64,000 bases of DNA, taken from contig NZ_CP037423.1 of assembly GCF_007754155.1 (NCBI RefSeq), positions 7,808,938 to 7,872,937 on the forward strand. The letters are read 5' to 3'. The position numbers were made by a program, and so were the translations under genes. The notes under the pieces are model-generated. The model searched no databases. It was not told the origin of the DNA and worked only from the letters and a program-made list of their open reading frames with translations. Below are positions 1 through 64,000 of this stretch, piece after piece. Every line of letters begins with the position of its first letter. Position 1 is the first letter of the stretch. The stretch is from Stieleria neptunia (GTDB taxonomy: Bacteria > Planctomycetota > Planctomycetia > Pirellulales > Pirellulaceae).

Positions 1-1027
1 TCGAATTCAGTTCGGGACTATACGGCGGAAGATGATAAACCAGCAGCCCACGCTCTGCCCAGCGTTCGATCGATGCTTCAAAAGCTCCGCTGGTGTGGCA
101 AGATGCATTGTCGAGGATGACCACCGTTGTTTGGTCAATCGTCTCACAAAAATCATCCATGATTTCAATGACCGTTTGCGTGTTGACGTACCCTTTGTGA
201 AGATAGGTATGGGTGGTTCCATCTTGATGCTCAAAGCCAAGTGCCTGAACCGTCGCCCCATGGGCGCCGGTGACTGGCACATCGGTCCGTTCGCCGATGG
301 GAAGCCATCCGTATGGCACCACGCCCTTAAGCGAAAATCCCGCTTCGTCAAAGTATACGACATCCAGTTCAGGTTCATTGAGCAACTCGGCGAGTTCCTC
401 TTGAGCCAACCGGAAAGCCTTTTCGTCTCGTTTTTTCCGCAGGCTGCGCCGAAACCGCTTCCAGCTCAAATTGAATCGTCGGGCGTAACGACGCAGCGAA
501 TGTCGGCTGATCGATTTGCCGGTCCGTGTTCGCAAACGCGACAGGACTGTGGCAGGCCGGGAGGGAAATTGCCGCAACAAATCTTTGAGGATTTGCTCTT
601 CCTGTTCATTGAGCTTCCTCGGTCCGCCTGGTCGCTTTTCGTCCAGCAGGGCGTCTGGTCCGTCTTGTTCAAAGTGTTTGATCCAAGCTCGCACGCTGTC
701 TCTACTGACACTAAGAATATCGACGATCTGCTCAATTTCGTATTGAGCATCGCTCAGAAGAATCGCGTGTGCCCGTATTCGTGTGTAATGGTTTGGATGC
801 TGTTTCCAAAGCTCAATCAGACGGTCACGTTGCTGCTGGTTCGTGATTTTCGCGAAAACGGTTGCAGGTCTTGCCATGGTAAGTCTCCCGTGATTGTCGG
901 GAGGCACCGACCTTGCCAGGCCCGTCCGACGACCGGACAATTAGCTAGCAAAAGAACGAACCGCGCCCATCGTGACAAACCTGCAAAAGCCTTGCCAATT
1001 TCCATGAACTACACATGCTCACGTGCT
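1..1027 (-). mobile_element. IS630-like insertion sequence, partial (left edge of window)
   Basis: One end of an IS630/Tc1-like element is visible; the other end lies beyond base 1. The end is placed at 1027 because the host helicase frame reads normally up to the TA dinucleotide at 1028-1029 and then stops one base later, and this family inserts at TA and duplicates it. Read from 1027 leftward the element starts AGCACGTGAGCATG, then has about 150 bases of leader before the transposase start at 877. The leader contains a short inverted repeat, GTCC and GGAC, around 925-945. The second terminal repeat cannot be checked here. Confidence 0.75.
2..877 (-). CDS. IS630 family DDE transposase, 3' end outside window
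   Basis: Cut-and-paste transposase of the IS630/Tc1-mariner superfamily; 292 residues are visible from an ATG at 877. An N-terminal helix-turn-helix (about residues 30-70, with 'ILSVSRDSVRAWIKHF') binds the element ends. The DDE_3 catalytic domain follows, with the first Asp in 'VVYFDEAGF' (D177), the second in 'VVILDNASCHTSG' (D256), and 'LPPYSPELN' at the window edge. The third acidic residue normally follows this last motif, so it and the final helices should lie just outside the window. No stop or frameshift is seen in the visible part. The gene reads in the same direction as the helicase it interrupts. Confidence 0.9.
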   Translation of the reverse strand, partial: MARPATVFAKITNQQQRDRLIELWKQHPNHYTRIRAHAILLSDAQYEIEQIVDILSVSRDSVRAWIKHFEQDGPDALLDEKRPGGPRKLNEQEEQILKDLLRQFPSRPATVLSRLRTRTGKSISRHSLRRYARRFNLSWKRFRRSLRKKRDEKAFRLAQEELAELLNEPELDVVYFDEAGFSLKGVVPYGWLPIGERTDVPVTGAHGATVQALGFEHQDGTTHTYLHKGYVNTQTVIEIMDDFCETIDQTTVVILDNASCHTSGAFEASIERWAERGLLVYHLPPYSPELNS

Positions 1028-3468
1028 TAGGTATTGCCTTTGCAGGTCAAATAGCCGTCAATCCAATGCCGCGTGATTCGTTTGAGCTGACCGAACAAGT
1101 GCAGCTCCGGTTCATCGCCGGGATCGCGATATTTGGTGTAGAGTAATCGTTTGGTAACGTGAAATAGAACAGTCGATTTCCGAGTGTCCTCGAGGTGTTC
1201 GAGCGTTAGATCAACGCCTTCACCAATGATCCCTTCGGTGCGGGTGATGGACGGACCAACGAGATCGGGCGTCAGTACCAATTCGGAGTCCTCATTAAAG
1301 CTTGCTTCGAGACGTTCTTCTGGCAATTCGACACGATAGCCTTCCACGCGCGGAAAACGGATCTCCAACACATCGCGATCCGGGCGGACGGATTTGACTT
1401 GAATCGTCTCTCGCGGCTTGGCCGGTTTGACTTCGACAGGGGTTGTTGTGAAATCAAAGGGGATGCCAAGGATGTCGGCGTACTCGGTGTTGAATCTGCC
1501 TTTTTCATTCAAGTCATAGGATTGACGGCGAAGGGCGCGGCCGATGACTTGTTCGCAGAGCAACTGAGTCCCGAACGCGCGAACGCCCAGGACGTGTGTC
1601 ACGGTGTTCGTATCCCAGCCCTCGGTCAGCATGGACACCGATACCACGCAGCGAATGGATTCGCCGAGACGATCGACTTTGCCGACCGTGTTCATGACTT
1701 CGCGAAGTAGGTCCGAATCCGTTATTGACTCGCCATCGCGAATGTTACCGGTGCGTTGAACGATGTCTTGTCGGAATCGTTCGATCTCGTCGCCGGCAAG
1801 ATTGCGGAAATTCTTGTCCAGAGCGTCGCCCGATTCGAGTTGCCGACTGTCGATCAGCAGGGTGCGTGGTCGGGCGAGTCGATTGCCGTGTTCATCGAAG
1901 TTACGGAACAGGGCCAGCCGTCCGTTTTCAAGTGTGGTTGAGCCATCGGCATGGATTCGCTCGAACCCAGAGATGTAGTCGTGAACCAGCTTTGAGGTTG
2001 ATGTGTTGTTGCAAACGACAATGAAACAGGGGGGAACTCGAATGCCGGCTTCTTGCCAAAGATCGTATGTCTTTTCGTAGTGACCGTAGAGTGCTTGCAG
2101 TGCGCTCTCGAGCAATTTGGGAATCGCCAATGGGTCGTATTCTTTGTCGCCCGCTTTCGCACGCCCCTTCTTGGGCATCTTGCTGCGAATGTGCTCCCAC
2201 AGCGTTCGGAATTTTGGCATGTCGCCGCCGGGCACGTTGTCGGCGACGGGAACCCGCGGCAATTTGACGATGCCGCACTCGATTGCGTCCATCAGCGAAA
2301 AATCGCTCATCGTCCATGGGAAAAGAGTGCCCTCGAGATAGCCGCTTCCGCGAAGAAAGAATGGTGTCGCGGAGAGGTCGATGACGTTCATCACGCCGAT
2401 CTTGCGATTGACCGCTTCAATACCCGATATCCAAAGACGCGCGGCCTCATTGTTTTGCTCGGCTTCTTTCTTTTCGTCGCCCTTTAGCTTTTCATCCTCG
2501 TCAGGCTGCGGTTTCTCGCGGTAGCAATGATGAGCTTCGTCGTTCAGGACCAAGATGTTCTTCATACCCATCAGTTCGGGCATGACCCGTTGCAGCATTT
2601 GGCCCTCGGTTTCCAGCGTCTGCATCTTCTCGCCGCGCCAGCCTTCGAGTGCACCGCGGGTACCCTTGGCGAGGTCAATCCGCTCACGCAGCTTAAATGC
2701 GTGATAGTTGGTGATGACGATTTTGGCTTTTTGCAGATCAGCGGCCATGTCGCTCGGGATCAGTTCGCGAGTGTCGTAGTAACTCTCCGGATCGTTTGGC
2801 AACAGCACGCGGAGGCGATCACGGATCGTGATGCCCGGCGTGACGATCAAGAACCCCTTGGTGAATTTCTTGCTGCTGGGGCGACGAACGGCGTTGATCG
2901 TTTGCCAGGCAACCAACATTGCCATGACGGTCGTCTTACCGGCACCGGTGGCAAGCTTCAGCGCAAGCCGCATGATTTCCGGATTGGCTTCGGCGTTCGC
3001 ATTGGCAAGGTGAGCGAGGAACTTTTTGCCATTCGCTGACTTTGGGGCGACTTCCGTCAGCCAGATGGCGACTTCCACGGCTTCGACCTGACAGAAGAAG
3101 GGCCGGATCCCCTGAAAATCGTGGTGTCGCCAATGCTGGAGCAGCCTCGCGGTCTCAGGGGTAACCTGCCACTCACTCGAGTTGGGCCATTTTCGCCACT
3201 CGTCTATGTGGCTACGCAACTCATTAATGATGGGGATTTCATCGTACTTTTGATTCTCAGATGACAGGCCGTCGTCAGCGCCGAGATTGAGTTCCTGCTG
3301 TTGCTTTGACTGCTTCTGCTTCTTCGTTTTGGGGATCGGTGTAATGAATTCGGCCCGACGACGATTCCCGATGATCTTTTCGGTCGGCTGACCATTCAGC
3401 AGCTCCCAATGCATCTCGGGATAGTCGTAGGGCGAATTCAGTATCGGATCGTCAAAGAACTTGGACAT
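1027..3468 (-). pseudogene. Type III restriction (Res-like) DEAD/DEAH helicase, truncated by IS630
   Basis: Superfamily 2 ATP-dependent helicase/translocase of the type III restriction-enzyme R-subunit kind (resembles the BPTD_3080-type family). From the ATG at 3468 it gives 813 residues: Walker A 'ATGAGKTT' at about 173-180, 'LNDEAHHCYRE' (DEAH box) near 310, motif III 'IDLSATPFF' near 365, and a helicase C domain with 'VSMLTEGWDTNTVTHV' and 'LLCEQVIGRALRR'. The ATG at 3468 is preferred over 3537 because the extra 23 residues look non-coding. The protein stops at 'GYLTCKGNT', exactly where the IS630 element begins, whereas relatives continue for roughly another 100-200 residues with a C-terminal or nuclease-like part. 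The missing 3' piece should lie left of the window, beyond the IS. Both ATPase domains remain, so a truncated product could still be made. Confidence 0.85.
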
Positions 3469-3491
3469 CAGGAATTCAAAGCGAGCATTTC

Positions 3492-3520
3492 TTGACCGTA
3501 TAGTGACGGAAGCATACACT
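3492..3520 (+). promoter_or_regulatory. Sigma70-type promoter for the XRE regulator
   Basis: A TTGACC -35 box at 3492-3497 and a TACACT -10 box at 3515-3520 are separated by 17 bases, 38 bases upstream of the regulator's ATG. It sits in the 90-base gap between the divergent helicase and regulator genes. Confidence 0.5.
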
Positions 3521-3525
3521 CTGCA

Positions 3526-3535
3526 GGGGGCCCCC
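3526..3535. promoter_or_regulatory. Perfect palindrome, candidate operator of the XRE regulator
   Basis: GGGGGCCCCC is a perfect 10-base palindrome placed just after the -10 box of the proposed regulator promoter and between the two divergent starts. Its position would suit autorepression and control of the helicase. It is short and could be chance. Confidence 0.3.
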
Positions 3536-3557
3536 ACAATCAGCGGAGTGCCGAGAA

Positions 3558-3881
3558 ATGCAGTTCAGTGACAAGGTGCGTGAACTACGCGTTTCGCGTC
3601 ACCTGACCCAGCAACAGTTGGCGGAGCAAATGGGCGTAAGTGCTTCGTACATTTGCAAAGTCGAAAACGACGGTTTGCAGTTCGGTGACTATCCATCGGA
3701 GACCTTCATCCAAAGGCTAGCAGCAACACTCAATGCGGACGAATATGACTTGATGATGCTTGCTGACAAGGTCCCCGAATCAATCAGGATCCGGATTCGT
3801 GAGCGCCCATCCCTCTTCAAAGCGATCGCCAAACTCGATGACCAGAGTTTGGATCGGTTGACGCTGCAGCTAACCGATTAG
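3558..3881 (+). CDS. XRE/Cro-family helix-turn-helix regulator
   Basis: A 107-residue DNA-binding regulator. An HTH_3 domain covers residues 5-66, with 'LTQQQLAEQMGVSASYICKVE' forming the turn and recognition helix. The insert 'GLQFGDYPSETFIQRLAATL' is typical of regulators that travel with restriction-modification and other defence genes. The C-terminal 40 residues form a charged tail with no enzymatic motif. The gene is divergent from the helicase across a 90-base gap carrying a promoter and a palindrome, so it probably controls itself and the helicase operon; whether it also controls the downstream ATPase cassette, about 430 bases away, is unknown. Confidence 0.85.
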   Translation: MQFSDKVRELRVSRHLTQQQLAEQMGVSASYICKVENDGLQFGDYPSETFIQRLAATLNADEYDLMMLADKVPESIRIRIRERPSLFKAIAKLDDQSLDRLTLQLTD

Positions 3882-4307
3882 ACTTTGAATTCAACCGTGA
3901 TGAACGCGGCCATCTCGAATGCATGTGGCTAAGCTAATCCGATTTCCAGGCCATGGACACATGACTCGTCGCGAATGAATCCCCGCCTCTCAACAAACCG
4001 TCCTTCTTACTGCACCATCAGAGAGGAGTCTCAACGCTGCTTTAGTAAGGCGTTAAAACGTCTTCCGCCTTCTTCAGATCGTCCCTGTTTCGTTGTTTTT
4101 CAACGACGACCTCCTTTATTGCCTTCGCACTCGTTGCCCCACCTAATCGCTGCCTCGTAGATCTCTTGGCGGACCAGGGTTTTACAGTCTAGTGCGGTCG
4201 TCGCATCAAGCGGTTCAGCCGCTGGACTCCCCAGAGAACGTCGAAACGCATTACAATTCTGACTCACAACGAGTCGACATCTAAGAGCATATTTCGACAG
4301 GGAACAG
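3882..4307. other. Intergenic region, no convincing gene
   Basis: This 426-base gap separates the regulator from the GHKL cassette. A 61-codon + strand frame (3975-4160) has no recognisable features or good ribosome site. The cassette promoter must lie here, but I see no clear -35/-10 pair. 'GGGAACAG' ends four bases before the ATG at 4308. Confidence 0.5.
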
Positions 4308-6290
4308 ATGACTCAGTGGATTTTCGCACAATTGTCCGGCGCGGCGGTGCGTCGCGATCCGAACGAAACGGAACTCTTCAAGACCGAACAAGCAGGCGAA
4401 GACGAATACGCCGGGACTGATGCGTTGGTCCGTGAAGTGTTGCAAAACTCGATCGACGCAGGGAGTGGCCATGGGCCGGTTCGTGTTCGTTTTGCCCTGC
4501 ATCCGCATTCCTCCCTTCCCGACGACGACCGTCTTGCGACCTATTTTGCGCGACTGCAACCAGGCTTGGTGTATCGCGATGTGGAGTTTAACGGATCGGG
4601 GGTTCCTCAGCTGAATCATGGCTACCTCGTTTGTGAAGACTTTGGGACTCGGGGACTGGACGGTGATCCGCTGCTGGCAACTGATCCGCAGGAAGGTAAC
4701 CCTGACTGCCAGGATTTTTTTTGGTTCTGGCGAAACATCGGACGCAGTGGGAAGACTGGTGATGATCTTGGGCGATGGGGATTGGGAAAAACGGTCTATC
4801 GTGCCGCGAGCCGTGTCGGATGCATGCTCGGTTTAACGGTCCGCAAGTCGGACGGTGCACGTCTGCTGATGGGGCAAGCTGTACTACGCATTCACAAATA
4901 CAACGGAACGGAATTTGCGCCGGAGGGTTTCTGGTGCAGCGGATACAACCAAGCGGAAACACCGTTGCCCATCAGTCACGAAAAGGACTTGGTGCAATTC
5001 GCAAGCGAATGGAATTTGACGCGTACCGACGAGCCCGGTTTGTCGGTCGTTGTTCCCTATGTCGCCGATGAGCTGAAGGCGGAAAGCATCTTGCGACTGG
5101 TTGCGGTCAACTTCTTCGTGCCGATTCTGAAGCAAGAGTTGATCGTCGATGTGGCTGGGCCGGGACTTCCTGGCCGGAACTCCGAATTCCGGCTCGATCA
5201 TACCTCCATCGATCACGTTTGTGGCAAGCTCAGCTGGACTGGCAAAGCGAGACAAAAACTAAGCAATCCGCCACCGCTTGATTTCGCGCGCGACTGCTTG
5301 GCGAACGCCGATCAAGCGGTGCCGACAAATGTGCTTGGCGAGTCACGCGTTCCGGTTATGGATGAGACTGCGTTCTCGGCCGCAACACTGGCGGAGCTTC
5401 GCAAGCGATTTGCCCTTGAGCAGCTGGTCGCGATTCGAGTTCGTGCGGCCTTGCCCAAAAAGGTCGGTAAAGCTGAAATCGGGGAGCTAACCGTTTTTTT
5501 GCAACGCACGCCTGTCGCCGACCGATACGAGAGCTACTACGTCCGCGAGGGGATGACGATCACTCGGCTCAATTCCAAACCATCCATGCGCGGCACAAAG
5601 GGACTGGTTGTTGTCGATCCTGGGCCGCTCGCATCTCTGCTGGGTGACACCGAGGGTCCGTCGCACATCAGTTGGGATACTTCGAATGATGAACGTCCGA
5701 ATCGGGTATGGAAGACCTGGAAAGGACGAGTGAAGTTTTTCGTCAAGATTATCGATGGACTGGCTGAGTTGCTTACACCACCTCCAGACAAAGTAGACTT
5801 TGACTTACTCAGTGACTTCTTTTCGATTGAGCAGGTTACGGCACCCCAGCCGAAACGAAAGCCGAAGGAGGGCGGTGAAAGGACTAGGGATTTTGACCCG
5901 CCTGATCCAACGCCTCACTGGTACCGAATGCAGGGAAAAACGGGCGGCTTCACGATCTGTGATTCATCCAGTCTGCCAACTCCCGAGGGAGCGATTCTGC
6001 GGATCTCGGTCGCATATGATCTGCCGAGCGGAAATCCAATGAAGCACTGGAGCAAATTCGACTTTGATTTTCGGAAGCCCAAAGCTTCAAGCCTGAATTT
6101 TAAGCTCGCGAACGTGAAAGCCACCGCGAAGGCGGGGAATGTCATCGAAATGGAGATCGCGGATCCGGACTTCAGCCTGACCGTGTCAGGATTCGATATC
6201 CATCGCGATTTGATTGTGCGAATCGATGAAGTCGAACTGGAGGAATCGCAATTGGATCAATATGCAAACTCTGGAGAGGTCGCCACATGA
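4308..6290 (+). CDS. GHKL-fold ATPase (HSP90/histidine-kinase-like), putative defence component
   Basis: A 660-residue cytoplasmic protein whose first 170 residues carry the ATP-binding motifs of the GHKL fold: N box 'LVREVLQNSIDA' (E43, N47), G1 box 'CEDFGTRGL' (D111, G113) and lid motif 'GRWGLGKTVYRAASR' (residues 155-169). There is no kinase dimerisation domain, receiver domain or membrane segment, so it is not a sensor kinase. The middle (about 220-500) has no motif I recognise. A charged linker near 510-540 (rich in K, R, P) leads to a beta-rich C-terminal module (550-650). The gene overlaps the next one by 4 bases (ATGA), implying translational coupling. GHKL ATPases without kinase parts are recurrent in bacterial conflict systems (MORC/GyrB-like), which fits the neighbouring HNH nuclease and restriction helicase. 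The biochemical role is inferred. Confidence 0.75.
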   Translation: MTQWIFAQLSGAAVRRDPNETELFKTEQAGEDEYAGTDALVREVLQNSIDAGSGHGPVRVRFALHPHSSLPDDDRLATYFARLQPGLVYRDVEFNGSGVPQLNHGYLVCEDFGTRGLDGDPLLATDPQEGNPDCQDFFWFWRNIGRSGKTGDDLGRWGLGKTVYRAASRVGCMLGLTVRKSDGARLLMGQAVLRIHKYNGTEFAPEGFWCSGYNQAETPLPISHEKDLVQFASEWNLTRTDEPGLSVVVPYVADELKAESILRLVAVNFFVPILKQELIVDVAGPGLPGRNSEFRLDHTSIDHVCGKLSWTGKARQKLSNPPPLDFARDCLANADQAVPTNVLGESRVPVMDETAFSAATLAELRKRFALEQLVAIRVRAALPKKVGKAEIGELTVFLQRTPVADRYESYYVREGMTITRLNSKPSMRGTKGLVVVDPGPLASLLGDTEGPSHISWDTSNDERPNRVWKTWKGRVKFFVKIIDGLAELLTPPPDKVDFDLLSDFFSIEQVTAPQPKRKPKEGGERTRDFDPPDPTPHWYRMQGKTGGFTICDSSSLPTPEGAILRISVAYDLPSGNPMKHWSKFDFDFRKPKASSLNFKLANVKATAKAGNVIEMEIADPDFSLTVSGFDIHRDLIVRIDEVELEESQLDQYANSGEVAT

Positions 6291-7063
6291 TCAAGCGAGT
6301 CAATTCTCTTGGCAGAAAACGTGTTTCACGAGACTGCGTCGCGATTGCGGTTGATGACGGTGACCCTAGATCATTTACCGCGAACATCGATTTCGGTGAA
6401 CACGTCTGGGATCCCAACGCTTCAGTCGTCATGGAGGCAACTTGCGCTGGATCTTCGCTGGTTCGCAGATATTCCTGCGGCACCGTCGGTCAATTGAAGC
6501 AACCAAAGCAATTACCGCTCAGCGATCTTCATGGGCATAATGTCTTTTTCTCACTGAAAATCATCGACAGAAGCGAGCACATTGGCCGACTACTTGGTGT
6601 CGCGGAGAATATCAAACCGCTCACAACCGGCAAGCAAACCGTTAGCGGCCGCAAGGGGATTTTGCCGGTCGAGAGAGCCCCTCTGGGTCAGGAATTGTGG
6701 AAGCTGGAATTCCGCGACCACGATGTTTACCTGCTTGTAAACGAGAATGTGCCCGGACTGTCCGAGAGTATCCGATCCGATCCTGTATTCTTCTCGCTGA
6801 TCTATCCACAAGTCATGCGTCAAGTTCTGACTCGAGCGATCAACGAGGGAGCCGAACCGGACGAAAACGACGACCGTTGGCCGGTACTCTGGCTGGCGTT
6901 TGGGCGCAAGCTTCACCCCGACCACGAAGATCCGCCACCGCCCGATGACACGGAAGCCGCCGAGGAATGGACCGAAATTGTTGTGCAATCATTTTGCGAC
7001 TTGCACGAACTGCGATCAAAGTTTGTGAGCTCAGGGTACGCGTCGGGTTATGGAGACGAGTGA
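6287..7063 (+). CDS. Unknown protein, second gene of the GHKL-HNH cassette
   Basis: A 258-residue soluble protein with no signal peptide, membrane segment or recognised catalytic motif. The N-terminal half looks beta-rich, and the C-terminal half has a predicted helical stretch ('VFFSLIYPQVMRQVLTRAINEGAE', given here by position, about 165-190) and an acidic, proline-rich segment ('DHEDPPPPDDTEAAEEW', near 217). Its ATG overlaps the stop of the GHKL gene by 4 bases, and the next gene starts 3 bases after its stop, so the three are almost certainly co-expressed. It may be an adaptor or recognition subunit; that is only inferred from position. Confidence 0.7.
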   Translation: MIKRVNSLGRKRVSRDCVAIAVDDGDPRSFTANIDFGEHVWDPNASVVMEATCAGSSLVRRYSCGTVGQLKQPKQLPLSDLHGHNVFFSLKIIDRSEHIGRLLGVAENIKPLTTGKQTVSGRKGILPVERAPLGQELWKLEFRDHDVYLLVNENVPGLSESIRSDPVFFSLIYPQVMRQVLTRAINEGAEPDENDDRWPVLWLAFGRKLHPDHEDPPPPDDTEAAEEWTEIVVQSFCDLHELRSKFVSSGYASGYGDE

Positions 7064-7066
7064 ACG

Positions 7067-7780
7067 ATGCATGTACGGAGATTCAATCCATCTGGAATCG
7101 AAGCATTTCGCAAGTTTCTCAGGACATGTCGAGACGCACCGTCAACGCCAACGCCGTGGGAACTGCTGGAAAGCGATGAATTCACGTCGCTGACAACGGA
7201 AACCATTGAGATCGACTCGAGATCGTTCGATTCGAGGCGAGAAGCAGCTGAATACCTTCATGCAAAGTTGGGGATCATTCGAGCAGAGTCATTGCGTTAT
7301 GACGCCGGTCTGTGGACTTGGCTTTCTCTTTTCTACTTTGACCAGATTTGCCCTGCGGTGGCTGGCAATCGCAAGGTCAGGAACGATTACACCTACATCT
7401 ACATGCCGCGTGAGTCTCGCTATTTCTATCGGCACCTGCTGTTTGTCTCGTGGTACGTACAGCACATCGCTCCGAGTCACAACCGCCTATTGCTGGATGG
7501 CCCAGTGAGTCAACTGGACAGATTCACAGCAGAGGTGATAAAACGGCTGTACTTAACCAGGATTCCAGCGGTGTTCGAAGTGCTGGACAGGGTCTATTGG
7601 GACGAATCGACGAAGAGGGCGTTCAGCGGCGTCACAAGTCCAGGAAAGGTTAAAGCCGGCGACCTACTCCATCGGTTTCCAATCCGTATCCGTCAGCTCG
7701 AAAAAACCTATGACTTACAAAGCCTTACAGCCGATCAGCTAATCGAATTGCTTGGTAGTGAGTTTCAGCAGATTCGCTAA
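7067..7780 (+). CDS. DUF6339-like protein, third gene of the cassette
   Basis: A 237-residue, mainly helical soluble protein. The segment 'GLWTWLSLFYFDQICP' (about residues 83-98), followed by 'YIYMPRESRYFYRHLLF' and 'HNRLLLDGP', resembles the DUF6339 family as I remember it, which is uncharacterised. The C-terminal third carries a 'LHRFPIRIRQLEKTYDLQSL' stretch. No nuclease or ATPase motif is seen. It starts 3 bases downstream of the previous stop (TGA ACG ATG), which makes it part of the same operon. Family assignment is tentative; existence as a gene is well supported by frame length and coupling. Confidence 0.65.
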   Translation: MHVRRFNPSGIEAFRKFLRTCRDAPSTPTPWELLESDEFTSLTTETIEIDSRSFDSRREAAEYLHAKLGIIRAESLRYDAGLWTWLSLFYFDQICPAVAGNRKVRNDYTYIYMPRESRYFYRHLLFVSWYVQHIAPSHNRLLLDGPVSQLDRFTAEVIKRLYLTRIPAVFEVLDRVYWDESTKRAFSGVTSPGKVKAGDLLHRFPIRIRQLEKTYDLQSLTADQLIELLGSEFQQIR

Positions 7781-7939
7781 TCCGTGTAAACGGTAGCGGC
7801 CAAGGTGCCTGGTTACGCCACTCTGATAGTCCGTGCGTTGGAACCAGCGGGAATGGTTAGCAGAGTAACTTTTGTAGTCCTATCGTCGGTATGTTGCGAT
7901 TCAGCCTATTGCAACTGCGTTATCGCAAACGAATTCAAT

Positions 7940-8590
7940 ATGACTGCGCCAATCAAGAAAGCTCGCAAACCGGAAATCATCACCGTCAGTGACCACATCG
8001 CATGGTCATACGCGAATCTTGCGCGTGCCGACGCGGCACTTCAGGGCGGGTGCAGGAGCTACCAACGAACCCATCACATCATTCGAAGCAGGCTTTTTAA
8101 CGGACTGAAAAATGGCACCATGGCGATCCGATCGATGTACGACGACGAACGCCTCAAAATGACTTTGCCACAAGCTTGCTGCTACTGTGGCGCGACCGAC
8201 AACTTGTCCATCGATCACCTGATCCCTCGGGTTCGAGGTGGCGCTGACGATGCAGATAATTTGGTTTGGGCGTGCCGCAAATGCAATAGTTCGAAACAGG
8301 GTCGCGACATGCTCGAGTGGATGTCGAAGAAGGACGGGTTTCCTGCGATTCTACTTCTTCGGAGATACCTCAAACTGGTGTCCCGTTTCTGCGACGAAAA
8401 CGGTTTAATGCCAACGCCATTGGCAGAAGCACTACAGCTTGACCTGCCCTTTGATTTATCCCTCATCCCCCATTCGTTTCCGCCGCTATCGGAGCTTACG
8501 CTCTGGATCTACCCGGAATCATCGGTTGACGTCGGAGAAATCCCTCACGAGACGACTGGAGTCGAACTCCCAACGGATCAGGGTGACTGA
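7940..8590 (+). CDS. HNH endonuclease
   Basis: A 216-residue protein with a complete zinc-bound HNH (McrA-like) nuclease domain: C80-x2-C83, 'IDHLIPRVRGG' (D92, H93), 'DNLVWACRKCN' (N107, C112, C115, N116). The HNH core sits centrally; the first 70 residues and last 90 have no motif I know. The ATG at 7940 is chosen because the in-frame extension to 7805 gives an implausible Cys-rich leader. A 159-base gap separates it from the DUF6339-like gene, so it may be in the same transcription unit or have its own promoter. It is the probable effector of the cassette, cutting nucleic acid when the GHKL module signals; this is inference. Confidence 0.85.
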   Translation: MTAPIKKARKPEIITVSDHIAWSYANLARADAALQGGCRSYQRTHHIIRSRLFNGLKNGTMAIRSMYDDERLKMTLPQACCYCGATDNLSIDHLIPRVRGGADDADNLVWACRKCNSSKQGRDMLEWMSKKDGFPAILLLRRYLKLVSRFCDENGLMPTPLAEALQLDLPFDLSLIPHSFPPLSELTLWIYPESSVDVGEIPHETTGVELPTDQGD

Positions 8591-8686
8591 CTTCAAGACT
8601 TTTGACTTTCGGAATTCACACGGGGACACGGAGCCGTCGCTTGCTTTCAACAAAACGTGCCGTTTCCTCAACCCATTATTTCACGG

Positions 8687-9631
8687 ATGAAGAATAGCAT
8701 GCCAGCCTACGACATTATCGGTGACATTCACGGTCACGCAGAAGAACTGAAGCGATTGCTGGAGCACCTTGGGTATCGCCGCCATGGGGCTGGCTATCGC
8801 CGCTCAGATCGGCAACTGGTGTTTGTCGGTGACTTCATCGATCGGGGACCGGCGATTGCCGAGGTGATCGCGATCGCTCGGGCAACGGTGGACGCCGGGG
8901 ATGGGTTTGCGGTCATGGGGAACCATGAGTACAACGCGATTGCGTATCACACGGCTGTGCCCGGCGAGAAGGATTCTTGGTTTCGCGAGCATTCGCCGAA
9001 GAATTTGAAGCAGCACCAAGCAACGTTGGATCAGCTTTCGCCTAACGAGATGGCAGACGCGATTGCTTGGTTCAAGACTTTGCCGGTCGCGAAGGAACTG
9101 GACGGGATTCGCGTGGTACACGCTGCTTGGCGGGACGAGAAAATCCGCTTACTGAACGAGACGCTCAAATCATCCTCGCGGTTTGACGCAGATTTCCTTG
9201 CAGAGTCCGAGACGACTGGCAGTGAGTTGCATTCGGCTGTGGAAGAGGTGCTGAAGGGGCCGGAGCTGACTTTGCCGGTTGGGCATTGGATTGTGGACAA
9301 GGCGGGGCACAAGCGAGATACGGTTCGGTTCAAGTGGTACGAAGAACCTGCCCGGCGGACGTATCGCGGTTATCATTTGGGATCGGATGATGTGCCCGAC
9401 GTGGCGATTGACGCCGAAACTGTCGATGGGCTGACTGGCTATCCCGAGGACGCGCCACCGGTGTTCGTGGGGCACTATTGGCTGACCGGGACGCCAACGC
9501 CGTTGGCACCGAATGTTGCCTGCACCGATTACAGTGTGGCAAAGGGCGGGAAACTGGTCGCGTATCGCTGGGACGGCGAGTCGGTGCTGAAGGCCGAAAA
9601 CTTCAAGTGGGTCGAAAACTCGATGAAATAG
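8687..9631 (+). CDS. Calcineurin-like metallophosphoesterase (PrpA/PrpE/ApaH-like)
   Basis: A roughly 314-residue serine/threonine phosphatase or diadenosine-polyphosphate hydrolase type enzyme. The di-metal motifs are in order: 'IIGDIHGH' at the N-terminus, 'FVGDFIDRGP', 'VMGNHEYN', 'RVVHAAW' and 'FVGHYWL' near the C-terminus. The start is either the ATG at 8687 or the one at 8699 ('MPAYDIIGDIHGH'); neither has a strong ribosome site, and the shorter form begins right at the first motif. There is no signal peptide, so it is cytoplasmic. Substrate cannot be told from sequence. It follows the HNH gene by about 100 bases but looks like a housekeeping or accessory gene rather than part of the cassette. 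Confidence 0.85.
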   Translation: MKNSMPAYDIIGDIHGHAEELKRLLEHLGYRRHGAGYRRSDRQLVFVGDFIDRGPAIAEVIAIARATVDAGDGFAVMGNHEYNAIAYHTAVPGEKDSWFREHSPKNLKQHQATLDQLSPNEMADAIAWFKTLPVAKELDGIRVVHAAWRDEKIRLLNETLKSSSRFDADFLAESETTGSELHSAVEEVLKGPELTLPVGHWIVDKAGHKRDTVRFKWYEEPARRTYRGYHLGSDDVPDVAIDAETVDGLTGYPEDAPPVFVGHYWLTGTPTPLAPNVACTDYSVAKGGKLVAYRWDGESVLKAENFKWVENSMK

Positions 9632-9638
9632 CTTGTGG

Positions 9639-9896
9639 ATGACGCGCAAATCAAATCCGTATCGGAGCCCCGAGGAGATCTCGGTCGACGTTAGCGTCGA
9701 GCCGGCTGCAGAACCGATGTCGGGTTTGGAGGTGATCTCACAGTGCTCAATTCTTTTCGGTGCGTTGGGGCTTTCCTGCGTTTACTTCGTCGATAGGCAC
9801 GAACTTTCCGATTGGCTACGCTTCGCCATCGGTGCGGTGAGCCTGGTGGCGGTCGGATTGGGAATCCACGGATTGCGACGAAGCAGGGAGAATTGA
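9639..9896 (+). CDS. Small planctomycete membrane protein with NPYRSP motif
   Basis: An 85-residue protein. The N-terminus 'MTRKSNPYRSPEE' carries the 'NPY-SP' motif frequent at the start of small planctomycete membrane proteins. Two hydrophobic segments follow (about residues 27-44 and 54-70), and the C-terminus is basic (RRSREN). The start at the ATG 9639 is preferred to a TTG two codons upstream. Function unknown. It lies 7 bases after the phosphoesterase stop, so the two may be co-transcribed. Confidence 0.6.
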   Translation: MTRKSNPYRSPEEISVDVSVEPAAEPMSGLEVISQCSILFGALGLSCVYFVDRHELSDWLRFAIGAVSLVAVGLGIHGLRRSREN

Positions 9897-10934
9897 ATGC
9901 TAGAGGAGAAAGTCGGCCCGTCTCGTATGCTTTGATTGTCAAGATCATTGTGCAGGTGTTGGTCACTCCAAGCGTTAACGACGGAGAACGTTGCACTCGC
10001 CGCCACGACTACCGAGGGCGCTTCGGGCCAATCTCCGCGACGTTAAAACCATCGTCGAGAATAGAAGGTGGCGATTCGCAAAGTGGATCCACGCGATCGG
10101 CCAGCTGGTGCGCCCAACGCAGGTAATCAGCCTCGTCGCTGTCGATTGCCACCGTTCCGTCTTCGGTCGACATGCATTCAGAAAGTGCATCGACGAACAC
10201 CCGGATCTTTTGGGCCTGTTGGTATGCATCGGCATCGTTGAAAAGTTCGTTGACGCGTTCCCGCTCCAATGCCTGCTGCTCGTAAAAATTGCCGATCCGG
10301 TACTTGATCACTTTCTCCTGCGTTCCTTCCATTTGTTGCCGCGCTTCCCATCGTGCCAGCCTCTCCTGTCTTTCATTCTCCTTGAGTCTCGTCTCCCCAG
10401 CGTGTTTGATCAGACGAATGATCAGGTCGTTCAGGCCATCTTCAACTTTCTTCGGTCCCTCATCTATCAAGAGCTCTGTTTCCAGGCTTCCTGGTCCGCG
10501 ATCAAAGAGAAGGACTCCGGTCGACACCAGATCGACTCGGATCTCGCGCGATCGACCCGAAAGATCGTCGTTCTCCGATACGACTTTCTCTCGCTTTTCG
10601 CGAAGTCGGATCGTTGTGACGTCCACGCCCGCGATCACGATGGTTGTCGCTCGTCTTTCTCGATCGTTGCGGCAGAGGCGGATCTCAACGGCACCACCAA
10701 TTGCAAAGATGCGCTTCACCAACGCGTCCATGATGCGTAACGCCCGGTCGGTCATTTTGGGGCTGACCTCCACGGAAAGCATGTCTCGCTTTCGAGAGTA
10801 GCGGCCGAAGTCCTTTTCAGGCACTCGATTGCTCTTGCAGTAGGCCAGATTCTCTTTGATTTGATTTCGAGTTTTGGTGACCAGGTGATGGGGACGCCTG
10901 AGCGACCTGGTAACGCATACCGGACCGTGCTGCG

Positions 10935-10942
10935 AAACGTAC
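10935..10942. repeat. Left target-site duplication of the IS66 element
   Basis: AAACGTAC directly precedes the left tip and is repeated exactly at 13921-13928 after the right tip. Confidence 0.9.
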
Positions 10943-11018
10943 GTAAGCGCCCGAGGAAACCATTCTTGGCGCGTGGCGTAGGCTGGTGGGTTTTCACTCA
11001 CGTAACCAGGAGGTTTCC

Positions 11019-11348
11019 ATGGTTCGCTTGCCAGACCCCGCCGTTCGCCAACGTTGGTCGCGGCTGATCCAACTTCACGAACAGTCCGATCTTGCGGTCT
11101 CCGAATTTTGCGATTTGCACGGAGTCTCCACCGCATCGTTTTATCGATGGCGACAAAGGCTGCAGGGCGACGCCGATCAGAGCGACGCGTTTCTTGCCGT
11201 GCAGATCGAGCAGCCGCGTCCCCAAATCGGCGGCACCACTGTCCGCTTTCCCTGTGGCACGCAGATCGAGCTTGCTTCCTGCGATGCCAACAGCCTGATG
11301 ATCATCGTCGACCGGTTGGCACCACAACCAAGCGAGTTGCAGCAATGA
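11019..11348 (+). CDS. tnpA: IS66 accessory protein TnpA
   Basis: A 109-residue IS66 Orf1 protein. The N-terminal half is a helix-turn-helix ('QLHEQSDLAVSEFCDLHG', then 'VSTASFYRWRQRL', residues about 16-50), needed with TnpB for transposition. The C-terminal part ends in 'LMIIVDRLA', as in other IS66 TnpA proteins. The ATG at 11019 is chosen because an AGGAGG ribosome site lies 6 bases upstream; an in-frame upstream start at 10986 lacks one. Its stop overlaps the tnpB start (ATGA at 11345-11348). Confidence 0.9.
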   Translation: MVRLPDPAVRQRWSRLIQLHEQSDLAVSEFCDLHGVSTASFYRWRQRLQGDADQSDAFLAVQIEQPRPQIGGTTVRFPCGTQIELASCDANSLMIIVDRLAPQPSELQQ

Positions 11349-11692
11349 TCGCGCTACCAACCACTGGCGGCATTTTTCTCTACGCCAAGCCGACCGACAT
11401 GCGAAAGAGTTTCTCGGGCCTGGCTGGCATCGTGCGAAACGAGCTAGGCAAAACGCCAAATGACGGAAGCTTGTTCCTGTTTATCAATCGACGCCAGGAC
11501 AAACTCAAAGCACTCTATTGGGACCGCGATGGAATGGCGGTGTGGTACAAAAGTCTGGAGCAAGGCACCTTTGAAAGAATCAGGCAAGATGGCGAGGCGA
11601 GCGTCAAGCTCGACGCAGCCGACTTGGCGATGCTGCTTGGTGGAATCTCAATCGAAAATGCCAAGAGACGTAAACGGCTCAAGGCAGCGTAA
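11345..11692 (+). CDS. tnpB: IS66 accessory protein TnpB
   Basis: A 115-residue IS66 Orf2 protein. It shows the family signature 'IFLYAKPTDMRKSFSGL' near the N-terminus, then 'LFLFINRRQDKLKALYWDRDG' (about residues 42-62) and 'WYKSLEQGTF'. Its exact biochemical role is unsettled, but it is required for IS66 transposition. The start codon overlaps the tnpA stop, so translation is coupled. A longer reading frame in the same phase begins at 11054 inside tnpA, but that part is a shadow. Confidence 0.92.
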   Translation: MIALPTTGGIFLYAKPTDMRKSFSGLAGIVRNELGKTPNDGSLFLFINRRQDKLKALYWDRDGMAVWYKSLEQGTFERIRQDGEASVKLDAADLAMLLGGISIENAKRRKRLKAA

Positions 11693-11729
11693 GCTGCCGC
11701 GGAAGCAGTGACGACGGACCACACTTGGG

Positions 11730-11766
11730 AGCAAGTTTTCTTCGGCGAAGAAAACTTGCTTTTTTT
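11730..11766 (+). terminator. Hairpin with T-run between tnpB and tnpC
   Basis: A perfect 14-bp stem (11730-11743 with 11747-11760, loop GGC) is followed by six T residues: a strong intrinsic-terminator shape. It lies inside the IS, 37 bases after tnpB and about 60 bases before tnpC, so it could limit transposase expression. Confidence 0.75.
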
Positions 11767-11824
11767 CTTGCCCAGACGGTGATTTGCTATTGCGCGATTT
11801 CGAGAAGCTTTTAGTCTTCTGTAC

Positions 11825-13663
11825 ATGGACAAGCTCAAGCAACTTCAACGCGAAATCGAAGCCCTGCGTGCGAAAAACAGCACGCTTGAGTCCGTCAATG
11901 AATCGCTTGCTGCCACCAATGCGTCACTCACCAACAAAGTCGATTCACTCGCTGTAAACAACCAATCGCTTGCTACCACCAACGAGTCTCTCGTCCAAGA
12001 CGCCAAGTCACTCGCTGCGGCCAAAGAGGACCTTGAATCGAAGAACGAGGACTTACGAAAGCAACTCTCCAAAAAGCAAGACGAACTCGACGCTTTGATC
12101 CGTCGCATCTTTGGCCGCCAGAGCGAACGCTTTGAAGACGACGACCAGCTGAAGTTCGAATTCGCCAGTCAAGCAGAAATCGACGACGCTCGTGAAGGCA
12201 TCAAGCAGGCGATCGAAGAAAATGATCGAGCCGGCAAACGCAACAAGCCGCCCAAGCGACGCAAGCGTGAAGAGCGTTTTCCCGACAGCCTGCCGCGCAA
12301 GGAAGTGATTGTCGACTTAAGCGACGAAGAAAAAGAAGGCTTGGTGCGGATCGGAGAAGACGTGGTCGAATCGGCACACTTCACCCGGGGTGCGGCCTAT
12401 ATCATTCGAAAGATCTTCCCCAAGTACGTTCACCCGGAGGATCCCCGCGCCGGTATTTTGCAGGCCCCACGCCCCGCGGCGCTGATTCAAGGCGATCGCT
12501 ACGACACCTCATTCGCTGCCTCGGTCATTGCCAATCGACTTGGCTACCATCTGCCGATCTATCGTCAAGAGGACATGTTCGCCGAGTGCGGCCTTTACCT
12601 TTCACGCAGTACGCTACTAAACCTTCAAGAAGCTGCCGAACGCGTGCTCCGGCCGTTCGTGCAGTGGCTTGCTGACTTGGTTCGCACCGACAGCTGCATC
12701 GGAAGTGACGACACGTCGATCCGCTTACTGTTGCCGCAAGACATTCCCGAAGCACGCGAGGACGATCCGAAGGGTCGGCGTGCTGCGGAAGTTTTTGCAG
12801 CAGCCAAGTCGAAAGGGCTCAAAAGCATCACGGCAAAGATGTGGGCCTACCGAGGCGTTCATATTCCAATCAACGTGTTTGACTTTACGGTCAGTCGTCA
12901 CCGTGATGGGCCGGACCAATTTTTAGTCGATAGCGAGTATACGGGAACTCTATTGGGAGACTGCTACGGAGCGAACACGGGGATTTACATACGATCAAAC
13001 GGATTGATCGTTCATGCCGCTTGCGCGGCCCATGCGCGTCGGAAGGTGGAAGCTGCGCTAGACAATCACGCGGAGCATGCAAAGCATTTACTTGGATTGT
13101 TTCGATTGATTTATGATGTCGAAGACGAAGCTCGAGAGTTGTCGCCAGCAGAACGCTTGACACTTCGCCAAAAGCAATCGGCTCCCCTTTGGGGCCAGAT
13201 GCGCGAGTACCTCCAGATGAAGATGATGGACGTGCTGAGTAGTGACAAGATCAGCGATGCGCGAAGTTACATCTTGAATCAATGGCAAGGACTGACGGCT
13301 CACCTTGAAGACGGGGAAATCCCGATCGACAACAACTCATGCGAGCAGCTGATGAAGCAAGTAGCACTGGGTCGCAAGAACTGGCTTTTTCTTGGCAGTC
13401 TTGCATCGGGTTATCGTACGGCGACATTGATGACGGTCGTCAGCAGCGCGATACGAAACGACCTGGATGTGGCGGCGTACTTGGAAGACGTACTCGACCA
13501 GCTTCTCGCAGGCAGTCGCGACTATGCCGCGCTGCGTCCTGACGCATGGGGGACAGCGCATCCGGAGTCGATCCGGGCCCACCGGCAAAAGGAGCGTGAA
13601 GCTGACAACATCCGTCGAGAGCGAGATCGGCTTCGCCGCCGCCTCGCCCGCCTGGATCAGTAG
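11825..13663 (+). CDS. tnpC: IS66 family transposase TnpC
   Basis: The 612-residue DDE transposase of the element. The N-terminal 85 residues form a coiled coil with irregular Ser/Asn-rich repeats ('NESLAATNASL', 'NQSLATTNESL', 'KSLAAAKEDL'), followed by 'LDALIRRIFGRQSERF', typical of the IS66 leucine-zipper region. A basic linker ('RKRREERFP') leads to the zinc-finger-like region and the catalytic DDE_Tnp_IS66 domain (about 200-520), with 'DDTSIRLL', 'GDCYGANTGI' and 'IPIDNNSCEQLMK' near the third acidic residue. The C-terminal tail is Arg-rich. Length is slightly above the usual 500-550. The ATG at 11825 lies downstream of a hairpin terminator. Confidence 0.93.
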   Translation: MDKLKQLQREIEALRAKNSTLESVNESLAATNASLTNKVDSLAVNNQSLATTNESLVQDAKSLAAAKEDLESKNEDLRKQLSKKQDELDALIRRIFGRQSERFEDDDQLKFEFASQAEIDDAREGIKQAIEENDRAGKRNKPPKRRKREERFPDSLPRKEVIVDLSDEEKEGLVRIGEDVVESAHFTRGAAYIIRKIFPKYVHPEDPRAGILQAPRPAALIQGDRYDTSFAASVIANRLGYHLPIYRQEDMFAECGLYLSRSTLLNLQEAAERVLRPFVQWLADLVRTDSCIGSDDTSIRLLLPQDIPEAREDDPKGRRAAEVFAAAKSKGLKSITAKMWAYRGVHIPINVFDFTVSRHRDGPDQFLVDSEYTGTLLGDCYGANTGIYIRSNGLIVHAACAAHARRKVEAALDNHAEHAKHLLGLFRLIYDVEDEARELSPAERLTLRQKQSAPLWGQMREYLQMKMMDVLSSDKISDARSYILNQWQGLTAHLEDGEIPIDNNSCEQLMKQVALGRKNWLFLGSLASGYRTATLMTVVSSAIRNDLDVAAYLEDVLDQLLAGSRDYAALRPDAWGTAHPESIRAHRQKEREADNIRRERDRLRRRLARLDQ

Positions 13664-13920
13664 CTGGCACTGCAAGGCAGCATTCAGGACTGTCTTTCGA
13701 TAAAAGAAAACTGACGTAGAACACACCTCGCGCGTCACGAGGGAGTCACGCGCCTGCTAAGCTCGCGTTGGGCCCTATGAGATCAAGACGCTTGTCCCGG
13801 CGGATCGCGGATCATCTACGGCCAGTGGATCCGAGAATCGGGCGATAGCTCTTTCCCTGAAACATGGCCACGGCGTCGCCCCGTTGGCCCACCTAACCCA
13901 TGGTGCTCCTGGGCGCTTAC

Positions 13921-13928
13921 AAACGTAC
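13921..13928. repeat. Right target-site duplication of the IS66 element
   Basis: AAACGTAC directly follows the right tip and equals 10935-10942. Collapsing the two copies restores the interrupted host gene frame. Confidence 0.9.
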
Positions 13929-14341
13929 TCTAGAATTCTTGTGATCTCCTGATCGTATTGCGGTTCCGGATGATCACTACGAACCTTCTTCACAGCGCGA
14001 TTGACGACCCTGATCGTCCGCCTTGCTTCGGCTTCGTTATCAGGGAGTGGCGGACGCTCGGGTGCTTTGCCGTGGGCCAGCATCATCCAGTATCCGGCAA
14101 ATGGCTTGGGGATATCGTGGGATTTGCAAAGCGTACCGATCTCCGAGTCGCTGCAGCCGAGTTCTTTGGCGATGTGCGTCGCCGGTTTGGACCAAACCAG
14201 TTCATAGAATTCGGCTCGGGTGAACTTTGATTCGGTCCCGTATTGCGTAGGCATGGCACGGCCTCGGATGCAAGTTTGTCTGGTAGAGCGATGGGGGCAC
14301 TGATGGAAAGCTTCGAGCTGGAGATTGGTGATGGCAGATTG

Positions 14342-14405
14342 ATGGAGGGGCAGAACCCTGGAGAGGCAGAACGATGGAGAGGCGGAATGATGGAGAGGCA
14401 GAATG
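14342..14405. repeat. Four tandem copies of a 16-bp unit
   Basis: The unit ATGGAGAGGCAGAATG recurs four times in tandem (starts at 14342, 14358, 14374 and 14390) with one to three changes per copy. It lies just upstream of the IS66-interrupted gene, between it and the tRNA scar. No role is visible. Confidence 0.75.
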
Positions 14406-14601
14406 ATGTCGGCCTGGGAGCAAATCGGTGGTGAGTTCCATACCGTTTTGGCAATCGGGGGGTGCATGAAAATACCGCGATTTGCCGTGTTTTAGCGTGA
14501 TTCTGTGTACCGGTTTGCGTCACCTCGAAAACATTGGTATTTTGCTTCTTTTCCAGAGGAAACGCCGGAAAAACACGGTTTCTCTTATAAGAGAAAATAC
14601 C

Positions 14602-14648
<47 letters not shown>

Positions 14649-14649
14649 G

Positions 14650-14674
14650 AAAAGCCCGTTTTTACGGGCTTTTT
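14650..14674 (+). terminator. tRNA terminator copied with the attachment site
   Basis: AAAGCCCG (14651-14658) pairs with CGGGCTTT (14665-14672), followed by a T-run. It is placed right after the tRNA-Pro 3' half, as in an intact tRNA gene. Confidence 0.75.
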
Positions 14675-14738
14675 CCATGCGCCGTGCACCCCTTTTCGAT
14701 AAAATCCTGTTATTTCGGGTGCAGAGAAGGGTGCAGAC

Positions 14739-15408
14739 GTGCGTCGCAGATATGAGCTGACTTGGATTGCATCGCAGCGACGTTGGCGTAAGCGATACAG
14801 GAAGCAAGAGTACTTCTTCCCAGCCAAGCCGGGCGAGACAAAGGAGAGCTCTTACCGGCGGGTCATCGTCGAATGGACTCGGAAGAAAGCCGAAATCGAT
14901 CTTGCAGATTCGGAAACGCAGGAGACGAAGCTGCGTGAGTCATGGCAGCCACTGCTCAACCGCGTCCGAGAAATGCAGGCTGCCGTCTCAAACGAGGACA
15001 CGCCAACGAATCGAAAGATCTGGCTCGACCTCGAGCGTCTGTTCGTCGATGAGATGATCGGCACCGCGACCGCAACAAAGCTTCCGCGAATAGCTATGCC
15101 AATCCCATCAAGGAATATGCCCCATTTTTTCGCTGTTTTTAGGCCTGGACACGCTCCGGTGTCGGCCACCGGAGCATGAAGCAAGCTACCCCGCAAGGGT
15201 ATCCCCGACTGCGGAAAACACGGGACGAAACGAATCGACCAGCATAAGTACCCCCGAAAGCACCCCCGAAAGTACCCCGAAACCGGCCTATTTGTTTGCC
15301 GAGTGCATACGCGACCACCTGTCCGATGCCGAGTTGGGTGACTTGCTGACCTCATTGCGCACGGCAGATGAACCGGCACAGTACAAATTGATGGAACGTA
15401 GCCCATGA
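14739..15408 (+). pseudogene. Tyrosine integrase remnant
   Basis: A GTG at 14739 opens a frame whose first about 108 residues ('RRRYELTWIASQRRWRKRYR', then 'FFPAKPGETKESSYRRVIVE') look like the N-terminal arm and core-binding region of planctomycete phage-type integrases. From about 15065 the frame loses this character and ends at 15179. In another frame, about 15168-15408 encodes an integrase-tail-like stretch with a triple 'STPE' repeat and 'DHLSDAELGDLLTSLR'. The catalytic domain with its R-H-R-Y residues is absent, so this is an internally deleted relic. It lies 65 bases after the tRNA-Pro scar, the expected place for the integrase that used that site. Confidence 0.6.
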
Positions 15409-16007
15409 GCTGTTGGCCCTTGCACAGGCGAACAATTGGACCAAAGTTACGAGACACCGAGCGCGATTTGGAATTTCTGAGGCCAGGAAGCAACAGCGGT
15501 TATGATGGGGCATGTATGCCAACAGTCTGCGAGTAAGCACGTCAGCAGCTTTGATGTCCGTCGGCTCGGCCCGCCAGTCACATCGAACTCATACGACGGC
15601 TGGATTCTCCGGTTGAGTCCCAGCGTGGGTTGCTTGGTGGGACACAGATTGAAACCGCCAGAAAATTCGAAAACGACGACCGCACGCGATTAAATAGGGC
15701 CGTTGAGAGACTCAACCATGATAATTCTTTGCCTGATGAAGTCAGAGAGGTCCTGTCAGGTTATCCTGAATGCAGACAATGGCTTCGAGCGAGCGGAGTG
15801 GGAATGGACGTGATCGGGTCATAACCTCAGAACGCCAAGGACCCTCAACCTGACATGCATTTCCTGTCCGACCGCTAGCGTGCGTGCAGATCGTTACAAA
15901 TTGCTTTCCGCTCATGCTTTTGCAGACTGGCAATCGCATTCAACATCAGGTTCAGCAGGGTGCTTCCAATGAAAAACCGCACACGACACCAGATGTATTG
16001 GGGAAGT
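15409..16007. other. No convincing gene between integrase relic and IS21 zone
   Basis: About 600 bases of short frames. One 64-codon + strand frame (15630-15824, with 'RTRLNRAVERLNHDN' and 'YPECRQWLRASGVGMD') looks slightly protein-like and could be a gene tail or small gene, but has no supporting start site. Confidence 0.4.
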
Positions 16008-16121
16008 ATGCGGCAATGCGAGTTGAGAGGTAAATCCATTGAAGGGAAATACGTTCTGGGCAAGATCCTCCTATGCGTTTTGGTTGTATTTGGCTCGACA
16101 AACCAATTCGCTTTTGCTGAC
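16008..16121 (+). pseudogene. 5' fragment of a secreted-protein gene cut by the IS21-like element
   Basis: An ATG at 16008 begins a typical Sec signal peptide: a charged N-region ('MRQCELRGKSIEGKYVLGK'), a hydrophobic core ('ILLCVLVVFGS') and a cleavage-like 'FAFA-DCS'. Right after the first mature codons the sequence becomes the TGT-starting end of the IS21-like element (16122) and the frame stops at 16151. The rest of the gene is displaced. The 3' gene fragment at 20210-20616, on the far side of the two IS elements, is a candidate for the other end. Confidence 0.55.
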
Positions 16122-16147
16122 TGTTCGGCGACAATTGGTTCTCCGCT

Positions 16148-18550
16148 TTAGCGACAACTAGTATTCCCGATTACGAATCCGATTTTTATTGAGAGGCCTT
16201 TGCTGACCGTCCAGCTGACTTCGTTTTCTTGGCTGTTTCCACGCGATAGCTTGGCACGTTCAACTCGATGATCACGCTGTGGTGAACCAAGCGATCGATC
16301 GCCGCCGCCGTCGTCATCGCATCTTTGAAGATCTGGTCCCACTTGCTGAACGCCAAGTTGCTCGTCAACAGAACACTCCCTCTCTCGTAACGTTCCGCCA
16401 GCAGCGTGAACAGCACCTCCATCTCTTCTCGATTCTGCTGCACGTAACCCAGGTCGTCGATCATCAGGCCCTCGAAACGAGACAGTTGCTTGATGTACTT
16501 CTGCAGGCGAAGATCCCGCTTTGCGATCAGCAACTGTTGCACCAGCAAGCTGCACGTTGTCAGAAGCATGCTCCGGCCTTGCTGGACGAGTTGATTCGCC
16601 AAGGCACAAAGCGCGTGACTCTTCCCCGCACCGGGCTGACCGAAAATCAGTACGTTCTCCCGACGATCCAAGAACGATCCCTCCCGAAGACTCTCCAGTT
16701 GTCGTGTCACTGACAATGGCAAGCGATCGAAGTTGAACGTCTCCCATGTCTTGCCCAGCGGAAGACGTGAGTTGGTCATTAGACGCTTGATCCGACTCTC
16801 GTTGCGGGCCTGGCATTCCAGTTCCGCCAGTTCCGATAAGTATTGAACATGGCTGAGATCCTCCGCGGCTGCTCGGTCGGCCGTCGCTTGAAACTGGTCG
16901 CGAAACATCGGCAGACGCAAGCTGCGAAACTGCTCCTTCAGCCGCTCCTCGGTCCGTTCGTTGCTCGTCCTCGTGGGCGGGGTCTTGGGAGGCTGCCGTA
17001 TCGACGATTCGGTCTTTTTCGATTGGGGCTTTCGTGTGGTTGATTGATTCATCGTTTGGACTCTCCTTGTCAAACGTGTCAAATAATTCGTCATAGTCTT
17101 TCAAGTTCGGTGCTTTGACATCGATGTCGGTCACCGGCTTGATCTCGATCGCTTCACTCACCATCAGCCGAACCTGATCGACATCGATGGATTGTCCCGA
17201 TTGGATTTGAAGACGCAGTGCATTCTGCACCGCATCTTGGCTTTCTCGAGCCGCTAATTGCAGGATCTCAAGATACTTCCTCACCGCCACCTTCTCGCTG
17301 TGAGCGTCGCATAGCATGTCATAGGCGATTCGGAAGTGACTCGTCGGGAACATGTCCTGACGGTATTTGTAGTTTTCGAATGCTCCCGGTTTGCGAACCA
17401 ATGAATCGATCACGTGCCGGTAGTTGATGGCCGATCCGCCGACGCCAGTAAGTCGTGGCATCCGTTGCACGTGGATGCCGTGATGCGTCACATCGATCCA
17501 CTCGGCACCGATCCGCACATCGACTTTTTGACCGATCAATCGGCTAGGAACCGAATAGATGTTTTTCTTGACATTAATCGTGCTGCTACTGCCGACGATG
17601 ATGCCTTGTTGGTTGTCATCGGTATCAAGCTTACTATCGGGAAGTGGTCGCAAATGCGAGCGTTCAATTTCAAATCGATTTAAGCGCGCATCATTAGCGC
17701 GAACGATCAGGGATCGAACGAAATGCATGTAGTCTTCACGACTGGCGAAGTCGCGACTACCGCGAAGTAGCAATGCTTGGTCGACTCGATTCTTGAGATG
17801 ACCGTTGGATGACTCAACGTCGCCGTTTTCGTTCGCACAGCGAACGTTGATTCGCTCTGACTTGGTGCCATAGTGATCCATCAACGCTCCATAGCGAGCA
17901 GTGAGTTCTTTCTTTGAAGAGTGATTGTTGATCGCAGCGCTAAGGCTATCAGTGCGGTGACGCTCGGGCACTCCGCCGAATTCCCAAAACGCATTTTGAA
18001 TCCCCTCGCTGAGCGCTTCGAAAGATTCGGAGAAACACAGAGAGACCGACTCGACGTTGGAATACGTCAGGACACAATGAAAGAGCATGTGTTCAAACGA
18101 AACGCCCGCGATGGTCACGTTCAGTGTGTTCATGACGGTGAAGTCACTCGCAGCAACCCGAGCCGGATGATGGACCTGCGGGAAGATCACTGCTTTGTCT
18201 GGACCTTCTGTACTGCGCCACAATCGGACTCGACGTTCGAAGGTTCGTCGAGTGGAGTCTGGGTAGACGCCTGGATAGCGGTCTTGCAGCCACTGGAAAA
18301 GGGTCTTGGCCTGCAGTCGCGGTTCGGCCTCAAGCCTGATCTGCACCTCGTTCCAGACATCGGCGAATGGATCGATGCGAGTCCGGTAATCTCGCGGCTT
18401 CTTCCGCTGAGAGGGGAGCCGATTGTCGTTTCGATAATGTCTTGCCGTTTTCTCATCCATCTCAGTCATCCTTGACGATGCGGCCAGTGACTTGCCAGAT
18501 GCTAGCAAACGCCGCAGTTCTTTAACCTTTCCGTCGCATTGCCTCAACAA
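16148..18550 (-). CDS. istA: IS21 transposase IstA, frame open through istB
   Basis: A DDE transposase of the IS21 family. N-terminal helix-turn-helix ('LRRLLASGKSLAASSRM', about residues 11-45), then 'DYRTRIDPFADVW', and an integrase-core domain (about 130-270) with 'RVAASDFTVMN', 'RHRTDSLSAAINNH' and 'NENGDVESSNGHLKNR'. A beta-barrel-like 'NIYSVPSRLIGQKVDVRIG' follows. The normal protein should end near residue 500, around 'DELFDTFDKESPNDES', just as istB begins. Here no stop occurs until 16148, past the istB stop, giving an 800-codon frame whose last 300 codons are Gly/Ser/Arg-rich and look like a shadow of istB. The start is unclear; a TTG at 18550 is the only upstream option. Confidence 0.85.
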   Translation of the reverse strand: MLRQCDGKVKELRRLLASGKSLAASSRMTEMDEKTARHYRNDNRLPSQRKKPRDYRTRIDPFADVWNEVQIRLEAEPRLQAKTLFQWLQDRYPGVYPDSTRRTFERRVRLWRSTEGPDKAVIFPQVHHPARVAASDFTVMNTLNVTIAGVSFEHMLFHCVLTYSNVESVSLCFSESFEALSEGIQNAFWEFGGVPERHRTDSLSAAINNHSSKKELTARYGALMDHYGTKSERINVRCANENGDVESSNGHLKNRVDQALLLRGSRDFASREDYMHFVRSLIVRANDARLNRFEIERSHLRPLPDSKLDTDDNQQGIIVGSSSTINVKKNIYSVPSRLIGQKVDVRIGAEWIDVTHHGIHVQRMPRLTGVGGSAINYRHVIDSLVRKPGAFENYKYRQDMFPTSHFRIAYDMLCDAHSEKVAVRKYLEILQLAARESQDAVQNALRLQIQSGQSIDVDQVRLMVSEAIEIKPVTDIDVKAPNLKDYDELFDTFDKESPNDESINHTKAPIEKDRIVDTAASQDPAHEDEQRTDRGAAEGAVSQLASADVSRPVSSDGRPSSRGGSQPCSILIGTGGTGMPGPQRESDQASNDQLTSSAGQDMGDVQLRSLAIVSDTTTGESSGGIVLGSSGERTDFRSARCGEESRALCLGESTRPARPEHASDNVQLAGATVADRKAGSSPAEVHQATVSFRGPDDRRPGLRAAESRRDGGAVHAAGGTLRERECSVDEQLGVQQVGPDLQRCDDDGGGDRSLGSPQRDHRVERAKLSRGNSQENEVSWTVSKGLSIKIGFVIGNTSCR
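16186..17052 (-). CDS. istB: IS21 helper ATPase IstB
   Basis: A 288-residue DnaA/DnaC-like AAA+ ATPase that assists the IstA transposase in target selection. It shows Walker A 'FGQPGAGKSHALCAL', Walker B 'GLMIDDLGYV', sensor-like 'SVLLTSNLAFSKWDQIF', and the C-terminal 'AIDRLVHHSVIIELNVPSYR' signature of IstB. The N-terminus is Lys/Arg/Thr-rich. The ATG at 17052 is chosen because AGGAG lies 9 bases upstream; the ATG at 17094 has none. It overlaps completely with the open istA frame. Confidence 0.92.
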   Translation of the reverse strand: MNQSTTRKPQSKKTESSIRQPPKTPPTRTSNERTEERLKEQFRSLRLPMFRDQFQATADRAAAEDLSHVQYLSELAELECQARNESRIKRLMTNSRLPLGKTWETFNFDRLPLSVTRQLESLREGSFLDRRENVLIFGQPGAGKSHALCALANQLVQQGRSMLLTTCSLLVQQLLIAKRDLRLQKYIKQLSRFEGLMIDDLGYVQQNREEMEVLFTLLAERYERGSVLLTSNLAFSKWDQIFKDAMTTAAAIDRLVHHSVIIELNVPSYRVETAKKTKSAGRSAKASQ

Positions 18551-18583
18551 TTCGGATACCGAACGATGGTGGTTGCCTCAACA
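18539..18583 (+). repeat. Direct repeat TTGCCTCAACA at an IS-IS junction
   Basis: TTGCCTCAACA occurs at 18539-18549 and again at 18573-18583. The second copy starts the left end of the integrase-core element; the first is followed by a partly similar GGATACC. This could be a second transposase-binding repeat or a duplicated end. Confidence 0.6.
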
Positions 18584-20209
18584 GAAAGATACCCAAATCG
18601 TAGGTGGCGCCATGGAAATGCAAGCAAAAGCTGCACTGATTGACTCGATTCGTTCGCGATACTACGGCGCACGGAAACGAGACAAGTCGCGGATACTCGA
18701 TGAATTTGTTGCGATTACCGGACACCAACGTAAGTACGCGCTGCGAATTCTCGCTGAACGCCAAAACACCACCCCAGAGCGTTGTGAAGTCGTGGGCCGC
18801 AAAATATACGACTGCGCGGTCAAGGAGGTGCTTGTAACGCTCTGGGAATCTTCCGATCGCCTATGCGGCAAACGCCTCAAAGCGATTCTTCCCGAGTTGC
18901 TGAAGTCGATGGAGTCGCACGGTCACATGAATCTTGATGATTCTCTCAAGACGCGGGTGTTGTCGGCAAGTGCTTCAACCATAGACCGACTGCTTCGTCC
19001 TATACGTGAGGAAGCGACTGGAAAGAAACGCGTTCGCCCAAAGAAAAAGGTCCGCGCTGCAGTTGCCGTCAAGACCTTTTCCGAATGGGATGATGTCGCC
19101 CCTGGGAGTCTCGAAGTAGATTTTGTTGCTCACTGCGGAGGGAATCTATCCGGCCCATTCATACACAGTTTGGTTGCTACAGACGTTGCGTCTGGATGGA
19201 CGGAATGCATCCCGATTCTGATTCGCGAGCAGTCTCTCGTCGTCGAATCTTTGGAATTGCTGCGGAACAGATTTCCGTTTCCAGTCCTGGGAATAAACAC
19301 TGACAATGACAGTTCGTTCATCAACGAATCAGTCATCAAATTCTGCGATTCCCAAAGTATCACATTTACTCGATCACGGCCCTATCGAAAAAACGATCAG
19401 GCATGGATCGAGCAGAAGAACGGTTCTATCGTTCGCAAACACCTCGGCTATCAGCGATTCTCGGGACCGATCGCATGCCAAACCATCGCACATCTTTTCG
19501 ATAGTGTTCGTTGGTACGTGAACATGTTTCAGCCATCCTTCAAGCTCTTAAGCAAGACTCGTGACGGCGCCAGGGTAAGCAAGAAGTTTCACTCACCTCA
19601 AACGCCATGTGAACGGCTACTTAGTGACTCGCGAGTATCATCCGAATCGAAAGAGTATTTGCGACGCAACCGTCTTGAACAGGACCCGCTAGAACTACTA
19701 CACGCAATCCGACAATCGCAAGCTGCGCTGGATTCGCTGTCGACGGAGGATTCGCTCTCCCAGGAGCAGCAGATTGATCTCGAAGAATTTCTTTCACAGT
19801 TACCGGAGCTATGGAAGAAAGGCGAGGCCCGACCAACTCATCAGCCGAAGCCGATGCGAACGCGAGATTATCGAACGCGTCCAGACCCCTTTGAAGGAGA
19901 CTGGACGACGATTCTTGGATGGCTTGAAAAATCCCCAGACGCAACTGCGTCGTCGTTACTCGAAAGGCTCATCGAACGATCGCCCGACAAATACAACGGC
20001 GGTCAACTACGAACGCTTCAACGTCGCGTGAGTCAGTGGCGGAATATCATGGCAAGGAAATTAGTGACGGGCACCACGGCGACCTAAGTGTCTTGCTCGC
20101 CTATGAAAAATGTAACCGCTGGCATAGGGCGGCTTCGCTACGCTCAGCAGCCCTATGCCAGCATTCTTTCTAGTCCTTCCATTTGGGTATCCTTCTCGGC
20201 TGAGGCAAC
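18572..20209 (+). mobile_element. Integrase-core (IS481/ISNCY-like) insertion sequence
   Basis: The ends are inverted repeats of about 27-29 bases: left 18572-18598 starts GTTGCCTCA and ends GATACCCAAAT, right 20181-20209 is its complement with a two-base length difference in the middle. They enclose one transposase gene. No target duplication is visible beside either tip, which may reflect the abutting IS21-like element on the left. A hairpin follows the transposase at 20115-20160 (GGCATAGGGC ... GCCCTATGCC). Confidence 0.8.
18612..20087 (+). CDS. Integrase-core (rve) DDE transposase with IS21-like C-terminal module
   Basis: A 491-residue transposase from the ATG at 18612 (an upstream start would run through the terminal repeat). 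The N-terminal 70 residues ('AALIDSIRSRYYGARKRDKS', then 'FVAITGHQRKYALRIL') form a helix-turn-helix region. The rve catalytic core (about 155-310) has 'LEVDFVAHCGGN', 'GINTDNDSSFIN' and 'YRKNDQAWIEQKNGSIVR', giving the D, D and E residues. The last 65 residues ('RDYRTRPDPFEGDW' to 'LRTLQRRVSQWRN') closely resemble the DYRTR...RTFERRVRLWR stretch of the IstA in the adjacent element. The frame is intact. Confidence 0.85.
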   Translation: MEMQAKAALIDSIRSRYYGARKRDKSRILDEFVAITGHQRKYALRILAERQNTTPERCEVVGRKIYDCAVKEVLVTLWESSDRLCGKRLKAILPELLKSMESHGHMNLDDSLKTRVLSASASTIDRLLRPIREEATGKKRVRPKKKVRAAVAVKTFSEWDDVAPGSLEVDFVAHCGGNLSGPFIHSLVATDVASGWTECIPILIREQSLVVESLELLRNRFPFPVLGINTDNDSSFINESVIKFCDSQSITFTRSRPYRKNDQAWIEQKNGSIVRKHLGYQRFSGPIACQTIAHLFDSVRWYVNMFQPSFKLLSKTRDGARVSKKFHSPQTPCERLLSDSRVSSESKEYLRRNRLEQDPLELLHAIRQSQAALDSLSTEDSLSQEQQIDLEEFLSQLPELWKKGEARPTHQPKPMRTRDYRTRPDPFEGDWTTILGWLEKSPDATASSLLERLIERSPDKYNGGQLRTLQRRVSQWRNIMARKLVTGTTAT

Positions 20210-20616
20210 ACGGCCGGGAAAACCAATCGCCGCTAGACAGCGTTGAGCCCTCACCGTTCCACGAGACGCCAGAAGTCGAAAAACTATGCGGCAGAAAGTT
20301 TGAAACGATCGAAGCGTTTCGTGAGTTTGGGAAGGGCACTGACCAAGCGACATTCCAACGATTGGCTGGACTCTACGGTTCACTCTATTTCGATGAAATG
20401 GCCCACCCGGTCGAATTAACTCGGTTTGGTGACTATCGCGAAATTGCTCCAGGCATTTGGTTCCCCCATCTAGCGACAGACGTTTTCGTGGGCCAATCAG
20501 CTTCTGATCCCAACAAGTTCCGATTCTCGCGTGGAGAGCTACGAGTCATCACTCTGGAAACCAGTGGTTCACTCGAGGAAACGATTGCTACGTTTGTCTC
20601 TGAGATGCCAAAATAG
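20210..20616 (+). pseudogene. 3' fragment of an unrecognised gene cut by the integrase-core IS
   Basis: An open frame enters from the IS end and runs to a stop at 20616. It encodes about 134 residues ('LCGRKFETIEAFREFGKGTD', 'LYGSLYFDEM', 'FGDYREIAPGIWFPHLATD') resembling C-terminal parts of planctomycete secreted or lipoprotein-like hypotheticals. It has no start codon of its own outside the IS. If the IS21-like element and this IS entered one gene, the signal peptide at 16008-16121 could be its beginning; this is inference. Confidence 0.55.
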
Positions 20617-20773
20617 ACCCTCTCCCCCTTAATGTTGGGCATTGGACTTGCCATCAAGTCTTCTTTAGGGCACTACTTCGCGGACAGGAAATTCGACTTC
20701 TTTTGCAAGGTCCGCAAAAAGCCGGAGTATTCCCGCTTGTACTTTCGAACAAAGTCCCAAGGGGAAACTCAAC

Positions 20774-21600
20774 ATGATATTTCGCAGCTCAATTCTGACG
20801 ACTCTCGTATTTCTGCAGGCCACCGTTGCTCAAGCCCAATCGTCGGTGCGAATCGCCAAAGCGCAGGAGCAAACGCTGCAACAACGTCAGCAGGTGACTG
20901 GTTCTTTGCGAGCCGTTGCTCGCGGTGATGTTGCGGCACTGGAAGCTGGAAGACTGGTTGAGTTAACGGTTCGTGAAGGCGACCTACGCCGTTTACCTGC
21001 TGCCACCGCTCGACTATCTGCCGAAAGGAAACCGCAACGTTATCTGCGGCGTGATGGTCCCACCGCCCGGTTATAGTGTCGACCAACTATTCGAGATCGG
21101 CAATCGGATCGAGCCCAAACTTTCACCGTTGTGGGAAGCCGCTGGTGACCGTTTCGCCATCGAGGAAAAACGTCGCGGCTGGACAAACCCACTTGCCAAA
21201 CCGAACATCCGCCTCCCGATAGGCGAAGGCGCTCAAACCGTTGACGCTCCGCTGCTCAGCCAGTTCTTCATGGTCGCTCGCGAAGGCCGCATATTTCAAG
21301 TCGCCATTCCGATGGAAGCGACGAAGACGCCCGACGCATTACCGCTGCTCGCTCAAGCGATGGCATCATCATCCCACGTCGTTTCGAACGAGGTGGCGAG
21401 CTAAAAGACCTCAAGATCATCAACGCCAATTCGCTTGGCGACTCTCCCGTTTACGACATGATGAACGCTCCAGTTGCAACACGCCGCGACGGAGTCATCG
21501 ATTTGGCAAGCATTGCTGAAGTTGAACGAGTCCGAGTGCAGGATCAAAACCGCTCAACGACAATCCCGCGGCTGGCTCGTGTGTCTCAGATCCAACCATG
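20774..21600 (+). pseudogene. Fused remnants of an RND efflux adaptor and pump
   Basis: The ATG at 20774 starts a membrane-fusion-protein (RND adaptor) N-terminus: signal peptide 'MIFRSSILTTLVFLQATVAQA', then 'QQVTGSLRAVARGDVAALE' and 'LVELTVREGD'. At about 20985 the similarity switches to another frame encoding part of an RND permease ('TYAVYLLPPLDYLPKGNRN', 'VMVPPPGYSVDQLFEIGNRI') up to 21404. A third frame, about 21363-21600, continues with an efflux-like stretch ('SPVYDMMNAPVATRRDGVI', 'DLASIAEVERVRV'). The adaptor and pump are normally two full genes of about 400 and over 1000 residues, so large deletions and frameshifts have left only pieces. Confidence 0.75.
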
Positions 21601-21702
21601 AGGTCGGTGAGAGTCTGGCAGCATTTTATTCACCACAAATCACCACAAAGCGATTCGGATAGGGAGCCTACATAATGAATATTGGAATCATAGGCGCAGC
21701 GA

Positions 21703-21710
21703 CTTTCGGC
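21703..21710. repeat. Left target-site duplication of the ISKra4-like element
   Basis: CTTTCGGC adjoins the left tip and is repeated exactly at 23485-23492. Confidence 0.9.
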
Positions 21711-23484
21711 GGGTGCATTCCCATTTAGTTGACGTTTTTGCTAGCAACCCGTCGGGGGCTTGGCTGCTGTTTCTGGATCCGGTGTTGACGGTATCTTGGG
21801 CGATTCAAGGATGATTTCCCACTCGCCTAGCAAGGATGCCGACGACAATGCAAGGACTAGACATGGGGCAAGAGAATGGTGAGCGGATTGAGTCGGCTGA
21901 AGAAATGCTCGCGCTCTTTTACGCTCAGTTGGTTCCCAAAGTTACGCTCTGGAAACAACGGATCTCAGATCATCCCGAGCAACTCGCAACGCTGGAAAGA
22001 ACCATCCATGATGCCTTTGCCCGCGGTGCGGACATGGTCGTCGCCGGGCTGATCTCCGCGACCATGATCGAAAAAGGTTTTGAAAAAGCATGCCAATCGA
22101 GTCGGGTCAACTTCTCAAGACCGCTTCAGAAAGGGCGCGAGACTAGGGTCGCCGTTCGATTGCTCGGCGGCATGCTGTTCTGGGCCACAGCGCTCTACTG
22201 TGCCCCTAAGAAAAAGTTGCTTGGTCGAGACGATTCGCCCCGCGTCGGCTTGCATGTTTCGCTTGCTCAATTCGGGTTCGGCAAAGGCGTCTCGCCCGCG
22301 CTGGAGAGTCGCGTGGCACGCCAAGTGGCATTGTGTCCTTCGATCGAAGTGGCTCACCGAGAACTGGTTCGCGATGGTATCACACTTGATATCAAGGCGG
22401 TCAAACGGATCGCCTATCAATCTGGCGACGGCTTATTGCGCCTACGACGGCATCGGCTCAAACTGTTTCGGCAGGGCAAGTTGGCGAGCACCGGTGAATT
22501 GGCCGGGAAACGAGTGTCGGTGCAAATTGATGGCGGAAGAATGAAAATACGCGGCAAAATGCTACCTGCATCGACTTCCAATGCGTCAAGCGATGATGTC
22601 GCTCAGGGGCAAGCTGACTCGCCCGGACGCTCGGCAAAGAAACCTGCACGCTCGTTTGAAGCGGACTGGCGGGAGCCTAAACTGATGACGATTTTTGTTC
22701 ACGACGAGCAGGGGCGGATGGTGAAGGAGCATGAAGCGACGATCGATGGCACCCTGACTGGGCCCGACGCGATCGCCGAATTGGTTGCGATGCATCTGCA
22801 TCGGCTCGGAGCCGCGGAGGCACATAGCGTGACGTTCGTCGCCGATGGCGCCCCCTGGATTTGGGATCGTATTGATCGCATCATTCAATATGCGGGACTC
22901 ACGAGCGTCGTCACGCATCAGGTCTTGGACTGCTGCCATGCGGTGCATCACGTTTCCAAAGCGCTTGCTTCGCTTGGGCTCGACGCAGACGTCCGCCAGG
23001 GGCTTTATCGTCAGTACCGAACGCTGCTGCGAAACGGTCAATGGCGGCGAGTGGTTGATGAGCTCGCCGGCCTAGAACGCGTCGGAAAATCGGCCACAGA
23101 ACTGGAAACAGAAATCCATTACCTTTGCCGACATGGTGAAGCGGGTCGGTTGAGTTACCCTGCCTATCGTCGCAGCGGAATCCCTTGTGGTAGCGGGGCG
23201 ATCGAAAGCAGCATTCGCCGCGTGATCAATTTGCGTCTAAAGAGCAATGCAATGTTTTGGAAAAGCGAAAACGCGGAGCAGATGCTTCAAGTTCGCGCTC
23301 ATCTGATTCCTAATCGTTGGGATGAATCAATCGGCGAGCTGGCCGAATTCCGTCGCACCCAGGCAAGCGACAGTTGGCACTGGGAGCCTCGTCCAATGAG
23401 CTGCAAAGTTGAAGCCACTGACCAACAACTCCTTTCGGCCGACGATTAACGTGATTTTTGCGTCAACTAAATGGGAATGCACCC
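21711..23484 (+). mobile_element. ISKra4-like insertion sequence, complete (1774 bp)
   Basis: Bounded by perfect 24-bp inverted repeats (21711-21734 and 23461-23484, starting GGGTGCATTCCC) and flanked by an 8-base duplication CTTTCGGC. It holds one intact transposase gene. Excision with one duplication restores the host reductase frame. Confidence 0.95.
21836..23449 (+). CDS. ISKra4 family transposase
   Basis: A 537-residue DDE transposase. Catalytic acids fit 'VQIDGGRMKIR' (D232), 'VTFVADGAPWIWDRI' (D337) and 'GIPCGSGAIESSIRRVINLR' (E457), the layout and motifs of ISKra4/ISAzba1-type enzymes. The N-terminal 100 residues are helical, followed by a segment with 'LVRDGITLDIKAVKRIAYQ', a likely DNA-binding helix-turn-helix. 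The start at 21836 is the first ATG; one at 21851 or 21863 is also possible. The frame is intact and fills the element, with its stop 12 bases before the right terminal repeat. Confidence 0.9.
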   Translation: MPTTMQGLDMGQENGERIESAEEMLALFYAQLVPKVTLWKQRISDHPEQLATLERTIHDAFARGADMVVAGLISATMIEKGFEKACQSSRVNFSRPLQKGRETRVAVRLLGGMLFWATALYCAPKKKLLGRDDSPRVGLHVSLAQFGFGKGVSPALESRVARQVALCPSIEVAHRELVRDGITLDIKAVKRIAYQSGDGLLRLRRHRLKLFRQGKLASTGELAGKRVSVQIDGGRMKIRGKMLPASTSNASSDDVAQGQADSPGRSAKKPARSFEADWREPKLMTIFVHDEQGRMVKEHEATIDGTLTGPDAIAELVAMHLHRLGAAEAHSVTFVADGAPWIWDRIDRIIQYAGLTSVVTHQVLDCCHAVHHVSKALASLGLDADVRQGLYRQYRTLLRNGQWRRVVDELAGLERVGKSATELETEIHYLCRHGEAGRLSYPAYRRSGIPCGSGAIESSIRRVINLRLKSNAMFWKSENAEQMLQVRAHLIPNRWDESIGELAEFRRTQASDSWHWEPRPMSCKVEATDQQLLSADD

Positions 23485-23492
23485 CTTTCGGC
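23485..23492. repeat. Right target-site duplication of the ISKra4-like element
   Basis: CTTTCGGC follows the right tip and equals 21703-21710. Confidence 0.9.
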
Positions 23493-24173
23493 ACGACACT
23501 CGCTGCCAAACTCGTAGCCGTTGGTCACGAAGTATTGGTTGCCAATAGTCGTGGACCAGAAAGCCTTCGGGCGCGTCTCGCCGAGATAGATGTTCGCATC
23601 ACTCCCGCATCAGTTACCGACGCCAGCGGGTGCGAAGTTGTCCTGCTTGCGGTCCCGTGGACGAAAATCGAGGAAGTTCTCACTCCCGAGCAAGAGTGGA
23701 ATGGCCGCATTCTCGTAGACGCAACCAACATCTTTCTGAGCTATTCCCCGGACTTCCGAATCGCCGACCTGAATGGTGATTCCGGTAGCGAGATTGGCGC
23801 CTTCCGCTCGCACTGTGAAAGCGTTCAACACGCTTCCCATTGAAAAGATGTTTGCACCAGTTGAATCAGGCCTATCGCGAATCCTGTTTCTGGCTGGAGA
23901 TGACACGCCCGCGTTGGACACCATCCAAGGAATCATCACGGAACTTGGGCTGCATCCAATCCGGCTTGGTTCGCTATCTACTGCCGGGCGAATGATGGAG
24001 CTAAATGGGCCTCTAAGCGCTGTCGAGTTGTTTTCTCGCAAGGAAACAACAGAGAGATAGATCAAAAACCAATCTAGTGCTCCATCCACATTCGATATCC
24101 GGGTTGGGAATTAGAGTCGCTCGGCAGTATCAGCAAAGCGCGAGCAATCGCCACAGGATATTAATGCCTTTTG

Positions 24174-24200
24174 TGTCGCCCCTGTAAGGGCGACATTTTT
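24174..24200 (+). terminator. Intrinsic terminator after the reductase remnant
   Basis: GTCGCCC (24174-24180) pairs with GGGCGAC (24188-24194) followed by ATTTTTC. It separates the reductase remnant from the pirin gene. Confidence 0.7.
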
Positions 24201-24240
24201 CTTGAGTATTGCTTTACATGCAAACCAAAAGGAGGTTGCC

Positions 24241-24645
24241 ATGTTGAAACTTAGAAAATCCGAAGAACGAGGCCATGTTGATCACGGGTGGCTGAATGCA
24301 CGGCATACGTTCCCGTTTGCCAATTATCGAGATCCGAGACACAGGTGTTTTCGCAGCTTGCGAGTGATGAACGAGGATGTCGTCGCGCCTGGGAAAGGCT
24401 TTGGTACGCACCCGCATTGAGACATGGAAATCGTGACGTATGTCCTTGAAGGGGCGGTGGAACATCGAGACTCGATGGGAAACGGGGAGGTTCTTCGTCC
24501 CGGCGAGTTCCAACGCATGAGTGCTGGAACGGGAATAACGCACAGCGAATTCACCCCCTCCGAAACCGAGTCGACTCATCTTTATCGAATTTGGCTCCTT
24601 CCTGAACGCAAGGGAATCAAACCAAGTGTTGACCATTTCAAATAG
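24241..24645 (+). pseudogene. Pirin-like gene with in-frame stop and short C-terminus
   Basis: Starts at an ATG with a strong AGGAGG ribosome site 5 bases upstream. The frame encodes a pirin cupin: '[19 protein letters not shown]', '[18 protein letters not shown]', 'THPH', then a TGA at 24418-24420, then '[20 protein letters not shown]' and '[13 protein letters not shown]'. Pirins normally have 'THPHRDMEIV', so the TGA replaces an Arg codon (CGA to TGA is one transition). The frame also ends at about 134 residues, whereas pirins have 230-290. The metal-binding His residues remain on both sides of the stop. It is therefore most likely dead; the ribosome site suggests recent decay. Confidence 0.85.
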
Positions 24646-24666
24646 AAAGAATCGAGGGATAATGTC

Positions 24667-25419
24667 ATGTCGAAGAAACTAACAGACAAAGTGGCAGTTG
24701 TTACCGGAGCATCGAAGGGTATTGGGGCGGAAATTGCAAGGCAGCTTGCCGGAGATGGGGCCACCGTCGTTGTGAACTATTCATCCAGCGAAGATGCCGC
24801 TAACGCAGTCGTCGCTCAGATCACCGAAACGGGTGGCAGAGCGGTTGCGATTCAGGCAGATGTATCGAAGGAGGCCGACGTGTTGAAGTTATTTGCAGAC
24901 ACACGAAAGGCCTTCGGTCGAGTTGACATCCTCGTGAACAACGCAGGCGTCTATGAGTTCGGTGCAATCGAAGAGATGACCGAAGCACAGTATCGACGTT
25001 TGTTTGGTCTAAATGTGCTCGGGGTTCTTTTGACGACGCGCGAAGCAGCAAAACAATTCGCGGCTGAAGGTGGCAATGTGATCAATATTAGTTCCGTTGC
25101 CGCGTCGGCTGCGCCTCCAACTGGCTCTATCTACAGCGCGACGAAAGCAGCAGTCGACGCGATCACGATGTCGCTTGCAAAAGAACTAGGACCCAAAGGC
25201 ATCCGCGTAAATTCGGTCAGTCCAGGAATGGTTGAAACTGAGGGTGCGCATTCACTTGGTATAATCGATAGCGACTGGGCGAAGCAAGTTGCCACCCAAA
25301 CTCCTCTGGGCCGTCTCGGTAAACCGAATGACATTGCACCTGTTGTGTCTTTTATTGCTTCCGACGAAGCTCGTTGGATAACAGGGCAAGTGATTCACGT
25401 TTCCGGCGGCGACCGTTAA
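24667..25419 (+). CDS. Short-chain dehydrogenase/reductase (SDR, FabG-like)
   Basis: A 250-residue classical SDR oxidoreductase, full length. Rossmann motif 'TGASKGIG' (13-20), 'NNAG' (91-94), catalytic S143, Y156 and K160 in 'SIYSATK', and the C-terminal 'WITGQVIHVSGGDR'. N37 after the second strand, with no Asp at that position, favours NADP(H). The substrate cannot be assigned. It starts 21 bases after the pirin remnant, so the two were probably one operon; this gene alone remains intact among the broken genes of the neighbourhood. Confidence 0.93.
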   Translation: MSKKLTDKVAVVTGASKGIGAEIARQLAGDGATVVVNYSSSEDAANAVVAQITETGGRAVAIQADVSKEADVLKLFADTRKAFGRVDILVNNAGVYEFGAIEEMTEAQYRRLFGLNVLGVLLTTREAAKQFAAEGGNVINISSVAASAAPPTGSIYSATKAAVDAITMSLAKELGPKGIRVNSVSPGMVETEGAHSLGIIDSDWAKQVATQTPLGRLGKPNDIAPVVSFIASDEARWITGQVIHVSGGDR

Positions 25420-25663
25420 AGTGTTGAGTTGCAGGAAAAACTTTGGTGCAATTCTACGAAACCTTACCTCTCGTACAGCGTGTGAACCCGTTTCGTGTTC
25501 GCACAACCGTCCGAAGGCTCCCCGATCGGGACTCGAACCAAGAGTGCTTCGGTGACGCACCTCGACGAATTCTCGCCGCTCGGCCAGAGTGCGTCGGTGA
25601 TGAAGCCTCGAGGGAGGCGACCGGAGCACTTCCGCATACAAGAGTTAGCCGGTTGAGTCCGTT

Positions 25664-26083
25664 TTGCCATTGGAACGCACGCGCGATTGGGAACGCAGTC
25701 GTCGTCGACAAGCGAGCGCCTGGATGAGCCCCATCGAAATCAACGAGAAGTCAGACCCCACGGGTCCCGATGTGGATTCCACCGGCCGCCGGGCGAGTCA
25801 GAAAGGATTTCTTCCGATTTCTCTTTCACGTTATCTCGATCTGCTGGACTGGACTGGTCGTCAAATCAGGAACGGCAAACGCGGTTCGATCCCAGAGGAC
25901 CTGGCTCCGATCTTCGCTCGGCTGGGAATCAACCCGGACGGCTGGCTAACGGTTGTCGAGAAACTCGGGCGGCTCTTCAAGCGAGCGGCCGGTACCTCCG
26001 AGAGCTGGAAATTGAAGCGACCCGCCGTGGCCAACGCTACATGCACGCCCCGGGTGTCAGATCGCTCCAGGTCACGGTGTAGC
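25664..26083 (+). pseudogene. REP-associated (TnpREP-like) transposase, 3' remnant
   Basis: The frame encodes the C-terminal half of the planctomycete REP-associated transposase type: 'LPLERTRDWERSRRRQASAW', 'MSPIEINEKSD', 'GFLPISLSRYLDLLDWTGRQ', 'KRGSIPEDLAPIFARLGI' and 'KLGRLFKRAAG'. The similarity then moves to another frame ('RYLRELEIEATRRGQRYMHA') near 25990, a frameshift. The N-terminal Y1 domain with its HUH motif and catalytic tyrosine is missing. Several REP-like palindromes lie within the next few kilobases. Confidence 0.65.
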
Positions 26084-26308
26084 CGCCGAAGCGCCCTGAC
26101 TCGCCTGACTCTGTGCAGCAGTGCGTAAGCGTAGTACGCGAAAACGGGATCCTGCACGCGTGAATTTCCTGCAGGCGTGGATTTTACCCCTACTTCTTGT
26201 TCCGGCTCGACGCCCGCGTGACAGGGCTTCGCATTCATTATCACAGCTGCATTTCGTATTCGAACTGAACAATGGGTATCCCTGTTGAATTTCCCCCTTC
26301 CAACTTCA
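26084..26308. other. No gene visible
   Basis: About 225 bases between two gene remnants, with only short shadow frames. Confidence 0.5.
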
Positions 26309-26536
26309 CCCTCGGCGGAGTGCGAGAAGTTCAAGAAGGCGCAGCGAAAGAACGGCATCGCCGATCCAGAGCTGGTCTGCATCGACATCGCCCCCTAAGG
26401 CAACACGCAAGCACCCGACCGCCAGGACATCCTGACCGTCGGAGGCTTCAGCGACGCCGTCTTCCACGTCGTCGCATCGTTCCTAGAAAACGACGCATCC
26501 CGCTTCGTCCGCGAAGTGGAAGCCGTCGAGTTGTAA
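26309..26536 (+). pseudogene. 3' fragment of a Ro60/TROVE-domain gene
   Basis: The frame ending at 26536 encodes 'ECEKFKKAQRKNG', 'PELVCIDIAP', a TAA stop, then '[19 protein letters not shown]' and '[18 protein letters not shown]'. This matches the end of the vWA-like half of bacterial Ro60 (TROVE) proteins, where 'VCIDI-PY-TTQAPDR-DILNVGGFSD' is conserved; the stop replaces the Tyr codon (TAC to TAA). The TROVE RNA-binding ring and most of the vWA domain are absent. I saw no Y-RNA-like hairpin nearby. Confidence 0.7.
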
Positions 26537-26557
26537 CGATAGGGCAAGCATCCTGAC

Positions 26558-26580
26558 GCAAGCTAGAAGCTTACGCCACT
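26558..26580. repeat. Half copy of the REP-like palindrome family
   Basis: GCAAGCTAGAAGCTTACGCC here resembles the right arm of the full palindrome at 57107-57172; the partner arm is missing. Confidence 0.5.
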
Positions 26581-26585
26581 TATGG

Positions 26586-26622
26586 AACGCCCGCGATGGA
26601 GATATCCGTCGCGGGCGTTTTC
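26586..26622 (+). terminator. Hairpin terminator after the Ro60 remnant
   Basis: AACGCCCGCGA (26586-26596) pairs with TCGCGGGCGTT (26609-26619), followed by TTCG. A GC-rich 11-bp stem with a short T-run. Confidence 0.65.
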
Positions 26623-26826
26623 GTTCGTACTTAACGTTGCGGATGGTCAATCTGTCGGCCACAACTGTGGCTACCATGCTTGCCACCGCGCTGCTACGGG
26701 GTAAGATGGCAGAGTAAAGACGTAATGTCTGTAGTCCCTCGCGGCAAAACGGTTGGCAGCGGTTGTGATTGACGGACGAGTCAAGTTGCTTTGAATCGAC
26801 CTTGTTGAATTTGATGGGATAGTGAG

Positions 26827-27708
26827 ATGCGAATGGCAACGCTAACAGCTCTGTGGATGGTAGTCTCGGGAGCAATCGCTACCGGGGAAGACTATGAAAC
26901 GCTCAAGCAGTTCTATCGCTACCGCGCGGGCACATTCGAGTTTGAGGTGGGGACAGATGGCCAGGGAACGCTGAAAATGCAAGGTCCCGTGTTCACATGG
27001 ACGGGGCTTGACTATCAGGAATTCCGCGACACGGCGGCCCCCAATTCCGGAGACGTTTTCGTTTGGACCTTAAACGGCCGCGCGGTTGTCGTTGGCGGCG
27101 TGTTGTCGCAACCCATCGGGGCGGGCCGCGAAGTGTACCACGAGTTCCAGGCACTCATCGACACGCCCCCAATGCCGATTCGAAGTCCAACGAAATGGGG
27201 AGAGTTATGGTCGCCGGTCGGAGTCAAACTAAGGCCGATCCCGCAGGCGCCTGCCCCATCAAAAGGTTCCGATCGTGTTGCCCGTCGGCAACGCGACGTT
27301 CAGATGCGGGGCCTCGCACGGCAATTTACCGCCGAAACAAGATCAGCGACGACGGGCAAGATTCAGTCTCTAAAGCTGCAACCGAACGCTGTGTTTCGGC
27401 TCGATGCATCAGCGCTGCGAAACGCAAATTCATCCGTTCTTGATGGATGCCTATTCATTTTTACGAACCAGTTGGGGACCGATCCAGAGCTAACGTTGCT
27501 GATCGAATGCCACAAGACTGACAACGGACTGATTTGGAAGTACGCTCCGGGGTCACTGGCATTTCAAGAACTATGGCTGAAGCACAAAGGCAAATCGGTC
27601 TGGCATTTGCCAAACTATTTGGAACATCCTGGTGAAGGCAATTTTGTTTCAAGTCTGTCTCACGCCAACGTGAGCATGCGCGAGATCAAGCAGGAGATGC
27701 AGCCATAG
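26827..27708 (+). CDS. Secreted hypothetical protein
   Basis: A 293-residue protein with an N-terminal Sec signal ('MRMATLTALWMVVSGAIATG', start 26827 or the next ATG at 26833). The mature N-terminus 'YRYRAGTFEFEVGTDGQGTL' and 'VFTWTGLDYQEFRDTAAPN' suggests a beta-rich fold; the segment 'LARQFTAETRSATTGKIQSL' and 'PNAVFRLDASALRNANSSVL' is followed by 'DGCLFIFTNQLGTDPELTLL'. This resembles planctomycete secreted proteins of unknown function. No catalytic motif is recognised. It stands alone with its own ribosome region (GTGAG just before the ATG). Confidence 0.75.
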   Translation: MRMATLTALWMVVSGAIATGEDYETLKQFYRYRAGTFEFEVGTDGQGTLKMQGPVFTWTGLDYQEFRDTAAPNSGDVFVWTLNGRAVVVGGVLSQPIGAGREVYHEFQALIDTPPMPIRSPTKWGELWSPVGVKLRPIPQAPAPSKGSDRVARRQRDVQMRGLARQFTAETRSATTGKIQSLKLQPNAVFRLDASALRNANSSVLDGCLFIFTNQLGTDPELTLLIECHKTDNGLIWKYAPGSLAFQELWLKHKGKSVWHLPNYLEHPGEGNFVSSLSHANVSMREIKQEMQP

Positions 27709-28081
27709 TGCTGGGAATCGCAGTTGTCGCTCTCACTACTCGGCTTTGCTCCGTTCGTCGCTGAGCCCGGAATGGTCACGGGCGACTGTCCCGTCGGTCT
27801 CATTGCACGATCGTTACCCCGGCGAGCACCGTACAATCCAAATCGATGGCGCGTCGGCGACAACGACCGAAAGCTGGCAGAGAACCTCTTTCGGTGCGGG
27901 GGTGATCCGAACGCCGCGTGGCCAGGCAGTCTATCATTCAACGTGATTCAACACGCGTCTGTCTCTGGTGCCGATTCGATTCGACGCAACGCGTCGGCCG
28001 CGGTGTCGGGTTTGCTGTTCACGTCTTGATCGCGACTCCAGCAGCCTGAGCGAATTGGCTGAAGCCTTAGAGGTTAGCGGC
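27709..28081. other. Intergenic region, possibly a dispersed planctomycete sequence
   Basis: No real gene seen. Bases about 27815-28062 read like an intergenic stretch I recall as recurring in Rhodopirellula-type genomes (it yields spurious frames such as 'TRHRFGLYGARR' on the minus strand). There is no second copy in this window, so this rests on memory. Confidence 0.3.
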
Positions 28082-29035
28082 ATGCGATTCCGATACTCGG
28101 TCCGATTCTTGTTTTACGCCACCGCTGTTTTTGCTGTTCTCGCGTTGGGACTTCGGCATTGGATGGATCAGACGACATTCGAAGACATCGCGGCAGAACT
28201 GAATCGGGCAAATGCGAAGCCCAACGTTTGGGATCACTGGAACGCCGACACGTTCCTTGAGGACCAAGTGAAGGTGGAGCATTTGTCAGGGGAGATTCCG
28301 TGTGTCGGACTGCACTTCGACAAAATCAAATCGCAACCGACACTGATCGCCGCTTCGAGAGTCACACAGGCGACGGAACTCGTTATCCGTGACATCGATT
28401 CGTCGCTATCTGTGAGCGGATGCGATTTCTCGCACCTAACCGATTTGCATTTGGGCGGAGCGACTGAGAAGCAGATCACCGAATGGCTGGATGCAACCGG
28501 ACGACTGAAGGAACTCAGTCTCGCATTCAAGAACGAGATGTCACAAACAGATTATTCACGCATCGCCGCGATCAAGTCTTTGACGGTGTTGCGATTGAGC
28601 AACGTCAAACTTTCCCCAGGTGACCTGTCCGATCTGCGGAGACTTCCACGGTTGACTCACATTTCCTTCTATTCTTGCGAAATCGAGGATGCCGTGTTTG
28701 CCGAGCTGGCGTCGTTTCCTGCCCTGAACAGCCTTGAACTTTATGGAAAGACCTGCGACGACCACACGGTGCGCCAGTTACGTGACTTGTCGAGAATTCA
28801 TTCGATCGATCTCACGTCATCGCGCGTGACCGACCGTGGCGTGAAAATCCTCTCAGAAATGACTCACCTCAAGCATCTCAGCCTTTACGACTGCCAGGAG
28901 ATCACGTCGCGCTGCGTCCCAGACTTGTCAGAAATGCGATTCCTCGATTGGCTGAACGTCCTGAAATCAGCCATCGAGAAAGACGAAACACTCAATCAGA
29001 ACCCGCCCACGCAGCTGGCAGAGTGGATCATGTAA
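28082..29035 (+). CDS. Leucine-rich-repeat protein with N-terminal membrane anchor
   Basis: A 317-residue protein from the ATG at 28082 (upstream in-frame starts lack character). A short basic start 'MRFRYSVRFLF' and a membrane helix 'YATAVFAVLALGL' anchor it, followed by a linker and about six LRR-like repeats ('LTVLRLSNVKLSPGDLSDL', 'LTHISFYSCEIEDAVFAEL', 'LNSLELYGKTCDDHTVRQL', 'IHSIDLTSSRVTDRGVKIL', 'LKHLSLYDCQEITSRCVPDL'). The repeats resemble the planctomycete LRR_6/RNI-like type. A protein-binding role outside the cytoplasmic membrane is likely; partner unknown. Confidence 0.75.
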   Translation: MRFRYSVRFLFYATAVFAVLALGLRHWMDQTTFEDIAAELNRANAKPNVWDHWNADTFLEDQVKVEHLSGEIPCVGLHFDKIKSQPTLIAASRVTQATELVIRDIDSSLSVSGCDFSHLTDLHLGGATEKQITEWLDATGRLKELSLAFKNEMSQTDYSRIAAIKSLTVLRLSNVKLSPGDLSDLRRLPRLTHISFYSCEIEDAVFAELASFPALNSLELYGKTCDDHTVRQLRDLSRIHSIDLTSSRVTDRGVKILSEMTHLKHLSLYDCQEITSRCVPDLSEMRFLDWLNVLKSAIEKDETLNQNPPTQLAEWIM

Positions 29036-29095
29036 GGCGCGTCAGATGGAGTCCGAAGCTGGGAATACCGGCTCCCAGAGTTTAGGCCGACGGAA

Positions 29096-29401
29096 ATGAA
29101 GGTAAAGCGATTGAGCCATGGCTCGTCCCGCAGCGTCCTGGAACAGACGATCGAGTGGAAAACGATTCAAGGACACGACGTACCCGTTCTCATCCGTTCG
29201 GAGTTCGGAGCCATTGAACGCATCGACGAAGGCGGTGAAATGAAGTTCAAGCTGGGAAATGGGTACAAGGACACGCAGTTGGCATGGTTAAGCTTTGCTC
29301 CCAAAGTTTCGTCCGATTCCAGACGTCAATTCCTGGTTCATACCGTTGAGCAGATCAAAGCGTTCCTCAACGAGGGTAAGGAACTTCGGAACAAGAAGTG
29401 A
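29096..29401 (+). CDS. Small hypothetical protein
   Basis: A 101-residue protein of unknown family, with charged ends and no membrane segment ('SVLEQTIEWKTIQGHDVPVL', 'GAIERIDEGGEMKFKLGNG', 'VHTVEQIKAFLNEGKELRNK'). It lies in the same frame as the upstream LRR gene, 60 bases after its stop, with no other stop between. The compact fold-like sequence suggests a real gene or the end of a longer one; the ribosome site is weak. Confidence 0.45.
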   Translation: MKVKRLSHGSSRSVLEQTIEWKTIQGHDVPVLIRSEFGAIERIDEGGEMKFKLGNGYKDTQLAWLSFAPKVSSDSRRQFLVHTVEQIKAFLNEGKELRNKK

Positions 29402-29413
29402 CGGGAATGGAGT

Positions 29414-29470
29414 GTGGGATAGGCTTCCAGCCTGTCGTTTTCGCCATGACAGGCTGGAAGCCTATCCCAC
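29414..29470. repeat. REP-like palindrome, copy A
   Basis: Two perfectly complementary 23-base arms (29414-29436 and 29448-29470) around an 11-base loop, starting GTGGGATAGGCTTCCAGCC. It follows the small gene by 12 bases. Similar palindromes occur at 31411-31467 and, diverged, at 57107-57172. Confidence 0.9.
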
Positions 29471-29650
29471 TGATTGTTCCGGCGATCCTAGGCGGCAGAG
29501 CGCGGGTTTTTCCAAATGATAACGGGTTGCCGCAGGTCAAAAGACGCGACGATTGCATCGGCTGACGCGAGTTCGCTCCGTTGAATCGGTGCAAGCTGCA
29601 TCCCGGGACGTCGCTTCTTTTACTGCACGATTTGGCAACCGATTTAGATT

Positions 29651-29694
29651 CTCTCCCTCTGGGAGAGACGGCGTTTGCGCAGCAAGCAAACGCC
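29651..29694. repeat. Double hairpin in intergenic DNA
   Basis: Two adjacent inverted repeats: CTCTCCC/GGGAGAG (29651-29657, 29661-29667) and GGCGTTTGC/GCAAACGCC (29670-29678, 29686-29694). The rest of 29471-29827 shows no gene. Confidence 0.6.
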
Positions 29695-29827
29695 AGAGAG
29701 GGCCGGCGGCTCGCGAAAGTCTCGACGATTTCCGCTACGATCAACTCCGCCTCTTATCCAATCGACGTCCCCCGATGCAGGTGTGATCGGTGTCTGGGGC
29801 GATCACGACGTTGGACACCCGGTCGCG

Positions 29828-30571
29828 CTACTTCACCTTCAGCGTGACTTGGCCGTTCTTGGCTCTGGTGAGTTCCGCGTCCATGTCGCGTTTGAAGGCC
29901 CGGAGTGTTGTCGCCGAGCCGATGATGCCGATGCAGCCGGCCGTTCCCAGTTTGCCGCCGTCGGGGTGGATGCGGAGCTCGGTGCGTTTGCCGACGGCCA
30001 GCCCCTTCTTTTTGGCGGCCGCGTTCCGGTCGCTGAAGCTGTCCTTGATGTCGCTGACGTCGTAGGTGAATCCCACCCCGTCCACCTTAAACCCCGTCTG
30101 GGAGCGTGTCCGGTAGTTGTCCACCGTGTACGAGCCGATCGGCAGGTTGCCCCGCCCGCTGTTGCCGGAGCGGAAGGCGTACGTCGTGTTGTTGACGCGG
30201 ATCCGTCCCGTTTTCATCTGGTTGAGTTTGCTCGCCTTGAAGGTCTTCTCGAACACGGCGGTCAGGTTGGTGATCGCCGGCAGCGTCGCCGTGACCCGGT
30301 TCAGCTGTTTGAGCGTGTTGCCGCCCGGGTCGACGCGTTGATCGGGCGACTTCATGCCGATGATGTGCCGCTGGTAAGCCCCGATCGCGTCTTTCGTCTT
30401 GGTCCCGATCTTGCCGTCCTCGGCCAGCACCGCCAGCTTCGGCTCGCCATTGGCGGCCAGCTTCGCGTTGAGCGTGTCGAGGTTCAGATTCAGCAAACTC
30501 TGAACGGTCATGGTGTCGGGGCCCCGGTTGGCCCCGCCTTTTCCGACCGACTTTCCAATCGTCATCATCAT
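29828..30571 (-). CDS. Peptidoglycan-binding / L,D-transpeptidase-like protein without signal peptide
   Basis: A 247-residue protein. The N-terminal part (about 20-90) looks like a peptidoglycan-binding module ('VQSLLNLNLDTLNAKLAANG', 'LAEDGKIGTKTKDAIGAYQR'). The C-terminal part has 'GNLPIGSYTVDNYRTRSQ' and the YkuD/Tlde1-like active-site stretch 'LRIHPDGGKLGTAGCIGI', with H, then S/T-x-GC and the catalytic Cys. There is no signal peptide; the first residues 'MMMTIGKSVGKGGANRGPDT' resemble phage or secretion-system lytic proteins. Three ATGs in a row start at 30571 (also 30568, 30565). Base composition looks more GC-rich than the flanks, and no partner genes adjoin it. It may be a toxin-like wall enzyme or a phage relic. 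Confidence 0.7.
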   Translation of the reverse strand: MMMTIGKSVGKGGANRGPDTMTVQSLLNLNLDTLNAKLAANGEPKLAVLAEDGKIGTKTKDAIGAYQRHIIGMKSPDQRVDPGGNTLKQLNRVTATLPAITNLTAVFEKTFKASKLNQMKTGRIRVNNTTYAFRSGNSGRGNLPIGSYTVDNYRTRSQTGFKVDGVGFTYDVSDIKDSFSDRNAAAKKKGLAVGKRTELRIHPDGGKLGTAGCIGIIGSATTLRAFKRDMDAELTRAKNGQVTLKVK

Positions 30572-30968
30572 GACATTTACCAGCTTGTTTGGTGAATGAT
30601 GCGGAACGCCCGAACATCGCGGTCCCGTGTTTCCATTCAGTCGCGACAGAGGCGTTGCGGTGCGTCGAGTCGCGCGACGGCGCGACCGCAGATTTCCCAG
30701 CCCGTCATGTTATCGGGGGAAAGCGTCACGTGTTGCGTCATTTCTGGTGAAAAAATTTGCGGCGCCAGGAGAAGGTTTCATTCCCGACTCGGCCGCTCGC
30801 TCGGAAGCAGCTTCACGCGAACCTCCAACGGTTTGCGTCGAAAGAGCGGGCATCAAAAAAGGCTCAGAAGTCTTGACGAACCGATCGCGGGTGGTCATCG
30901 TAGAGCGTAGCAATTGTCTTTGGTCGGACCGCTTTGCAACTCAATCGTCTTCAAACGAACTTCATTTG
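30572..30968. other. Intergenic region, no gene visible
   Basis: About 400 bases between divergent genes. An in-frame upstream extension of the next gene exists but is Arg/Ser-rich and non-protein-like. Promoters for both flanking genes must lie here; none is clear. Confidence 0.5.
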
Positions 30969-31391
30969 ATGTCTTCGTCGTTCCGACCCATTCTGGCAAG
31001 CCTGCTGTGCTGCATGATCGTTCTCGGTCATGCCCCCGCTTGGCTGCATGTGGCTCACTGCGAAGGCCATGGCCATGCTCCATCCGGCGTCGCGACCGAA
31101 AAGACGGCTGTCGTTTCGGTTTGCTCGCACGGGTGCCAGCATCACGCGTCACCGTCAGAAGCTGCCGATCCGGTTTCTGATCCCCACGATTCGGGTGAAC
31201 AGCACCCGCATGATTCCGACACCTGCGTGATTTGCCAGTCATTGGCGAGTCCGAGTGGTGTGACGTGGGAATTGCTGGTTTCACTTCCATCGGAGTTCAT
31301 TTCGCATCCGGTCGTCGTCGCCGCGGATTCATTTCTTCCGGCGACACTTCTTTCGATCCCGCAGCCTCGCGGGCCACCGGCCGTCGCGTAA
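30969..31391 (+). CDS. Small Cys/His-rich exported protein (DUF2946-like)
   Basis: A 140-residue protein from the ATG at 30969. An N-terminal signal or membrane segment ('FRPILASLLCCMIVLGHAPA') is followed by His/Cys-rich stretches ('HVAHCEGHGHAPSG', 'VCSHGCQHHASPSE') and the motif 'DSDTCVICQSLASPSG', which resembles DUF2946 and related small metal-associated proteins. The C-terminal segment is hydrophobic with a 'PQPRGPPAVA' tail. It may bind copper or another metal in the envelope, as His/Cys-rich relatives sit near heavy-metal pumps; here no such pump is adjacent, so function stays open. Confidence 0.6.
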   Translation: MSSSFRPILASLLCCMIVLGHAPAWLHVAHCEGHGHAPSGVATEKTAVVSVCSHGCQHHASPSEAADPVSDPHDSGEQHPHDSDTCVICQSLASPSGVTWELLVSLPSEFISHPVVVAADSFLPATLLSIPQPRGPPAVA

Positions 31392-31410
31392 GTGCTTTCG
31401 CTGTCTGAGC

Positions 31411-31467
31411 GTGGGATAGGCTTCTAGCCTGTCGACGCTGGAATGACAGGCTGGAAGCCTATCCCAC
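31411..31467. repeat. REP-like palindrome, copy B
   Basis: Arms 31411-31433 and 31445-31467 are complementary except one G-T type mismatch and match copy A (29414-29470) at 22 of 23 arm positions; only the loop differs. Confidence 0.9.
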
Positions 31468-31814
31468 GATTGTTCCACCACGTTTGGATTTGATGGGTCG
31501 CTGTGCGCGAGCATCAAAACAAATGGACTGCCGGCTTCATACGTCCCACCGCGTGCGGTGCGATCGGTCAACGGTCCGACCAAACCCGATCGGTTGCGTC
31601 TGCGCGGTGGGGCTCCTTTTACATCGCCTGTACTTCCCATGAGTTGGCTCTCGCGCTGCGAGAGTCGAGCGTTGGTGAGGGGGAGGAAGGCAAACCGAAA
31701 TAACGTGTGCGGATTGTTCGTCGCCGCCGCACACGCCTGCATCGGTCATGCGGAACCTTTGGTCAGGCGGCAAAAAAACGTTTCTATCTCTCGTTTTCTA
31801 GAAGGAAAACAAAC
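31468..31814. other. Leader region of the pilin gene
   Basis: No gene seen. A short hairpin CTCTCGC/GCGAGAG lies at 31648-31664. The pilin promoter must be here; no clear box pair is seen. The bases before the ATG contain GAAGGAAAAC as ribosome site. Confidence 0.5.
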
Positions 31815-32168
31815 ATGCGTAAGATGCTTCGTAACAAGAAGGGACAAGGTCTGGTTGAGTACGGTTTGATCATCGCCGGTGTGGCGCTGATTTGTGCCGC
31901 AGCCGTTTCCGTGTTCGGTCACAAGACCAGCGATTTGATCGGTGCCGTCGCAACGGTTCTGCCCGGTGCTCACGCCGATGACAACGGTCCGGTCGTGAGT
32001 GGCAAGCTGATCGAAACGACTGGTGCGGACACTGGCGCAATTGCCTTGGACGCCCAAACGATCGCTGGGAACAGCGACAGCGGTCGCTTGGATGCAAATG
32101 TCTTGGGCTCCGACGGAACCGCGGATGGCTTCGGCGGCCTGATCCTCGAATCGGTACCAACGCCGTAG
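31815..32168 (+). CDS. flp: Flp/Tad type IVb pilin
   Basis: A 117-residue major pilin precursor. A short basic leader 'MRKMLRNKKG' is cut by the prepilin peptidase before 'QGLVEYGLIIAGVALICAA', the conserved Flp motif with E+5 and Y+6. The hydrophobic helix is followed by an unusually long, acidic, Gly/Ala/Asp-rich tail of about 75 residues (many Flp pilins are only 50-70 residues in total), so part of the pilin may be surface-exposed. It is first in the Tad locus and is followed by a strong hairpin terminator, consistent with much higher expression than the machinery genes. Confidence 0.92.
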   Translation: MRKMLRNKKGQGLVEYGLIIAGVALICAAAVSVFGHKTSDLIGAVATVLPGAHADDNGPVVSGKLIETTGADTGAIALDAQTIAGNSDSGRLDANVLGSDGTADGFGGLILESVPTP

Positions 32169-32198
32169 CCTGAATCGGATTCGAATTGCGATATATTG

Positions 32199-32235
32199 CC
32201 AACCATGGCGAGAGAGACTCGCCATGGTTGGTTTT
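32199..32235 (+). terminator. Strong terminator after the pilin gene
   Basis: A perfect 14-bp stem (32199-32212 with 32218-32231, loop AGAGA) followed by TTTT. It lies 30 bases after the pilin stop and 76 bases before cpaA. Confidence 0.85.
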
Positions 32236-32310
32236 CATCCCCAGGTTCCTCGTTGCGTCATCCGAATCTCCGCTTACCGATAGGCAAGTCATTTCTTTTG
32301 CTTGCATACC

Positions 32311-32733
32311 ATGTTTACTTTCATCGCAATGACCGTCATCTCGCTGTTGTTGATCGCAATGGCTTGCGATTTGCGCACCCGCGAGATTCCCGACTGGGTC
32401 TCCGTGGCGATTGCAGCGATTGGATTGATGTCATCGATGGCAGGCTGGCACGGGGTCGGTCCAGTTTGGATGCTTGCAGGCGGATTCGCAGGCATCTTTG
32501 TCGGCTGGCTGTTGTTTCGTTTTGCCCATTTCGGCGGAGGTGATGCAAAACTCATCGGAGCGATTGGCTGCGTCGTCGGTCCGGTTGGGCTTTTGATGGT
32601 GTTGTTCGTCATGGCCATCGCTGGTGGCGTGCTCTCGCTGGTTGCAATGTTTCGCGGCCAACGAGACTACGCCTATGTGCCCGCCATCACAGCTGGATTC
32701 GTTTGGTATGTCAGTGTCGTTTCTCTCATCTGA
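32311..32733 (+). CDS. cpaA: Prepilin peptidase (CpaA/TadV)
   Basis: A 140-residue inner-membrane aspartic protease that removes the leader of Flp pilin and TadE/TadG-like pseudopilins. The two catalytic Asp motifs are visible: 'CDLRTREIPDW' in the first loop and 'GGGDAKLIGAIG' in the middle. Five or six hydrophobic segments alternate. Size fits the short TadV type, without the methylase domain of PilD. The ATG at 32311 is used; a TTG at 32302 is possible. Confidence 0.92.
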   Translation: MFTFIAMTVISLLLIAMACDLRTREIPDWVSVAIAAIGLMSSMAGWHGVGPVWMLAGGFAGIFVGWLLFRFAHFGGGDAKLIGAIGCVVGPVGLLMVLFVMAIAGGVLSLVAMFRGQRDYAYVPAITAGFVWYVSVVSLI

Positions 32734-32756
32734 AAATTTGTGCGAAGGGATGAAAG

Positions 32757-32891
32757 ATGAAAAAGGAACACGAAACCGTCCACGCCCAGCATCAGGCGAT
32801 GGCCAAGAAGCACGAGCAAGTGACGTCGGGTCGCGAAGAACTTCACAAGATCTTGGCAAACCTCATGGAACTGATGAAGAACGTGAAATGA
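32757..32891 (+). CDS. 44-residue coiled-coil small protein
   Basis: Small frame from an ATG at 32757, 'MKKEHETVHAQHQAMAKKHE' then a helical 'REELHKILANLMELMKNVK' tail, and a TGA that overlaps the tadE start as ATGA (32888-32891). Charged heptads suggest a soluble coiled coil. GAAGGGATG precedes it by a few bases. The junction overlap and non-random composition favour a real gene within the Tad operon. Unknown function; a chaperone or regulator of pilus assembly is one guess. Confidence 0.55.
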   Translation: MKKEHETVHAQHQAMAKKHEQVTSGREELHKILANLMELMKNVK

Positions 32892-33793
32892 AACAGCGGC
32901 GGCACCCACCACGCTCCGGTCAATCGCTCGTCGAGTTCGCCGTCGTCGCACTTGTGTTGTACATGTTGCTGGCCGCGATCTTGACGTTCGGTCATGCGCT
33001 GTACGTCGCGCAGGGATTGCAAGGCGCGGCGGACTTGGCGGCGCGAGAGATTTCACGAACCCCGCTTCCGGCAGTGACCACGTTTGAAGCGGTAATGACC
33101 GATGGTTCGCTCGACGGCATATACCAAGACGATTTCTTGGTGTTCGATCTCGATACGCTTGGCGGCCAATCGTTCTTTGAAGACGTCGTACCAGCATGGC
33201 CGCTGGTAAATCAGCAACTCGCGACAGTGATGATCGTTGACCGACCGGACTTCGACGGCGATGGCACTCCCGATGCAAATTTGATTCGATATCCGGGAGC
33301 ACTGCTGAGTGATCCGTCAACGATGACGGGATACACCGTTGGCATTCCGCTTGTGACTGGTCGCGACGGATCGGGGACTGAAACAATTCGTTGGATTCCC
33401 GTAATCGAAGAAGTCGAGCCGGATGACGTGAACGCGGCTCGACACAACCCGTTTAGCGTCGCCAATTCAGAAACACACGGCATCGTTGCCTTGCGAATCA
33501 ACTACCCATTTCAATCGGCTTTGATGAGCAGTTTTCAACCGAACGTCGCGGGGCCATTTGAATCGACAGTCGGCAATCGCAATGTCGCTGATGACGGCGA
33601 AGTGACCGAGTCAAACGAAGTGGCGCGTCCCGGTGACTTGATCGCCCAGCCATTGCTGTCCGGTAACAACTACGCGGGAACCTATGGCGGAGAATACGGA
33701 TTAGGTGCTCAAGGAGCTTTCGGTCAAGTCGTTCGACCCTTTCGCCGGGTGATTTCGGCACAAGCGATTTATCGCCGCGAGGTGTTTCAGTGA
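32888..33793 (+). CDS. tadE: TadE-like pseudopilin/minor pilin
   Basis: A 301-residue protein. The N-terminus 'RSGQSLVEFAVVALVLYMLL' has the TadE prepilin-peptidase site (Gly before Gln) and E+5-like residue, followed by one membrane helix and 'AQGLQGAADLAAREISRTPL'. A long extracytoplasmic domain of about 240 residues follows, larger than typical TadE (about 150-200). It contains 'DRPDFDGDGTPDANLIRYPG', a Asp-rich calcium-site-like loop. Its ATG overlaps the stop of the 44-residue gene by 4 bases. It probably takes part in pilus initiation in the periplasm. Confidence 0.85.
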   Translation: MKQRRHPPRSGQSLVEFAVVALVLYMLLAAILTFGHALYVAQGLQGAADLAAREISRTPLPAVTTFEAVMTDGSLDGIYQDDFLVFDLDTLGGQSFFEDVVPAWPLVNQQLATVMIVDRPDFDGDGTPDANLIRYPGALLSDPSTMTGYTVGIPLVTGRDGSGTETIRWIPVIEEVEPDDVNAARHNPFSVANSETHGIVALRINYPFQSALMSSFQPNVAGPFESTVGNRNVADDGEVTESNEVARPGDLIAQPLLSGNNYAGTYGGEYGLGAQGAFGQVVRPFRRVISAQAIYRREVFQ

Positions 33794-33838
33794 TGATTAC
33801 AACCGGCCTCCTTCCGAGACATGCTTCGCTCGCACCGA

Positions 33839-33863
33839 CCTCCCCCGGATTCGCTGGGGGAGG
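33839..33863 (+). other. Hairpin between tadE and cpaB
   Basis: CCTCCCCC (33839-33846) pairs with GGGGGAGG (33856-33863). No T-run follows, so it is more likely an mRNA-processing or stability element than a terminator. Confidence 0.5.
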
Positions 33864-33931
33864 CGATAAGACACGTTAAACAACTCAAACAACACGGATG
33901 TTGCTAACCAAACACATAGAAGAAACCATCC

Positions 33932-36475
33932 ATGCCACCACGAAACTATCGCAACTCGTCTCGTCGATCGCGAATGCCAACGCTGATCCTGGGTGGGCTC
34001 GGTCTATTCGCTCTTACGGCTGTCGGAATTATTGGCACCCTGTGGCTCGCCGGCGTGCCGCTCAATCCGTTCGCGGATCGCGAACCGGTCGAAGATCCGT
34101 TCATGGTTCGGATTCCGATCAACGCGACGCCGATCCCTGCGTACGCCCGCGTCGATCGCTCTCATTTGCTCAATCCGAATCAGGGAGGATTGATGTACCA
34201 GAAGGTGCCCCCGCAAGCCGCCGTTGGGATGTCGATCGTCGGCGTCGACCAAAACGGTTCGCACGTGGAGAGTCGCGTCGAGTCGATCAAGAACGTCGAT
34301 GACGAAGTGGTATTTGTGGTCACCGGTGGCGCCGAGGTGCGTCAGGGACAAACGCTTTCGCTTGGCGGTGCGATCATGAATATCAACGCGATCATCGGCC
34401 GGGTGGTCAAAGCGGACAAGCGAGCCGGTTTGGGATTCCAGGAGAGCACGTTCTTTCCTAAGGGTACGCCCGAAGGATTGGCGGGGGCGACTCCACAGGG
34501 CATGCGGGCGATCACGCTGGACGCGACCCGCTTGACCGGCGTGCATTCGCTCGGCGCGGGGGACCTGATTGATTTGTTGGCCAGCGTCCCGGTCGGCGAC
34601 ACGAGAGCGGCAGTCCCCGCGACAGCGAGCGAAGTCGAACTTCTCGCGCAGAACGCCAAGGTGCTGCGTCCGGTTTACGTGCGCAACGAAGTGACTCAAT
34701 CGGCCTCGTTGATGAACGGTGCCTCGGTATCCAACGTGCCAAAGTATGAAGTCGCGATTGCGGTGGCAGCCGACGACGTGATCCCGCTGCAAAACGCGCT
34801 CAATCAGGAACTGCCGATCACTTGCGTCGCCCATTCGATGCAACCGGTGCAGGAAGATGAAACCGCGCTGGTCAACCGTTCGATCGATGAAGTTCGTGTG
34901 CCGGTGACGGTCCGTCCGATCTTGGCCTATCAAGTCGTCTCGCGGGACGCCTTCGTTTCGTCAGCGACTCGGTCGATCAAGACCGCCACGATCTCGCGGC
35001 GAGAAGCCGATCGGATGGACGTGATCAGGTCGGTCACGGAGGCTCTCGGAGCGCTCACCCGACAAGACATCCCGGCCGGGCGTTATCTGCGTCAAAGCGA
35101 TTTGCTGAAAGGCCCGCCGGCCGAGCGAAAGGAAGCGGACACGTCTTTGGAAGCGGCCGTCCATCGGACCAACACCGCGGGCGGAATGCAGCTTGTTTCG
35201 ATGCTGCAAACGCCGGAAGCAGCGCGAACCGCCCCATCGGCCACCGCCGTCGGTGATCGACCGGCGATCACGACCTTCATTCCCGCCGGTCGCACTGCGT
35301 TTGCGATTCCGCTGAACCGAATTTATGGTGCCGAACACCTTCAAATCGGTGACTCGATCGACCTGCTCGCCAGTTATTCGCTCGAGCGACTACGCGATGA
35401 AGAGGAAACTGAAACGCGTCCCGATGGAACCGTGATCGTTCGCAAGTCCGAATCGCTGACGCCGCGAACGACCCAGCGAAGTTGGGAGGAAACGTTTGGC
35501 AACCGTGCCGAACCGTGGTTTGTCGCCTCCGATGCGATCGTTGTCGCGCCCGTCGGCTTTCCCGCACCGGCGGCGGCGCTTAGGGCCATCCAATCCGGTG
35601 GCAATCCCCAAGCCGACCGATCCGATCGCATGGCCGGGCCGGCTGTCATCATCGCGGTTTCCGATCAAGATGTCGAATCATTCGCGACGGCCATGGCCAC
35701 TCGCGAGTCACTGTTCACGGTAGCCTTCCACGCAGCCGCTTCCGCGTCCCCATCGCCGAGGCGAAAGACAATCGCGATCGCCCCCGAGAGTATCGCCGCC
35801 TATGCGGCGCTGACCGAGAACGCTTGGAAGGGCAATCGCCGCAGCATCGCGACGCGAACGGTAGCGACATCCGATCCACGGTTCGCCGACGCCATCACGC
35901 TGGAACAGTTGTCCTCTTTCTATGGACGGGTGTTGAAGAACGACAAACCAAGGGGCGAGTTCTTCACGGCGGCAGACTTCCTGCCAGCGGGAACGGCCGC
36001 CGGAATCGCCGCTTCGGCTCGGGTCGGATTCACGTTGCTGCCGATTGCGGACCGGGAGATCGAAGGGCTTGACGCGTTCGAGTCGGGTGACCCTGTTTCA
36101 ATCTTGCTTCGAGGTGTGCTGCGATCACCGGTCACGCAACGAGCCGCGGGTGGTGCGGGCGTTGCGACCTCCATCGTCGTCGTGCCGGCGGTGAGAATCG
36201 CACGAGCCAGCGTTGCGGGGCAATCCATTTTAGAAATTCCCAATGAGCACCTGACTCGCCTGCAAGCCGCCATCGCCCGTTCGCTGACCGATCGCGATGA
36301 CTTTGAAGACCGGTCGCACCTGGTCGCTGTCGGCATCGAGCGACGTGATGACGACGTGATCGTCGCGGGCAGTGACGAGATTCCATCGTTTGACCCGCTG
36401 GCGAATGTGAAGACGACGCAGCTCATCATCGGCGGACGTCGATCGGTGGAAGTCTACGGCGGAGGTGGCTTATGA
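33932..36475 (+). CDS. cpaB: Extended CpaB/RcpC-like pilus assembly protein
   Basis: An 847-residue protein, about three times the usual CpaB length (250-350). A basic N-terminus and one membrane helix (about 14-40) precede SAF/antifreeze-like modules: near 58-95 ('IPINATPIPAYARVDRSHLL'), 325-400 ('VRPILAYQVVSRDAFV', 'DIPAGRYLRQSDLL'), 446-485 ('FIPAGRTAFAIPLNRIYGAE') and 612-727 ('RGEFFTAADFLPAGTAAG', 'ESGDPVSILLRG'). The protein therefore looks like a multiplied CpaB in one chain. CpaB normally guides the secretin and contacts peptidoglycan. The stop overlaps the next ATG by 4 bases. The assignment rests on position and SAF-like motifs. Confidence 0.75.
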   Translation: MPPRNYRNSSRRSRMPTLILGGLGLFALTAVGIIGTLWLAGVPLNPFADREPVEDPFMVRIPINATPIPAYARVDRSHLLNPNQGGLMYQKVPPQAAVGMSIVGVDQNGSHVESRVESIKNVDDEVVFVVTGGAEVRQGQTLSLGGAIMNINAIIGRVVKADKRAGLGFQESTFFPKGTPEGLAGATPQGMRAITLDATRLTGVHSLGAGDLIDLLASVPVGDTRAAVPATASEVELLAQNAKVLRPVYVRNEVTQSASLMNGASVSNVPKYEVAIAVAADDVIPLQNALNQELPITCVAHSMQPVQEDETALVNRSIDEVRVPVTVRPILAYQVVSRDAFVSSATRSIKTATISRREADRMDVIRSVTEALGALTRQDIPAGRYLRQSDLLKGPPAERKEADTSLEAAVHRTNTAGGMQLVSMLQTPEAARTAPSATAVGDRPAITTFIPAGRTAFAIPLNRIYGAEHLQIGDSIDLLASYSLERLRDEEETETRPDGTVIVRKSESLTPRTTQRSWEETFGNRAEPWFVASDAIVVAPVGFPAPAAALRAIQSGGNPQADRSDRMAGPAVIIAVSDQDVESFATAMATRESLFTVAFHAAASASPSPRRKTIAIAPESIAAYAALTENAWKGNRRSIATRTVATSDPRFADAITLEQLSSFYGRVLKNDKPRGEFFTAADFLPAGTAAGIAASARVGFTLLPIADREIEGLDAFESGDPVSILLRGVLRSPVTQRAAGGAGVATSIVVVPAVRIARASVAGQSILEIPNEHLTRLQAAIARSLTDRDDFEDRSHLVAVGIERRDDDVIVAGSDEIPSFDPLANVKTTQLIIGGRRSVEVYGGGGL

Positions 36476-37704
36476 GAAGCGGACAACCACACCGGGGCGG
36501 ATACGTGATGGTGCTGCTGGCGATGTTGCTGTTCGGACTCTTCGCCATGGCGGCGCTCGTGATCGACTTGGGATTTGCCAGACTCGCCCAGCGACAAATG
36601 CAGTCCGCGGCGGACTCTGCGGCGTTGGAAGGTTTGCGATTTCGGGATCAGTTGCCGCCGAACGCCTCGTCAACGGATTTTGAGGTTGAGAGACGAACCC
36701 ATGTTCAGCAATGGGTGACGAATGCTTTTGATGATGACCTTGGCGCGACATCCGACGATCACACCTACGGTGGTGGACCGATCGTCGATTTTGTCGGGGG
36801 GGCGGGAGATGCATCACTGAATGCATCGCAAACGATGTCCACACCTCCGACACCGTTTTATCGCCCCACGTTGTCGACGAACCTGAGTGGGACTTCTCCG
36901 AATTCCGACTCTGGCGACATGGTATCGGGCTATTTCGATCGAACCTTGGACAATCCCAACTTCGATTCGGACATACCGCCATCCGAGAATGAATATGTTG
37001 ACGATGACACGGGACAGTATGTCAGGCGGAACTTCATTGCCGGGGACATGGCCCAGCGATCCACGCACAATGCTTTTCTTGTACGACTGCGACGGACGGG
37101 TGAAACGCTCAGTTCCGAATTGGGCAGTTCCGGCCCACCGATCCCCTACCTATTCGGGCGAGGATCGCTGATGGATCGTGGACTCACCGGCGATGGAATG
37201 CGCGTTAGGGCTACCTCCATTGCTTCTGTTCGTCCAATTGTTTGTGTTGGTTCGGAGGATCCGGCTCGCAACATTATCGGGAGCATCGGGATGTCAGTTT
37301 CTGCCGCAGACTTTGAGGCGGGCGACCTGAGCAATCCATTGGAGTTTCATGGACGTTGCATTGGTGACCCCGTTACTTCGACTACTGTGACCAATTTCGG
37401 AAGCTTGCCCCGATCAGGATATCTTGGGATTCATCAGATATACGATGTTCCGCGGGTAATTGCATTCACCCGAGTCGAAGTACAGGCCTCCAATACTATC
37501 CAGGCAAGTACATTTCTGGCTCACCAAAACGCATCCGCGTCCTACTGCTTCGGTATTGCAGCACGTGATTCGAACGGAGATTTGCTTTCGCTAGATGACC
37601 AACCCTCGATTGCAGACAAGCGGGTGTTCGTGGAGGACCATCTTTCGTTCGTTGATGCATCACGTAGTGATTCATTCATGGCCCCCGTGTTGGTGAGGAA
37701 TTAA
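36472..37704 (+). CDS. tadG: TadG-like pilus assembly protein
   Basis: A 410-residue protein. The N-terminus 'GGYVMVLLAMLLFGLFAMAA' and 'LVIDLGFARLAQRQMQSAAD' followed by 'SAALEGLRFRDQ' is the TadG-like (putative Flp pilus-assembly, DUF2134-type) signature. One membrane helix, then a long extracytoplasmic part that differs from known folds. The first ATG overlaps the cpaB stop (ATGA), and cpaE follows after 3 bases. The middle contains a Ser/Thr/Pro-rich region ('TPPTPFYRPTLSTNLSGTSP'). No vWA MIDAS motif is visible. Confidence 0.8.
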   Translation: MRSGQPHRGGYVMVLLAMLLFGLFAMAALVIDLGFARLAQRQMQSAADSAALEGLRFRDQLPPNASSTDFEVERRTHVQQWVTNAFDDDLGATSDDHTYGGGPIVDFVGGAGDASLNASQTMSTPPTPFYRPTLSTNLSGTSPNSDSGDMVSGYFDRTLDNPNFDSDIPPSENEYVDDDTGQYVRRNFIAGDMAQRSTHNAFLVRLRRTGETLSSELGSSGPPIPYLFGRGSLMDRGLTGDGMRVRATSIASVRPIVCVGSEDPARNIIGSIGMSVSAADFEAGDLSNPLEFHGRCIGDPVTSTTVTNFGSLPRSGYLGIHQIYDVPRVIAFTRVEVQASNTIQASTFLAHQNASASYCFGIAARDSNGDLLSLDDQPSIADKRVFVEDHLSFVDASRSDSFMAPVLVRN

Positions 37705-37707
37705 CCC

Positions 37708-38976
37708 ATGTCGATCACCGCATCCGTCCTGATCCTGAGCACCGACGAGAAGATCGTCGACGAGGCGAAGTTGGCGTTCGATGGGCTGGGCGAAAACACG
37801 CCTCGGTTTCGCCTGGTGAAACAATCCGGCCATCTGTTTGAAGCGTTACGGACGCAGCCGATCTCGTTGGTGCTGATCGAGTTCACTGCCGATCCCCAAG
37901 AACTGACCGCCGTCGTCGGTCAAATCCGATCGGCTTCGCCCGGCACTCGGGTGGCCGCAATCTTGCGTCCCGAAGGGTTTCCCGAAAGTGTCAACGAATC
38001 CGCGGTCCTGATCGACGCGATGCGGTGCGGCGTTTGCGACTTTCTGCGGCGACCGCTCTCGACGGCAGACCTGTCGCGGCTGATCCAGCAAGCATCCTCC
38101 GATGACGATCGCGATTCCCACATCCAGTCTCGACCGCTCGGACGCGTGGTCTCCTTTATCAGCAACAAAGGCGGCGTGGGGAAATCGACGCTGTCCACCA
38201 ATGCCGCGGTCGCGATCGCGCGGCGTGGCAAACAGAGCGTGCTGTTGATCGACGGTTCGATCCAAATGGGGGTCGCCGCGGCGCTGTTGGACCTGCGACC
38301 GTCGGCGACGCTGACCGACCTGGCTCGCGAATCGGATCGTCTTGATCCGACGATGATTCGGCAAACCGCCGCGGTGCATTCCAGCGGGCTGCATTTGCTG
38401 GCGGCACCGGCCGATGCCGTGGAGGCAATGGAAATCGATGACTTGCTGATGGCCCGCGTCATCACGCTCGCGCGTCAAACGTACGACGTCGTGATCGTCG
38501 ACACGTTTCCGATGTTTGATCAGGTGGTGATCGCGGCGCTGGACCTGAGCGATCGTGTCTACGTCGTGCTGGAGAATGTCGTGCCGACGCTGCTGGGCGG
38601 TGTGAAATTGCTGAGCGTGCTGGAGCGGATCGGATATCCGGCCTCGCGCCAATCGATCATTCTCAATCGTGAACAACGGGTGACAGGCAGCTTGACGGTC
38701 GATGATGTGGCCGAGCAGATGCAGCGTGACATTGATCACGTGTTGCCGTTTGAGAAGAAGGTGATGGCGGCGGCGAACTGCGGCGTCCCGATCGCGATGG
38801 CGACGCTTCGTTTTAGCGGTTTTAGTCGCGCGCTCGAACAACTGGCCAACGACGTTGCCGGACACCTGGATCCGAAAGCGTCACGCATCGCATTGAATGA
38901 ACAACCGCTCAACGCACCGGATCCGATCGCCGACGGATCATCGCTCGCGTTGTCACCTGGAGACCTGGAACGATGA
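37708..38976 (+). CDS. cpaE: CpaE/TadZ-like pilus localisation ATPase
   Basis: A 422-residue MinD/ParA-type ATPase with an N-terminal receiver-like domain (1-130) that lacks a clear phosphate-accepting Asp. The deviant Walker A motif 'FISNKGGVGKSTLSTNAAVA' starts near residue 150, with 'LLIDGSIQMGVAAALLDL' and 'YDVVIVDTFPMFDQVV' following. TadZ/CpaE positions the Tad machine, often at a pole. The ATPase signature Lys of MinD proteins is kept. It overlaps cpaF by 4 bases. Confidence 0.9.
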   Translation: MSITASVLILSTDEKIVDEAKLAFDGLGENTPRFRLVKQSGHLFEALRTQPISLVLIEFTADPQELTAVVGQIRSASPGTRVAAILRPEGFPESVNESAVLIDAMRCGVCDFLRRPLSTADLSRLIQQASSDDDRDSHIQSRPLGRVVSFISNKGGVGKSTLSTNAAVAIARRGKQSVLLIDGSIQMGVAAALLDLRPSATLTDLARESDRLDPTMIRQTAAVHSSGLHLLAAPADAVEAMEIDDLLMARVITLARQTYDVVIVDTFPMFDQVVIAALDLSDRVYVVLENVVPTLLGGVKLLSVLERIGYPASRQSIILNREQRVTGSLTVDDVAEQMQRDIDHVLPFEKKVMAAANCGVPIAMATLRFSGFSRALEQLANDVAGHLDPKASRIALNEQPLNAPDPIADGSSLALSPGDLER

Positions 38977-40478
38977 AGACGAAACGAATGGATCCAGCCG
39001 AAGAGCCCTCAGCTCGCGAACTGTTCACGCGAACCAGTTTGCGTTTGCCCAGTGAGCGGGTGCTTCCGGAAACGTCGCGTCAATCGAGCAAGGGTTTTGC
39101 GAGTTCGCAGCCGAGCGTTGCGGAGCCGGGCAGCGCCTCGTTTGCGTCCGTCAAGGCGGCGATGCACACGCAGTTGCTGGAAGACTTGGATCGACGCGAT
39201 CGGATCACGGCGAGCGAAGATGAATTGACCGAATTGGTCAAAGACTACGTGGCCGACGCGTTGGAGACACAAGATTGGCCGCTCAACGATTCGGAACGGC
39301 GACAGTTGGTCGATGACCTGATCGAAGAGACGATCGGTGTTGGTCCGTTGGCTCCGTTGCTGGCCGATCCCGCAGTGACCGATATTTTGGTCAACGGTCC
39401 GCACACGGTTTTTGTCGAGCGTTTCGGGCAACTGGAATCGACCGACGTTCGCTTTCGTGACGACGAACACTTGACCCGCATCATCGGCCGCATTGCCGCT
39501 CGCGTGGGTCGGCGGATCGATGAAAGCTCGCCGATGGTCGATGCCCGCTTGCCCGACGGCAGCCGCGTCAACGCGACGCTGCCGCCGGTGACGATCGACG
39601 GTCCCACATTGTCGATTCGACGGTTCGGCCGGCGGCGGCTTCGTAGCGATGACCTCGCTCGACTGGGGATGTTTTCGCCGGCGATGTTGGAATTTTTGCG
39701 GCTGGCGATTCGCGGTCGCATCAATATGATTGTTTCCGGCGGTACCGGTTCAGGCAAGTCGACGTTCCTGGGAGCGTTGGCCGAAGCGATCCCCGACAGC
39801 GAACGCATCATCACGATCGAAGACGCCGCCGAACTGCAACTCGATCAGCGTCACGTCGTGCGCATGGAAACACGACCGCCGAACATCGAAGGCCAAGGCC
39901 GCATCGTGGCCCGAGACCTGGTCGTCAACGCGTTGCGAATGCGACCCGACCGCATCATCGTTGGCGAAGTCCGTTCAGGCGAGGCACTGGACATGATGCA
40001 AGCGATGAATACCGGTCACGACGGATCACTGACAACGATCCACGCCAACTCATCTCGCGACGCGATCGCCCGTCTAGAAACCATGGTCTTGATGGCGGGG
40101 ATCGATTTGCCCGCACGGGCGATTCGCGAGCAAGCGGTTTCGGCGATCGACGTCATCGTTCAGGTCAAGCGTTATGAAGACGGGGTCCGGCGGGTGCAGT
40201 CGATTTCGGAACTGGTCGGCATGGAAGGCGAAACGGCTCAGTTGCAGGAAATCTTTCGTTTCGTTTCGACGGGCAAAGCCAATCGTCGCATCACCGGTGA
40301 TTTTGTTGCGACGGGGGTCGTGCCGCGGGTGGCCGAGCGATTGCGGGAGAATCACGTTGACGTGCCGATGCACTTGTTCCAACGACCAGCGGGCACATCG
40401 ATGCCCGAGCCAAGCCAGACAGAGCGTTTTGACCAGTCGAATGATTCCGACCAATCGGATTGGCGGCAATCGTGGTAG
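38973..40478 (+). CDS. cpaF: CpaF/TadA secretion ATPase
   Basis: A 501-residue GspE/PulE-superfamily hexameric ATPase that powers Flp pilus extension and retraction. Walker A '[20 protein letters not shown]', Asp box '[12 protein letters not shown]', Walker B '[19 protein letters not shown]', and His box '[13 protein letters not shown]' are in order within the C-terminal half; the N-terminal domain holds '[20 protein letters not shown]'. Its N-terminal 60 residues are a disordered Ser/Arg-rich extension. The ATG overlaps the cpaE stop by 4 bases. Confidence 0.95.
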
Positions 40479-41365
40479 TCGTCGGCGTCATTGCGTTGTG
40501 GGCAATCGTTGGGTTGGTCGGCGTTGGCGGGTATCAGCTTTACACCCGGCACCAGCGAACGCTTGAACGGTTTTCCGAAGCGACCGAGGAATGGTCGAAG
40601 CCGGAAGCAGGAGCGGGGCATCGCTCTGCCGACCAAACGTTCGGTCTCGATTCATCGGCACGCCGCCTGGCCCGTCGTTGGTTTTGGGTGCCATGGACGG
40701 TTGGCATCCTGATGGCGTTGTCGGTTTGGATTGTTTTTCGTTGGCCGCCGCAATATGTGCTGGCGATCGGTGCGGTGGTATCGTTGCTGTTGAACCAATT
40801 TGAAAGTTTCCTCCATACACGTCACATCGCGAAATTAGAACGTCAACTCGCCGACGCGATTGACATCATGGTCGGGGCGGTCAGTGCCGGCGCCGCGCTC
40901 GGTCCGGCGATGGACGCGGCGACGCTTGAAACCGATCGACCACTGAAACCTTATCTGCAAGAAATTGCGGGACGGATTCGTTTGGGCGACGATCCCGCGT
41001 CGGTGTTTCGGTCACTTGCCGATCGTGTACCGTTGGAAACGTTTTTGCTGTTTTCATCATCGCTGGCCGTTCACTTCGAAGTCGGCGGCCGGCTTGCCCC
41101 CACACTGGCGACCGTCGGACGAACGATCCGCGACCGCATCGAAATCACACGTCGCATTCAATCCAACATCGCCCAATCGCAATTCAGCACGTTTGCGATC
41201 CTGGGACTGATCTATTTGATCGCCGTCATCGTCTGGCGAAACGGGCCGGAACCGATGCGAGAGTTCGTCACGTCCACCGTCGGCAGTTGGTTCATCGCCG
41301 GTTCCATCATCATGCAAGCGGTCGGGATTGCGTGGATGAACTTGATCTCAAAGCCGAAGTTCTGA
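40460..41365 (+). CDS. tadB: TadB inner-membrane platform protein
   Basis: A 301-residue T2SSF/GspF-superfamily membrane protein. An N-terminal helix ('[20 protein letters not shown]'), a pair of helices near 70-110, the GspF-like cytoplasmic domain with 'VGAVSAGAALGPAMDAATLE', and C-terminal helices ('FAILGLIYLIAVIVW', 'WFIAGSIIMQAVGIAW') fit TadB. The only upstream start for the first helix is a TTG at 40460, which overlaps cpaF by 19 bases; a GTG at 40472 is the alternative. It forms the platform with TadC, to which TadA docks. Confidence 0.85.
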   Translation: MAAIVVVVGVIALWAIVGLVGVGGYQLYTRHQRTLERFSEATEEWSKPEAGAGHRSADQTFGLDSSARRLARRWFWVPWTVGILMALSVWIVFRWPPQYVLAIGAVVSLLLNQFESFLHTRHIAKLERQLADAIDIMVGAVSAGAALGPAMDAATLETDRPLKPYLQEIAGRIRLGDDPASVFRSLADRVPLETFLLFSSSLAVHFEVGGRLAPTLATVGRTIRDRIEITRRIQSNIAQSQFSTFAILGLIYLIAVIVWRNGPEPMREFVTSTVGSWFIAGSIIMQAVGIAWMNLISKPKF

Positions 41366-41371
41366 GTCCTT

Positions 41372-42295
41372 ATGCCGAGCATCAATTTGATCATCGCGTT
41401 CGGTCTGCTGGCCGGCATTGTCGCAATCGGATTCTACGCGATCCGCTGGATGCTTTTGCGCGAGCAAACGCGAGCGCGTTGGGAACAAGCGGCAGACGTT
41501 GACGTCAACCAAGCCCTCGATTCCTCGTCACCACGTGGATGGCTGTCGGGCTGGCTGTTTCTGGCTGGATATCGCAGTGCCGCGGCACCGTGGACCTTCG
41601 TCGCCGGAATGATCACTTGCACGATGGTTGGCATGGGCGCGGCAACATTGTTTTTGCTCTCGGGTTTGCAACAGGTCATGGAGCGAACGGTCGTGTTGGT
41701 TCCCGGCGGCGTCGGTGAGACGTTCTTGCCGGTCGTTTGGGTCGCCCCCTGGATCATCGCCATCCTGCTGATCTGTTTACCCGTCACGATCGTCCGCTCG
41801 GCTCGACGCAAACGGGTCGCGATGATCGAGCAGGATCTTCCGCTTGCCATGGAGCTGATGGCGACGCTCAGCGAAGCGGGCTTGAGTTTCGATTCGGCGC
41901 TGTTGCGGATTTTGAAAACTCGCCTTGCCGGGCGACCGCTGGCCAACGAATTGAATCTCTATCACGCCGACCTACTCGCCGGCCGTCCGAGGATTCAATC
42001 GCTCAGGCGGCTCAGCGGCCGAATCCGCATCGGTTCGATCTCGATCCTTGTTTCCGCGCTTGTCCAAGCCGAACAGATGGGGATGGGAATCGCCAAAGTC
42101 CTTCGCACGCAAGCCGACGACATCCGCGCGCGACGCCGTGAGAAAGCGATTGCCTTCGCCAATTCGCTGCCCGTCAAGCGATTGTTTCCGCTGGTGATTT
42201 GTTTCCTGCCCGGTCTGTTCGTCTGGACGCTCGGTCCCGCGTTCGTGCAACTGTTCAAACTGACCGAAACCTTCACCCGTGGCGGAGGTTTTTGA
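41372..42295 (+). CDS. tadC: TadC inner-membrane platform protein
   Basis: A 307-residue T2SSF-domain membrane protein. Helices at about 5-25, 70-95 and 127-147 precede the GspF-like domain ('DLPLAMELMATLSEAGLSFD', 'ALVQAEQMGMGIAKVLRTQA') with 'RRREKAIAFANSLPVKRLFP' and a last helix 'LVICFLPGLFVWTLGPAFV'. It starts 6 bases after tadB. Together the order tadA-tadB-tadC is that of the standard Tad locus. Confidence 0.93.
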   Translation: MPSINLIIAFGLLAGIVAIGFYAIRWMLLREQTRARWEQAADVDVNQALDSSSPRGWLSGWLFLAGYRSAAAPWTFVAGMITCTMVGMGAATLFLLSGLQQVMERTVVLVPGGVGETFLPVVWVAPWIIAILLICLPVTIVRSARRKRVAMIEQDLPLAMELMATLSEAGLSFDSALLRILKTRLAGRPLANELNLYHADLLAGRPRIQSLRRLSGRIRIGSISILVSALVQAEQMGMGIAKVLRTQADDIRARRREKAIAFANSLPVKRLFPLVICFLPGLFVWTLGPAFVQLFKLTETFTRGGGF

Positions 42296-42298
42296 GTG

Positions 42299-42637
42299 AT
42301 GAAGCTGATCAATGCCGATAGCGGCGAAGTCTTGCTCGATCAACTCGAGTTCGCAGACACGTATTGGAAACGGTTCAAAGGTTTGCAGTTGCGACGTTCG
42401 CTGCCACAGGGTTCGGGATTGTTGTTGTCGCCTTGTTCGTCACTCCATACTTGCTTCATGCGATTTTCGATCGATGTCATTATGCTGGATCGGGAGAACG
42501 TGGTACTGGGAAAGAAGTTGCGAATGCGCCCTTGGCGTGTCGTGATTTGTAATCGCGGGACCGCCCGAGTTATCGAAGTCAGCCCCGGTTCGGTCGACGT
42601 CGCCGACGGAACGCAACTGAGTTGGATGGATTCGTGA
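42299..42637 (+). CDS. DUF192 family protein
   Basis: A 112-residue protein of the DUF192 family, with 'FADTYWKRFKGLQLRRSLPQ', 'GSGLLLSPCSSLHTCFMRFS', 'IDVIMLDRENVVL' and 'VIEVSPGSVD'. Relatives are often exported, but here there is no signal peptide. The family's function is not established. It begins 3 bases after the tadC stop (TGA GTG ATG), so it belongs to the same operon; the ATG at 42299 is preferred to the GTG at 42296. Confidence 0.85.
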   Translation: MKLINADSGEVLLDQLEFADTYWKRFKGLQLRRSLPQGSGLLLSPCSSLHTCFMRFSIDVIMLDRENVVLGKKLRMRPWRVVICNRGTARVIEVSPGSVDVADGTQLSWMDS

Positions 42638-42719
42638 ACGATCCTTGGCTGAACTGCGTAGTGGACCTTTCGATTGACAAGTGAATATAAACTCATGCAC
42701 CAACACACCCACGAACTGA

Positions 42720-42899
42720 CTGTTTGCCGCCGGCATCGCCAGCTCGCTGACCTGCGTCGGCATGTTGCTTCAACGTTTCGGCGGCAACCTGATTCGCAAA
42801 GACAGTTGGCTGGGAAATCTGCCGTGGGCGTATCTCCGAGCCTCGCTCATTCTCGGCGTTGGTTTCTTTTATACCGCCAAAGTCGCATTGGCTGGGTGA
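42720..42899 (+). pseudogene. Membrane-protein tail remnant
   Basis: A frame between a stop at 42717 and a stop at 42897 encodes about 59 residues ('LFAAGIASSLTCVGMLLQRF', 'LPWAYLRASLILGVGFFYTA') with two hydrophobic stretches. It has the look of the end of a multi-helix membrane protein, with no start codon or ribosome site. I do not recognise the family. Confidence 0.45.
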
Positions 42900-42987
42900 C
42901 CCGGCTCCAACGTCCGTCCTTGGCGAACGCGGAAAAGGGGTCAGGCTTACGTGTTGGTGTGCAGGCTTTAGAGACCGTCCAGCTTAG

Positions 42988-43082
42988 GGCTAGCGCGAAA
43001 CGCGACAAATCTGAATGATCTGACCGAATGGGTGAGAGGTGGTCGGCGGAGGGGTGTACGACGTCCTTTCTAGGTCGTCGCG
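42988..43082. repeat. Dispersed intergenic element, copy 1
   Basis: GCGAAACGCGACAAA at 42996-43010, then GATCTG, GTGGTC, GCGGA and ACGTCCTT occur in the same order as at 56989-57066, with similar spacing. The end includes ACGAC/GTCGT arms around CGTCCTTTCTAG-like bases. It lies between the membrane remnant and the thioredoxin-like gene; no gene is seen between 42900 and 43208. Confidence 0.6.
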
Positions 43083-43208
43083 TAGAGCCCCACGGGCGAC
43101 GGCCCGGAAGGGCCATCGTACTTCAGAAATGCGATCGTCTTAAGCTGGACTTTCCCTAAAGGCTAGACACCAACGGTTGCTGAAACCCTACCGCTCGACA
43201 CCCGTGGG

Positions 43209-43661
43209 TCACTTCCCGGAGTCGCCCTCTAATCTCAGTATCTCCCCTTCCAAAAGGTCAATCGAGACCGGAAAGCTTCGAGTTAGGACCGGCTGGCCAT
43301 GATCGAAAAGGACATACGTTGGACAAATCGTTCCACCGAGCTTCGCGACCATTTGGGCGTTGGCGTTGAAGTCGACTCGAATCACGTCGACTTTGCCCTC
43401 CAAGGATTCGCGCAGTCGAACCACATCGCTTTTGGTTTGCGCACAACGTGGACAATTGAAATCGACGCCAAACTCCACCAGCACCGGCACTTGGCTCGCC
43501 TGAACAAAACGCTCCAATTCACGTCCGCTGACCGTCGGCAGGCCGACTTCGTTTACGAACTCAGTTGTCGATTCCTGCGAACCGGTTCCGCAACCAAGGA
43601 TCATCGCGAGCAGGCAGGTCAATAATGCAAGACTCATCGCGGTGAAGTCGCTGTGATGCAT
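43209..43661 (-). CDS. Thioredoxin-like lipoprotein
   Basis: A 150-residue exported protein. The signal peptide ends in a lipobox-like 'LLAMILGCG', so it is probably lipid-anchored. The thioredoxin fold shows 'VLVEFGVDFNCPRCAQTKSD' with a CPRC active site (unusual Arg), 'VDVIRVDFNANAQMVAKLGG' and cis-Pro in 'TICPTYVLFD'. The ATG at 43661 is preferred to 43715 because AGGAG lies 8 bases upstream. It follows the COG0523 GTPase and is likely in its operon. It may reduce cysteines of a metal-binding partner. Confidence 0.85.
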   Translation of the reverse strand: MHHSDFTAMSLALLTCLLAMILGCGTGSQESTTEFVNEVGLPTVSGRELERFVQASQVPVLVEFGVDFNCPRCAQTKSDVVRLRESLEGKVDVIRVDFNANAQMVAKLGGTICPTYVLFDHGQPVLTRSFPVSIDLLEGEILRLEGDSGK

Positions 43662-43711
43662 TGGTCGTTTCTCCTGTGATTTGAAAACGAGCCTCGACGA
43701 TTGACGCGACA

Positions 43712-44977
43712 TCACACTACCCCCTCTTCCATAAGCTCTTCACCGGTTTCCAATTCAATCGGTGGCAAAGTGTCTTCAAGATTCCGCCAGAACTCCGGCC
43801 CCTGCACGTACTCAAGATCCGTCAGCAAACAGCCATCGAGAATCTGCGTGATCCGATCCTGGTCCATCACGTTGCCGATGAACACCAACTGTTGATGTCG
43901 ATCGCCATAGTCGCCGACGAACTTCGATTGAATCTCGGCGATTGATTCTTGGTCTTCGGGCCACTCATCGTTCGGAGCGGCCGCCCACCAAAATCCGGCG
44001 GGATTCATTCGGATCGAACAGCCCGCTTGCGACCAATCGTAAGCCCAGTCGTGACGCGATGCGATCCACATCAGTCCTTTGCTGCGTAGAACACCATCAA
44101 ACAAGCCCTCGTCCATGTCGCCATCAAGCACGTCGGTCAATCGTTTGGGATGAAACGGGCGCTGGCGGCGATAGACGAAATGCGAAATTCCGTATTCTTC
44201 GGTTTCCGTCTCTTCTTCGCCTCGCGGGACCGCCAACCAACCCGGTTGCAATTCAGCTTCGCCGAGTGAAAAAAGCCCCGTGCCCATGATCTCGGTCAAG
44301 TCAACTCGACTCTCGGTCGTGTTGATGAACTTGGCGTTCGGATTGAGCCGCCGCAGGATTTGATTGAGCTGTTCGAGGTCGTAAGGCGACACCAGATCGG
44401 TCTTGTTGACGATGACGACGTTGGCAAACTCGACTTGATCGACCAACAAATCAACGATGTTCCGCCTGTCGTCTTCGCTCAGACCCAAGCGACGATCGGT
44501 CAGGTCGTCCCAGGAACCAAAGTCCTTCATGAAGTTGCCCGCGTCGACGACCGTGACCATCGTGTCAAGTTCAGCAACCAGCGAGAGACTATCGCCGTTT
44601 TCATCCTCGAACGTAAACGTCTCGGCCACCGGCATCGGCTCGGAAATTCCGGTCGATTCGATCAGCAAGTAGTCGAATCGGCCGTCGCGAGCAAGTCGAC
44701 GGACCTCAACGAGCAGGTCCTCACGAAGCGTGCAGCAGATACAGCCGTTGGACATTTCGACGAGCTGCTCTTCGGTGCGCGACAGATTCGCGTCACCCGA
44801 CTTCACAAGTGCCGCGTCGATATTGACTTCGCTCATGTCGTTGACAATCACCGCAACTTTCAGGTTATCGCGATTGGTCAAAATGTGGTTCAGCAGCGTC
44901 GTCTTGCCCGCGCCGAGGAAGCCGGAAAGGACAGTGACGGGTAGGTGTTTCGATCGATTCGATTGGGACATGTTCAT
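43712..44977 (-). CDS. COG0523 (CobW/ZNG1-like) metal-chaperone GTPase
   Basis: A 421-residue P-loop GTPase of the G3E family. Walker A 'GFLGAGKTT' at 19-27; metal-binding 'NGCICC' (C79, C81, C82); '[13 protein letters not shown]' for the switch II/Walker B region; 'VIVNKTDLV' for the guanine base; and a CobW_C domain after about 260 ('[15 protein letters not shown]'). Members act as zinc chaperones or transfer metal to target enzymes and are often Zur-controlled. The stop of the upstream gene overlaps its ATG by 4 bases. Length and C-terminal domain match the ZigA/YciC-like subgroup. Confidence 0.93.
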
Positions 44978-45402
44978 GGTTGGTTCAAGAGAACTGCGAG
45001 GGACAGGTGATTGCTAGATAGAGCCCGGTGGTGATCCACACGTTGGCGACCATGTTGGTGAGCGCGTTGCACAGTCCGCAAATCGATCGGGCGGGCACCT
45101 TGCATCATCAAACGTTCGCGGAACATGCGAGAAAGCAACGACTCGTCGCCACCGAGGTAGACCACATGAGTCGCCCGCCTCATCGCGATTTCGCGAGAAT
45201 TGGCGGTTTGGTAGTCGTCGCCATCGTTCTGAACGAGCACGTCGGTTGCCGTTGTGTTGAACGAAAAGCTGCGAAGCAACGATGCAGCCCGCCAATCAGA
45301 AACAGCGACCACTGTCTCCGCGGGCTCATCTGCAAGCACTGCGCGATGAAGAAAGTTTCCGGGCAAGCAAACCGCGACCGCTAGCAGGCTAAGACGATAC
45401 AT
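44974..45402 (-). CDS. Periplasmic metal-binding-like protein (short ZnuA-like)
   Basis: A 142-residue protein from the ATG at 45402. Signal peptide '[20 protein letters not shown]' and mature start '[20 protein letters not shown]', then '[20 protein letters not shown]' and '[20 protein letters not shown]' resemble the first half of metal ABC-transporter binding proteins. The C-terminal His-rich '[20 protein letters not shown]' is not typical; another frame there reads as a small hydrophobic stretch, so a frameshift is possible. Its stop overlaps the COG0523 start. Metal binding is inferred from context. Confidence 0.55.
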
Positions 45403-45728
45403 GGAAATTCTCCGAACGAGTGAAGCACAGACGGAGGCAATCGTACCGCACATGCAATCCCTGTGCAAGTATGGCGTGTTTCGAAGAGCACGAGATCGAT
45501 GCTTGCCGGCGAAGCATCTGAATTTCGCGTCGCGGCAGGCCATCGGCGAGAGCGCATTGCGATGCTGGCACGCGCGCCCACGATTGCGCCGGTCACGATG
45601 CCGGCGTGGTAATTTGGGATAACTTTGACCATTCAAATGGTCGTCTGCAATGTGTGGGTTTTGCCGTGCCGATACCAAGTCTCGGTCGGGCCGGTTGTCT
45701 ACACATCACGGCTTTTGGAAATTTTTCG
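45403..45728. other. Divergent control region of the metal operon and barrel gene
   Basis: No convincing gene; short frames on both strands look like shadows. It must hold promoters for both directions. The only visible signal is the palindrome at 45627-45642. Confidence 0.5.
45627..45642. promoter_or_regulatory. 7-2-7 inverted repeat, candidate operator
   Basis: GACCATT-CA-AATGGTC is a perfect 7-bp inverted repeat with a 2-base spacer. It lies in the region between the divergent metal operon and the barrel gene, 87 bases before the latter. The shape would suit a dimeric Fur/Zur-type repressor, but it does not match the known Zur consensus well. Confidence 0.4.
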
Positions 45729-46754
45729 ATGCGACATATCGGTCGGCTCGGGTTGGGAATCGCGGTGTGGTGGCTTGCCACGTTGCCGACATTGGCATGG
45801 GATCGTGGTTGCGATGACTCACAACCCGGATATTCAGAGTCAGGTGATTCGGCTTGCTACCGGTTCAGCGACGAAGGCAGTTGTTTCGCCCAAGACACGG
45901 GTTGCCTCGGGCAAACGCTCGCCAACGGCCGGTATCAATCGCTGTTCTGGGTTGGCGTTGACAGTTTGTGGTTGACGCATTCTGGCAGCGAGTTTCGCTC
46001 CGAAATCCTGGATCCGGGCAATAACACGGTCACGATCGCACAAACCCTTGATCACGGATTGCCGGTCGCTCCGCGGGTCCGAATGGGAACGCTGTTGCTG
46101 GACTCGTTTCGCACCGAACTGAGCTACTTCGGCACCGTTGGATGGGAATCGTCCGCGACATTGCGAAATGTCGCACCGCTGCCTGACTTGGACGCGACAA
46201 TCGACTACGACGCCGAGCTTCACAACGTCGAGTGGAATTTTTTTGGCGGGCAGTCCGAGGTCGACTCACACTGGCTGATCGGGTTGCGTTACCTGCGTTA
46301 TCGCGATTCGTTTTCGGAAGCCTACCGCTTGGATACCGGATTCGGGCCACTCATCGAGGAAACAGCACGAGGCGAGGCGACCAATGATGCGTTCGGGCCT
46401 CAGGCCGGTGTGGGCCTGGACTTGGGTGGCGGCAGCACACGATTGCACTTGGGCGCCAAGCTTGGCCTGATGAACAATCAAGTGCAGCAATCCGGGCCGG
46501 GTTTCAACGATGCAATCGTAATCGATGGGATTGCTGAAACAACATTCGATAACGACTCCAACGAGTTCGCTTGGTTGGGCGATTTGGAAGTCACGCTGGA
46601 ACACCAGGTATCAAGATCAGTGTCGTTCCGCTTGGGTTACCAAGGACTCTTCTTGGACAACGTCGTTCAATCGGCGACGCAAAACGGTCAGCAATCAAAG
46701 GCGAGTCAGATTTCGTTCCACGGGTTGGTGTTGGGCGCGCAGTGGGTGCGATGA
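45729..46754 (+). CDS. BBP7-like outer-membrane beta-barrel protein
   Basis: A 341-residue protein with a signal peptide ('GLGIAVWWLATLPTLAWDRG'). The rest alternates amphipathic beta strands typical of a barrel ('YQSLFWVGVDSLWLTHSG', 'GTLLLDSFRTELSYFGTVGW', 'LIGLRYLRYRDSFSEAYRL', 'LHLGAKLGLMNNQVQQSG') and ends 'ISFHGLVLGAQWVR' with aromatic residue near the C-terminus. It matches the BBP7 family of planctomycete barrels. The ATG at 45729 is chosen since the longer frame before it is non-signal. Role unknown; a porin-like or uptake role for metal is suggested only by the divergent operon. Confidence 0.75.
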   Translation: MRHIGRLGLGIAVWWLATLPTLAWDRGCDDSQPGYSESGDSACYRFSDEGSCFAQDTGCLGQTLANGRYQSLFWVGVDSLWLTHSGSEFRSEILDPGNNTVTIAQTLDHGLPVAPRVRMGTLLLDSFRTELSYFGTVGWESSATLRNVAPLPDLDATIDYDAELHNVEWNFFGGQSEVDSHWLIGLRYLRYRDSFSEAYRLDTGFGPLIEETARGEATNDAFGPQAGVGLDLGGGSTRLHLGAKLGLMNNQVQQSGPGFNDAIVIDGIAETTFDNDSNEFAWLGDLEVTLEHQVSRSVSFRLGYQGLFLDNVVQSATQNGQQSKASQISFHGLVLGAQWVR

Positions 46755-46803
46755 ACATCGTGGGCAGTGAGCGCCGCCCTTTTCGTGCGATTAGCCGCTT
46801 CCC

Positions 46804-48906
46804 TTAGAACAATTCCGCGGGCTCGCTTCCAAGCAACGGGTCGTCGTCCTCTCGATCCAAAAGATCGGTGACAGCCACAACTGCGGTTCCACCGTCACTA
46901 CGGCTCAGAGCGTTGATAATCACAAGCGCGTCGAGCGCCGTCACTTGGCCGTCAGCATTGACATCGTGTGCGTTTGTGTCCGTCTCGGTGACGATTGAGT
47001 TGGTGCCTCGCCGATCCAGATAGTTGATCACCATCAATGCATCAATCGCGGTCACTCGGGCATCGCCGCTGAGATCGGCCCGCTGCATCAGGCTGAGCGG
47101 TAGACCAGAAATCACCACCGGTGGCAACGTCGCACCGACGGTGATTCGCACAACGGCGGACGATCGGTTTCCATCGCTGTCGGCAATAGAATAGGTCAGC
47201 GAATCGTCGCCCACGAAGTCGGTTCGAGGCACATAGACCAAGCGGTTGTTTCCCGGACGAACCGCCCCATGGGCCGGTTGCACTTCGACACGCAAATTTG
47301 CGAACGAAAGCGATTCCTCTTCGTCGCGGTCATTCGCCAGTGGATCGAACGTGACCGATTGATTTTGTCGCACCAGGACAAAGTCGTCGGTCGCGATCGG
47401 GGCTTCGCCGACCGCTGTACCGATGACCTGAACGGAAACCAGAGCGGGCTGGGCATAGATGCCGCGATCGTCGGCAACGATGTAGCTGAAGATGTCCTCG
47501 CCCGCGAAATCCGCATCGGCGGTGTAGACAAAGAAGCCCGTAACCGGGTCGAATTCGACGGACCCGCCGGCGGGCGATTCGACGATTCGCAATGACGACA
47601 AATTCAACGCTCGAGTGTTGTTTTGGTCGTTTGCCAGAGCATCGATGACGATCGTTCGCTGGCTGTTGACCGTCGCCGCATCATCGCGAAGTTCCGGTGC
47701 CGTGAGGGGCTCGCCAGGCGGTAGCACATCGTAGCCGATCAGATCGAAGACTCGCAGATCGACGTTGGAAATTGGCGAGATCGTCTGCGGCGGCAGCGCC
47801 GGGGCCATCACACCGATCGGTATTCCAAACAAATCTTCTGCTTGCCAGTGGCTCGCTTGATATCCGAACGCCACACCCGGATCAATCAAACCGATGTCTT
47901 CACCAAGCTCGACTGGATATTCATGATCCAAAGTCGTCCAACCGTCGGCGGTGACGAAGTCCATGACGGCTGGCGTGGATGGCCGCAACTCTCGCCGCAC
48001 CTCTTCAAACGCCGCCGCTGTTCGCGGGTTTCCCGAACCGGGTAGCGATCGGAAACGGAACAGGTCCAGCGTGGAAGGAGCGATCGCCGTCTCGGTCACG
48101 CCTGCACGAATCGCTTGGTCGATGCGATCAACCGATGAGATGAATCCCAAGACATGACCGATCTCATGGACGACAAGGGATTCAAAATCGAATTGGCCGG
48201 GTGAGATCCCGTCTGCCCTGTTGTAGTCAAAGCGGTGAGGCTGATTCGGCAGAAGTGCCTCAGGATTAAGCAAGATCTGCCCGTCGGCGACTCCCAATTC
48301 GTCGTCAACGGATTCCGAATGCAAGCCGAGCGCCTTCAAGTTGGCTTTGGTCAGGCTGATACGATCGTCGTAACGAAGCGACCCCGGATAAGCGAATTCG
48401 ATCGACTCGGGCGACGGCAGCGAAGCGAGGATCGAATCGTCTTGTTCGATCAAGCCATCGTTCTGCATCGCGGTACGAATTTGCGCATACGGCAACTCGA
48501 CTTCGACGGGGCGGGCGAAGCCGAGCACTTCGGCAGGAAGATCGGTTCCGAACTGGCTCGACGAAATTTCCTCAAACTGCAAATCGATCTGAATCGAGAC
48601 CGTGATCGGATCGTTCAGCATCGCTTCCCACTGGGCCGCCGCCCGCTCGACGGCCGCCAATGCCCCGAACTGGTTTCGCAGATTCACGCCCGGCACGATT
48701 TCGATGCGAAAACCATCGTTACTATCGACGACATCGCGTGTCCCCGCGGCTGGTTCGATCAAACGCGTTCCGGCGATGGCTGCGGAGGGAACGGCCCGCG
48801 AGTGATAGACGGCAGACTCGGTGAGTTCGGACGAAACTGCCTCGATATCGGCCGCCATCAGGCAACGGTCGTGCAGTGATTCAAGAGCAAGTGGTCGGCG
48901 TTTCAC
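46804..48906 (-). CDS. Secreted metalloprotease-like protein with cadherin-like and dockerin domains
   Basis: About 700 residues from a GTG at 48906, which makes the N-terminus 'KRRPLALESLHDRCLMA', the planctomycete export motif; an ATG at 48990 gives an unlikely leader. A catalytic zinc motif 'VVHEIGHVLGFISSVD' sits in the N-terminal half (NF038122/M10-like metallopeptidase). Two cadherin/Big-like repeats follow ('ANDQNNTRALNLSSLRIVES', 'PRTDFVGDDSLTYSIADSDG'), then dockerin type I repeats ('DLSGDARVTAIDALMVINYL', 'DVNADGQVTALDALVIINAL') with calcium loops. It is probably surface-bound and acts outside the cell. Confidence 0.85.
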   Translation of the reverse strand: MKRRPLALESLHDRCLMAADIEAVSSELTESAVYHSRAVPSAAIAGTRLIEPAAGTRDVVDSNDGFRIEIVPGVNLRNQFGALAAVERAAAQWEAMLNDPITVSIQIDLQFEEISSSQFGTDLPAEVLGFARPVEVELPYAQIRTAMQNDGLIEQDDSILASLPSPESIEFAYPGSLRYDDRISLTKANLKALGLHSESVDDELGVADGQILLNPEALLPNQPHRFDYNRADGISPGQFDFESLVVHEIGHVLGFISSVDRIDQAIRAGVTETAIAPSTLDLFRFRSLPGSGNPRTAAAFEEVRRELRPSTPAVMDFVTADGWTTLDHEYPVELGEDIGLIDPGVAFGYQASHWQAEDLFGIPIGVMAPALPPQTISPISNVDLRVFDLIGYDVLPPGEPLTAPELRDDAATVNSQRTIVIDALANDQNNTRALNLSSLRIVESPAGGSVEFDPVTGFFVYTADADFAGEDIFSYIVADDRGIYAQPALVSVQVIGTAVGEAPIATDDFVLVRQNQSVTFDPLANDRDEEESLSFANLRVEVQPAHGAVRPGNNRLVYVPRTDFVGDDSLTYSIADSDGNRSSAVVRITVGATLPPVVISGLPLSLMQRADLSGDARVTAIDALMVINYLDRRGTNSIVTETDTNAHDVNADGQVTALDALVIINALSRSDGGTAVVAVTDLLDREDDDPLLGSEPAELF

Positions 48907-49153
48907 GCTGGGAAACTCTTTGTGGGAAAGCAAATGGGGTCCGACCACAGGACGAACGGACAATTTAATTTGGGCGATATGCGGGGGCAATAGGCGTTTT
49001 GACGGTTATTCGAGTCGATTTGATTCAAGCGAATGTGCGGGTCCCGCCGAATCAACCTGGTGTCCTTTGGTCGGACTTCTTTGGTCGCGTCGCTCCGGCA
49101 TTGAACGGGCACAGCACGCGGCAACTTGTATCGGTCTGACTGACGGAGATTCC

Positions 49154-51127
49154 ATGAAACCCTCTTGGCGACGACATCATCGAAAGCGATCACTTGCATT
49201 GCTGCTCGCCGGATTGATGGTCGCGGTGACCGTTCCCGCTGTGGCACAGGAGATCGAAGTTTCGCCGTCGATCCTGGCTCAGCAACCGGCGACTCCGCCC
49301 GCGCCTCCGGCCGAGTCGGTGCCAATTCGCTCGCGATTGCAAAGCAATTTTCCCCAGGAATTGATCCTGCCGCCGCCCAGCGAACGAGCCGAGCGGGATG
49401 CGTCGCGGTTCATTCCCACGTCGATTGACCCCGAACTGTCGTTGAAGCTGGTAGTGGGACGCCCGAAAGTCTTGCAACTTGCCGAAACGCCCAAACGGAT
49501 CTACACGCCCGCTGACACGATCATTCGCACGGAGATCATTGACGAGCAAAGCGGCAAAGAGGTCGCCGTCACTGGAATGCAACCGGGCACAACGACGTTG
49601 ATCTTTTGGTTCGATGACGATGGTGCCCCCGGCGGTCAAAGTACCGTGGCTTATGAAGTCCGTGTTTATGCCGATCCACTGTTTGCGCGTCCAACCGAAG
49701 ACTTGCAAGCGGACCTCAATGAAAAGTTCCCCAACAGCTACATCGAACTGGACGAACTCGCCGATCGGTTGATCGTCCGCGGTCAAACGCCCGATGCGAT
49801 CGAGATGTCGCAGATCCTCGATGTGCTATTGGGGGCGAGGCAAGCTAGAAACTGGAGCGGTCAAGCTTTGGAATCGCAGGCCGCACTCACAGCAGTGAAC
49901 TTCACCACCACCGCTGAGCGACTGGAATCGGAGCGGGCAGCTGCATTCGCCGACCGCATTCTCGACGCACGCGCTCTTGCTGAGGCCGGCATCATCAACC
50001 AACTGAAGATCGTTGGCGAGCAGCAAGTGATGTTGAAAGTCACGGTCGCGGAAGTCAACCGCAGTGCCGCGCGCAGCATCGGGTTGAACTTCGGGGTCGA
50101 CAACAACGACGGTTTGACCGTGTTTCAATCGCTGACCGGTGGTTTGACGCAAGCCGGTGGTGCCGGCAATCAAAGTGGTGCCAACATCCTCGCCTCGTTG
50201 GACATGGGCCAAGTTCGTTTGGCCATCGAAGCGCTCCGCACCATGAACCTGTCTCGCACTTTGGCCGAACCGAATCTGGTCGCCATGAATGGCCAGTCTG
50301 CGGACTTTCAAGCGGGCGGTCAATTTCCGATTCCCGTCATCAGCTCAGGCGGAGGCGGCGGAAACAATCTTCAAGGTGTCTCGTTCGTGCCCTTTGGTGT
50401 GCAGTTGCAATTCACGCCCTTTATCCAAGATCGCGATGTGATTCGATTGCAGATGAACGCGGAAGTGAGCACTCGCGATGAGTCCTTGGGCACGAGCATC
50501 GGCGGTGGAGGCGGTGGGACTCAGGTTTCGGGACTGAACAGCCGCAACTTTTCAACCACGGTGCAACTGCGCAGCGGCCAAACGATTGCCGTTGCGGGAC
50601 TATTACAAACGAACTACGGGTCCAGTACGGATCGCGTTCCCTTCTGGGGTGACTTGCCGATCATCGGTGCCACCGGCGGCGTCAACCGCACGAGCGGTGG
50701 CGAGCAGGAACTCGTTGTCTTGGTCACACCACACTTGGTAGCCCCCGTCGACGCCGGATCCGCCCCCGCATTGCCCGGCCGCGATGTTCACGAACCCACC
50801 GACATCGAATTCTTCATTGCCAATCGATTGGAGAGTCGCCGCTCCAAAGACTATCGCTCGTCGGTTCGCACGGACTACGCACGTCAAAGGCATGCCGAGC
50901 ATTGTCGTGCGGAACAGTTCATGATCGGCGAAGTCGGCCCGACCGATCGCTGCTATCCGCGACCGGCACCGGTCCCGCATGCTGCGATTCCGTCTGCAAG
51001 CAGCACGCACAGCACGCCAACGCAGCACAGCCCCACGATGGAACTGATTGAACCGCAGGGCATACCCGGTGCAGCGCCCGGCACAACCTTCCCCGGCATG
51101 ATTCGACGAGGCATGGATGCTCAATAA
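49154..51127 (+). CDS. cpaC: Tad secretin (CpaC/RcpA)
   Basis: A 657-residue outer-membrane secretin. From the ATG at 49154: signal peptide with 'ALLLAGLMVAVTVPAVAQEI', a BON/N-domain region ('GRPKVLQLAETPKRIYTPAD', 'EKFPNSYIELDELADRLIVR'), and the secretin core with 'EQQVMLKVTVAEVNRSAAR', 'SRTLAEPNLVAMNGQSADFQ', 'GGQFPIP' and the C-terminal 'GEQELVVLVTPHLVAPV'. A long poorly conserved tail (about 560-657) is Arg/His/Pro-rich. It is the outer-membrane pore of the Flp pilus, encoded 6.5 kb away from the rest of the Tad genes. It is divergent from the dockerin gene. Confidence 0.93.
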   Translation: MKPSWRRHHRKRSLALLLAGLMVAVTVPAVAQEIEVSPSILAQQPATPPAPPAESVPIRSRLQSNFPQELILPPPSERAERDASRFIPTSIDPELSLKLVVGRPKVLQLAETPKRIYTPADTIIRTEIIDEQSGKEVAVTGMQPGTTTLIFWFDDDGAPGGQSTVAYEVRVYADPLFARPTEDLQADLNEKFPNSYIELDELADRLIVRGQTPDAIEMSQILDVLLGARQARNWSGQALESQAALTAVNFTTTAERLESERAAAFADRILDARALAEAGIINQLKIVGEQQVMLKVTVAEVNRSAARSIGLNFGVDNNDGLTVFQSLTGGLTQAGGAGNQSGANILASLDMGQVRLAIEALRTMNLSRTLAEPNLVAMNGQSADFQAGGQFPIPVISSGGGGGNNLQGVSFVPFGVQLQFTPFIQDRDVIRLQMNAEVSTRDESLGTSIGGGGGGTQVSGLNSRNFSTTVQLRSGQTIAVAGLLQTNYGSSTDRVPFWGDLPIIGATGGVNRTSGGEQELVVLVTPHLVAPVDAGSAPALPGRDVHEPTDIEFFIANRLESRRSKDYRSSVRTDYARQRHAEHCRAEQFMIGEVGPTDRCYPRPAPVPHAAIPSASSTHSTPTQHSPTMELIEPQGIPGAAPGTTFPGMIRRGMDAQ

Positions 51128-51713
51128 TTGGCACAAGACGACGCCGAATGGATTCCTGCTCACCGGTCTGATCGTTGTTTCACTGGCCGCAAGCGGTTGC
51201 GCGTCTCGCGGCGGAATCCTGGGCGTGGATTGTTGTGCCGACGTTCCAGCGGGTGCCGTTCCGCAACAAGCCGGCGCAAAACTTTGCGATTGGCAAACGG
51301 CTCAAGTCGGCGGTGCGGTCGCCGATCAAACAATGCTGTATCGATCCGACTTCATCGGCACGAGTACCACGCTGTCACCCGGTGCGATCGAACGAATGGC
51401 ACGCAATGCGAACAGCGGATTGGCTGGCATGCAGCCGGCGATGATTGAACCATCCGGCGACGCTTCGTTAGACGCCGCGCGCGTGAACTCGGTCAACCGT
51501 CAACTGGTCAGCTTTGGAGTCACCGCGCCGACGACCGAAATCGCCACGCCCGCGGCACTCGGAATGCGAGGCCCACTGGCGGAACGAGTCGCCAGCGGAT
51601 TCGGAGGCACACGGAACTCCTCCGCGGGCACTGGCGCACCGATTTCGCAGACCTCTGGTCTCGGCAGTCAGTCCGGCAGTTTCGGCGGCAACTTGCCGGG
51701 AGGCATCTTTTGA
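51117..51713 (+). CDS. Tad-associated lipoprotein
   Basis: A 198-residue lipoprotein. The signal peptide has lipobox 'SLAASGC' near residue 27. The mature part is Ala/Gly/Ser-rich ('GSGSFGGNLPGGIF'-like end) with 'CDWQTAQVGGAVADQTMLYR'. The start overlaps the secretin stop by 11 bases. In many Tad loci a lipoprotein next to the secretin serves as pilotin (RcpB/CpaD-like), but this protein lacks clear CpaD motifs. Function is inferred from position. Confidence 0.75.
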   Translation: MLNNWHKTTPNGFLLTGLIVVSLAASGCASRGGILGVDCCADVPAGAVPQQAGAKLCDWQTAQVGGAVADQTMLYRSDFIGTSTTLSPGAIERMARNANSGLAGMQPAMIEPSGDASLDAARVNSVNRQLVSFGVTAPTTEIATPAALGMRGPLAERVASGFGGTRNSSAGTGAPISQTSGLGSQSGSFGGNLPGGIF

Positions 51714-52444
51714 TGAGAATCGGCATGATGATAAACCGGCGGTCTCGCAACGCGACGGTCATCTCTTTGGCACTCGCGCTTTCGGTCGGTTGCAGCAGCA
51801 TCAAAAAGCATCGCGATTCGGATTTTTTGAAGCCGCTCGCATCGTCGTCGCCGGCTGAATCCAAAGCGAAACGCGAACCGATGCCCAGTGAACGATCGCT
51901 GTGCATGGAAACCGCCAAGACCGTGGCCGGACAAGGGTACGCCGCGGAAGCCATTCAACTTTACGAACGTGCTGAGCAACTCGATCCAGCCGCCGCGCCG
52001 CTTGATGCCGAGCTTGCCCCCTTGTACGCCGACGTCGGCAATCAAAACGCTGCGATCCAACGGTACCAACGATGCGTCGAGCGCACGCCTGATGACGTCG
52101 AGCTGTCCAACAACTTCGCTTGGACTTTGATGGAAGCCGGGCGTTATGACCAGGCGATCACCGAAGCGAGCCGGGGGTTACAAAACGACTCCAACCACGT
52201 CCGTCTCCGATCAACGCTGGCAATGATTCACTATCGACAAGGCGACCGAGCAGCAGCGTTCCAACAGTTTGAGCAAGCCCACGGATCCACCGTCGCCCAT
52301 CACAACCTCGCGATCCTGGACATCGACGCCGGCAATCTCGACGCTGCCCAAGAGCATCTGCAACTCGCAAGGCAATCCGCTCAGCCCAACTCCAAAACCG
52401 AATCGCTAGTGTCCGCGCTAGAATCGCACGTCTCAACGCGATAG
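51713..52444 (+). CDS. tadD: TadD-like TPR lipoprotein
   Basis: A 243-residue protein. Signal peptide 'ATVISLALALSVGCSS' with lipobox, followed by about four TPR repeats ('GYAAEAIQLYERAEQLDPAA', 'GNQNAAIQRYQRCVERTPDD', 'GRYDQAITEASRGLQNDSNH', 'GDRAAAFQQFEQAHGS'). TadD proteins are TPR lipoproteins needed for Flp pilus assembly. The ATG at 51713 shares a base with the upstream stop (TGATG). Confidence 0.85.
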   Translation: MRIGMMINRRSRNATVISLALALSVGCSSIKKHRDSDFLKPLASSSPAESKAKREPMPSERSLCMETAKTVAGQGYAAEAIQLYERAEQLDPAAAPLDAELAPLYADVGNQNAAIQRYQRCVERTPDDVELSNNFAWTLMEAGRYDQAITEASRGLQNDSNHVRLRSTLAMIHYRQGDRAAAFQQFEQAHGSTVAHHNLAILDIDAGNLDAAQEHLQLARQSAQPNSKTESLVSALESHVSTR

Positions 52445-52543
52445 TCCGAACGGCTGGCCGAATGCGATGCTGCGGCGTTGCCGATCTCGTTCGGGCCCGC
52501 AGGGTTGGACGTATCCCAAGCCGACGCGCACTCTCCCTGGGCA

Positions 52544-53662
52544 TCACTCCGACAGTGGCGCGAACTCTAATTCGCCATCGACGTCGGAATTGCCAGCTTT
52601 GGCGTCCGCCGGTTCGCCGGGCAGAGGGTCGTCGAGAGACTTGCCAAACTGAGGTTCAAACCGAGTGTTGACTTCATTCAGGTTCATCAGGTCACTCGGT
52701 CGGAGCGGATCGTCCGTCAATCGCGTCCAGCCCACGCTGCCGGGTGAGATCATCGTCTGGTCGACCATCGCCATCGGTTTGGCCGTCGAATGTTCTGGGT
52801 GTCGACTTGCCCGGTTGCAGCCTGAGCAACGGGAACACGTTTGGCTTGCCCGCCAGAACATGAGTTCGTCCATGCAAGATCGTGCGGCGACGAAGACGCG
52901 GTCACCGGGCTGCAGCTGATAGTTCGTTGCCGTGTTCCCCATCTGAACGATCTCGCGATAGCACACCGGCAGTGTGACGCGGCACTCACCGGGATCCGTC
53001 GGTCGGGCCAGCAGGATCTGACACGGGTTGGCGCTGGACGTCAGCCCACCGGCGCTGACGATCGCATCGAGCACCGTTTCTGATCCTGTCAACGGAAAGG
53101 AGCCGGGCGCGTTGACTTCACCAAAGACATAAAAACGATGAACCGGTTCAAGCAGTCTGACGTTGATGGCGATCGTGTCGCAGTCGTCGGGAAGCGAAGG
53201 TTGAGAGAGTGATTCCTTGACGTCGGGGCTTGTAAACGGTTTACAGGCCGAGATCTGTCGGCGGATCTGGTCGGTGATCTGTCTCTCGATCAACGCCTCG
53301 GCCTGTTCCAGATTCCTGCCGACAACGATGACGCGGCCGTAGGGACCGAGATCGACCGTGCCGTCGGCGAGCACCGATTGATCGGCCGGTAAACGCAGAT
53401 CGCGATCCTGATTGACCGGTTCAATCAACAGTGCATCGCCCGGTTGAAGCGAATGTAGCGGCAACGCGCTCTTGGCGTTCTCTCGCGGGATGCTGTGCGG
53501 GATGCGTGAGGCTTCGAGAACAGTTTTGGCTTCCGTCGTCAACGTCGAGTTGGAAGGATAGAGTGAAAGCCCCAAGGGTGCGCATCCGGCACTTGCGGTC
53601 GTCAACAGAGCTGCCAGTACAAGCAGAACTTGGTAAACAGATCGTTGCATCGCCTCACCCAT
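52544..53662 (-). CDS. Wza-like polysaccharide-export lipoprotein
   Basis: A 372-residue outer-membrane export protein. Signal peptide and lipobox 'LTTASAGC' (residue 25-26), then a Poly_export domain ('LQPGDALLIEPVNQDRDLRL' and 'VDLGPYGRVIVVGRNLEQAE') and an SLBB domain ('FYVFGEVNAPGSFPLTGSET', 'LDAIVSAGGLTSSANPCQIL'). The C-terminus has 'YQLQPGDRVFVAARS' and Cys-rich 'SCMDELMFWRASQTCSRCSG'. Its neighbours are not glycan synthesis genes. Convergent with tadD; no terminator seen in the 99-base gap. Confidence 0.85.
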   Translation of the reverse strand: MGEAMQRSVYQVLLVLAALLTTASAGCAPLGLSLYPSNSTLTTEAKTVLEASRIPHSIPRENAKSALPLHSLQPGDALLIEPVNQDRDLRLPADQSVLADGTVDLGPYGRVIVVGRNLEQAEALIERQITDQIRRQISACKPFTSPDVKESLSQPSLPDDCDTIAINVRLLEPVHRFYVFGEVNAPGSFPLTGSETVLDAIVSAGGLTSSANPCQILLARPTDPGECRVTLPVCYREIVQMGNTATNYQLQPGDRVFVAARSCMDELMFWRASQTCSRCSGCNRASRHPEHSTAKPMAMVDQTMISPGSVGWTRLTDDPLRPSDLMNLNEVNTRFEPQFGKSLDDPLPGEPADAKAGNSDVDGELEFAPLSE

Positions 53663-53786
53663 TGTCGTGGAACACTATCCAGAAAGACAATCGGCACGGT
53701 GAGTCGAGCGCGCGTGCTGAAAACAGATTTGCTATGGCGACACGCGCCATCCGCAGCACCGGAACGTATCGGTGAAAGCGATCCGA

Positions 53787-56700
53787 TTACGAACCTCCGT
53801 CCAATCCATTCAATACGCTTAACGAGGTCCCCGCAAGGACGAGCCGTTGGCCTTCGCGAAGCAGGAACCGAGCGGCTTCCTCACGAAACGTTTCGACGGG
53901 TCGCAAACGCACGATCGGGTTTTGAGTTGTCCCCAGCACCGCGAGGACTACGGTCCGATCGCGAAACAGTTCGGTCACGCTGAAGATGGCCGATGCGGGC
54001 AGCAGAGAACGCAGAGCATACTTCTGTGCCAATTGGCCAAGGTTTGCGGCGATGTCACGATAGTCGCCGGTTGCGATCAGTGCGATCATGTCCAGACGAC
54101 CGCTGCGGAGATAGAGTTTTCCGTCCGCTCGCACCAACGCGTTGTCCGAACCCAGCCAGAATTCGTCGATCACGACTACCCCCTGACCGATCAATCCTTT
54201 CGCTTCTCCCACATCAAAGGTCTGACCCGCGAGTGAGACGGGGCCGAGGAACTGCGATGCCGCGATCAGGCCAGGAATCGCGGCACTACGCGTTCGCCCC
54301 AACTGGAAATCGAATCGACCGGCAAGGTCGTCCACCGAACGAACCGACTTGCCCCCGAGTGACATTTCGCCCGTGATCTCTCCACTTGCGAGCGAACTGG
54401 AGCGCCCGAACGGATGCGTCAATCGAAACACGTCGACTCGCCGCGTTTTCCACCGGCTCGTCATGTCAAAGCCGCCACGACGACCGGACGACAGGTGCAG
54501 TTCGCCGTCAAGCTGTCCGCCACCGACACTTGATCGAACCGACGGGATGCTCACATCCCAACGCCATGATTTCAAGTTGGCGGACGCCGTGAGGGCACCG
54601 CGTGCCACGCCGATCGGCAAGTCGTATGCCACCAACTCGCGTCCATGGAGACTCCCTCGTATTCGAACCGATTCTTGATGCCCGGCAATGGTTACTTTGG
54701 TCGAGACGCGTCCCTGGATTCGCTCGGCCTTGTTACCCAGAAACCACAGTCCGCGATCCATCTGGATTCTCGATGCAACCAAACGAAGGTCGGCACGTGG
54801 GTAAAATGCTTCGTCACGATCAAACAAGTCGACTCGACCATCGAGCCGCAGCGATCCATTCGCATAGTCGCCTAAGAGCGGTTGGACCACAAAAACACCC
54901 TTTTCGAGTCGGCCGTTGAGACTCAGCTTTCGCGAAAGAAGACGCGAGCGATAATGGACGCGTGACAACTCAACGAACACCTTCGCCTGGAGGTTCGATT
55001 GGGCCTTGGGTTGCAAGTCGAAATCGACAACGACGTGGCCGCTCGCGTCACCCGTCAGCCCGACACGACGACCGACCGACAGATCGACCAAAGGGGTGAT
55101 CGAAAGGTGTTCGAAACGAAATGTCGATTGGCCGAGTCGGGACATCACATCAGACCAACGATCGGTCGCCAGCACGTTGGCGACGGTTTGAACCTCGACC
55201 GACCCACCCAACAGATCGCCGCTCGCTTGCAACGCTAGTTCGCCTTGATTGGCGACAAGTTCTGCGACCAGTTCGCCGACCCGTTCCTCGTTGATCCTGA
55301 TCTCTGCGACAGACAGCGTTGCCTTGCCCACGTGCTGATTCGGTTCCAATAGCTTGTCGATCGGAACACGCCAGTCGATGTTTCCCGCGATGGTGGCTGT
55401 AGCGATCGGAGAAACCTTGCCGAAGACTGGAATTCGGACGTTGGGACGGATGTCGGCGAATGACAAGACGGCAACCAAGTCACCTTGGCCCTGACGCGGC
55501 AGTGTGGCGGTTCCCGAAATCTGTCCACCGAAGGCTGTCGCCGATAGCGACTGGAGCGTCAGCGATTCGCTGGTGATCGAATACTTCGATCGTATCTTCA
55601 CCAACGTGAACGAAGGCGGCAATGTCGCTTCATCGCGTCGTGGCAGCACATCGAATTGATTGGGCGTGAATCGGAGGGTGTGTTCCAGAACGCCCAGGTC
55701 GACACCTGCGACTTGCAACGACGGCGATGCGACGGAACCATCGATCTTCCAAGTCGACGCTTCCATTTCAGGGGCGAGGACACCGGCGCCACGGACGCGA
55801 AAGTCGAGTTTTCCATCGACCACCGCTGGGGTTGTCCGTTGGGTGGATCGACTCGAAAGTCGAGCGATCGCGCCGAGCGGTAGATCATCGCCGGCGAGTT
55901 CGAACGAAAACGCTCCTTCACCACCGAGCGGCACGTCACCCCGACCGATCAGTCGAATGTCGGATTGTCCGACGTTCGATGACGAAGCGATCAGATCGAA
56001 TCCACTGAACTTCAGGCGTCCGTCCTCCATCGTGAGGTTGTCGATTTTTACATCGGCAGGCGGCAGACTGGCGAGCTTCAATCCTTGTCCATTGACCTTC
56101 CCTGCAAGTTCGTACGACTCCATCTCGCTGATGCGGTCGATCGGCGCGCGAAAACGAATGTCACCCGACAGCCTTCCTGCGTCCGGCAACAAATCGTTTT
56201 GCGAAGGGAGGAATTTGGCGATCAGGTCACTGATCGGGGAGAGCGCGATGTTGTTGATCTTCAGATCGGCTGTCGCATCTCCGCGCGGGACCAATTGCAG
56301 ACTGCCACCGCCTTGGACCGTTCCGCTCGATTTGCGATCAGGGGCGACGACCGACGACTTCAGCCGTGTGAGCGTTGCCAACCCGTTGCGATAGGAGACC
56401 GAAGTTTCGAAGTCCTTCAGTTCGACATCATCGATCACCAGTCCCGGACTGGTCAGCGTGCCATCAAAACGATAGGCGGCGCCGTCCCTAAGCGACGTCA
56501 GCGGAATCCCCACGTCCAGTTTGACGGTCGCGGTTCCGCGCAGTTGGAGCCCAAGATCAATGCCGATGGATTTGAGCCGTCCGGCGAGTTTGTCGATGTC
56601 GACGTTTTCAAACTCCCATCGGGTCGTCCAATAACGCCCGGTTTTTGCGTCGGCCTTCTGAACGAGCTGGGGAGCCGCCGCCACTGGCGTTTGAGCAGAA

Positions 56701-56792
56701 AGGCTTCTCTGTGACGCCATCACTGCCATCGCAATCACAACCCGACCGACGTACCGGATTGCCGAGGAAAGGGCGGAGTGTAACGGGGTCAT
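53787..56792 (-). CDS. Large AsmA/TamB-like envelope protein
   Basis: A 1001-residue protein from an ATG at 56792. A signal or membrane segment ('YVGRVVIAMAVMASQRSLSA') precedes a long beta-rich chain with repetitive 'GLQLRGTATVKLDVGIPL', 'GTLTSPGLVIDDVELKDFET', 'LQSLSATAFGGQISGTATL', 'VDKLLEPNQHVGKATLSVAE' (approximate), 'VGLTGDASGHVVVDFDLQPK' and 'VRADGKLYLRSGRLDMIALI'. The C-terminal stretch 'RDRTVVLAVLGTTQNPIVRL' is the AsmA/DUF3971-like end. Such bridge proteins help move phospholipids or assemble the outer membrane. A longer start at 56885 adds an unlikely leader. Confidence 0.75.
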   Translation of the reverse strand: MTPLHSALSSAIRYVGRVVIAMAVMASQRSLSAQTPVAAAPQLVQKADAKTGRYWTTRWEFENVDIDKLAGRLKSIGIDLGLQLRGTATVKLDVGIPLTSLRDGAAYRFDGTLTSPGLVIDDVELKDFETSVSYRNGLATLTRLKSSVVAPDRKSSGTVQGGGSLQLVPRGDATADLKINNIALSPISDLIAKFLPSQNDLLPDAGRLSGDIRFRAPIDRISEMESYELAGKVNGQGLKLASLPPADVKIDNLTMEDGRLKFSGFDLIASSSNVGQSDIRLIGRGDVPLGGEGAFSFELAGDDLPLGAIARLSSRSTQRTTPAVVDGKLDFRVRGAGVLAPEMEASTWKIDGSVASPSLQVAGVDLGVLEHTLRFTPNQFDVLPRRDEATLPPSFTLVKIRSKYSITSESLTLQSLSATAFGGQISGTATLPRQGQGDLVAVLSFADIRPNVRIPVFGKVSPIATATIAGNIDWRVPIDKLLEPNQHVGKATLSVAEIRINEERVGELVAELVANQGELALQASGDLLGGSVEVQTVANVLATDRWSDVMSRLGQSTFRFEHLSITPLVDLSVGRRVGLTGDASGHVVVDFDLQPKAQSNLQAKVFVELSRVHYRSRLLSRKLSLNGRLEKGVFVVQPLLGDYANGSLRLDGRVDLFDRDEAFYPRADLRLVASRIQMDRGLWFLGNKAERIQGRVSTKVTIAGHQESVRIRGSLHGRELVAYDLPIGVARGALTASANLKSWRWDVSIPSVRSSVGGGQLDGELHLSSGRRGGFDMTSRWKTRRVDVFRLTHPFGRSSSLASGEITGEMSLGGKSVRSVDDLAGRFDFQLGRTRSAAIPGLIAASQFLGPVSLAGQTFDVGEAKGLIGQGVVVIDEFWLGSDNALVRADGKLYLRSGRLDMIALIATGDYRDIAANLGQLAQKYALRSLLPASAIFSVTELFRDRTVVLAVLGTTQNPIVRLRPVETFREEAARFLLREGQRLVLAGTSLSVLNGLDGGS

Positions 56793-56985
56793 GTTTACGA
56801 GGTGTTCGCGAACGAAACTCCAGTCGTGCACGACCGAATTTCGGTAGTCAATGGTGAAGCGTTCTCCGGTTCCCACCGACATCAAACTCCCATTTCACTG
56901 CCGGTCGAATCCCGCGATTCCAAGCCGGAAAACCCGCAGGTTGGAGTCTGGTAGGGAAAATACCGTGTGAAGTCTAGGCCATCGA

Positions 56986-57076
56986 TTGCCGCGAAACGCG
57001 ACAAAGACCAACGATCTGGTCGATTGAGTGTGACGTGGTCAGCGGATCGTTGTAAAACGTCCTTATTGGTGCTTTG
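56986..57076. repeat. Dispersed intergenic element, copy 2
   Basis: GCGAAACGCGACAAA at 56989-57003, followed by GATCTG, GTGGTC, GCGGAT and AACGTCCTT, in the order and spacing of 42996-43076. Confidence 0.6.
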
Positions 57077-57106
57077 TCAACGCTAGGTTTTGGGGTCGGC
57101 AACATA

Positions 57107-57172
57107 GTGGCGTAAGCTTCCAGCTTGCGTTTCACGAGTGAAACGAGACGGCAAGCTGGAAGCTTACCCCAC
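57107..57172. repeat. REP-like palindrome, diverged copy C
   Basis: Arms 57107-57128 and 57151-57172 pair nearly fully, and are similar to copies A and B at the flank 'AGCTTCCAGC'. The loop contains an internal hairpin GTTTCAC/GTGAAAC (57129-57144). Confidence 0.8.
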
Positions 57173-57228
57173 TTATAATTCTTGACGAAGCAACGACAAT
57201 CCATTTTCCGTTTACCCCCTTGGGCAGG

Positions 57229-58977
57229 ATGTATCTGAACCTCTTCACCCTCGATTCGATCAACGAGATCTTATGGGGTCCTTGGACTCCGTATGCGCTG
57301 CTCGCCGCGGGGGTGCTGTTCACGGTGTGGACCCGCTTCATTCAGTGGACCGCGGTGACGCATGGTGTCGATGTGATTCGCGGTCGCTATGACGATCCGG
57401 ATGACCCGGGTGCGATCAGTCACTTCCAAGCGCTCTCCGCTGCGCTGTCGGCAACTGTCGGCTTGGGAAACATCGGAGGCGTCGCGCTTGCGGTTGGTGC
57501 GGGCGGCCCCGGCGCGCTCTTTTGGATGTGGGTCGTCGGTGTTCTGGGCATGGCGTTGAAATCAGTCGAAATCACGCTCGCGATGCTGTACCGAAAGACG
57601 GAGGATCCGGAAAATCCATCCGGCGGCGCGATGTGGGTCGTCGAGCAAGTGCTCGGCAGCAAGGGAGGCATTTGGCGGGTCATCGGCCGAGCCTGCGGCG
57701 TGTTCTTTTGCATCACGCTTGTCATCGCGACGTTCACCAATGGGAATATGTTCCAGGCGTGGAGTGTCGCCGAATTGAGTGAGCGTTATTTCGGCGTCCC
57801 CAAGCTGTTCACCGGCATCGCCATGGCGCTGATCGTCGGCCTGGTCATCGTCGGCGGCATCAAACGGATCGGCAGCGTTGCCGCGACACTTGTCCCGATG
57901 ATGTGCCTGCTGTACTTGGTCTCCGCGTTCGTCGTCTTGGCGATTCATGTCACTGAGATCCCGTCACTTCTGATGACCGTCGTACGATGCGCGTTCCAAC
58001 CCACCGAGGCGGTCGGCGCGTTTGTTGGAGGCACCGCCGGTTGGGGATTCATTCAAGGGATGAAGCGGGCGTTCTTCTCCAACGAGGCGGGACTGGGATC
58101 CGCGCCGATCGCCCACGCAGCGGCAAAGACCAGCGAAGCGGCGCGCGAAGGAATCGTCGGCGGGCTCGGACCGTTCATCGATACCCTTTGCATTTGCACG
58201 CTGACAGGTTTGGTGATCCTTTGCACGAGCACGTGGAATCGGGAGCCGATCGGGGAGTGTACGAGACGGCTGGAAATCCAAAAGCAGGTCCAACCCGGGG
58301 AAGACGGGGACATCACCTTTTCCGTTGTCTCGGCCGCGGAACCGGCGGATCTTCCGACGGACGAATCAGGTGCGTGGGCTGTCGGCGACCGCTTCTTCAT
58401 CGTCGGCGATGCGGGCGACGCAATCCATCGCAAAACCGGAAGCTCTCGCGTCAAACTCTTTGGCGAAATCACCGAGGACCAAGAACCCTCCATCCGATGG
58501 GAGCCGCTTTCGGTCATTCCGCGCGATTGGGACGGTGTGGTCGGGGAGATCACGATCGGGTCAGCCGCCGTTTATCGCGACCACGCCGGTGCCGAACTCA
58601 CGGCGTTTGCGTTCGACCGCGAATTCCCGGGGCTGGGGCGTTGGTTGGTGACGTTCGCAGCGTGGCTGTTCGCGATTTCTTCGATGATCTCTTGGAGCTA
58701 CTACGGCGAGCAAGGGATGATCTACTTGCTGGGCCAGAAAAGTGTGCTGCCGTTCAAGTGCGTTTTCTTGGCGGGTGCGATCTACGCCGCAAATTGGATC
58801 GAGAACGCCGACGAAATGGTGAAGTTCATGGACCTGGGGACGGGCGCCATGCTCTGGGCCAACATCCCGATCGTGCTGGTCCTGGGGCACCTGGCCGTCC
58901 GATCGCTCGCAGACTATCGAAAGAAGCTCGCCGAGGGTCGCTTCAAACGTCACGATGGCGGCCAATCGTTGCGGTGA
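57229..58977 (+). CDS. AGCS family sodium/alanine symporter
   Basis: A 582-residue inner-membrane symporter for alanine or glycine with Na+. Family signatures are 'FQALSAALSATVGLGNIGG' (near 67), 'GPGALFWMWVVGVLGMALKS', 'GMKRAFFSNEAGLGSAPIAH' and 'WSYYGEQGMIYLLGQK'. About eleven hydrophobic segments are seen. A soluble insert of about 110-120 residues (roughly 345-465, rich in Asp/Glu/Arg) interrupts the helices before 'LGRWLVTFAAWLFAIS'; usual members of about 450 residues lack it. The ATG at 57229 is preferred to a TTG at 57220. Confidence 0.93.
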   Translation: MYLNLFTLDSINEILWGPWTPYALLAAGVLFTVWTRFIQWTAVTHGVDVIRGRYDDPDDPGAISHFQALSAALSATVGLGNIGGVALAVGAGGPGALFWMWVVGVLGMALKSVEITLAMLYRKTEDPENPSGGAMWVVEQVLGSKGGIWRVIGRACGVFFCITLVIATFTNGNMFQAWSVAELSERYFGVPKLFTGIAMALIVGLVIVGGIKRIGSVAATLVPMMCLLYLVSAFVVLAIHVTEIPSLLMTVVRCAFQPTEAVGAFVGGTAGWGFIQGMKRAFFSNEAGLGSAPIAHAAAKTSEAAREGIVGGLGPFIDTLCICTLTGLVILCTSTWNREPIGECTRRLEIQKQVQPGEDGDITFSVVSAAEPADLPTDESGAWAVGDRFFIVGDAGDAIHRKTGSSRVKLFGEITEDQEPSIRWEPLSVIPRDWDGVVGEITIGSAAVYRDHAGAELTAFAFDREFPGLGRWLVTFAAWLFAISSMISWSYYGEQGMIYLLGQKSVLPFKCVFLAGAIYAANWIENADEMVKFMDLGTGAMLWANIPIVLVLGHLAVRSLADYRKKLAEGRFKRHDGGQSLR

Positions 58978-59136
58978 CCGGGGTTCACTGGTCAATCGCA
59001 AGAATGAAGGAAAGGCATTTATAGGGATTGGGGGTTCATCCGGGGCGATTGGTGTTGGCGTTTGCGGAAAGCAGCACGATGAATCGAATGATGGTTGGCA
59101 TGGTGAGAGCGAGTTCGTGTGGGCGATGCTTTTGCG
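58978..59136. other. Convergent intergenic gap, no feature seen
   Basis: About 160 bases between the symporter and the DUF1501 gene; no hairpin with T-run recognised. Confidence 0.4.
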
Positions 59137-60417
59137 CTATGCAAAAAGAGCTTTGACAGGTTTGCCGCGATCGGTAATCGGCACCGGTCGCGCTCCGTCG
59201 AACAGTTCCAGAGCCGGGTCGATGCCGAGCGCCGCATGAATGGTGGCGTGGAAGTCGGGAACGGATACGGGGTTTTCGACGACCTTTTTGCTCAGCTCGT
59301 CGGTCACCCCATAGGCGCCTTGGTGATTCAGCCCGCCGCCGGCGAGGAGCAGGCTGAAGCAACTGCCCTGGTGGCCGCGGCCGCCTCGACCGTCGTAGCT
59401 GGCCGGACGTCCGAATTCCGTACCGAGCGCGACGAGCGTCTTGTCGAGCAATCCCTGTTGCTCCAGGTCGGTCAGCAGTGCCGACAGGGCGACGTCGAGT
59501 TCCTGAATCAGCAGATGCTGGTTTCGCTGACCTTCGTTGTGCGTGTCCCACCCCGTGCCGTTGATGAAATTGAGATTGTGCGAGACTTCGATGAACCGCA
59601 CGCCGGCTTGAACAAGACGCCGAGCCAGCAGGCATCGTTGGCCAAATTCGCCACCATAGGCGTTGCGGAGATCGGCGAGTTCGTCCTGCAGTCGGAAGTT
59701 CCGCATGAATTCGGGACCCGCCAGTCGCATCGCTTCGGCTTGAGCAGCCTTGTACTGCTCGATGACGGAGCCTCGGGGGACGTTTCCCGTCAGCGGTTCC
59801 AGCAGTTCATGGCGGCGTTGGATCCGTGCCGGCGTGACATCATCCGGGTGCGTGAATCCGGCCGGACCACTTTCGGTATCGACCAGATAAACGTATCCGC
59901 CCTTGGCGCCGAGAAATCCCGGGCCGCGACTGACGTTGGGATAACCGATCAGCATATAAGCGGGCACATCGGGATTCGCGGCACCTCGAACGTGCCCGAT
60001 GATCGAACCGATCGACGGGTACGTCGTGCTGCCGCTGATCTGGCGCCCGGTGTGGACAAAGTTGGTGCCGAAGGCGTGTTCGTCGATCAGGTGATGATTG
60101 ATCGTCCGCATCGCGGTCAGCCGGTCGGCGAGCTTTGCAGTGCGATGCAGGTGCTCGCAGAATTTTACGCCGGGGACGATCGTATCAACGGTCTCGTATT
60201 CCGATCCGGCGACTTTGGGAGACGCTTTGGAATTGCCTCGTCGCTTGGGATCGAACGTGTCGATCTGTGACATCCCTCCGCCCAGCCAGAGGAACACAAC
60301 GTGTTCCGCCCTGCCTTTGGGAATGTGAACCGGCGCCGGTGCGGCCTGCAGCCCAATTCCGGCAACGGCGGATCCGGCGATTGTCGCGGATTGTTGAAGA
60401 AAGTGTCGTCGATTCAT
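59137..60417 (-). CDS. DUF1501 family protein with Tat-like signal
   Basis: A 426-residue protein from the ATG at 60417. The N-terminus '[20 protein letters not shown]' has the RRHF twin-arginine pattern. The rest matches DUF1501 (sulfatase-fold-related): '[20 protein letters not shown]', '[20 protein letters not shown]', '[11 protein letters not shown]', '[20 protein letters not shown]' and '[18 protein letters not shown]'. Members occur downstream of DUF1549/1553 proteins in planctomycetes. It starts about 105 bases after the end of that gene here, on the same strand, and probably shares its transcript. The reaction is not known. Confidence 0.92.
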
Positions 60418-60521
60418 GAGGGGTTTCGTCGGAGAGGAATGTGCAACGGCGTTCCCAGGTTGTCGGTGCAGGATGTCGGCGGAGACGACTGGCGGCCATG
60501 GGAGGCGATCGTCCTGGCGTT

Positions 60522-63500
60522 TTACGGGGAATAGATCCATTCGGGCGCATTGAGTATCGCCCACAGCGCGTCTTCCATGCGGAGACGCCAGTCGTTGGTC
60601 AAGGCGTAGGTTGCGGGTTCGCCACGACGGGCGGCGGCTTCTTTCTGCACGGCCAGCGTGTTGGCAGGGCCGTCGACGTGGTTGGACCAACTCACATAGC
60701 GAACCCGTTCGCGTTTGACGGGCGTCGGTGTGACTCGTTCCGCTTCGGGGATGATTCGAGTGTCATATCCCTCGGACAGGAATCGGACATAACGGTTCCG
60801 CTCGGCTGCCGTCGGCCGCCGTGTCAACAAACGCAGGAACAGGCGGTCGACAAGCTGCTCGACCGGTTGGTCTTCCAGCACCAGTTGCGTGATCCCGTGA
60901 CGGTCGCTCAGTCGCGTCAGCCAGACACTCATCACACCGTTGCCGAAAATGGCCGGCTGCAAAATGTTGGGTTCCGTATCACGCTCGCTGCGCGGATCCT
61001 GTCGGGCGCCGCGCCAGCCAAAGGCTTTCAGGACGCTGGCCACGGCGGTGACGCGGGGCAGTCCCAAACTGGGGCGATCGCGTTCGTTGGACGTGGACGC
61101 CAGCATCCAAGATCGGCGGGGCTTGCCCAGTGTGAGTGCGTTTTTGATCTCCCGCACGCTGTCGATATCCAGACTGACTTCTTCCAGATCGAAGGGGGTG
61201 CCTGTCGCGTGAAAGACCGAGTCGACGATCTGTTCGGCCGTCAGACGACGCGGGGCCGGCGAGATGTACAGCGGACTGGTTTCCCTGAGCAGCGGATCGG
61301 TGGCCCGTTGGTAGGCATGGGAGTTCAGAATGAGCCGGCTGATCGCCTTGACGTCATACCCCGATTCGACGAACCGACGCCCCAGCCAGCGCAACAGGTC
61401 TGGATGTGATGGTTCGCCCTTTTCCCAATCCGACACATTTGCCACGAGCCCCCGTCCCATCAGACGCTGCCAAATGCGGTTGACCATCACCTGAGCAAAC
61501 CGCTCGTTCTGCGGCGCCGTGATCAGGGCCGCGAGCCGATCGCGTGAGTCGTCTGGATTTTCGGCCAGAACGTCGGCAACCGATTCGTCACAGTAACGCT
61601 CGAATGGCCAAGCCGGATTGATTTTGGCGCCGGGTTTGAGCGTCACTTCAATCAGCGGTTTGCGGCCGCGTTGATGCAGTTGATCCTGAGGGACGCTGCT
61701 GGTTTTGGGCAGCTGGATCGTGTCCTTTTTAAGCAACGCCGCAAGCTGCATCAGGTCTTTCTGCCGCGAGAGGTGCCCGGGAGCATCATGGCAACGGGCA
61801 CATTTCATGTCGACGCCGAGGAACGCCGAGCTGACAATCATTCCCTTGGCCGCCATCGGCAGATCGTTCTGCGACGCCGTGCCGAAGCCCGCCGGTCCAC
61901 CAAACCGTTCGCTGCCTTCCATCCGAATCAATTCGGTGACGAACAGATCGGCGGGTTTGTTGTCAACCAGTGATTCGTACAACCACCAGCGAAACGGGCC
62001 GGTGTTGTTAAGCGTCGGGTTGATGATATTCGGGTTTTCGGCCAGCACGTCGAGCCAATAGCCCATCCAATGATCGGCCCATCGCTTGTCGTCGAGCAGC
62101 CGATCGATGACACGAGCGCGACGGTCCGCACTGGCAAGATCGCTTTCCGAGGACATCGAACCCTGGACACGGACGACGTCGGATGGCCGCCGTACGTCGT
62201 CATTCAGGAAGGCATTGATTTCAGCTTCGCTGGGGGGCACGCCCACGGTGTCGAGCGTGACCCGGCGAAGAAAGGTAAGGTCGTCGGCTGGCGGAGTCGG
62301 TTCGAAATCGACCACATCGAACTGGGGCCACGCGGCGCCGTCGTTGATCCACCGTGTCAACCGATCAATCTGGTCATCAGACAACGGATCGCCCGTCGGC
62401 GGCATGACGATGCCTTCGTCTTGTGACGTGATGCGATCGAGCAGCGCACTGGCGTCGGCTTTGCCGGGAACGATGGCAGGTCCGTCAGACTCGCCGCCGA
62501 CCAGCACGGACGCGTGATCATCGAGGCGCAGATCGCCCTGAGCCTTCTGCCCTTGATGACAATCGTAGCAGCGCTCCTCCAGCAGCGGGCGGATGTCTTT
62601 GAAGTAGTCCACTTCGGACCGTTTGCTCTGGTTTGCCTCGCGGGCAACCGAGGCGATCCGAGAGGCGATGAAATGGTCGATTTCATTGTTCGCCGAAAAG
62701 CCGTCGGGCAGTTCCGGGACGACGACCGGTTCGGTGGCGGCCAGCCAATCGGATGCGGCCATGCGACGCCGGTTCCAGTAATCGCTGTGACCTGCGCGGC
62801 ATTTCTCTCGGGCAGTTGCGTTGACTTGGTCGAGCCACGCCTGTCGATCGGCGGCAAACGCGTTCCAGCCGGCATCGTTGTAAGCCACCTGACGTTTTCC
62901 AGGCGAAAGCAGCGACCACGATTCGCTGCCTTGCAGTGAGATCGCGGCGACGGTTTCACCGAGTTCCGGCCTTTGTTTTGAATTGCCTTTGATGTTGCCG
63001 AGCATGGATTCGAGAATCACGAAGTGCTCGCCGCCGGCAGATTCAAACTCGCACCAGGCGTCGCGGTTTCCGGGCGGCGCGAAGCGGAAATCCGGACCGA
63101 GATCGAGGTAATCGTCCTGTGCAGCCAGCGGCGTATGGCCACCGGAGTCGAGTGTTCGCGGTCCGTTCTCAAGTATCTCTTTTCCGTCGATGAACAACCG
63201 TGATAATCCCCGTCCACGCAGCAGCAGACGATGTTTGCCTTGGGGCAATTTCACGACGGCCGACGCCCGGACGTGCGACGGATTGTGACGGTCGGCCCGG
63301 ACGCCGGTGGAGATGTACTTGTGCGGGACTGCGAACAAGCCGAACACGTCTTCCAGGTACGTTTCGGTGACCCGCGGCTCTTCGGGCCAGCCACTCGATT
63401 CGGGGACACCTTGTTCGCTGATCTGCACGAGCACTTTTCCGGCAGGAATCATCTCGCGTGTGACAGCCGGCGGCGGCGGCACATACCGGTATCGCTGAGC

Positions 63501-64000
63501 GATTTCGTTCGTGTCAAAGCCGCTGCGATAGATCGCCAGGTTGTCGAGCCACCCGTTGAACGACGAGTTTGCGCTGCGTGTGTATCCGGTGCCGATGACA
63601 AGGTCGTCGGCGTCCTGAACGGGTGGAAGATCCGTCTTGCCGTTCAGATCCCATTTGCCCGTGACCGGTTTTCCGTCGATCCAAGCTTGCAGACTCTCTG
63701 CATTGCCGAACGTGTACTGCAATGCCACGTGATGCCAGCCGGTGGAAGGCACGGTCGTTTCGCTCCACCACCGATGCCACGCAAATTCCTGGGTCTCGGG
63801 ATGCCGGCTGGTGAAGAGGAACCCGAATCGGGCGCCGCCGCCGGTTTCCTGAAACCGGACGGCATAATTCTGGTTCGTCTCGGGAAACGTTTCGCCATGA
63901 CTGACGTGTCGTCCCTTGCCGACGACATAGGCGACATGTCCCCGCCCCAACGACCGTATTTTCACCCAGGTTTCGAAACCGAACGTGTCGCCGATGCCGA
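60522..64000 (-). CDS. DUF1549/DUF1553 planctomycete cytochrome-like protein, partial
   Basis: At least 1158 residues; the N-terminus is outside the window. Domain order: LamG/concanavalin-like part (up to about 180, '[20 protein letters not shown]'), a linker, a PSCyt1 haem-c motif ('[20 protein letters not shown]' with CYDCH), DUF1549 ('[20 protein letters not shown]' and a second CxxCH, '[10 protein letters not shown]'), and DUF1553 ('[20 protein letters not shown]', '[20 protein letters not shown]'). Such proteins are large secreted proteins specific to Planctomycetes and Verrucomicrobia, with suggested roles in polysaccharide or redox processes. Upstream of the DUF1501 gene on the same strand. 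Confidence 0.92.

Follow-up and report, generated by a model that had tools for sequence, protein, structure and literature searches.

A conserved three-gene GHKL ATPase cassette, often found in restriction-modification neighbourhoods

In the window, i.e. the whole stretch of 64,000 nucleotides of Stieleria neptunia DNA that was analysed, three genes follow each other on the plus strand. Gene A (4308..6290) encodes a paraMORC2-like GHKL ATPase of 660 aa related to PDC-M33A, a component of PDC-M33 (a predicted phage defence candidate in PADLOC-DB 2.0.0), gene B (6287..7063) a protein of 258 aa that is a distant relative of PDC-M33B-type proteins, and gene C (7067..7780) a diverged DUF6339/PDC-M33C relative of 237 aa that is predicted to be mostly helical. 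Just as the preliminary description of this DNA had claimed, the three ORFs are coupled: B starts at 6287 and A ends at 6290, a 4-base overlap (ATGA), and C starts at 7067, at a spacing of 3 bases from the end of B at 7063. All three reading frames are intact, with dN/dS values relative to the sister strain TBK1r of about 0.07 for A, about 0.07 for B and about 0.12 for C. Downstream on the same strand, a gene encodes an HNH protein of 216 aa (PF01844, E 2e-12). Its start is most likely 7940 and not 7805, since the TBK1r copy has an in-frame stop within the stretch between these two positions; with this start the gap after C is 159 bases, and H93, the residue named earlier, is correct in the 216-aa numbering. 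On the other side of A lie an XRE gene (3558-3881) and, on the minus strand, a helicase gene (1027-3537) whose product matches NCBIfam NF046055 BPTD_3080 with 1122 bits, lacks the end of that model and adjoins a transposase.

The GHKL boxes previously noticed in A were found again (E43, N47, D111-x-G113 and G155xxG158-L-G160K161), and in an alignment of 35 sequences E43, N47, D111, G155, G158, G160 and K161 are invariant and G113 varies. Kinase parts, already said to be missing from A, are not seen because a Pfam scan of A, B and C at E ≤ 1 matched zero families. A also carries an ExxxH signature (E449/H453), which is conserved in 35/35 sequences (alignment A6) as well as in 19/19 PDC-M33-type sequences and which would lie in the C-terminal part of a putative S5 domain. 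Iyer et al. (2008, PMC2292703) give ExxxH as the signature of paraMORC2, ATPases of restriction-modification operons. The MORC-specific GhXhhpXXRhl pattern was found in 0/35 sequences of the A branch and 0/19 PDC-M33-type sequences. The PADLOC model PDC-M33A matches A (E 2.5e-14, best stretch residues 38-283), and profile-profile comparison of A with the PDC-M33-type set gives 100% and an E of 1.3e-43. In an A tree of 59 rows, which do not represent all loci, the window-type branch and the PDC-M33-type set separate.

B is predicted to consist of an Ig/FN3-like β-sandwich (residues about 9-121) and C-terminal helices. The homology of B and C to PDC-M33-type proteins was detected solely by profile-profile comparison (E 2e-5 for B and 8e-7 for C, with swapped controls at about 0.1% probability). 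The PADLOC models PDC-M33B and PDC-M33C, run against B and C respectively, gave nothing at E ≤ 1, and PADLOC models miss both proteins in 4/4 tested triads of the branch (the window, L007, L046 and L056). The proposal that C is DUF6339-like was borne out in the sense of a diverged relative: PF19866 (DUF6339) is present in relatives of C (P0150 and P0189), and the C profile matches the distant set, the tested members of which are DUF6339. The C protein of the window itself scores below the Pfam cut-off for membership and has no PF19866 match at E ≤ 1, which is also true of C in L046 and L056. When the three proteins were searched as profiles for relatives of solved structure, none gave a convincing match (in the PDB for A). 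Foldseek and VIA-align matched B to common β-sandwich domains, none of them at Foldseek E ≤ 0.001 and with the helical half barely covered, and returned zero matches for C, which does not in itself prove a new fold. None of the three proteins shows a recognisable nuclease motif. The possibility that C is a HEPN-type RNase, raised by an R-x4-H motif spotted by eye in the alignment (R118/H123), was rejected: R118 varies, H123 has no counterpart histidine in the distant set, and Foldseek gave no match.

The A-B-C order and coupling recur across bacteria and archaea. Homologues of A number at least 777 at E ≤ 1e-3, 120 of which were listed, and the same-strand order A-B-C is seen in 40/55 close loci, which is above chance. 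In the distant loci, 23 triads were counted by size and position in 20/25 loci (23/29 A matches), with B and C likewise recognised by size and place and a PADLOC check on three triads; PDC-M33-type adjacent triads occur in L058, L065 and L076. The distant alignments (A7-A9) cover 19/23 triads, the four haloarchaeal ones (L071 and L072) being excluded. Gene calling relied on a plain longest-ORF script that overlooked Vsr in L030 and L034, and several loci are short contigs, so that missing neighbours there mean little. The distribution of A is sporadic: 11/119 genomes of a family sample have it at E ≤ 1e-20, two of these being short remnants, and tblastn with A picked up a single Rhizobium record (24.9% identity) among 72,556 plasmid records at E ≤ 1e-8 and none among 50,697 phage records at E ≤ 1e-5.

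The neighbourhoods of these triads are often those of restriction-modification operons. A C5 DNA methylase lies near A in 40/54 non-crown loci (20/29 close and 20/25 distant ones), is not visible in the remaining 14/54 and was found in 0/26 crown planctomycete loci. Vsr was counted in at least 13/29 close non-crown and at least 4/25 distant loci, which are lower bounds as whole-genome searches for L030 and L034 place Vsr next to the methylase gene; the corresponding numbers are 3/29 and 6/25 for HhH-GPD, and 6/29 and 1/25 for EcoRII, neighbour clusters having been named by Pfam from one member each. In L046, L048 (Nitratireductor indicus) and L082 (Ruegeria pomeroyi), for example, Dcm and Vsr precede A, B and C, Vsr being separated from A by a small ORF or a gap. 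Like the C5 methylase, Vsr and HhH-GPD were found in 0/26 crown planctomycete loci, 11 of which (L009, L011, L014, L015, L016, L018, L021, L025, L038, L053 and L054) are classed as crown by similarity and title, not by tree. Whole-genome searches, which concern chosen subsets (29 and 20) and not random loci, found PF00145 in 20/29 genomes, 19/20 of which have a C5 methylase within the locus (among them L057, where A is incomplete). In one crown genome, L028, Vsr is matched but PF00145 is not, and the window's own genome has no PF00145 match either. The candidate partner methylases here are one of the N6/N4 type ~7.5 kb upstream and an unlinked Eco57I-type protein. Another restriction enzyme may be present nearby in some loci, the neighbour genes having been scanned in part.

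A GHKL ATPase cassette of three genes is conserved in the context of restriction-modification. The explanation that we favour, with a probability of roughly 0.6, is that A, B and C are subunits of an ATP-driven effector for a defence that resembles restriction-modification, and that they belong to the PDC-M33/paraMORC2 kind as a planctomycete branch. It builds on what is directly observed, namely the ATPase motifs, the coupled genes in their kept order, and the fact that relatives are linked to C5 methylases and the matching repair (V) genes; because of this linkage, the triad is likely to be a restriction (R) part of such operons. The sporadic distribution and the low dN/dS values speak for this reading, and the missing nuclease motif, the loci that show no C5 methylase and the near absence from plasmids speak against it. 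By analogy with MutL and MORC, ATP binding would make A dimerize and thereby clamp or loop DNA, with B and C acting as partners that might recognise the target or hold a nuclease. Host-methylated DNA would be spared and other DNA attacked, and the module would presumably hold a site of cutting. Given that no cytosine methylase was found in crown loci (0/26) or in the window's own genome, this methylation logic rests on relatives and not on the window's copy; therefore, the partner here would be another methylase (N6/N4 or Eco57I-type), unless the module works without one.

The triad was initially grouped with the HNH gene as a four-gene cassette, in which the HNH protein would be the nuclease. 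This gene is on the same strand, 159 bases downstream of C, and is intact in both the window and TBK1r. However, it is set off by a spacer and a start of its own, it is absent at E ≤ 1e-15 from 10/10 other A-bearing genomes of the 119 and present in two genomes that lack A, and no homologue was found at E ≤ 1e-3 in the fetched loci beyond its own genome and TBK1r. The HNH gene was hence rejected as a fourth member and such a cassette is most improbable; the three genes travel together (in the 40/55 close loci), but the four-gene set does not. The XRE gene and the restriction-like helicase are indeed present beside A, as reported at first, but were rejected as parts of the same system: among the fetched loci, homologues at E ≤ 1e-3 accompany the triad in TBK1r only, and they look like a separate restriction island. 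Across a DDE_3 transposase, the helicase neighbours GmrSD_N, N6_N4_Mtase and AAA/DUF4435 genes, with which it would group judging from gene order. The missing end of this helicase and the transposase next to it, together with the absence of a PF00145 match from the genome, are what one would expect if the triad here were an orphan that stopped restricting after losing its methylase. This is quite unlikely, as A, B and C are intact with dN/dS values of 0.07 to 0.12 and the crown branch persists over long divergence without a C5 methylase in its loci.

The recurrent Vsr and HhH-GPD genes counted above for non-crown loci could also mean that the triad serves as a dedicated helper of mismatch repair and not as a restriction module, A serving as a MutL for Vsr/HhH-GPD in mending T:G at 5-methylcytosine, in accord with the MutL-Vsr link in very short patch repair recounted by Iyer et al. 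(2008, PMC2292703). Nevertheless, several triads that bear a C5 methylase have neither V gene in the locus, crown planctomycete loci have no methylase, Vsr or HhH-GPD, and many methylases would be left without a recognised restriction partner, which makes this reading unlikely. A role in signalling or transcription control, where the GHKL protein would work with or restrain a sigma-70-like protein, appears very unlikely. Sigma-70 domains do occur in 11 of the 120 listed A homologues, with fusions of this kind among crown planctomycetes, a fusion in L007 carries PF04545 and PF04542 above cut-offs, and a Sigma70_r4 protein is encoded 3 bases upstream of A in L073 (Bacilli). Yet the other 109/120 listed relatives have no sigma part and neither do A and all seven scanned proteins of the window region, sigma matches lie beside A in 2/80 loci, and the N-terminal domain of the L007 fusion matches type IIG restriction enzymes.

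Within the favoured reading of A-B-C as a restriction effector, a rather doubtful extension is that crown planctomycetes dropped the C5 methylase and the V gene and that some fused A to a sigma-70-like DNA reader whose N-terminal domain is of type IIG. Promoter-like DNA, or else an adenine methylase with a PLD helicase, would then direct the clamp in place of cytosine marks, the A-B-C core being unchanged. If true, this would be a defence module with a swapped targeting part on an unchanged core. If the favoured reading holds, two recurring companion proteins would be added to the long-predicted, little-tested MutL/MORC relatives of restriction operons, the triad would be marked as the restriction part of its Dcm-Vsr operons, and PDC-M33 would gain a branch for which the PADLOC models missed both B and C in the four triads tested. 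Since paraMORCs bear on the origin of the eukaryotic MORC silencing ATPases, a compact movable operon makes this question testable. A literature search, with subscription papers mostly outside its scope, found no anti-phage experiment on the triad and no mention of DUF6339 or PDC-M33.

Several known systems resemble the triad to different degrees. Mza has a MutL-like ATPase, and the sigma part of the fused A relative in L007 matches PADLOC MzaA (E 1.7e-13); there is no MzaA match among the seven proteins of the window region. BceSIV from Bacillus cereus is an NTP-stimulated restriction enzyme with NTPase motifs in its large subunit and a PD-(D/E)XK second subunit. The BceSIV paper is cited beside paraMORCs in PMC3710099. 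Mod and Res of type III restriction are absent from A, B and C according to Pfam, the Res-like helicase and N6_N4_Mtase lying outside the triad. In the GHKL-Shedu protein VcSduA, a paraMORC3, changes in the ATPase and changes in the nuclease each abolished defence, which ties a GHKL ATPase to anti-phage restriction; VcSduA has its own C-terminal DUF4263 nuclease, whereas A has no Pfam domain at E ≤ 1 (PMC12137116 for VcSduA). The paraMORC families are known from restriction operons and paraMORC2 shares with A the GHKL motifs, the invariant ExxxH, the lack of the MORC motif and neighbourhoods with a C5 methylase and Vsr and, in some loci, helicases. The available part of the paraMORC2 account (PMC2292703) makes no mention of B or C, of a fixed triad or of a sigma fusion. 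The preliminary description could not place the set among named systems, a view overturned by the paraMORC2 signature of A and its match to PADLOC PDC-M33A, the models for B and C remaining silent. PDC-M33 has the same three-gene order and like lengths, adjacency and order being common to both as read from triads and not from PADLOC's system definition, and C5 methylase neighbours in 20/25 distant loci. The window branch differs by its sigma fusions, its crown loci without a cytosine methylase and its separate position in the A tree. On sequence grounds, A-B-C appears as a diverged branch of this PADLOC candidate, and as its B and C are missed by the PADLOC models we class it as a sister to PDC-M33 and not as a member.

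The three-gene unit formed by a GHKL ATPase of 660 aa (gene A, 4308-6290) and proteins of 258 aa (gene B, 6287-7063) and 237 aa (gene C, 7067-7780) is a real finding and its context is restriction-like. The ORFs and the sequence bear out the preliminary description, according to which the three genes are intact and coupled, as well as its reading of the GHKL boxes in A, where E43, N47, D111, G155, G158, G160 and K161 do not vary among 35 aligned sequences. None of the three proteins has a match at E<=1 in Pfam, NCBIfam or PHROGs. The window is part of one 11-Mb contig, and its closest relative among the fetched loci is that of the planctomycete strain TBK1r, in which A is 97% identical. Between the two, dS is 0.18 for A and 0.15 for B, but 0.94 for C. 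This high value is concentrated in the middle of C (7200-7700), with near-identical flanks on both sides, a mosaic that was probably produced by recombination with a diverged allele.

A cassette of four genes had been proposed, and this holds for A, B and C, which travel together, but not for the HNH nuclease gene, which does not otherwise accompany A in the 119 family genomes sampled. A single profile search of genome contigs, with an alignment of A as query, yielded 80 loci. In 40 of the 55 close loci, models of A, B and C match in this order on one strand, most commonly with a 4-base overlap; several of the 15 others are short contigs or incomplete copies. The hosts of close loci include planctomycetes, alpha-, beta- and gammaproteobacteria, Nitrospirota, Bacteroidota, Chloroflexota and two archaea. 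No match to these B and C models was found across the 25 distant loci; when B and C are recognised there by size and position, 23 of 29 A matches (20 of the 25 distant loci) are followed by a same-strand gene of 220-360 aa and then one of 200-330 aa. By the same features, two triads occur in each of L071:9875-17741 (a haloarchaeon), L072:2129-13769 and L077:9914-19378, and they face each other in the first and last of these. Within the family of the window's host, A has a sporadic distribution, being present in 11 of 119 genomes, two of which hold remnants. Short remnants of A are seen in planctomycetes (L053:2128-2739, L054:9962-10333, L093 and L094), one with a piece of B.

The HNH gene most probably starts at 7940, because its upstream extension holds an in-frame stop in TBK1r. 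It was found in three of the 119 family genomes, i.e. the window's own and two devoid of A, and is missing from the 10 other A-bearing genomes, so that its place as fourth gene is lost. An XRE gene and a helicase gene, also considered as parts of the unit, were rejected, their only homologues among the fetched loci being in TBK1r; the helicase there is split up into several short frames (matching piece, 218 aa). The window helicase (1027-3537) spans only positions 2-788 of BPTD_3080, a model of 970 positions, and upstream in the same genome lie a DDE_3 transposase, GmrSD_N, N6_N4_Mtase and an AAA/DUF4435 gene. These upstream genes and the incomplete helicase fit a restriction island that an insertion sequence has interrupted. 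The DDE_3 transposase (L095:18790-19500) is a neighbour of the BPTD_3080-type window helicase, whose match stops short of the model end. Downstream of the region, two ORFs (11054-13663) are presumably IS66-type transposition genes.

Outside the crown planctomycete branch, the clusters recurring beside the triad, each named by Pfam from one member, are C5 DNA methylases (20/29 close non-crown loci and 20/25 distant loci), Vsr (at least 13/29 and at least 4/25, both undercounts since uncounted PF03852 matches adjoin the methylase in L030 and L034), HhH-GPD proteins (3/29 and 6/25) and EcoRII C-terminal proteins (6/29 and 1/25). Starting from selected loci, 29 whole genomes were searched: PF00145 is present in 20, and for 19 of them the fetched locus itself holds a C5 methylase (among these L057, although A is incomplete there); of the remaining ten genomes, nine have no PF00145 and that of L061 has one on a different contig. 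Other restriction genes are found in some of the loci that have no C5 methylase: in L073 a D12 adenine methylase, downstream of C at a distance of 3 bases, GmrSD in L060 and a PLD-ResIII helicase in L061. In the Bacilli locus L073, a 780-aa protein with Sigma70_r4 (7559-9898) lies 3 bases upstream of A. Vsr mends damage due to cytosine methylation, as do HhH-GPD glycosylases, which is why these operons are read as M + V + A-B-C; among the neighbours scanned, A-B-C would thus stand in place of R. Linkage, motifs and sporadic distribution together suggest a role as a restriction or defence effector. On one planctomycete-labelled contig (L031), A groups with alphaproteobacterial copies and Dcm, Vsr and EcoRII are kept, possibly owing to lateral transfer or mis-binning.

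In the 26 loci assigned to crown planctomycetes, no C5 methylase, Vsr or HhH-GPD protein was found, nor does PF00145 match anything in the window's genome. PF00145 is likewise unmatched in the crown genome of L028, where Vsr has a match. The C5 methylase is retained in L020 and L022, the basal planctomycete pair. Among the crown neighbours scanned, some loci yielded other restriction genes: L007, L019 and L024 carry an SNF2-PLD helicase and an Eco57I methylase, L005 has a HIT-ResIII-S24 helicase (PLD match below cut-off) with homologues in L006 and L011, and L023 has DEAD and SNF2 helicases. Fusions of A to sigma-70 domains occur in 11 (P0010 to P0051) of the 120 listed among at least 777 A homologues, the window's A having none. 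In one of them (L007:8489-11944), the sigma part matches MzaA (E 1.7e-13), and the N-terminal domain, which is common to the Eco57I methylase of that locus, matches type IIG enzymes (E 5.8e-9).

How does the triad relate to known systems? GHKL+S5 ATPases have been described from restriction-modification operons, the paraMORC2 class among them being told apart by ExxxH towards the end of S5 (Iyer et al. 2008, PMC2292703). A is like paraMORC2 in having ExxxH (E449 and H453 in 35/35 sequences of its family, matching E and H in 19/19 PDC-M33-type sequences), which would probably lie within S5, and the MORC-specific pattern is absent from all sequences of both sets. The set had been presented as an unplaced system, which no longer stands: PADLOC places A with PDC-M33A (E 2.5e-14), the label PDC standing for 'phage defence candidate' (PMC11514479), a predicted system. 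The window's B and C match no PADLOC model, and their tie to PDC-M33-type triads is by profile-profile comparison only. Three triads of the distant set (L058, L065 and L076) were compared with PADLOC: their A, B and C match PDC-M33A, PDC-M33B and PDC-M33C (best E 1e-64 to 1e-220), and their C is Pfam DUF6339. Against the distant sets, the window's families score 100% (A, E 1.3e-43), 75.9% (B, E 2.3e-5) and 91.7% (C, E 7.7e-7) by profile-profile comparison. Swapping partners as a control gave 0.07% for B with C and 0.12% for C with B. In a midpoint-rooted tree of 59 A proteins, in which long branches are present, the window's branch and the distant rows, one haloarchaeal row excepted, fall on different sides, with an SH-aLRT of 98 for the 40-row group containing the window. 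The triad represents a new branch within a candidate type already known, not an unplaced system.
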